This document shows, piece by piece, positions 1-23,175 of a DNA stretch of 23,175 nt (position 1 is the stretch's first letter; each line of letters begins with the position of its first letter). Origin of the DNA: a virus; IMG/VR virus record IMGVR_UViG_3300048586_000464, positions 1 to 23,175 of that record. The stretch is one strand, 5' to 3'. A program made the position numbers and the translations under genes. A model generated the notes under the pieces. The model saw nothing but the letters and a program-made list of their open reading frames with translations, made no database searches and was not told where the DNA came from.

Positions 1-2
1 TG

Positions 3-185
3 ATGGGCTGGCCCATCGGGCACGCGCTCTGCGCCTGCTCGGCAACGGAGTTCACCCTCTGGCAGCAGCACATGCGTGGCGCTCTCTCGCAGCTGCCCAC
101 GGCCTCGGGTCCGTGGATCTGGCGGCCGACGGACCCCGCCCAACGCCCGGAGCAGATGGATTTCCTTGAAGGGCTGAAGCCATGA
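3..185 (+). CDS. C-terminal part of a phage protein, unknown function (probably 5'-truncated)
   Basis: About 60 codons are visible, opening with an ATG at the window edge. The frame has no stop before that ATG, so the real start probably lies upstream. I do not recognise the family. The visible part is rich in Trp and Pro and ends in FLEGLKP. Its TGA overlaps the ATG of the next gene in an ATGA junction, which indicates translational coupling and supports this as a real gene end. Whether the ATG at position 3 is the start cannot be decided from this window. Confidence 0.55.
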   Translation: MGWPIGHALCACSATEFTLWQQHMRGALSQLPTASGPWIWRPTDPAQRPEQMDFLEGLKP

Positions 186-841
186 GTGCACATGGACGGA
201 TCACCCGCACGGGCGACAAAAGGACCAGGCGCGCGCTGGGCGTGCAGGCCGCGCTCGAATGGGCCTTCGGGACCGAGAAGGCCCAGCTGGAACTGCCTCG
301 TCCTGAGGATGTGACCGAGGAGGGCTTCGGCTTCGGTCTGGAATACGTCCTCCTCCAGCAGGCCATCCTCGGCTGCCAGATCGATGGCGGCCAGCACAAG
401 CTGGACAGCTTCACGCACCCCGACGCCGAGGTGATCGCTGCGACTGTCGCCGGCATGCCCGAGCGGCTCGGCGGCATTCGCATGGCCATCCGCGTGACGG
501 AACTGGCCCGCGCCGGGATGACGCCGGACTGGATGCCTGGCGCCATACCCCGCTGCGTCCCCGTCGAGGTGAAGCACAACCAGCATGGCGAACGGGCCGT
601 CACCATGGTGGTGGGGACTGAGCGCGTTCTCACGCGCGGCAAGTGGCGGACCGTCGAGCTATTGGCCTGCCCGATCACGTGGCGGCCGCATCCAGAGCAG
701 ATCGCGTCTGCCCGGCGCGGCTATGAGGACTGGTGGCAGGCGCTGGATTGGATCCGCGAAGGGCTGATTGCAGGTGGGATGCTGCGGGAGGTCGAGGTGA
801 CGGCGGTGATGCCGAAGGTGCGGCCTTGGGAACGGCGCTAG
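182..841 (+). CDS. Conserved phage protein of unknown function, 219 aa
   Basis: The gene starts in an ATGA overlap with the preceding frame and runs 219 codons with typical high-GC codon use. The protein is soluble-looking with no signal peptide or membrane segment. The N-terminal half is alpha-helical in character (ALEWAFGTEKAQLELPRP, then a run of hydrophobic/acidic helices). The C-terminal half has beta-type stretches (VPVEVKHNQHGERAVTMVVG) and a Trp-rich segment. I recognise no catalytic motif. Its place, upstream of the cargo block and the methyltransferases, is where lambdoid phages carry late-regulation or DNA-metabolism genes, but that gives only a weak hint. It is the last plus-strand gene before the minus-strand Hachiman cargo. 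Confidence 0.7.
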   Translation: MSAHGRITRTGDKRTRRALGVQAALEWAFGTEKAQLELPRPEDVTEEGFGFGLEYVLLQQAILGCQIDGGQHKLDSFTHPDAEVIAATVAGMPERLGGIRMAIRVTELARAGMTPDWMPGAIPRCVPVEVKHNQHGERAVTMVVGTERVLTRGKWRTVELLACPITWRPHPEQIASARRGYEDWWQALDWIREGLIAGGMLREVEVTAVMPKVRPWERR

Positions 842-916
842 AAGGTCCGTGAAGGGCGGAGTGCCGTCCGATGCCGCGGCGGCAGGGCAAATGCAGCATG
901 ACGCCGGAGCGGACAC

Positions 917-1042
917 TCATTCCTCAACCAGCATTTTCGGCCCCAGATCGACGTAGAGGGCGGGCAACCGCCATTTCAGATAGAGCGTGTAAAACAGCTG
1001 CGATAAGCGCGTGAAGATCACCAGCCACGCCCCTAGTCCCTT
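917..1042 (-). pseudogene. Coding-like 3' remnant of an unidentified gene beyond hamB
   Basis: On the minus strand just past the hamB stop there are about 40 sense codons in one frame, ending in TGA at 917-919. They have strong third-position G/C preference and a natural-looking composition: a hydrophobic, aromatic segment (LVIFTRLSQLFYTLYLKW) and then a tail ending GPKMLVEE. There is no convincing start or ribosome site, and the frame differs from hamB, so it is not an extension of it. The simplest reading is the C-terminal end of a membrane-type gene whose front was lost when the hamAB cargo arrived. A very short expressed peptide starting at a GTG within it is less likely. Confidence 0.4.
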
Positions 1043-1043
1043 C

Positions 1044-4000
1044 CTACGCGTCGGCTGTCGGCCAGCGCAGTTTTCCGCGACCGATGCGCAAGGCTTCTAC
1101 AAGCCTAGTATTACCCGGCAATCGACCCGAAAATAGGCTGGGCTTCGGATCGACTGCCGACCTCTTGAATGCGGCGACTCTTTGGTAGTCGGGCGTCGTC
1201 AGCCAGGTGCGCCCATCGCCCTCGTCAGTGACAACCCGATAAAGACCTGCAGGCGGTGCAGTGGCGATGTCGAGCAGACGTTTGTAGTGTTCGACCGACC
1301 ACTTCTGGATACCGCCGCTGAGGGCCTCGGTACGAAAGCGTGCCCATAGCGCGGCGGTGTCGGGCGTCGGCCAGTCACCGGCATCTGTATAGGCCGTAAT
1401 CTCGTCAGATTCGAGCCAGGCCCGCATCTCGGGGGGCGTGACGAAGATCGGTTTGGCATCTTCGATCGCGGCCATAGCCGCACGCCGCGACGGCAGGCCC
1501 GCGCGGATCAGCATCGCCATCATGAACTGCGGGACGCCAGTTTCGACCGATCCAGCCGCACCGCCTGCCACCGTGTCCGGCGACCAGCCGAGCGACATTC
1601 GGCGGGTGCGGACGGCTTCCAGCGCCCAGACCAAGCGATAGGTGAAGGCCTCCTCGACCGCGCGCATGTTCTGCGGCCCAATCTTGGCGACATCCTCGCC
1701 AGAAACCCAGCTTCGCAGGATGACTTTCCAGTTCGCCGGCAGCGCTTTCGCCTTATCGGGGATGAACGGCCTTATGAACAGCAGACGCTCCCCAAGGCCA
1801 CCGAGTGCATCGACAAGCTCGTCTATGTCACCGCTCAGCGATGCCGCGTCAGCACGGTCGAGCAGCGCAGCCAACTCGTCGGCCATTGCGTCGATCGACA
1901 GGCCTGCCTCAAGTCCAACGCCCATGGCAAAATGCCCGCGACGCGCCGACGCCGTGGTGGCTTTCCAGATGAGATCGGCGCGCGCTTCAAACACTTTCTT
2001 GTGCAATGGGGCGACGTCCTCGTCTTCGCGGGCGATCTGACGTGCCCAAAGTGATCCTTTGAGCGCTTCATCCAACAGCTTCGGCAGGTCAGCGCGATCG
2101 GCATCCAGCGCTTCAATCAGGCCGAATACGGTCGCGTCGAGGCGCTCGACGATTTGCGATAGCGGTTCCTCATCGACGCTTTCTTCCTCGTCGCCGCCAC
2201 CGCCCTCATCCTCATCGCCTACATCGACATCGGTACTGTATTGCGCGCCCGCAGCGAGGCGCTCGGCGACTGCAGCTTCTTCCTTCGGCGATCTCCATGC
2301 TTCGCGGGCATTGGCGAGGTATTCCCACGCATCGTCGCGATCCAGAACGCCTTCACGTGACAAGCGATCAATGATCTCGGCGACGATCTGAATCAGGCCA
2401 CTTTTCAACGAGCGGGCCTTGGCGGAGGCGACCAGCTTTCGCCACTCCCTCTTTCGCCAATCGATCTTGTCGAACATGACGTGCAAAATCAGGCCTTCGA
2501 CGTCCACGAAGGCGCGCCCAGCACGGCCAGCGACGTTTGCAAACTCCTCGCCTTTGATCTTCTCTGACGCCCGATACAACGCTGGCACCAACAAGACGGC
2601 GGCGTTAAGGTTGAGGCCTTGCGACAAGGTCGGTGAAGCGACGATTACTTTAAGGACCCCCTCAGACAGAAGGGCTTCCAGCTCACGCAGGAACGGGCTT
2701 GGCAGCCGGCCATGGTGAATGGCGACGCCTGCTTTCAAGGAGGCGACGGCCGGATGGTCCTCGCCCAACCATTCCTTGCCCACCTCCAAGGCGCGCGCGA
2801 TCGACGCTTCGTCTTCCAGCAGTGAGTCCAGATAGCCACGCTTGCAAAGGTCCACGACTTGTTTGCCGTAACTCTCGACCCAATTCGCCTGGGTAGAGAA
2901 GATCAGGGTCCGTTTGCCCTGGCTCGCGAACTCCCACGCCGCGAACAAGGCGAGGTGCGAGTTCTTGCGCGGATAGGGCTTCTTCTCTCTCCCGAGTGCC
3001 GCTTTCTCGACAACGAACTTGTCGAGAAAGGGACCATCATCGTCGAGATCGAGCCGGAGCAGCCCATCATTACCCCGCCAGGTGAGTGCGCCGAACCGCT
3101 GTCTGGTGGGGCGCCAGTCGGAACGCACCGGCTCGCCCGGCTCGTCCGAGCGGATCCATGCGGTGAGATCGTCCAACTCGTCGCCGCTGGGCAGGATCGC
3201 GGATAGACAGACAATCCTGCGTTCGTTCGCATCCGCGCGCCGAAGCAGACGTTGCACCAATGTCTCGTAGCGGATTTCGCGCTCGCTCGGGCCAATCATG
3301 TGACCTTCGTCGAGGACAATCAGGCCGACGTCATCAATCACCGACGAATCGCTTCTCAACGCGAAGTCGAGCTTCTCGGGCGTCGCGATGATGACCTCGC
3401 GGGTGCGCAAAGCGTCTTCATCGCCAGCCGAAAGGCCGCTGGCGCCATAAAGCGAGGAAACGCTGAAACCTAGCGGCGCGAAGGTTTTTCTAAATGATCG
3501 CTCGGTCTGGGCGGACAAAGCGCGCAATGGCGTTACGATCAAAACTCTGCGCGCCGATGACAGGGTCATCAATGCGGCGATCTCAGCCACCCGCGTCTTA
3601 CCGGCGCTGGTAGGCAAGGCCACGACGAGATCGTCGGTGACATCGGTTGAACGCCGTGCCGCCTCGCGCTGTGATGGCCATAGCTCCACCTCAGAGGTCT
3701 TGCGCGCAAAAAGCGACGAAATGAACAGGCGCCGCAGATCGGGGTACATCTCTTCTGTCCCCTCAGGCGGCTCGGTCGGCAACGTCTGATGCAGCGAATG
3801 CTCCCAGAGGTCGTCGATCAAGTGGCGGCAGAGGTTTGAAATCCACCAAATCGGCACATTCTCCGCATTGTCCGCCAGTCTGATCGCATTGGCGAGCAAC
3901 GCCCGTGCGGTCTCGATCGGCTCGGGCTCGCCGGTCTCGAGAGCGAAGTCAAAATGCGCTAGAGCTCGGCAGATCGTTGTATTGAGGATGGTCGCCAGCA

Positions 4001-4556
4001 CTTCGTCGACGTCTGGTTCTTCCCCTCGTAGTGCCTCGGCGATCTGCTCATCGCTATGAACGTCTTCGTCAAGCCATTCGCGAACGAAGCCTCGCAGTTG
4101 TCCGAGATCGCGCAGGATCAGGTGTCGGATCGCTGCTTCACCCGGCGAGGCGTTGAGGTCGCCTGCCGTTTCGTTAAAGAGCGAATAGGCAACCGCCGAA
4201 AAGCCGGCCAGGTGGTAGGCGGCGGCGGCGATCATGCGACGGAAGCCGCGGTCGGGCGCTTCCGGGTCGCCGTTGCGCACCAAGGCTTCAAACGCATTGG
4301 CCGCTCGCTCAAACGCTTTGCTTGTCAGCTCCGAAGCGCCAGCTTGGGAACGCAGGGCCATCGCGCCCCGAAGCAGGGCAAAGCCGTGCTCGGCAAGATC
4401 AGTTTCGATTGTCGCACCGAGGGGCGGCGCATTGGGTGGCAGCACGCCGTCCACGCGCATCAGCGACCAGGCCGCACCGCGATAGAGGAGACGCCCAAGG
4501 ATACCGTCGGTGGTAGCTGTCGCCAAGAATACCGTCAGTTCGTCAATCGTCTCCAA
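1044..4556 (-). CDS. hamB: HamB, SF2 helicase of a Hachiman anti-phage system
   Basis: This 1170-residue superfamily 2 helicase has all the core motifs in order: a WPSQ element near 293, Walker A ALPTSAGKT (313-321), VTPLRAL (341-347), ATPEKLD (391-397), DEGH (416-419), LSAILPS (451-457), LIFSTQ (551-556), ASPTLSQGLNL (640-650) and NVAGRAGRA (674-682). About 290 N-terminal residues precede the core. An acidic linker rich in Asp, Glu and Gly (about 775-798) separates it from a long helical C-terminal region. In known Hachiman systems HamB is the DNA-tracking sensor that holds and then releases the HamA nuclease. The start is a TTG that overlaps the end of hamA by 14 nt, with GAGG about nine bases upstream. 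Pairing with a DUF1837 gene makes the Hachiman call firm. Confidence 0.87.
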   Translation of the reverse strand: METIDELTVFLATATTDGILGRLLYRGAAWSLMRVDGVLPPNAPPLGATIETDLAEHGFALLRGAMALRSQAGASELTSKAFERAANAFEALVRNGDPEAPDRGFRRMIAAAAYHLAGFSAVAYSLFNETAGDLNASPGEAAIRHLILRDLGQLRGFVREWLDEDVHSDEQIAEALRGEEPDVDEVLATILNTTICRALAHFDFALETGEPEPIETARALLANAIRLADNAENVPIWWISNLCRHLIDDLWEHSLHQTLPTEPPEGTEEMYPDLRRLFISSLFARKTSEVELWPSQREAARRSTDVTDDLVVALPTSAGKTRVAEIAALMTLSSARRVLIVTPLRALSAQTERSFRKTFAPLGFSVSSLYGASGLSAGDEDALRTREVIIATPEKLDFALRSDSSVIDDVGLIVLDEGHMIGPSEREIRYETLVQRLLRRADANERRIVCLSAILPSGDELDDLTAWIRSDEPGEPVRSDWRPTRQRFGALTWRGNDGLLRLDLDDDGPFLDKFVVEKAALGREKKPYPRKNSHLALFAAWEFASQGKRTLIFSTQANWVESYGKQVVDLCKRGYLDSLLEDEASIARALEVGKEWLGEDHPAVASLKAGVAIHHGRLPSPFLRELEALLSEGVLKVIVASPTLSQGLNLNAAVLLVPALYRASEKIKGEEFANVAGRAGRAFVDVEGLILHVMFDKIDWRKREWRKLVASAKARSLKSGLIQIVAEIIDRLSREGVLDRDDAWEYLANAREAWRSPKEEAAVAERLAAGAQYSTDVDVGDEDEGGGGDEEESVDEEPLSQIVERLDATVFGLIEALDADRADLPKLLDEALKGSLWARQIAREDEDVAPLHKKVFEARADLIWKATTASARRGHFAMGVGLEAGLSIDAMADELAALLDRADAASLSGDIDELVDALGGLGERLLFIRPFIPDKAKALPANWKVILRSWVSGEDVAKIGPQNMRAVEEAFTYRLVWALEAVRTRRMSLGWSPDTVAGGAAGSVETGVPQFMMAMLIRAGLPSRRAAMAAIEDAKPIFVTPPEMRAWLESDEITAYTDAGDWPTPDTAALWARFRTEALSGGIQKWSVEHYKRLLDIATAPPAGLYRVVTDEGDGRTWLTTPDYQRVAAFKRSAVDPKPSLFSGRLPGNTRLVEALRIGRGKLRWPTADA

Positions 4557-5466
4557 GGTCTTCGGCCTCCTGATACATGGCCGCGATGAAGTCCTGGTGA
4601 TCTTCGACGTGGATGTTCACGACGTATTGGTCCCGGTTGGTCCCTGTGGCGTCGAGATCATCCTTCAGCGAGGCATGGGCGCCGTTGCCTGACACGGTGA
4701 AGAGCATGTGGTCGATGCGATCGGCACGAAGGGACTTCAGTCCTACCTCGTCACGGAGGCTGCGGCCCAACGCGCTGTCTTCCGGGTCGTTGCTCTCCAG
4801 CAGCCGGTTGGCGACGAACAACAGGGAATCGGGCGTGCATCGGCCGCTGTCGCGGTCGAGGACCTTGCGCGCGCTCGTAACCGTGGCCTTGCCGAGCACC
4901 TTATTGCTTTTAGCTTCGCCTTTCAGGAGCCAGAGCTTCTCGCCAGCCCCATCATATCCGGCGCCGATGAAGTCGTCGCCACGCATGGCCATGTTGCGGC
5001 CGTCTTTATAGCGTAGGCGGCGCACTGGGACGCGGAGGCCGATCTCTTCCTCGACCAGCTCGGTCGCGAGAATTTCGCCTAGGTCGCCGGAGCGGCCCCT
5101 CGGAGTTTGAGGCATAGCTTCTTTGAGGATACTGGCGGCAAATTTGAAGCCGAGCCGATCGACGTCTTCGGCGATGCGTTCAAGTCGATCGTAGTGCGAG
5201 CGGATGGTCTTGGCGAGTTCATCGCGAATCTCATCTCGGCCCCTGTCCTTTTCGACATAGACCCAGTAGTGCTTGCGCTTATTCTTTTCTTTGGTGGCAT
5301 CGCACCACCTCTCGTACAGTCCCATGCAATCCGCCTTTGCCATCGCGCAGTGCAGTGTGACCACATCGACCACCCACACAAGCTGTAGCGGCCGCTTTGC
5401 AACAATTTCTTGTAACTGTCGGTGCGCTCTATGGCCGCCAACGCCGCTCCCAGCAGGAGGTCCCAT
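4543..5466 (-). CDS. hamA: HamA, DUF1837 nuclease effector of a Hachiman system
   Basis: The 307-residue protein carries the DUF1837 signature: SGDLGEILATELVEE (126-140), RGDDFIGAGYD (162-172) and the E-x-K nuclease element LKGEAKSN, with E184 and K186 as likely catalytic residues. In characterised Hachiman systems HamA is a DNA nuclease held by the HamB helicase and unleashed on cellular DNA during infection. I chose the start at 5466 because AGGAGG lies four bases upstream (5471-5476). However, the first 40 residues look low-complexity and unusual. A start at 5343 (MAKADCMG) would give a 266-residue protein, but it has no ribosome site. hamA is directly followed by hamB in an overlapping operon. 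GC content is visibly lower than in the phage structural genes. Confidence 0.83.
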   Translation of the reverse strand: MGPPAGSGVGGHRAHRQLQEIVAKRPLQLVWVVDVVTLHCAMAKADCMGLYERWCDATKEKNKRKHYWVYVEKDRGRDEIRDELAKTIRSHYDRLERIAEDVDRLGFKFAASILKEAMPQTPRGRSGDLGEILATELVEEEIGLRVPVRRLRYKDGRNMAMRGDDFIGAGYDGAGEKLWLLKGEAKSNKVLGKATVTSARKVLDRDSGRCTPDSLLFVANRLLESNDPEDSALGRSLRDEVGLKSLRADRIDHMLFTVSGNGAHASLKDDLDATGTNRDQYVVNIHVEDHQDFIAAMYQEAEDLGDD

Positions 5467-5470
5467 ATTG

Positions 5471-5476
5471 CCTCCT
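5471..5476 (-). promoter_or_regulatory. Ribosome binding site of hamA
   Basis: On the minus strand this reads AGGAGG, a full anti-SD match, four bases before the ATG at 5466. It decides for the longer hamA reading over internal starts near 5343, which lack any such site. Confidence 0.6.
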
Positions 5477-5492
5477 AGCCGACCAACATCCT

Positions 5493-5534
5493 ACTGCGGC
5501 ACACCTGTTTGGCGGCTTCAGGAGATGCCGCAGT
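5493..5534 (-). promoter_or_regulatory. Imperfect palindrome / hairpin in the hamA upstream region
   Basis: ACTGCGGCA (5493-5501) and TGCCGCAGT (5526-5534) form a perfect 9-bp inverted repeat, and CCTG/CAGG arms inside can extend the stem. It lies 27 bp upstream of the hamA start and has no T-rich tail. It could be an operator for a dimeric regulator or an RNA hairpin controlling hamAB. No regulator gene is present beside it. Confidence 0.45.
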
Positions 5535-5551
5535 GCAGCGCACAGCCGGAA

Positions 5552-5571
5552 TGGCCCTCAGCAACGGGCCA
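5552..5571 (-). terminator. Weak hairpin downstream of the DUF1643 gene
   Basis: On the minus strand TGGCCC and GGGCCA pair around an 8-nt loop, about 20 nt beyond the stop codon of the DUF1643 gene, followed by TTCC rather than a true T run. It may reduce read-through into hamAB but is not a strong intrinsic terminator. Confidence 0.25.
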
Positions 5572-5590
5572 GTTTCAGAGCGGCTACTGT

Positions 5591-6127
5591 TCACTCGAAA
5601 ACCTGGAGTTGAAAATGTGCTGGAAATCTTCGCGGGTGTCTCGGCGAGCCGTTGGCGTTGCGAAGGACAACGTGTAGCTGCGCGTTGCCACAAGCTTCGA
5701 CGGCGGCTGCGGCAAGGTTCTGCCATCTGACCCGCCCGCACAGACCTCCGTAGGCAAGAACTACCGTCGCGGACAAGGCGGCACATTTGCCGATATAGTG
5801 AAGGTTTCGATTCGAACGTTCGACATCCAATGGTATTTGCTTTGGATCTGTTGCGCGAAAATCCATGACATTCACCAAGAACAACCCGCTGTATCCTAGT
5901 CTCTGTGAATGCCGCGTGAGTTTCCTAGAGGTTGCATCATCAACAAGGTTCGACGCGGAAGACGGATTCATGCATAACCACGTAACCATTTCACCATTGG
6001 CCCAGCGACGGCTGAGGTATGGCCTATAGTTCCCGCACTCGGAGAAGATGGCCGAGCCTCGAACTCCTGGTAGCAGTTCCCATGTTGATCCGAGCTCACG
6101 ATCAATCTCAGACGTACCGTGTATCAT
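5591..6127 (-). CDS. DUF1643 family protein
   Basis: The family pattern is clear: a SAIFSECGNYRPYLSRRW opening, then WLCMNPSSASNLVDDATSRK, then GYSGLFLVNVMDFRATDP, and a later VVLAYG strand. This matches DUF1643, a small domain of unknown biochemical activity found in phages and bacterial accessory regions. I start it at 6127 (MIHGTSEI), giving 178 residues, because the family usually begins shortly before this conserved block. A longer frame opens at 6247 (MDPQLVRR) with an Ala/Cys-rich, poorly conserved-looking 40-residue extension and no ribosome site. It lies on the same strand as hamAB with a 124-bp gap after it, so it may be co-transcribed with them or simply be a cargo neighbour. Confidence 0.72.
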   Translation of the reverse strand: MIHGTSEIDRELGSTWELLPGVRGSAIFSECGNYRPYLSRRWANGEMVTWLCMNPSSASNLVDDATSRKLTRHSQRLGYSGLFLVNVMDFRATDPKQIPLDVERSNRNLHYIGKCAALSATVVLAYGGLCGRVRWQNLAAAAVEACGNAQLHVVLRNANGSPRHPRRFPAHFQLQVFE

Positions 6128-6247
6128 GTTGATCGTTCCATTATGAAGAAGTTGCTCGCCCATGATCTTCGCAAAGGAGGGCGCTTTCGCCAATGACTGC
6201 TCTTGCGCTGCTGCGCTGCAGCAGCGGCGAACAAGCTGAGGGTCCAT

Positions 6248-6556
6248 AATGGGCCGAGTCCGTCGATCGCCCCACCCCCAGCCGTGGTTCCTCCCAGGCC
6301 CTAACTGTATACGGGGGGGCGCAGCGCGGCAGTTGGCTAGCGTGAGGCGATTTCACCGGGGAATCCAGGCGGAAGCCACTCTGGCGCTGGCATCCGGAAT
6401 TCTGACTCAAGATCAAAGCGTTACGGAATCACGATCTGGCAAAGGTGGATTCTTTGCCGGAAGCCACGCGAGCCACTCAGAGGAAGCCACCTTGGCCAGA
6501 AGCCACCAAAGGAGGCCGCCTGCTTCGAAGGCGTTGAATCCATGCATGTTTTCTAT
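6248..6556. repeat. Non-coding stretch with repeated AGCCAC / GAAGCCAC motif
   Basis: No convincing gene lies here. GAAGCCAC occurs four times in direct orientation, at 6372-6379, 6460-6467, 6483-6490 and 6499-6506, and a fifth AGCCAC occurs at 6471-6476. The last four fall within 47 bp. The spacing is irregular. This could be a binding-site cluster (iteron-like) or remnants of repeats at a cargo boundary. Confidence 0.4.
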
Positions 6557-6585
6557 TTGACAAAGCTGCCCCCCTTGACGTACCT
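6557..6585 (+). promoter_or_regulatory. Candidate sigma-70 promoter upstream of the methyltransferase genes
   Basis: A perfect -35 box TTGACA (6557-6562), a 17-bp spacer and a weak -10 box TACCTT (6580-6585, three of six consensus bases) would start RNA near 6592. The terminator-like hairpin at 6605 follows almost immediately. Confidence 0.4.
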
Positions 6586-6604
6586 TTCCATCATCAGAGC
6601 TTTG

Positions 6605-6640
6605 TGCCCGGAGGAACCCCTTCCGGGCATTTCTGTTTCT
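6605..6640 (+). terminator. Intrinsic terminator-like hairpin in the leader of the methyltransferase operon
   Basis: TGCCCGGA (6605-6612) pairs with TCCGGGCA (6622-6629) around a 9-nt loop, followed by the T-rich run TTTCTGTTTCT. The tail fits the plus strand only. It lies between a candidate promoter and the first methyltransferase gene, so it may be an attenuation or antitermination site; it could instead end a transcript arriving from upstream. Confidence 0.6.
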
Positions 6641-6729
6641 TGACCTACCCCGCATCCCGTTTGCGTCGCTGTTTCTGATCAGCGCGCCTCGTCGCGCGCC
6701 CCCTTCCCCCACATCCCGAGCCCCGCCCC

Positions 6730-7992
6730 ATGGACCTCGTCTTCGCGCCGAGCCAGGTTGAGTCCTGGCCGATTGCCCGGCTGCGCCCCTATGCCCGCAA
6801 TGCGAAGATGCATGGCGACGACCAGGTGGCGAAGATCGCCGCCAGCATGGCCAAGTTCGGCTGGACCGTCCCCTGCATGGTCGCCGACGATGGCGAACTG
6901 ATCGCGGGCCACGGCCGGGTGCTGGCCGCGACCATGCTCGGGCTGACTGAAGTGCCGGTGATCCGGCTGAGCCACTTGGACGAGGCCGAGCGCCGGGCCT
7001 ACCGGATCGCCGACAACAAGCTGACCGAACTGGGCGAATGGGACGAGGCACTGCTGCGCGACGAGATCGCGGGGCTGCTGGCCGAGGATTTCGACCTGTC
7101 GCTGCTCGGGATCACCGACGAGGATTTGGATGCCTTGCTGCGGGATCCGGAGGCGCTGGGCGGGGATGGCCCGGTCGAAGGCGAGGACAATGTGCCCGAG
7201 CCCCCGGCCACGCCGGTATCCGCGCAAGGCGACCTCTGGCAACTCGGCCCACACCGCCTGATCTGCGGCGACAGCACCGCGGCCGACGTGGTCGGGCGGC
7301 TGCTGGGCGATGTTCGCCCCCTGCTGATGGTGACCGATCCGCCCTACGGCGTGGAGTATGACCCGTCCTGGCGCAACCAGGCAGGCGCGGCCAAGACCAA
7401 GCGCACCGGCAAGGTGCTGAACGACGACCGCGCTGATTGGAGCGAGGCATGGGCGCTGTTCCCGGGCGACGTCGCCTATGTCTGGCACGGCGCGCTGCAC
7501 GCGGCGACCGTGGCCGACAGCCTGAACTCGGCAGGTTTCGCAATCCGCTCGCAGATCATCTGGGCCAAAGATCGGCTGGTCCTCAGCCGCGGTGATTACC
7601 ACTGGCAGCATGAACCCTGCTGGTATGCGGTACGCGCCAAGGGCAAGGGCCACTGGGCGGGGGACCGCAAACAGACGACGCTGTGGCAGATCGCCAACCG
7701 GGATCAGGACGCCGACACTGTGCACGGGACGCAGAAGCCGGTCGAATGCATGCGGCGGCCGATCCTCAACAACTCCAGCCCCAGCCAGGCGGTCTATGAG
7801 CCTTTCATGGGATCGGGCACCACGCTGATCGCGGCCGAGACCACGGGGCGGGTGTGCTTCGGGGTCGAATTGAACCCGGCCTATGTCGATGTGGCCGTCG
7901 AGCGCTGGCAGTCGTTCACAGGTCAGGAGGCCCTGCTGGCAGAAACGGGCGAGACCTTCGCCGCCCTGAAAGCAAAGCGGCTCGCGGCATGA
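6730..7992 (+). CDS. ParB-like/DNA methyltransferase fusion, DPPY type
   Basis: The 420-residue protein joins two parts. Residues about 11-115 are a ParB/Srx-like N-terminal domain with GELIAGHGR at 55-63 and RAYRIADNKL at 89-98. Residues about 167-395 are a beta-class amino-methyltransferase with DPPY (203-206), HGTQKPVE (332-339) and the SAM-binding FMGSGTT (359-365). DPPY is the usual catalytic motif of N6-adenine enzymes, so m6A formation on phage or host DNA is the likely activity; the target is unknown. No restriction nuclease is adjacent, so it is probably an orphan phage methyltransferase. Its TGA overlaps the next ATG (ATGA). The start lacks a clear SD, but the domain begins right after it. 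Confidence 0.85.
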   Translation: MDLVFAPSQVESWPIARLRPYARNAKMHGDDQVAKIAASMAKFGWTVPCMVADDGELIAGHGRVLAATMLGLTEVPVIRLSHLDEAERRAYRIADNKLTELGEWDEALLRDEIAGLLAEDFDLSLLGITDEDLDALLRDPEALGGDGPVEGEDNVPEPPATPVSAQGDLWQLGPHRLICGDSTAADVVGRLLGDVRPLLMVTDPPYGVEYDPSWRNQAGAAKTKRTGKVLNDDRADWSEAWALFPGDVAYVWHGALHAATVADSLNSAGFAIRSQIIWAKDRLVLSRGDYHWQHEPCWYAVRAKGKGHWAGDRKQTTLWQIANRDQDADTVHGTQKPVECMRRPILNNSSPSQAVYEPFMGSGTTLIAAETTGRVCFGVELNPAYVDVAVERWQSFTGQEALLAETGETFAALKAKRLAA

Positions 7993-9323
7993 ACGCGCCC
8001 CACCTGCCCGGCCGGATCGAACACTGGCCCCTCACCCGCCTCCGGCCCTATGCCCGCAATGCCAAGACCCACGATGCCGACCAGGTGGCGAAGATCGCCG
8101 CCAGCATGGCCGAGTTCGGCTGGACCGTTCCCTGCCTCGTCGCGGCGGATGGCGAATTGATCGCAGGCCATGGTCGCATCCTGGCCGCCGCCCATCTCGG
8201 CCTTTCCGAGGCCCCCGTGATCGTGCTGGACCATCTGACCGAGGCACACCGCCGGGCCTATCGTATCGCCGACAACAAATTGTCCGAGCTCGGCGGCTGG
8301 GACGAAGTCCTCTTGGTGCAGGAGTTGCAGGCGCTGTTGGCCGAGGATTTCGACCTCGGGCTGATCGGGATCCCCAATGACGAACTGGACGCGCTGCTGC
8401 AAGATGCCGACGACGAACGTGCGTCCATCGATGACAACACCGCGGACACCATCCCCGAGACCCCAGCCGAGCCGATCACCAAGCCCGGCGACATCTGGGC
8501 GCTGGGCGATCACCGGCTGATCTGCGGCGATGCGACCGACCCGGCCGTGGTGGCGCAGCTTATGGGCGGGGCTCAGGCGTCGCTGCTGTTCACTTCCCCG
8601 CCCTATGCGCAGCAGCGCGACTATGGCGCGGCGAAGGAGAAGGTCGGCGATTGGGATGCGCTGATGCAGGGCGTTTTCGCCGCGGCGCCGATCACCGCCG
8701 ATGCCCAGCTGCTGGTCAACCTCGGCCTCGTCCATCGCGATGGCGAGTGGCTCCCCTATTGGGAGGGCTGGGTCGACTGGATGCGCGCGCAGGGCTGGCG
8801 GCGCTTCGGCTGGTATGTCTGGGACCAGGGGCCCGGCCTGCCCGGTGACTGGAACGGGCGGCTGGCGCCCTCGCACGAGTTCATCTTCCACTTCAATCGC
8901 CAGCCTCGCAAACCCAACAAGACAGTGGAAAGCAAGCACGCAGGCGAGACCCTCGGCGGCGGCGGGCTGCGCGGGGCGGACGAGACAGTTCATCGCAAGA
9001 CCGGCTTCGGCAACGCGATCCAGAGCCACCGTATCCCGGACTCGGTGTTCAGGATCATGCGCCACAAGGGAGGACTGGGTGCCGCCGGATCGCACCCGGC
9101 CGTCTTCCCCGTGGCGCTGGTCGAGGCGGTGCTGGAGGCCTTCACAGATCCCGGCGACCTGGTGTTCGAGCCATTCTGCGGTTCAGGCACCCAGTTGATC
9201 GCGGCCGAACGCACCGGGCGGCGCTGCTGCGCGGTGGAACTCGATCCGGTCTACTGCGACGTCGCCGTGCGGCGGTGGGAGATGGCGACAGGGCGGATAG
9301 CGAACCGCCTTCAAGGCGATTAG
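7989..9323 (+). CDS. ParB-like/DNA methyltransferase fusion, TSPPY type (paralogue of the preceding gene)
   Basis: This 444-residue protein has the same design as its upstream neighbour: a ParB-like domain with GELIAGHGR (55-63) and RAYRIADNKL, then a methyltransferase with TSPPY (202-206), SHPAVFP (368-374) and FEPFCGSGTQ (393-402). The ParB parts of the two proteins are nearly superimposable (both contain VAKIAASMA and FGWTVPC), while the catalytic domains differ, with a longer insert here between SPPY and the SAM motif. SPPY-type motifs are typical of N4-cytosine methyltransferases, so m4C is the likely product. I use the ATG at 7989 because it sits in an ATGA overlap with the previous stop and starts the aligned domain; the frame is open further upstream. 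Confidence 0.85.
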   Translation: MNAPHLPGRIEHWPLTRLRPYARNAKTHDADQVAKIAASMAEFGWTVPCLVAADGELIAGHGRILAAAHLGLSEAPVIVLDHLTEAHRRAYRIADNKLSELGGWDEVLLVQELQALLAEDFDLGLIGIPNDELDALLQDADDERASIDDNTADTIPETPAEPITKPGDIWALGDHRLICGDATDPAVVAQLMGGAQASLLFTSPPYAQQRDYGAAKEKVGDWDALMQGVFAAAPITADAQLLVNLGLVHRDGEWLPYWEGWVDWMRAQGWRRFGWYVWDQGPGLPGDWNGRLAPSHEFIFHFNRQPRKPNKTVESKHAGETLGGGGLRGADETVHRKTGFGNAIQSHRIPDSVFRIMRHKGGLGAAGSHPAVFPVALVEAVLEAFTDPGDLVFEPFCGSGTQLIAAERTGRRCCAVELDPVYCDVAVRRWEMATGRIANRLQGD

Positions 9324-9390
9324 CTTTCAACTAATGAGGGCTTGGCCCATAAAGCGCTGGGTGCAAAAGGATTTCGAAGGCGACCTACAC

Positions 9391-9909
9391 ATGGAAAATG
9401 ACCCCGTCATCAGTCCCGTCTCATTCGTGGAAATGAAGGCGAGCGTCGGCTCGATCCTCTTCCTGTGGTCGTCCATCGAACGCGAACTGACGAAGCGCAT
9501 CGAACAACTGGACGACGGGAAAAGCCGGACCGGGGCGCATACCCTGGCGCAAAAGATCGCGCGTTGGGAAAACCTGCAGGTCGCCGTCTGTGAAGAACGC
9601 CCCGAACATCGCGAACTACTCACCGAGGTGCGCGACCGCCTCTTACTGGCGCTGGAAATCAGGAACCGCGTTGCCCATGGCCTAGTCGGCATCACCGCCG
9701 ATCCGTTCGGCAATCGCGGCGACGCGCATCTGGAGACGGAACTGAATGGCGAGAAGCGCAAGCACGGGCATTCTGACCTGGAGCAGGTGATGCGCATCCT
9801 CTCCCATATGGTTAGGGCCATTGGCGGGCTGAGCGATGCGGCCAGGCAAAAGGATCTCCGAAAGGCGGAAAGTGCCTACGTCGGGATCCGGTTGAACCAT
9901 CTGCCCTGA
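9391..9909 (+). CDS. HEPN-like protein, unknown function
   Basis: A helical protein of 172 residues from the ATG at 9391, which has GAAGG about ten bases upstream; an in-frame ATG at 9334 would add 19 residues. It has an SSIERELTKRIEQL helix near the N-terminus and the sequence EIRNRVAHGL further on. RNRVAH fits the R-x4-H motif of HEPN domains, which in active members is an RNase centre and in others only structural. No partner nucleotidyltransferase or other toxin-antitoxin partner gene is adjacent. The gene follows the methyltransferase pair on the same strand and may be in their operon. The HEPN assignment rests on one motif and helical character, so it is tentative. Confidence 0.55.
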   Translation: MENDPVISPVSFVEMKASVGSILFLWSSIERELTKRIEQLDDGKSRTGAHTLAQKIARWENLQVAVCEERPEHRELLTEVRDRLLLALEIRNRVAHGLVGITADPFGNRGDAHLETELNGEKRKHGHSDLEQVMRILSHMVRAIGGLSDAARQKDLRKAESAYVGIRLNHLP

Positions 9910-9926
9910 CCGCCTAGCCTTCTCCT

Positions 9927-10124
9927 ATGTCCGAAGGTTGGCCGCACATCGAGATCAACGATCACGGGACCATCGTCGTCCTGCGTCCGATCTCGGACGA
10001 AGGGCGCGCGTGGTTCGAGGACAATGTCGGAGAGCCAGGGCCGGGCGGGATCTACACCTGCGAGCCGCGCATGGCGCAGGACATCCTGCAGGCGGCAGCC
10101 CGCGATCTGCTGTCGTGGCAATGA
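9927..10124 (+). CDS. Small phage protein, 65 aa, unknown function
   Basis: The small frame follows the HEPN-like gene by 17 bp on the same strand. The product looks like a compact alpha/beta protein: IEINDHGTIVVLRPISDEG, then an EPRMAQDILQAAARDLL helix. It has no signal peptide or known motif. The coding pattern and lack of internal rare codons support a real gene. It is the last plus-strand gene before the convergent minus-strand block. Confidence 0.6.
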   Translation: MSEGWPHIEINDHGTIVVLRPISDEGRAWFEDNVGEPGPGGIYTCEPRMAQDILQAAARDLLSWQ

Positions 10125-10129
10125 ACGAC

Positions 10130-10153
10130 CGCCGCCCGGTAAGGACGGCGGCG
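10130..10153. terminator. Hairpin between convergent genes
   Basis: CGCCGCC (10130-10136) and GGCGGCG (10147-10153) pair around a 10-nt loop, between the plus-strand end at 10124 and the minus-strand end at 10176. There is no T run on either side, so it would be a weak or Rho-assisted bidirectional terminator. Confidence 0.35.
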
Positions 10154-10175
10154 CGGTCCAAGTCGCTGTGAGGGT

Positions 10176-10739
10176 TCAGGCGGCCAGCTTGTAGACCGTC
10201 CCCCTACCCTCGACCTTTTCGGCGGTGATGGGCAGGCCCAGCTTCTTCTTCAGGGCGCCCGAGATCGAGCCGCGGACCGTGTGCGATTGCCACGAGGTCG
10301 CCTCCACCATCTCGGCGATGGTGGCACCCTCAGGACGCTGGAGCATGGCGATGATCTGCGCCTGCTTCGTGCCCGCACGGATGGTGATGGACTTTGGGGA
10401 GTCGGCCGCGTCCGACGCCGACGCGGGATCCGGCTTCGGCTTGGCCTTCCGTGCGCTGGTGACCGCGCTGGCCACCACCGGCTCTATCCCGATGGCCTCG
10501 AGCCCGGCGGCAGTGGCAATCAGCGTAGTGCCGTGCCCATCGCCAGTTTCGCGCCAGAGCGGCTCGCCGCGGCGTAGGTTCGCTTCGACCTCCTCCAGCC
10601 AGCCGCGGGCAATCATCTTGCCCGCGACCATCTTCGCGGCCGCACCTGCCAGCGCGTTGGGCAGCGGCAGGGCGAGGTTGCCCGGCCGCGCGGCGGCACG
10701 CGCGAGGATCAGGGACTGGGTGTCGGACAGCTGCGTCAT
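10176..10739 (-). CDS. DUF3489 domain protein
   Basis: The 187-residue protein ends in a DUF3489 domain: TKQAQIIAMLQRPEGATIAE, then EATSWQSHTVRGSISGALKK, then EKVEGRGTVYKL. This has a winged-helix look, suggesting DNA binding. The N-terminal half has a long helix (AGAAAKMVAGKMIARGWLEE) and a strand-rich stretch typical of an HTH-like duplicate. A Lys/Pro/Ser linker joins the two. I start it at 10739 (MTQLSDTQ), which has GGAGGG about seven bases upstream inside the end of the preceding gene, whose stop is only two bases away. The open frame extends further upstream but with poor composition. Function is unknown; a regulatory role is an inference. Confidence 0.75.
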   Translation of the reverse strand: MTQLSDTQSLILARAAARPGNLALPLPNALAGAAAKMVAGKMIARGWLEEVEANLRRGEPLWRETGDGHGTTLIATAAGLEAIGIEPVVASAVTSARKAKPKPDPASASDAADSPKSITIRAGTKQAQIIAMLQRPEGATIAEMVEATSWQSHTVRGSISGALKKKLGLPITAEKVEGRGTVYKLAA

Positions 10740-10741
10740 GG

Positions 10742-10951
10742 TCAGCCCTCCGCGCCAAATGAGACGCCAGCGCGGCCGAAGCCGATGATGGGCAGGATGA
10801 AGGCGGCGTCCTCGGCGTCGCGGTCCGAGGCAGCGAGCCAGTCGTCCATGGCCGCACGGGCGGTGGCGATGTCGGGGAACTGTCCGAGCCAGCCGAGAGT
10901 GCCGTCGCGCTCGATCAGGACGATGCAGGGTTGGGCGTGCAGAAGTGTCAT
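10742..10951 (-). CDS. Small protein, 69 aa, unknown function
   Basis: A compact product with IVLIERDGTLGWLGQFPDI, then an ATARAAMDDWLAA helix and a hydrophobic AAFILPIIGFG segment, which is not long enough to be a clear membrane span. CGGAG lies about nine bases before the ATG. It ends two bases before the DUF3489 gene, so the two are almost certainly co-translated. I do not recognise a family. Confidence 0.6.
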   Translation of the reverse strand: MTLLHAQPCIVLIERDGTLGWLGQFPDIATARAAMDDWLAASDRDAEDAAFILPIIGFGRAGVSFGAEG

Positions 10952-11051
10952 GGGGTCGTCTCCGGTGGCGGGCCGCGACCATCGCGACCGTCCTACGACC
11001 CCGACCCCGCAGGCATGGCGGGGCAGGATGATCTGTCGATGTTCCCAAGCG

Positions 11052-11279
11052 TCAGGCGGCGTGTTCGCCCTCGGCGAATGCCATGTCGGTGATCTCGCGC
11101 AGCCGGGCGCGGTAATGGTTCAGGGTGCCGACATGCCCCCAATGGATCTCGTCCGGGTCGGTCTGGAAGTGGTCCGCGCTCAGGGTGGCGAGGCGTTCCA
11201 GCAGTGCGTCGATCTCGAGCTTGGCGGCGATGAAGGCGTCGAGGGCTTTGGGATTTTCGGTCGCGCGGCGGGTGGTCAT
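11052..11279 (-). CDS. Small helical protein, 75 aa, unknown function
   Basis: I start at 11279 (MTTRRATENPK), with AAGGA about ten bases upstream; an in-frame ATG at 11327 would add 16 residues. The product is mainly helical: ALDAFIAAKLEIDALLERLA, then TLNHYRARLREITDMAF. No known motif is visible. It is separated by about 100 bp from the next gene in the block and by 137 bp from the gene before it. The latter gap contains two TGATCA palindromes in AT-richer sequence, so a second promoter could lie there. Confidence 0.6.
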   Translation of the reverse strand: MTTRRATENPKALDAFIAAKLEIDALLERLATLSADHFQTDPDEIHWGHVGTLNHYRARLREITDMAFAEGEHAA

Positions 11280-11416
11280 GGCAGGGTCGTCCTTCGGTGA
11301 GTTGCAGCGTCTGGTCACGATGATCATCGCTCTGATCAGGTGAATGTCGTAGGCGATTTTGATGTTTGTCAGTGGTTTATGATCGCAGTTCCCTCACGGT
11401 CCTGCCCCGCCGCCAG

Positions 11417-11779
11417 TCACGCAATCCGGTCTGGCTCTGTCAGCGCCGCCTGTTCCGCCTCGTGGCGCTGGGCGGCATCGGGCGGGTCACCGCGGGCATT
11501 GACGATGGCCACGAAGAGCACGCGGGCGACAGCGGCCACCTCGTCGGCCCCGGTGCTGGAGAGAACAACATCGTGAATGGCGAGTGCCTCGCCCAGATCA
11601 GTGAGGGCGGAGAGCGTGGCGAACTCGGCCTCACCCGGATCGCAGGTGACGATGCTTGTCTCTTCCGGTGCCACGACATCGTTGCGGCAGAAGCGCAGGT
11701 CGAACCCGATGGCACAGTTGCGCCGGACCAGGTCGTCAAGGGTCTCGCCCTCGGGCAGGCAGTTGCAGGGGATTGGCAT
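11417..11779 (-). CDS. Unknown protein, 120 aa
   Basis: GGAGG lies a few bases before the ATG at 11779. The protein opens with a Cys-containing MPIPCNCLPEGETLDDLVRR and has CAIGFDLRFC soon after, then a mixed alpha/beta body. The four N-terminal cysteines could bind a metal, but their spacing fits no standard zinc finger that I recognise. It follows the 72-residue gene by 11 bp in a polycistronic arrangement. Confidence 0.6.
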   Translation of the reverse strand: MPIPCNCLPEGETLDDLVRRNCAIGFDLRFCRNDVVAPEETSIVTCDPGEAEFATLSALTDLGEALAIHDVVLSSTGADEVAAVARVLFVAIVNARGDPPDAAQRHEAEQAALTEPDRIA

Positions 11780-11790
11780 CGGGACCTCCG

Positions 11791-12009
11791 TCAGATCAGT
11801 CGCAGATCGGTCAGCAGGGCGCTGGCGGCGGCAAGCTGGCTGGTCGGCAGTTCGATCTTGAGGTGCGAGATGACATCCGAGGCCTCGACCGCGATCCCGC
11901 CCTCGCGCAACGCGGCTTCGATCACGCGCGCTGCGGCGTCAGGACCGTGGATATTGAGAGGATCGGGAAGCACGGCGTGGTCAATGCGGATGGTGGTGAT
12001 AGCGTTCAT
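11791..12009 (-). CDS. Small protein, 72 aa, unknown function
   Basis: The product is an alpha/beta mini-protein: NAITTIRIDHAVLPDPL, then a helix AAARVIEAALREGGI, a strand and a C-terminal helix. AGGA lies about eight bases upstream of the ATG. It sits 12 bp after the preceding gene and 11 bp before the next, so it is part of one operon. The family is not recognised. Confidence 0.6.
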   Translation of the reverse strand: MNAITTIRIDHAVLPDPLNIHGPDAAARVIEAALREGGIAVEASDVISHLKIELPTSQLAAASALLTDLRLI

Positions 12010-12021
12010 GGTGGGATCCTT

Positions 12022-12255
12022 TCAGGAAGGAGACTGGGTGGCAGTCGCCGCACGGCGTCCGGCCTCGAAGGCCGCTTCCAGCGCGGAGCGGACCGCCCAG
12101 ACGGCGTGGTCGTGGAAATCGAGGCTGTCGGACATGCGGGTCTCAAGAGTGTCGAGGAACAGATGACGTTCGGCGATCTCCAGCAGCAGCGCGTCACGGA
12201 TAGCTTCCGGGTTCGGGGCGGGCTTCGGGATGGTCTTGGTGCGGCGGCTGACCAT
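12022..12255 (-). CDS. Small helical protein, 77 aa, unknown function
   Basis: Start chosen at the ATG at 12255 (MVSRRTKTIPK) because GGAGGAG ends five bases upstream. A GTG at 12261 in the same frame would overlap that site and is unlikely. The protein has a basic N-terminus and two helices, EAIRDALLLEIAERHLFLDTL and AVRSALEAAFEAGRRAA. The gene starts two bases after the stop of the preceding one. No function can be assigned. Confidence 0.6.
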   Translation of the reverse strand: MVSRRTKTIPKPAPNPEAIRDALLLEIAERHLFLDTLETRMSDSLDFHDHAVWAVRSALEAAFEAGRRAATATQSPS

Positions 12256-12257
12256 GA

Positions 12258-12476
12258 TCACTCCTCCCAGCGGTGTTCGGGGTGGGTGGTCCGGGCGCGG
12301 GCTTCCTCGCGCATCATCTCATGGGCACGGGCCAACTCGACCATCCCGTCGGCATGGCTCATCCGCCCTGCCATGACCTCGTCCATGACCCAGTTGATGC
12401 GGTCTTGCGCGGGGCTGGTGTGGGTCTTCCACCCCTCGCTCATGGAACTGTGTCCCATCTTCTCCTGTGCGCGCAT
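12258..12476 (-). CDS. Small protein, 72 aa, first gene of the minus-strand block
   Basis: Start chosen at 12476 (MRAQEKMGHSS), which has GGAGG about six bases upstream; the frame is open to 12518 but with no ribosome site there. The product is a short Met-rich helical protein (RINWVMDEVMAGRMSHADGM, then LARAHEMMREEARA). It is the promoter-proximal gene of the block, transcribed away from the terminase genes and probably driven by the minus-strand promoter near 12592. Function unknown. Confidence 0.6.
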   Translation of the reverse strand: MRAQEKMGHSSMSEGWKTHTSPAQDRINWVMDEVMAGRMSHADGMVELARAHEMMREEARARTTHPEHRWEE

Positions 12477-12563
12477 GGCTCCCTCCGATCCTTGTGCCCG
12501 GGCGCAGGATGCACCCACGACCTGGCCAGGAGAATCGCTCTGACGGGAAGTGTAATCAACCGA

Positions 12564-12593
12564 ATTAGACGATCTTTCCCGTTTATTTACAAT
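12564..12593. promoter_or_regulatory. Two overlapping, oppositely facing promoters between terminase and the small-gene block
   Basis: Minus strand: TTGTAA (12592-12587), 17-bp spacer, TCTAAT (12569-12564). This has four and five of six consensus bases. Plus strand: TACAAT (12588-12593), five of six, with a weak TTAGAC (12565-12570) 17 bp upstream. The -35 of each falls on the -10 of the other, so both cannot be occupied together. The site lies between the first minus gene and the small terminase gene. Confidence 0.5.
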
Positions 12594-12616
12594 ATGTTGA
12601 GGACAACTCTAGGGCC

Positions 12617-13201
12617 ATGGAAGGCATGTCCGAACGCACCTATGCCGCCCATTCCGGTCTCTCGCGCGGGGCGGTGCAGAAGGCGCGCAAGAGCGGACGG
12701 CTGGTGCTGTTTGTGGACGGCTCGATCAATGCAGCGGCCTCGGATGCGCGTATTGCTGCAATGACCGATCCCGATCAGCAGATGCGTGCCCGCGGCGGGT
12801 TTGCGACGGGTGGCACGGCGCGTGGGGCCGGCGGCGGTGGTGGCGATGGCCCGGTCGTCACCGGCCCCGGTGACAGCACGTCATACCTGAAGGCGCGAAC
12901 CGCGTTGACGGTCTACCAGGCGCAGGAACGGCAGCTCTCGATCCAGAAGAAAAAGGGCGTACTGGTGGATCGGGCGCGCGCCGAGACGCTGGTGTTCCGG
13001 CTCGCACGCCAGGAACGCGACGTCTGGGTGACCTGGCCCACCCGCGTGGCCGCGCTGATGGCCGCACAATTGTCCGCAGAGATGGAGAAGACATCGGGGG
13101 TGCCCATGACGATCGAGACTGCGATCCTGCAGAGGGTGCTGGAAACCCATGTCCGAGAGCAGCTCGATGCCCTGGCAGACCTCCGGGTCTCGCTCGGGTG
13201 A
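12617..13201 (+). CDS. Terminase small subunit-like protein
   Basis: The 194-residue protein has an N-terminal helix-turn-helix (ERTYAAHSGLSRGAVQKARK) as in lambda Nu1-type small terminases, a Gly-rich linker near residues 65-85 and a helical C-terminus. In this family the HTH binds the packaging site and the C-terminal part binds the large subunit. Starts at 12617 or 12626 (MSERTYAA) are both possible; AGGG precedes the first. It lies just upstream of, and overlaps by 53 bases, the large terminase gene, which supports the call. The C-terminal region reads HVREQLDALADLR. Confidence 0.75.
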   Translation: MEGMSERTYAAHSGLSRGAVQKARKSGRLVLFVDGSINAAASDARIAAMTDPDQQMRARGGFATGGTARGAGGGGGDGPVVTGPGDSTSYLKARTALTVYQAQERQLSIQKKKGVLVDRARAETLVFRLARQERDVWVTWPTRVAALMAAQLSAEMEKTSGVPMTIETAILQRVLETHVREQLDALADLRVSLG

Positions 13202-15221
13202 TCATGATGACCGCAGCCCGACCCACCCCGACCTGACCGCCGACCTCGACCTTGGCTTCGAGGGGGCTGAGGACATCCTCCGGGTCTGGCGGCAGGGGAT
13301 GCGGCCCGACCCGGACCTGACGGTGTCGGAATGGGCGGACCAGCACCGCTGGCTCTCCTCGCGCGCCGCAGCCGAACCGGGGCGGTATCGGACAGCACGG
13401 ACGCCATACTTGCGCGCGATCATGGATGCGCTGTCGCCCGGTCATCCGGCGCAGCGGGTCACGTTCATGAAGGCCGCACAGGTCGGGGCGACGGAAGCCG
13501 GGAACAACTGGATCGGCTTTGTCATCCATCACGCGCCGGGACCGATGCTGGCCGTGTTGCCGACGGTGGAGATGGCGAAACGCACCTCGCGCGGACGGCT
13601 TGATCCGCTGATCGCTGACAGCCCTGTGCTCCGGGAACGGGTCAGCCCTGCGAGGTCGCGAGATGCCGGGAATTCGATGCTGTCGAAGGAATTTCCCGGC
13701 GGCATCCTGGTGCTGACCGGCGCAAACTCGGCGACCGGCCTGCGGTCGATGCCCGCGCGCTACGTATTTCTCGACGAGGTCGATGCCTATCCGGCCTCGG
13801 CCGATGAGGAGGGTGATCCGGTCACGCTGGCCGAGGCTCGGACCACGACCTTCGCGCACCGGCGCAAGGTGTTCATGGTCTCGACGCCGACGATCCGGGG
13901 GCTGAGCCGGATCGAGCGGGAGTTCGAGGCTTCGGACCAGCGCCGGTACTTTGTGCCCTGCCCCCATTGCGGCGCCATGCAATGGCTGCAGTTCGACCGC
14001 CTGCGCTGGGCGAAAGGGAAACCGGAGACGGCAGCCTACACATGCGAGAGGTGTGATCGCCCCATCGCCGAGCACCACAAGACCGGCATGCTGGCGCAGG
14101 GCGAATGGCGGGCCACGGCGGTGTCCGCCGACCCGGCGGCCATCGGCTTCCACCTCTCGGCGCTCTATTCTCCGATCGGATGGAAGAGCTGGGAGCAGAT
14201 CGCGCGCGACTGGCTCGCCGCCCAAGGCTCGGACGCAATGCTGCGCGCGGCGCGCAACACGCTTCTCGGCGAGACTTGGATCGAGTCAGGCGAGGCGCCG
14301 GAATGGCAGCGACTGGCCGACCGGCGCATGGCTTTCCCGGCGCAGATCCCGGCAGGTGGGCTGTTCCTCACCGCTGGGGCGGATGTGCAGAAGGATCGGA
14401 TCGAGGTCGATGTCTGGGCTTGGGGCCGGGGTGGCACCAGCTGGCTTGTCGACCACATCGTCATCCTAGGCGGTCCGGACGACCCCGCCTGCTGGGACAG
14501 GCTGACGGCTTTGTTGGGGCAAAGCTGGGCGCATGAACAGGGTGCGTTCATGACGCTGGCCAAGCTCGCCATCGACACCGGCTACGAGTCGGCGGCGGTC
14601 TATGCCTGGGCGCGAAAGCAGGGGATCGCTCAAGTCGCCCCGGTCAAGGGCGTTGAAGGCTTCAACCGGGCGACACCGGTCTCGGGGCCGACCTTTGTCG
14701 ACGCCACGGTAAACGGGCGGAAGCTGAAGCGCGGAGCCCGTCTCTGGACCGTGGCCACTGCCACCTTCAAGGCCGAGACCTATCGGCATCTGCGGATCGA
14801 GCGGATCAGCGACGAAGATCGCGCGCTGGGCCTGGCCGATCCCGCAGGCACGATCCACCTGCCGGACTGGGTCGACAGCGAATGGCTGAAGCAGCTGGTG
14901 GCTGAGCAGCTGGTGACGATCCGCGACCGGCGCGGCTATGCCCGGCAGGAATGGCAGAAGATGCGGGAGCGGAACGAAGCACTCGACGCCCGCATCTATG
15001 CCCGTGCGGCGGCCTGGATTCTCGGAGCGGATCGCTTCGACGAGCGGATGTGGCGTCAGCTTGAGAAACAGGCTGGGGTAGAGACCGTCGCCGCGGCCGC
15101 ATCGACGACGGCGACCGTCCCGCCCACGACACCAGAGAAACCGGGTGCGCCCGAGGCCGGGCGGATCACCGCCCCGCGGCGGCGTGGCTGGAAGATCAGC
15201 ACGCCCAAGTACATGGAATGA
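13149..15221 (+). CDS. Terminase large subunit, lambda gpA family
   Basis: The motor-nuclease that packages phage DNA, 690 residues. ATPase part: Walker A-like KAAQVGATE (108-116), Walker B YVFLDEVDAYP (205-215), VSTPT (244-248). Two CxxC pairs (CPHC 271-274, CERC 299-302) form a probable zinc site. The C-terminal nuclease has AGADVQKDRIEVDV with D412 and AIDTGY with D476 as likely metal ligands. The C-terminus ends in a Pro/Thr/Ala linker and a basic tail. This layout matches lambda gpA. The frame starts at 13149 inside the end of the small subunit gene; no good start lies before the conserved region, and a Met at 13167 is the only close alternative. Confidence 0.92.
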   Translation: MSESSSMPWQTSGSRSGDHDDRSPTHPDLTADLDLGFEGAEDILRVWRQGMRPDPDLTVSEWADQHRWLSSRAAAEPGRYRTARTPYLRAIMDALSPGHPAQRVTFMKAAQVGATEAGNNWIGFVIHHAPGPMLAVLPTVEMAKRTSRGRLDPLIADSPVLRERVSPARSRDAGNSMLSKEFPGGILVLTGANSATGLRSMPARYVFLDEVDAYPASADEEGDPVTLAEARTTTFAHRRKVFMVSTPTIRGLSRIEREFEASDQRRYFVPCPHCGAMQWLQFDRLRWAKGKPETAAYTCERCDRPIAEHHKTGMLAQGEWRATAVSADPAAIGFHLSALYSPIGWKSWEQIARDWLAAQGSDAMLRAARNTLLGETWIESGEAPEWQRLADRRMAFPAQIPAGGLFLTAGADVQKDRIEVDVWAWGRGGTSWLVDHIVILGGPDDPACWDRLTALLGQSWAHEQGAFMTLAKLAIDTGYESAAVYAWARKQGIAQVAPVKGVEGFNRATPVSGPTFVDATVNGRKLKRGARLWTVATATFKAETYRHLRIERISDEDRALGLADPAGTIHLPDWVDSEWLKQLVAEQLVTIRDRRGYARQEWQKMRERNEALDARIYARAAAWILGADRFDERMWRQLEKQAGVETVAAAASTTATVPPTTPEKPGAPEAGRITAPRRRGWKISTPKYME

Positions 15222-15231
15222 CTGGATCCCG

Positions 15232-15441
15232 ATGACCCTCGACGAGATGACCACCCGCCACAGCGCGCTGCTGGCCGCGCGGTACAGCGGCACGCGCAGC
15301 GTGAGCTATGACGGGAAGACCGTGACCTATGGCACGGACGCCGAGCTCGCCGCGGCGATTGCAGACATCGAACGGCGCATCGCCACGATTCAGCGGACCA
15401 GCCGTCGAGTACTCCGGCCCTACGCCGTGAAGGATCTATGA
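15232..15441 (+). CDS. Head-tail joining protein, gpW-like
   Basis: A 69-residue protein starting at 15232 (MTLDEMTTRHSALL). It has two helices flanking a beta hairpin (SVSYDGKTVTYGT, then ELAAAIADIERRIATI) and a basic tail, the gpW pattern. gpW joins the filled head to the tail. The frame is open further upstream inside the terminase gene, but the Met after the terminase stop fits the family length (lambda gpW is 68 residues). Its stop overlaps the portal start (ATGA). The position between large terminase and portal is that of lambda W. Confidence 0.85.
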   Translation: MTLDEMTTRHSALLAARYSGTRSVSYDGKTVTYGTDAELAAAIADIERRIATIQRTSRRVLRPYAVKDL

Positions 15442-16955
15442 TGAACTGGCGGCAGCGTCTTGGTGCCTTCATCGGCGGATTTGACGCTGGCCAGCACCAC
15501 CGTCGTCTGCGCGGGTTCCGCGCGACGCGTGCCCATGTCAACGCGCTGATCGCGGCCAGCGGCCCTGACATCACCGCCCGTGCCCGCTGGCTCGTGCGCA
15601 ACAACGGCTATGCGGTCAACGCTGTCGAAAGTTGGGCCGCCAATACCGTGGGCGACGGGATCAAGCCGATCTCGAAGATCGGGGATGCTGCCCGGAAGGA
15701 GGAGTTGCAGCGGCTCTGGCTCGCATGGACTGACGAGGCCGATGCCGAAGGGCTGACCGACTTCTACGGGCTGCAGCGCCGGGCCGCGCGCGAGGTCTTC
15801 ATGGCGGGCGAGGTGTTCTTCCGGATCCGGCCCCGCCGTGCCGATGACGGTCTGACCGTGCCCTTGCAGCTGCAAATGCTGCCGGCCGAGATGCTGCCGC
15901 TCGAGCAGACCGGTACGGCCGCCAGTGGCAATGCGATCCGCCAAGGGATCGAGTTCGACCGGATCGGACGGCGCGTGGCCTATCACTTCCTCCGCCGTCA
16001 TCCGGGCGACAGCACCGATCCGGGACTGGCGGGTGATATCGTGCGGGTGCCTGCGACCGAGGTGATCCATGTCATCGACCCGGTCGAGGGAGGCCAACTG
16101 CGCGGGGTGTCGAAGTTGGCGCCTGCCATCGTGAAGCTGTTTCTGCTCGACCAGTATGACGACGCCGAGCTCGACCGGAAGAAGGTCGCGGCGATGTATG
16201 CGATGTTCGTGACCTCGCCCGCGCCGGAAAACCCCCTCGCCCCTCCCGAAGACGAGGCGGACCCGGCCGGGGTGGAGATCGGCCCGGGTCAGATCGTGCG
16301 GCTCGACCCGGGTGAGGATGTGACCGTGGGCCAGCCTGCCGACAGCGGGGCCACCTACGAGCCGTTCCAGTACCGGACACTCCTGCAGATCTCGGCGGCG
16401 CTGGGCATTCCCTATCCCTATCTGGCCAATGACATGGTGAAGGGGAACTTCTCGAACTCGCGTCTGGCCCTGATCGAATTCCGCCGCCGTGTCTCGGCCT
16501 GGCAGCATTCGGTCATGGTCTGGCAGCTCTGCCGCCCGGTCTATGCGCGCTGGATGGATGCGGCCGTGATGTCGGGGGCTCTGACCCTTCCAGGCTATGA
16601 GGCCAACCGGTCTCGCCTGCTGGCGGCTGACTGGTTGCCGACAAAATGGGACTGGGTCGATCCGCTGAAGGATGCCAATGCCGAAATTGCCCAGATCGAG
16701 GCCGGCCTGAAGTCCCGCACGCAGGCCATCGCCGAGCGCGGCTATGACGCCGAGCAGGTTGACAGAGACATCGCTGCAGAGCGCGCGCGCGAACGCGCAC
16801 TGGGCCTCGACTTCCGCCGTCCGGGCTCGCCAGCGCAGGGCGTGCAGGCGCTGGCGGGGCCGGAGGGGGAGGCCACAAGTCGGAACCCCGGTGCCGAGGA
16901 AAACGAGAGCGAGGACGCAGAAGATCGGCCACGCGAAGAAGAGGACCAACCCTGA
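15438..16955 (+). CDS. Portal protein, lambda gpB family
   Basis: A 505-residue portal subunit with family features: ARARWLVRNNGYAVNAVESW near the N-terminus, FYGLQRRAAREVFMAGEVFF, VIHVIDPVEGGQLRGVS, and the KGNFSNSRLALIEFRRR stretch near 335. The C-terminus is a highly acidic, low-complexity tail (Glu/Asp-rich, last 30 residues). The portal ring is the DNA entry point at the head vertex. It starts at 15438 in an ATGA overlap with the gpW-like gene and ends in a one-base overlap (TGATG) with the protease gene, so the whole set is translationally coupled. Confidence 0.92.
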   Translation: MMNWRQRLGAFIGGFDAGQHHRRLRGFRATRAHVNALIAASGPDITARARWLVRNNGYAVNAVESWAANTVGDGIKPISKIGDAARKEELQRLWLAWTDEADAEGLTDFYGLQRRAAREVFMAGEVFFRIRPRRADDGLTVPLQLQMLPAEMLPLEQTGTAASGNAIRQGIEFDRIGRRVAYHFLRRHPGDSTDPGLAGDIVRVPATEVIHVIDPVEGGQLRGVSKLAPAIVKLFLLDQYDDAELDRKKVAAMYAMFVTSPAPENPLAPPEDEADPAGVEIGPGQIVRLDPGEDVTVGQPADSGATYEPFQYRTLLQISAALGIPYPYLANDMVKGNFSNSRLALIEFRRRVSAWQHSVMVWQLCRPVYARWMDAAVMSGALTLPGYEANRSRLLAADWLPTKWDWVDPLKDANAEIAQIEAGLKSRTQAIAERGYDAEQVDRDIAAERARERALGLDFRRPGSPAQGVQALAGPEGEATSRNPGAEENESEDAEDRPREEEDQP

Positions 16956-18424
16956 TGCTCCACGCCCGCATTGCCGCGCGCGCTTTCAACACGCCGCTGC
17001 TGGTCGAACCCACCAAGGCCATGGCCTTCCTGTCCGGCCTCGGGCCCCGGATCCTCGGTCGGCAGGTCGACCTGGCGGGTGGCGACGGCGCCCTGGAGAC
17101 GGGGCCACAGCTGCCGCGGCGCGCCAGTATGCTGGCGGGTGACCTTGTGGAAAGCGCCGGGCAGCGCGGCGATGCGCCCTATCCGGTGGTCGACGGCATC
17201 GCCGTCATCGAGATCGCTGGCGTGCTGATCCATCGGGGATCCTGGATCGGCCAGTCCTCGGGCCAGACCAGCTACGAGGGGATCATGGCGCAGATCGCAG
17301 CGGCGGCGGAAGATCCGGCCGTGCGCGGCGTTGCGTTGGAAATTGACAGCTTCGGCGGCGAGGTCGCAGGCGTCTTCGACCTTGCCGATCGCATTCGTGC
17401 GGCCCGCAAAGCGAAGCCGATCTGGGCCTTTGTCGCCGAACACGCCTTCTCGGCGGGATATGCGCTGGCCAGCCAGGCCGACCGCATCCTGTTGCCGCGC
17501 ACCGGGGCAGTGGGCAGCATCGGTGTTGTGGTGATGCATGCCGATCTCAGCGGCCAGCTCGACCAGGACGGCGTGCGCGTGACGCTGATCCATTCCGGTC
17601 GCCACAAGATCGATGGCCATCCCTATGCGCCTCTCCCTGCCGAGGTCCGGGACGACGTCCAGCGCGAGATCGACGTGCTGCGCTTCCTCTTCACCGAAAC
17701 CGTCGCCGCGGGGCGCGGCAACCGGCTGAACCAAGACGCCGCGATGGCGACCGAGGCTGCAACCTATCGCGGGGCAGATGCCGTCGCTGCGGGTCTCGCC
17801 GACGAGGTCACCGATCTGGCGCGCGGCTTCGGGGCCTTCCGGCGACTAATCGCGCGCGGTTCGACGCTCTCTGTGGAGCGCCTCCCCCGCGCACTTTCTA
17901 ACCCGCGCGTCCCACGCGCATCCCTTTCCCACACCAGACAGGAGGCACGCATGGCCACCGAACAAGACCAGGATGACAGCCCCGATGAGCCCGGCAGTGA
18001 TGCAACGGATGCAGAGAGCGGCGAACCCGATGCCCCCGAAGAAGAGCCCGCGGCTGCGCCTGCCTCTCCTGCTGGAGGGTCGTCACTCGCTCTTGCCCCC
18101 ACCGAGGCCCCTGCCCCTGCTGAGGCAATGGCACAACCAGGCAACCTGGCTGCGCTTACGGCGCAAATGCGCGAGGCGGCGGCGGAGATTGCCGAGATCG
18201 CGGCGCAAGCCGGGAGGCTCGGGATTGCGATCGACGCGGCAAAGGCACTCCGCGACGGAACGGCGCCCGAGGCCCTGCGCCGCCTGGTCCTCGATCGAGC
18301 TAGCGCCGCCGCCGATGCGCGCGACATTGTTGCCGCAGCGCCCTCCCTTGTCCTGCCGCAGACGAAGGAAAGCCCGATCGTTGCAGCCGCAAAGCGCGCG
18401 GCGGCCGACGGCAAGCGCGGCTGA
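16955..18424 (+). CDS. S49-family capsid maturation protease with C-terminal scaffold region
   Basis: 489 residues. The N-terminal two thirds is an SppA-like S49 serine protease: VDGIAVIEIAGVL, then LEIDSFGGEVAG, the nucleophile motif AEHAFSAGYALAS with S166, and SGRHKIDGHPY with K218 as likely catalytic base. From about residue 333 the sequence becomes an acidic Pro/Ala/Glu-rich stretch followed by helices (NLAALTAQMREAAAEIAEIA), as in the scaffold domain of lambda gpC/Nu3. The protease cleaves scaffold and portal during head maturation. It starts in a one-base overlap with the portal stop. Confidence 0.88.
   Translation: MLHARIAARAFNTPLLVEPTKAMAFLSGLGPRILGRQVDLAGGDGALETGPQLPRRASMLAGDLVESAGQRGDAPYPVVDGIAVIEIAGVLIHRGSWIGQSSGQTSYEGIMAQIAAAAEDPAVRGVALEIDSFGGEVAGVFDLADRIRAARKAKPIWAFVAEHAFSAGYALASQADRILLPRTGAVGSIGVVVMHADLSGQLDQDGVRVTLIHSGRHKIDGHPYAPLPAEVRDDVQREIDVLRFLFTETVAAGRGNRLNQDAAMATEAATYRGADAVAAGLADEVTDLARGFGAFRRLIARGSTLSVERLPRALSNPRVPRASLSHTRQEARMATEQDQDDSPDEPGSDATDAESGEPDAPEEEPAAAPASPAGGSSLALAPTEAPAPAEAMAQPGNLAALTAQMREAAAEIAEIAAQAGRLGIAIDAAKALRDGTAPEALRRLVLDRASAAADARDIVAAAPSLVLPQTKESPIVAAAKRAAADGKRG
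17940..17945 (+). promoter_or_regulatory. Internal ribosome binding site for the nested scaffold start
   Basis: AGGAGG lies inside the protease gene, five bases before an in-frame ATG at 17951. This is a full SD match at ideal spacing in the middle of a gene, which marks an internal start. Confidence 0.65.
17951..18424 (+). CDS. Nested in-frame capsid scaffold protein (Nu3-like)
   Basis: An internal start at M333 of the protease gene would give a 157-residue protein sharing its C-terminus with the protease. It opens MATEQDQDDSPDEPG, acidic and disordered, and continues with Pro/Ala linkers and C-terminal helices. This is the arrangement of lambda gene C and Nu3, where the scaffold is made from an in-frame internal start. 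The evidence is the perfect SD, the sharp change of composition at this Met, and the family precedent. No sequence match beyond composition was checked. Confidence 0.65.
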   Translation: MATEQDQDDSPDEPGSDATDAESGEPDAPEEEPAAAPASPAGGSSLALAPTEAPAPAEAMAQPGNLAALTAQMREAAAEIAEIAAQAGRLGIAIDAAKALRDGTAPEALRRLVLDRASAAADARDIVAAAPSLVLPQTKESPIVAAAKRAAADGKRG

Positions 18425-18480
18425 CGCTGCGCGCGACAACCGACCACACCCCTCCTTGTAAATCCCTCTGCCCGACTGAT

Positions 18481-18513
18481 CCCCCGCCGCCCTCCCGGCG
18501 GGGGTTCTCTCTT
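18481..18513 (+). terminator. Intrinsic terminator-like hairpin inside the head operon
   Basis: CCCCCGCCG (18481-18489) and CGGCGGGGG (18496-18504) form a perfect 9-bp stem with a 6-nt loop, followed by TTCTCTCTT. It lies between the protease/scaffold gene and the decoration gene, where transcription should continue. It may be a partial terminator or an RNA-stabilising structure. Confidence 0.6.
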
Positions 18514-18538
18514 GCCCCCCTGACACAGGAACCCAACC

Positions 18539-18919
18539 ATGACTGTCCACACCCAACCGCCCAGCATGGGCGATATCCTCAAGTACGAGGTCAATCCGAA
18601 CTACACCCGGGAGGAGGTGACACTCCTGCAGGGCATGCCCTATCCTGTGGGTTCGGTCCTCGGCCGCATCACCGCTAGCGGCAAGTACAAGCTCGCCACC
18701 TCCGGCGGCAGTGATGGCGCGCAGACGGCGACAGCCGTCCTGCTCTATGCCGTCGACGCCACGCTCGCGGACGCCCTCGGCATCGTGCTCGCCCGGGGCC
18801 CTGCCATCGTATCCCGCGCCGCGCTGGCCTACGACGCTACCGTCGATGACGCGGGCAAGATCACGACCAAGATCGGCCAGCTGGCCGCCGTAGGCATCAT
18901 CGCGCGGAACACCGCCTGA
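18539..18919 (+). CDS. Head decoration protein, lambda gpD-like
   Basis: A 126-residue protein with EVNPNYTREEVTLLQGMPYP near the N-terminus, GSVLGRITASGKYKLATSGG and AVLLYAVDATLADALG, the usual decoration-protein pattern. It binds the outside of the expanded capsid as trimers and stabilises it. AGGA lies about seven bases before the ATG. Position directly before the major capsid gene matches lambda D-E. The gap of 114 bp before it contains the hairpin at 18481. Confidence 0.87.
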   Translation: MTVHTQPPSMGDILKYEVNPNYTREEVTLLQGMPYPVGSVLGRITASGKYKLATSGGSDGAQTATAVLLYAVDATLADALGIVLARGPAIVSRAALAYDATVDDAGKITTKIGQLAAVGIIARNTA

Positions 18920-19031
18920 TCAGCGCGCCCCGTGATCTTAGCAGCCACATCCCGTCCGCCTGATCCTAGGCACCCGACGATCCTCGCCAAGCAGCACCTG
19001 CCCCCATCCCCTCTTTCCCCCGGAGTTCCCC

Positions 19032-20054
19032 ATGACCATCACCCGCAACCCGTTTGACGCGGGCGGCTATTCGCTCGCCGAGATGACGCAGGCCATCAAC
19101 ATCCTGCCCAACCTCTACACCCGCCTCGGACAGATCGGCCTCTTCCGCTTCGAGGGCGTAACCCAACGCTCCATTGTCATCGAACAGCGCGCCGGCGTCC
19201 TGAGCCTCCTGCCCTCGGTCCCGCTTGGCGCCCCTGCCACCGTCGGCAACCGTGAAGCCAGAGCGATGCGCTCCTTCGCTTTGCCCTGGATCCCGCATGA
19301 CGATGTCATCCTGCCTGCCGACATCCAGGGGATGCCCGCGCTGGGCGTCTCGGATACCGCCGATCCGCTGGTCGATGTGATGAACCGCAAACTGACCCTG
19401 ATGCGGCGCAAGCATGCCCAGACCCGGGAATACATGGAGATGAATGCGCTCCGCGGCATCGTGAAGGATGGCGCGGGAACCACGCTCTACAACTACTTCA
19501 CCGAGTTCGACCTCGCCCAGATCTCGGTCGACTTTGTCTTCGGCACGGCCAGCACCAACATCCAGAGCAAGGTCCGCACGACGCTGCGCGCCATCGAGGA
19601 CAATCTCCTCGGCGAGACCATGACCACCGCCCATGCGCTGGTCAGTTCCGAGTTCTTCGACAAGCTGATCAGCCATCCCAAGACGGAAGAGGCCTACAAG
19701 TTCTTCTCCGCCACCGGTGGCCAGCCCCTGCGTGAGGACATGCGCCGCGCCTTCCCCTTCGCAGGTGTCCTGTTCGAGGAATACAACGGGTCCGTCACCC
19801 TCTCGAACGGCTCGGCGGAGCGGCTGATCCCTGCCGGCGAGGGCATTGCCTTCCCGCTCGGCACTTTTGACACCTTCACCACCTATGGCGGGCCCGCCAA
19901 CCTCCTCGAGACCGCCAACACCAACGGCCTGCCGCTCTATGCCCGCCAGATGATGGACGCCAAGGGCCGCTGGATCGACCTCATGACCGAGGCGTCGATC
20001 CTGCCGGTCAACAAGCGCCCCCGGCTGGCGATCCGGCTGCACACGTCGAACTGA
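19032..20054 (+). CDS. Major capsid protein, lambda gpE family
   Basis: A 340-residue shell protein. It opens MTITRNPFDAGGYSLAEMTQ, with FEGVTQRSIVIEQRAGVLSL and LPWIPHDDVILPADIQG, all family features; the C-terminal half has VSSEFFDKLISHP and PLYARQMMDAKG. Hundreds of copies form the icosahedral head. GGAG lies a few bases upstream. A 112-bp gap after the decoration gene has no open frame of note. No transmembrane or signal segment is visible. Confidence 0.92.
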   Translation: MTITRNPFDAGGYSLAEMTQAINILPNLYTRLGQIGLFRFEGVTQRSIVIEQRAGVLSLLPSVPLGAPATVGNREARAMRSFALPWIPHDDVILPADIQGMPALGVSDTADPLVDVMNRKLTLMRRKHAQTREYMEMNALRGIVKDGAGTTLYNYFTEFDLAQISVDFVFGTASTNIQSKVRTTLRAIEDNLLGETMTTAHALVSSEFFDKLISHPKTEEAYKFFSATGGQPLREDMRRAFPFAGVLFEEYNGSVTLSNGSAERLIPAGEGIAFPLGTFDTFTTYGGPANLLETANTNGLPLYARQMMDAKGRWIDLMTEASILPVNKRPRLAIRLHTSN

Positions 20055-20084
20055 CAGGGTCACGAACAGTCGTAGGAACGGCGC

Positions 20085-20396
20085 ATGTCCATCTTCTCGG
20101 CCGCCATTGACAACCTCTTCGCCGATCCCGCCATCGCGCGCGACGCCACCTACACCGCCGACGGTGGCGCGCCGATCCCGGTCCGCGTGGTCACGCGCCG
20201 CCCGGACGAGATCACCGGCTTTGGCGAGGCGCGTCTCTGGTCGGAGACCACGCGGGTTGATGTGCGGGTGGCGGAGGTGCCAGCCCCACGTCCCGGCGAC
20301 CGGATCGAGATCGAGGGCGAGGCCTTCCTCATCCAGGGCGAGCCGGTGCGCGACCGCGAGCGGCTGGTCTGGGCGCTGGACCTGCGTCCTGCGTGA
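20085..20396 (+). CDS. Head-tail joining protein, gpFII-like
   Basis: A 103-residue beta-rich protein (GGAPIPVRVVTRRPDEI, then TTRVDVRVAEVPAPRPGDRI, IEGEAFLIQGEP). The size, the beta-barrel pattern and the place right after the major capsid gene match lambda FII-type connectors that seal the filled head to the tail. AGGA is ten bases before the ATG. Its stop overlaps the next start (TGATG). Confidence 0.72.
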   Translation: MSIFSAAIDNLFADPAIARDATYTADGGAPIPVRVVTRRPDEITGFGEARLWSETTRVDVRVAEVPAPRPGDRIEIEGEAFLIQGEPVRDRERLVWALDLRPA

Positions 20397-21037
20397 TGGC
20401 GATGAAACTGAAGATCGAGATCAGCCCTGACATCGCCGCGCTGATGGCGGCCGAAGTCCGCGCCGGTGAAAAGGCCGTCACCACTGCCATGCGCGAGGCC
20501 GGGACCGGTCTCAAATCTGCGTGGCGGGGCCAGATCACCGGCGTGGGGCTCGGCCAACGGCTGGCCAACTCGATCCGTCTCGCCACCTATCCCAAGGGTG
20601 GCGAGAGCATCAACGCCGCAGCCCTTGTCTGGTCCAATGCGCCGGTCATCATCAGCGCACATGACACCGGGCCGCTAATCAGGGCACGGGACGGGTTCTG
20701 GCTGGCGATCCCGACCGAGGCTGCGGGCAAGTCCACGCGCGGGGGACGGATCACCCCGGGCGAATGGGAACGGCGGACCGGCCTCAAGCTGCGGTTCGTC
20801 TACCGTCGCCGGGGGCCGAGCCTGCTGGTGGCGGAGGGGCGGCTGAACACCAAGGGCCGCGCGGTGGCGTCGCGGTCGAAAACAGGCCGGGGCGTCGTGA
20901 CTGCGCCGATCTTCCTGCTGGTCCCGCAGGTCAGGCTTCCGAAGCGGCTGGATCTGGCGCGGGATGCAGAGCGGGCAATCGACGGCGTGCCGGGTCTGAT
21001 CGTGGCCAAGTGGGTGTCAAATACGGACAGGGCCTGA
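20396..21037 (+). CDS. Neck/tail completion protein, DUF6441-like
   Basis: About 213 residues from the ATG at 20396, which shares one base with the preceding stop; a GTG at 20393 and an ATG at 20402 are alternatives. It has an N-terminal helix pair (AALMAAEVRAGEKAVTTAM) and then VWSNAPVIISAHDTGPLIRA, GFWLAIPTEAAG and a basic TPGEWERRTGLKLRFVYRRR stretch. I recognise it as the phage family labelled DUF6441, found after the head-tail joiner in siphovirus clusters; the exact role (neck or minor tail) is inferred from position. No catalytic motif. Confidence 0.68.
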   Translation: MAMKLKIEISPDIAALMAAEVRAGEKAVTTAMREAGTGLKSAWRGQITGVGLGQRLANSIRLATYPKGGESINAAALVWSNAPVIISAHDTGPLIRARDGFWLAIPTEAAGKSTRGGRITPGEWERRTGLKLRFVYRRRGPSLLVAEGRLNTKGRAVASRSKTGRGVVTAPIFLLVPQVRLPKRLDLARDAERAIDGVPGLIVAKWVSNTDRA

Positions 21038-21120
21038 TGATTGCCACGCCAACCCTGCTTGATGGCTGAAATGCGCATTGCTAGCCTGATTCCATGCGTG
21101 GCCAGAGTTTGGAGCAGCCC

Positions 21121-22395
21121 ATGTCGTTCAGACCGTTCGTATTCGCCGTCGCCCTCACTGCGGCAGCTCCGGCGTTCGCCCAAGATGCCTCCCTGTCCGC
21201 GGAATTGGCTGATATCGAGCGCCAACTGACAGAGATCGACGCGCAGGCGGCACGCTACGATGGCGGCCTGATCGTCGCACTTATCGATGCACGCCGGGAA
21301 GCACTTCTGCTCGCCCGCACTCTCATTGAAAACCGGATCAACGCAGAAGCCGGTGCCGCAACCGTGGAAGTGACGATCCCGGCTGTTCAGCCAGATGAAG
21401 CGCGTGCCGCACAAATCCTCGGGGAAATGGCCGCCGCACAGCAGCGCATCGACGAAGCCGAACGTGAGGCCGCGACTGGCGGCGGCTTGATCCAGGCCTT
21501 GGCGCTCAGCCGGGCCGAGACAGAGAGGCTGACGCTGGCCCAGTTGCAGATGGGATATCTCCAGGCAAAGTACGGCATCGCGTTCCCCGTGATGCAGGCT
21601 CAGCCCGGCGCATCCGTGCCGCCTGCTGCGCCAGCAGCAGAAACACCAGCGCCTGCAGAAGATGCAGTGCAAACAGTCTCTTGGGCTGACCCGCGTTTTC
21701 CAGAGATCGACTACACTCTGGCCCCGTTCGAACAGGCTCATCGGGATGGACATGAGATTTCTGGCTGGTGGTCGATAGAGTCGAGCCGGGCCGTGGTGGA
21801 CGACAGCCCTCAAGTGATCGCGATAAATCATTCGCAGTTTCAGCCGAACAACTTTATGGGTCAGACCGCACTCGTCGCACGCTGTATCGAGGGCGAGACT
21901 GCCTTCGTGTTCGTTCAGGACGATTTCCTGATGAACGACTATCAGCGAAACTCCTTTGAGATGACCATCCGGATCGACGAGCAGCCATCGCAACAATCTC
22001 GTTGGAACAGCCTCACCAGCAACAAAGGCGCAGGTCTATTCGGACGCGATGCCGAAGCGTTCATCCGGTCGATCTATGATGCCGAGCGCCTGTTCCTTCG
22101 GCTCGTCGAATCGAATGGTCAACAGCATGACGCGCTTTTCGAACTTGCCGGAGCGCAAGATGGCTTTGAGGCCATTGCCGCCGCTTGCGGATGGACCACC
22201 CTTTCGTTGTCAGCAGACGACTACCGCGCAATTCAGACTCTCCTGAACGCCGGGGGTTTCGATGTCGGAACGCCCGATGGTCAGTGGGGCCCTGCCTCAC
22301 AGAATGCGATGCGCGCCTATCAGGCGTCGGTCGGACTGCCAGAAACTGGTGCCCCCGACCGTGCGACGCTGGAGCAACTCGGGGTTCGCCAATGA
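21121..22395 (+). CDS. Secreted accessory (moron) protein: coiled coil, VasI-like domain, peptidoglycan-binding domain
   Basis: The start at 21121 has GGAG six bases upstream and gives 424 residues opening with a signal peptide (MSFRPFVFAVALTAAAPAFA, cleavage after AFA). Next come two related helical repeats (about 28-73 and 102-148), a Pro/Ala linker (about 160-182), a VasI-like region (about 214-358: GWWSIES, ALVARCIEGETAFVFVQ, MTIRIDEQPS, ending AAACGW) and a PG_binding_1 domain (about 365-420). The product should lie in the periplasm bound to peptidoglycan. VasI-type domains are known from type VI secretion loci; role here is unknown. The codon style and lower GC differ from the neighbours, and the gene interrupts the neck genes, so it looks acquired. 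Confidence 0.78.
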   Translation: MSFRPFVFAVALTAAAPAFAQDASLSAELADIERQLTEIDAQAARYDGGLIVALIDARREALLLARTLIENRINAEAGAATVEVTIPAVQPDEARAAQILGEMAAAQQRIDEAEREAATGGGLIQALALSRAETERLTLAQLQMGYLQAKYGIAFPVMQAQPGASVPPAAPAAETPAPAEDAVQTVSWADPRFPEIDYTLAPFEQAHRDGHEISGWWSIESSRAVVDDSPQVIAINHSQFQPNNFMGQTALVARCIEGETAFVFVQDDFLMNDYQRNSFEMTIRIDEQPSQQSRWNSLTSNKGAGLFGRDAEAFIRSIYDAERLFLRLVESNGQQHDALFELAGAQDGFEAIAAACGWTTLSLSADDYRAIQTLLNAGGFDVGTPDGQWGPASQNAMRAYQASVGLPETGAPDRATLEQLGVRQ

Positions 22396-22410
22396 TCGCA
22401 GGCGGAATGG

Positions 22411-22435
22411 TTCGGGCGTGAGCCGAATGTTTTCT
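22411..22435 (+). terminator. Weak terminator-like hairpin after the moron gene
   Basis: TTCGG (22411-22415) pairs with CCGAA (22423-22427), followed by TGTTTTCT. The stem is short with one bulge available for extension. It lies 15 bp after the moron stop, as expected for a self-contained accessory unit. Confidence 0.4.
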
Positions 22436-22476
22436 CGTCAGCATGGCGAGTAACTGACACAACCAATAGACGGATC

Positions 22477-22896
22477 ATGCCCACCACCCGCGAAACCATC
22501 CTCGCCGCGCTGCACGCGCGGCTTTCGGCGTTACCCGCGACCGCCCTGCGCGGTGACGTGCTGCCGGAACGCGTGCCCGCTGCTGGCCTGCTGATCCTGC
22601 GCGACGGCGAGCCGGGAGAGCCAGAGGTCACGCTCTCGCCCCTGCGCTACCACTACCAGCACCGGGCCGAGATTGAAGCGGTCGTGCAGGGGGCCGCGCG
22701 TGACTTGGCCTTCGACACACTGATCGCCAGCATCGGCGCGACGATTGCGGCCGACCGGACGCTGGGTGGTCTCTGCGACTGGACCGAGGCTGACGCGCCC
22801 CGCCCCGTCGATCTGCCGGTCGAAGGGGCCGTGAGCCTGAAGGCGGCGGTGATCACCGTTGTGCTGCACTATTCCACGGCCGACCAGCTGGCCTGA
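22477..22896 (+). CDS. Tail terminator-like protein
   Basis: A 139-residue protein with RETILAALHARLSALPATAL at the N-terminus, then a GLLILRDGEPGEPEVTLSPL strand region and a C-terminal VSLKAAVITVVLHYS strand. This is the usual shape of tail-terminator (lambda gpU-type) proteins, which cap the tail tube. Position between the neck genes and the tail tube gene supports this. The sequence evidence alone is modest. The ribosome site is weak. Confidence 0.65.
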   Translation: MPTTRETILAALHARLSALPATALRGDVLPERVPAAGLLILRDGEPGEPEVTLSPLRYHYQHRAEIEAVVQGAARDLAFDTLIASIGATIAADRTLGGLCDWTEADAPRPVDLPVEGAVSLKAAVITVVLHYSTADQLA

Positions 22897-22922
22897 ACCA
22901 CCCACACCACAGGAGTTGAGAC

Positions 22923-23175
22923 ATGGCACGAGCCCAGGGGGCGCGGGCGCAGATGGCGCTTGCGTTCGAGAATACCTATGGCACGCCGCCCTCAGGCGGG
23001 TTCACCCGGGTGCCCTTTGCCAGCACCTCGCTGGGGTCGGAGCAGCCGATCCTGAACAGCGAGCTTCTCGGCTATGGCCGCGATCCGCTGGCCCCGATCA
23101 AGGATGCGGTGACCGCGGACGGCGATGTCGTCGTGCCGATCGATGTGGCGGCCTTCGGCTTCTGGCTGAAGGCCG
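22923..23175 (+). CDS. Phage tail tube protein, N-terminal part (runs off the window)
   Basis: The first 84 codons are visible; the window ends inside the gene. AGGAG lies eight bases before the ATG. The start (MARAQGARAQMALAFENTYG) followed by FTRVPFASTSLGSEQPILNS and PIKDAVTADGDVVVPID matches tail tube subunits of siphoviruses. It forms the inner tube of the tail. It follows the tail terminator gene by 26 bp. Confidence 0.75.
   Translation, partial: MARAQGARAQMALAFENTYGTPPSGGFTRVPFASTSLGSEQPILNSELLGYGRDPLAPIKDAVTADGDVVVPIDVAAFGFWLKA

Follow-up and report, generated by a model that had tools for sequence, protein, structure and literature searches.

The window analysed here is the full 23,175-base stretch of IMG/VR record IMGVR_UViG_3300048586_000464, a partial temperate siphophage that is a prophage of Rhodobacteraceae (purple/marine bacteria). 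Its genes run in the order TerL, portal, S49 protease, decoration, capsid E, attachment protein, DUF6441, VasI/PG-binding gene, tail terminator and tail tube, with TerL and portal named by sequence and position. The VasI/PG-binding gene (21121..22395, + strand, as are all features of this region) encodes 424 aa and was delineated by open reading frame, Pfam, PHROG, structure model, hhalign and dN/dS. It is bordered on the left by a DUF6441 / phrog_6367 neck gene (20393..21037; Pfam and PHROG profile matches) and on the right by a phrog_4204 tail terminator (22477..22896; PHROG match). A GGAG resembling a ribosome-binding site lies immediately 5′ of the start at 21121, and an alternative ATG at 21094 would place merely 9 extra residues ahead of the signal peptide. 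Elsewhere in the window, the prophage carries a complete Hachiman defence pair on the − strand (1044–5466), with the HamB helicase at 1044–4556 (PADLOC, 1646 bits) and HamA (DUF1837, E 2e-111) within 4543–5466. Two tandem genes for ParB-like/DNA methyltransferase fusions (phrog_498) stand side by side at 6730–7992 and 7989–9323 (+).

The product begins with a signal peptide (residues 1–20, MSFRPFVFAVALTAAAPAFA/QD; 21121..21180), read from the sequence, that has a type I AxA cleavage site and shows relaxed constraint. Residues 25–151 (21193..21573) form an N-domain, modelled with four helices, in which two related helical hairpin repeats have a GGLI motif in common. The repeats align with a score of 54.5, as high as none of 1000 shuffles, and no Pfam family was matched in a search of this domain, which the earlier note on this DNA had overlooked together with its repeats. 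An Ala/Pro-rich linker (residues 157–183; 21589..21669), predicted to be disordered and relaxed in dN/dS, leads to a VasI-like beta domain (residues about 187–358; 21679..22194; phrog_1848, hhalign), and a PG_binding_1 domain follows at residues 365–420 (22213..22380). Model confidence is about 90 (pLDDT) for the beta and PG-binding domains, about 80 for the helices and <50 for the signal peptide and linker.

The PG_binding_1 assignment is secure in Pfam (48.9 bits against a cut-off of 23), and endolysin gp144/3bkh and SleB also match the domain in their own PG-binding parts. A structure search of the product against the PDB gave no match with E <0.001; the PG domain fits SleB in a short match (TMt 0.75), and the beta domain is similar to phage proteins that are themselves uncharacterised, V9LYR6 of Vibrio phage VH7D among them (TMt 0.73), and to nothing of known function. 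Two cysteines, Cys255 and Cys356, are invariant among 36 sequences and would fit a periplasmic disulfide. Based on the signal peptide, the PG domain and this cysteine pair, the product is very probably located in the envelope, and its export, as proposed in the earlier note, and its anchoring to peptidoglycan are strongly inferred.

The VasI-like character of the beta domain, also proposed in the earlier note, is upheld by profile comparison but not by the Pfam threshold. As a single sequence, the protein matches VasI (PF11319) at residues 248–358 with 14.4 bits, under the Pfam gathering cut-off of 26.5. However, phrog_1848 matches residues 207–358 (E 1.2e-18), and comparison of the 35-member family with VasI-domain proteins by hhalign yields 99.5% and E 5.3e-23 over residues 207–360. 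The proteins of PF11319 and phrog_1848 are likewise secreted and have in common with the window protein the beta domain, a DD(S/T) near its start and a C-terminal aCxW. The window protein differs from them in missing the Pfam cut-off, in bearing an N-terminal repeat domain and a PG-binding domain in the same chain, and in having no T6SS locus. PF11319 is matched in 17 of 298 Rhodobacteraceae genomes, where the short flanks of the genes hold housekeeping genes (gyrB-, DAHP synthase- or purB-like) or transposon genes. No T6SS genes were recognised in these flanks or near any copy read of the window gene's family. VasI genes in Rhodobacteraceae thus appear to be mostly orphans, and the family name is therefore not evidence for a type VI secretion system.

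The interval between the DUF6441 gene and the tail terminator varies widely among related phages. We fetched IMG/VR loci by similarity to the tail terminator and kept the 67 in which both borders are present. The interval is filled in all 67, with 258 to 3228 bp of varied sequence, and the window gene occupies it in only one of them (L099), the other 66 holding other sequence. Addition of loci fetched for the window gene itself gives 92 intervals of 261 to 3834 bp, counted from the stop codon. The slot corresponds to 21038–22476 of the window and to the same interval in L003–L131, and no empty one was seen among the IMG/VR loci read. Empty slots, with the flanking genes adjacent, were seen in 11 phages of R. 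capsulatus and in Sc-Yong805-1; the R. capsulatus phage RcDormio has a 4-nt overlap between genes 12 and 13. The cargo includes toxin–antitoxin genes of the ParDE, YhaV/PrlF, RES and Xre types, transport genes (chromate transport, cation efflux, LysE and MFS exporters), PLD, HEPN and Schlafen-type proteins, transposases and a few PADLOC candidates. In the 67 loci, 94 cargo frames were called, of which 63 run opposite to the structural genes; these counts come from a simple codon-usage caller and are approximate, with no frame called in 12 loci.

The slot is a swappable cargo hotspot in a group of temperate siphophages of Rhodobacteraceae. The earlier note had regarded a secreted protein amid the neck genes as out of place; its location is real, but the oddity is accounted for by the site being a general cargo hotspot of the phage group. 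The same note's view of the gene as a moron inserted amid the neck genes agrees with the empty site in the R. capsulatus phages and with the single occurrence among the 67 loci.

A putative private promoter was found by phylogenetic footprinting (21059..21087), with a −35 element TTGATG (21059–21064), a 17-nt spacer and a −10 element TAGCCT (21082–21087); a strict sigma-70 consensus scan detected no promoter upstream of the gene. The pattern TTGNNN-N17-TANNNT is present in 24 of 27 copies, 51–66 nt upstream of the start, against 1.7% expected from shuffled sequences, a contrast that is not a probability because the copies are related. The promoter-like pair lies 59–62 nt upstream in most close copies and 51–66 nt upstream in diverged ones, and the footprint extends to copies that are just 61–66% identical in protein. 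A sequence scan also revealed a terminator-like hairpin with a T-rich tail 3′ of the gene (22408..22428), the conservation of which is not visible in other copies. The GC3 of the gene is 0.645, compared with 0.763–0.875 in eight neighbouring genes. Overall dN/dS is 0.05–0.08; the N-, VasI and PG-binding domains have the lowest values and only the signal peptide and linker are elevated, so the gene is functional and its partner is probably conserved.

All phage copies with both borders occupy the same slot, even where capsid and portal belong to a different type (29–48% identity), and the identity of the gene is uncoupled from that of its flanks. In L011 the capsid is 92% and the gene 66% identical; in L003 the attachment protein is 52% and the gene 88% identical. 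Close copies of the gene are also present in the genomes of Gemmobacter caeruleus N8 and Tabrizicola aquatica. Since the slot is shared but gene identity does not track the flanks, the gene has probably moved between phages. By its position and promoter footprint, the gene forms a transcription unit of its own. The promoter footprint, the atypical composition, the absence from close and distant relatives and the selection on the sequence together argue that the gene is almost certainly a moron, that is, lysogenic-conversion cargo.

Outside phages, the gene family is sporadic (15 of 397 Rhodobacteraceae genomes). Homologues with about 58–61% identity adjoin, in divergent orientation, the WYL gene of BREX-1 systems (L018, L033, L034, L036–L041, L043, L044 and L048), with BREX replaced beside the WYL gene by a type IIG R-M system in L035 and by a DISARM-like DrmD in L045. 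The surroundings are of three kinds. In the first, the homologue has on one side the divergent WYL gene with BREX-1 (type IIG R-M in L035, DrmD in L045) behind it and on the other side, wherever that was read, VirB-type T4SS genes, including on the conjugative plasmid NZ_CP115770. In the second, a small lipoprotein gene intervenes between homologue and WYL–BREX-1 (L033, L034, L043, L044 and L048). In the third, five copies, 40–46% identical, stand alone in chromosomes in housekeeping surroundings with no defence neighbours (L148–L152). BrxC occurs in 21 of the 397 genomes and together with the gene family in 4 (Fisher p 0.005), a co-occurrence that rests on few independent events, the BREX-side copies being two closely related lineages. 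A role for the product as a BREX subunit was considered and rejected because the gene is absent from 17 of the 21 BrxC-bearing genomes and is also found beside type IIG R-M or DISARM-like genes or alone. PADLOC has no model for the family.

The N-domain has relatives of its own. A lipoprotein on an Enterobacter plasmid is 40.6% identical to it and has a different C-terminal domain; its gene lies in an island with Abi, an ABC-3C system, a cytosine methyltransferase gene and colicin genes. An N-domain lipoprotein is also encoded on an Aeromonas plasmid, with TraD-like and DUF4400-like genes a few kb away. A search of named phages with an N-domain relative found no match. On an Azospirillum plasmid (L184:6461–7498), the gene for a protein of about four GGLI-type helical repeats is followed by another gene, separate from it, whose product is similar to the C-terminal domain found in the Enterobacter and Aeromonas relatives, and the repeat domain is therefore modular.

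In our proposed model, the PG_binding_1 domain should tether the product to peptidoglycan in the periplasm, where the flexible linker and helical N-domain would make it protrude or oligomerise and the VasI domain, of the disulfide type, may bind a ligand. Expression in the lysogen would be driven by the gene's own promoter. The envelope would thereby be altered such that competing mobile DNA (phage genomes and possibly conjugative DNA) enters less well, and such exclusion at the peptidoglycan would complement intracellular systems such as BREX, R-M, DISARM or Hachiman. This reading draws on the homologues that adjoin BREX-1, type IIG R-M and DISARM-like systems, on the co-occurrence with BrxC, on the N-domain relative in the Enterobacter defence island and on the Hachiman pair in the window prophage. 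Modification of the envelope or a block to superinfection, both raised in the earlier note, are plausible roles. These associations suggest weakly that the anchored protein is an obstacle to incoming foreign DNA; protection of the lysogen envelope by a peptidoglycan-anchored periplasmic protein, probably through exclusion of mobile DNA, is a tentative assignment to which we give somewhat less than even odds. For the explanation as a whole, a moron in a swappable slot with a role in envelope exclusion, we estimate a probability of about 0.4. A more ambitious version, which seems rather unlikely, is that a peptidoglycan-anchored anti-entry protein with a modular, non-Pfam helical N-domain forms an outer defence layer that travels beside interchangeable intracellular defence systems on plasmids and in the phage neck-gene hotspot.

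Several observations weigh against exclusion, among them the two closely related lineages of BREX-side copies, which represent few independent events, and the lack of a PADLOC model for the family. The remaining ones also favour a near-equal alternative, in which the product is a general envelope-fitness factor that stabilises or protects peptidoglycan (for example by gripping the wall or keeping hydrolases away from it), benefits any host and has no antiviral role, mobile elements carrying it as they do metal-resistance genes. The stand-alone chromosomal copies in housekeeping surroundings have no defence neighbours; the slot also takes toxin–antitoxin, chromate transport, cation efflux and LysE exporter genes, so placement there does not imply defence; and dN/dS is low in all domains, strong purifying selection with no rapid change being unlike many arms-race genes. 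Such slow evolution, together with the mixed cargo and the stand-alone copies, argues for a broader envelope role, which we consider only slightly less probable than exclusion. Against it, the family is very sporadic and is found repeatedly on mobile elements and beside defence systems.

Three other roles are less compatible with the data. The earlier note had suggested that the protein interferes with type VI secretion, and its VasI domain might equally protect from it. The Pfam name of PF11319, the hhalign match to VasI-domain proteins and a periplasmic location, where many T6SS effectors act, would fit, but the Rhodobacteraceae VasI genes are orphans in the flanks read, none of the family's copies read adjoins T6SS genes, and the window gene is conserved under strong purifying selection rather than diversifying; we regard this role as improbable. 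Only marginally less likely is an accessory function in DNA transfer, by which the protein would help or regulate T4SS-mediated conjugation or provide entry exclusion for the carrying plasmid. A copy does sit between BREX and VirB-type T4SS genes on NZ_CP115770 and in L154, and the Aeromonas lipoprotein is encoded near transfer-type genes, but most copies, in phages and chromosomes, have no T4SS nearby. A virion or tail component could be expected from a gene within the structural operon and on the same strand. The empty sites and the signal peptide led us to reject this role, which is very improbable given also the promoter footprint: the gene is missing from related phages with otherwise the same neck and tail genes, and the relatives checked at the same site (the R. 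capsulatus phages and 66 of the 67 loci) lack it, so it is not a conserved virion component.

The idea of morons, or lysogenic-conversion genes, is reportedly due to Hendrix and others. The window gene has in common with them a putative promoter of its own, an atypical composition, insertion between otherwise adjacent structural genes, absence from relatives and a product predicted to target the envelope. It differs in its slot, which has a neck gene on one side and the tail terminator on the other and is filled in all 67 tail-terminator-selected loci, and in the lack of a strong shared terminator. Envelope superinfection-exclusion proteins are prophage-encoded and exported. The window protein is putatively similar in these respects and in its expected expression in the lysogen, a likeness drawn from prophage origin and predicted export rather than from sequence or fold.

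Only single-domain VasI relatives were recovered when named phages were searched with the window protein. The VasI-only proteins of Klebsiella phages (ST11-VIM1phi8.1, QBQ71467.1; 3LV2017) are likewise encoded by prophages outside the core genes, but the one read (L020) is a single domain of about 167 aa with 27% identity and no PG-binding or helical domain. In these Klebsiella prophages, the single-domain VasI genes lie beside the tape measure gene or near attR (L020:4926–5429; L021 near 6001–6426), which suggests that secreted proteins of the VasI type turn up repeatedly in phage cargo. Citrobacter rodentium prophage PhiSM carries a ‘T6SS VasI family protein’, also outside the core genes (PMC6456863). 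A 2026 survey of BREX mentions no periplasmic or peptidoglycan partner (PMC12839542), and a survey of Rhodobacteraceae prophages does not use the terms ‘moron’ or ‘hotspot’ (PMC8224337). Morons are a known kind of gene; in a limited search of open-licence papers, we did not find the three-domain architecture, the N-domain or the slot described.

The hotspot belongs to a widespread group of Rhodobacteraceae phages and offers a source of candidate genes for accessory functions and defence. The gene itself represents a new family of three-domain periplasmic proteins, which is under strong selection and is tied outside phages to a T4SS-plasmid slot in which BREX, type IIG R-M and DISARM-like systems take one another's place; if exclusion is its function, intracellular defence would have a partner at the level of the wall.

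Three further observations concern the neighbourhoods read. The Rhodobacterales T4SS plasmid/ICE-like slot (L018, L033–L048 and L154–L160) keeps the WYL gene constant, with BREX-1, type IIG R-M and DISARM-like systems interchanging behind it; in Rhodovulum marinum (L155:3147–6610), BrxC breaks off at about 633 aa, with transposase- and recombinase-like genes behind it, and the BREX system there is apparently disrupted. L182 (NZ_CP077204.1), labelled an Aeromonas plasmid, contains Mu-like phage genes (GemA, terminase and DUF935), with an N-domain gene in broken frames just ahead of a lysozyme gene. Finally, two other junctions of the phage structural region, each usually about 30 bp or less, are smaller, secondary slots: terminator–tube, which is 378–995 bp in L007, L008, L067, L111 and others, and capsid–attachment gene, which is 865–1185 bp in L014, L027, L062 and L098.
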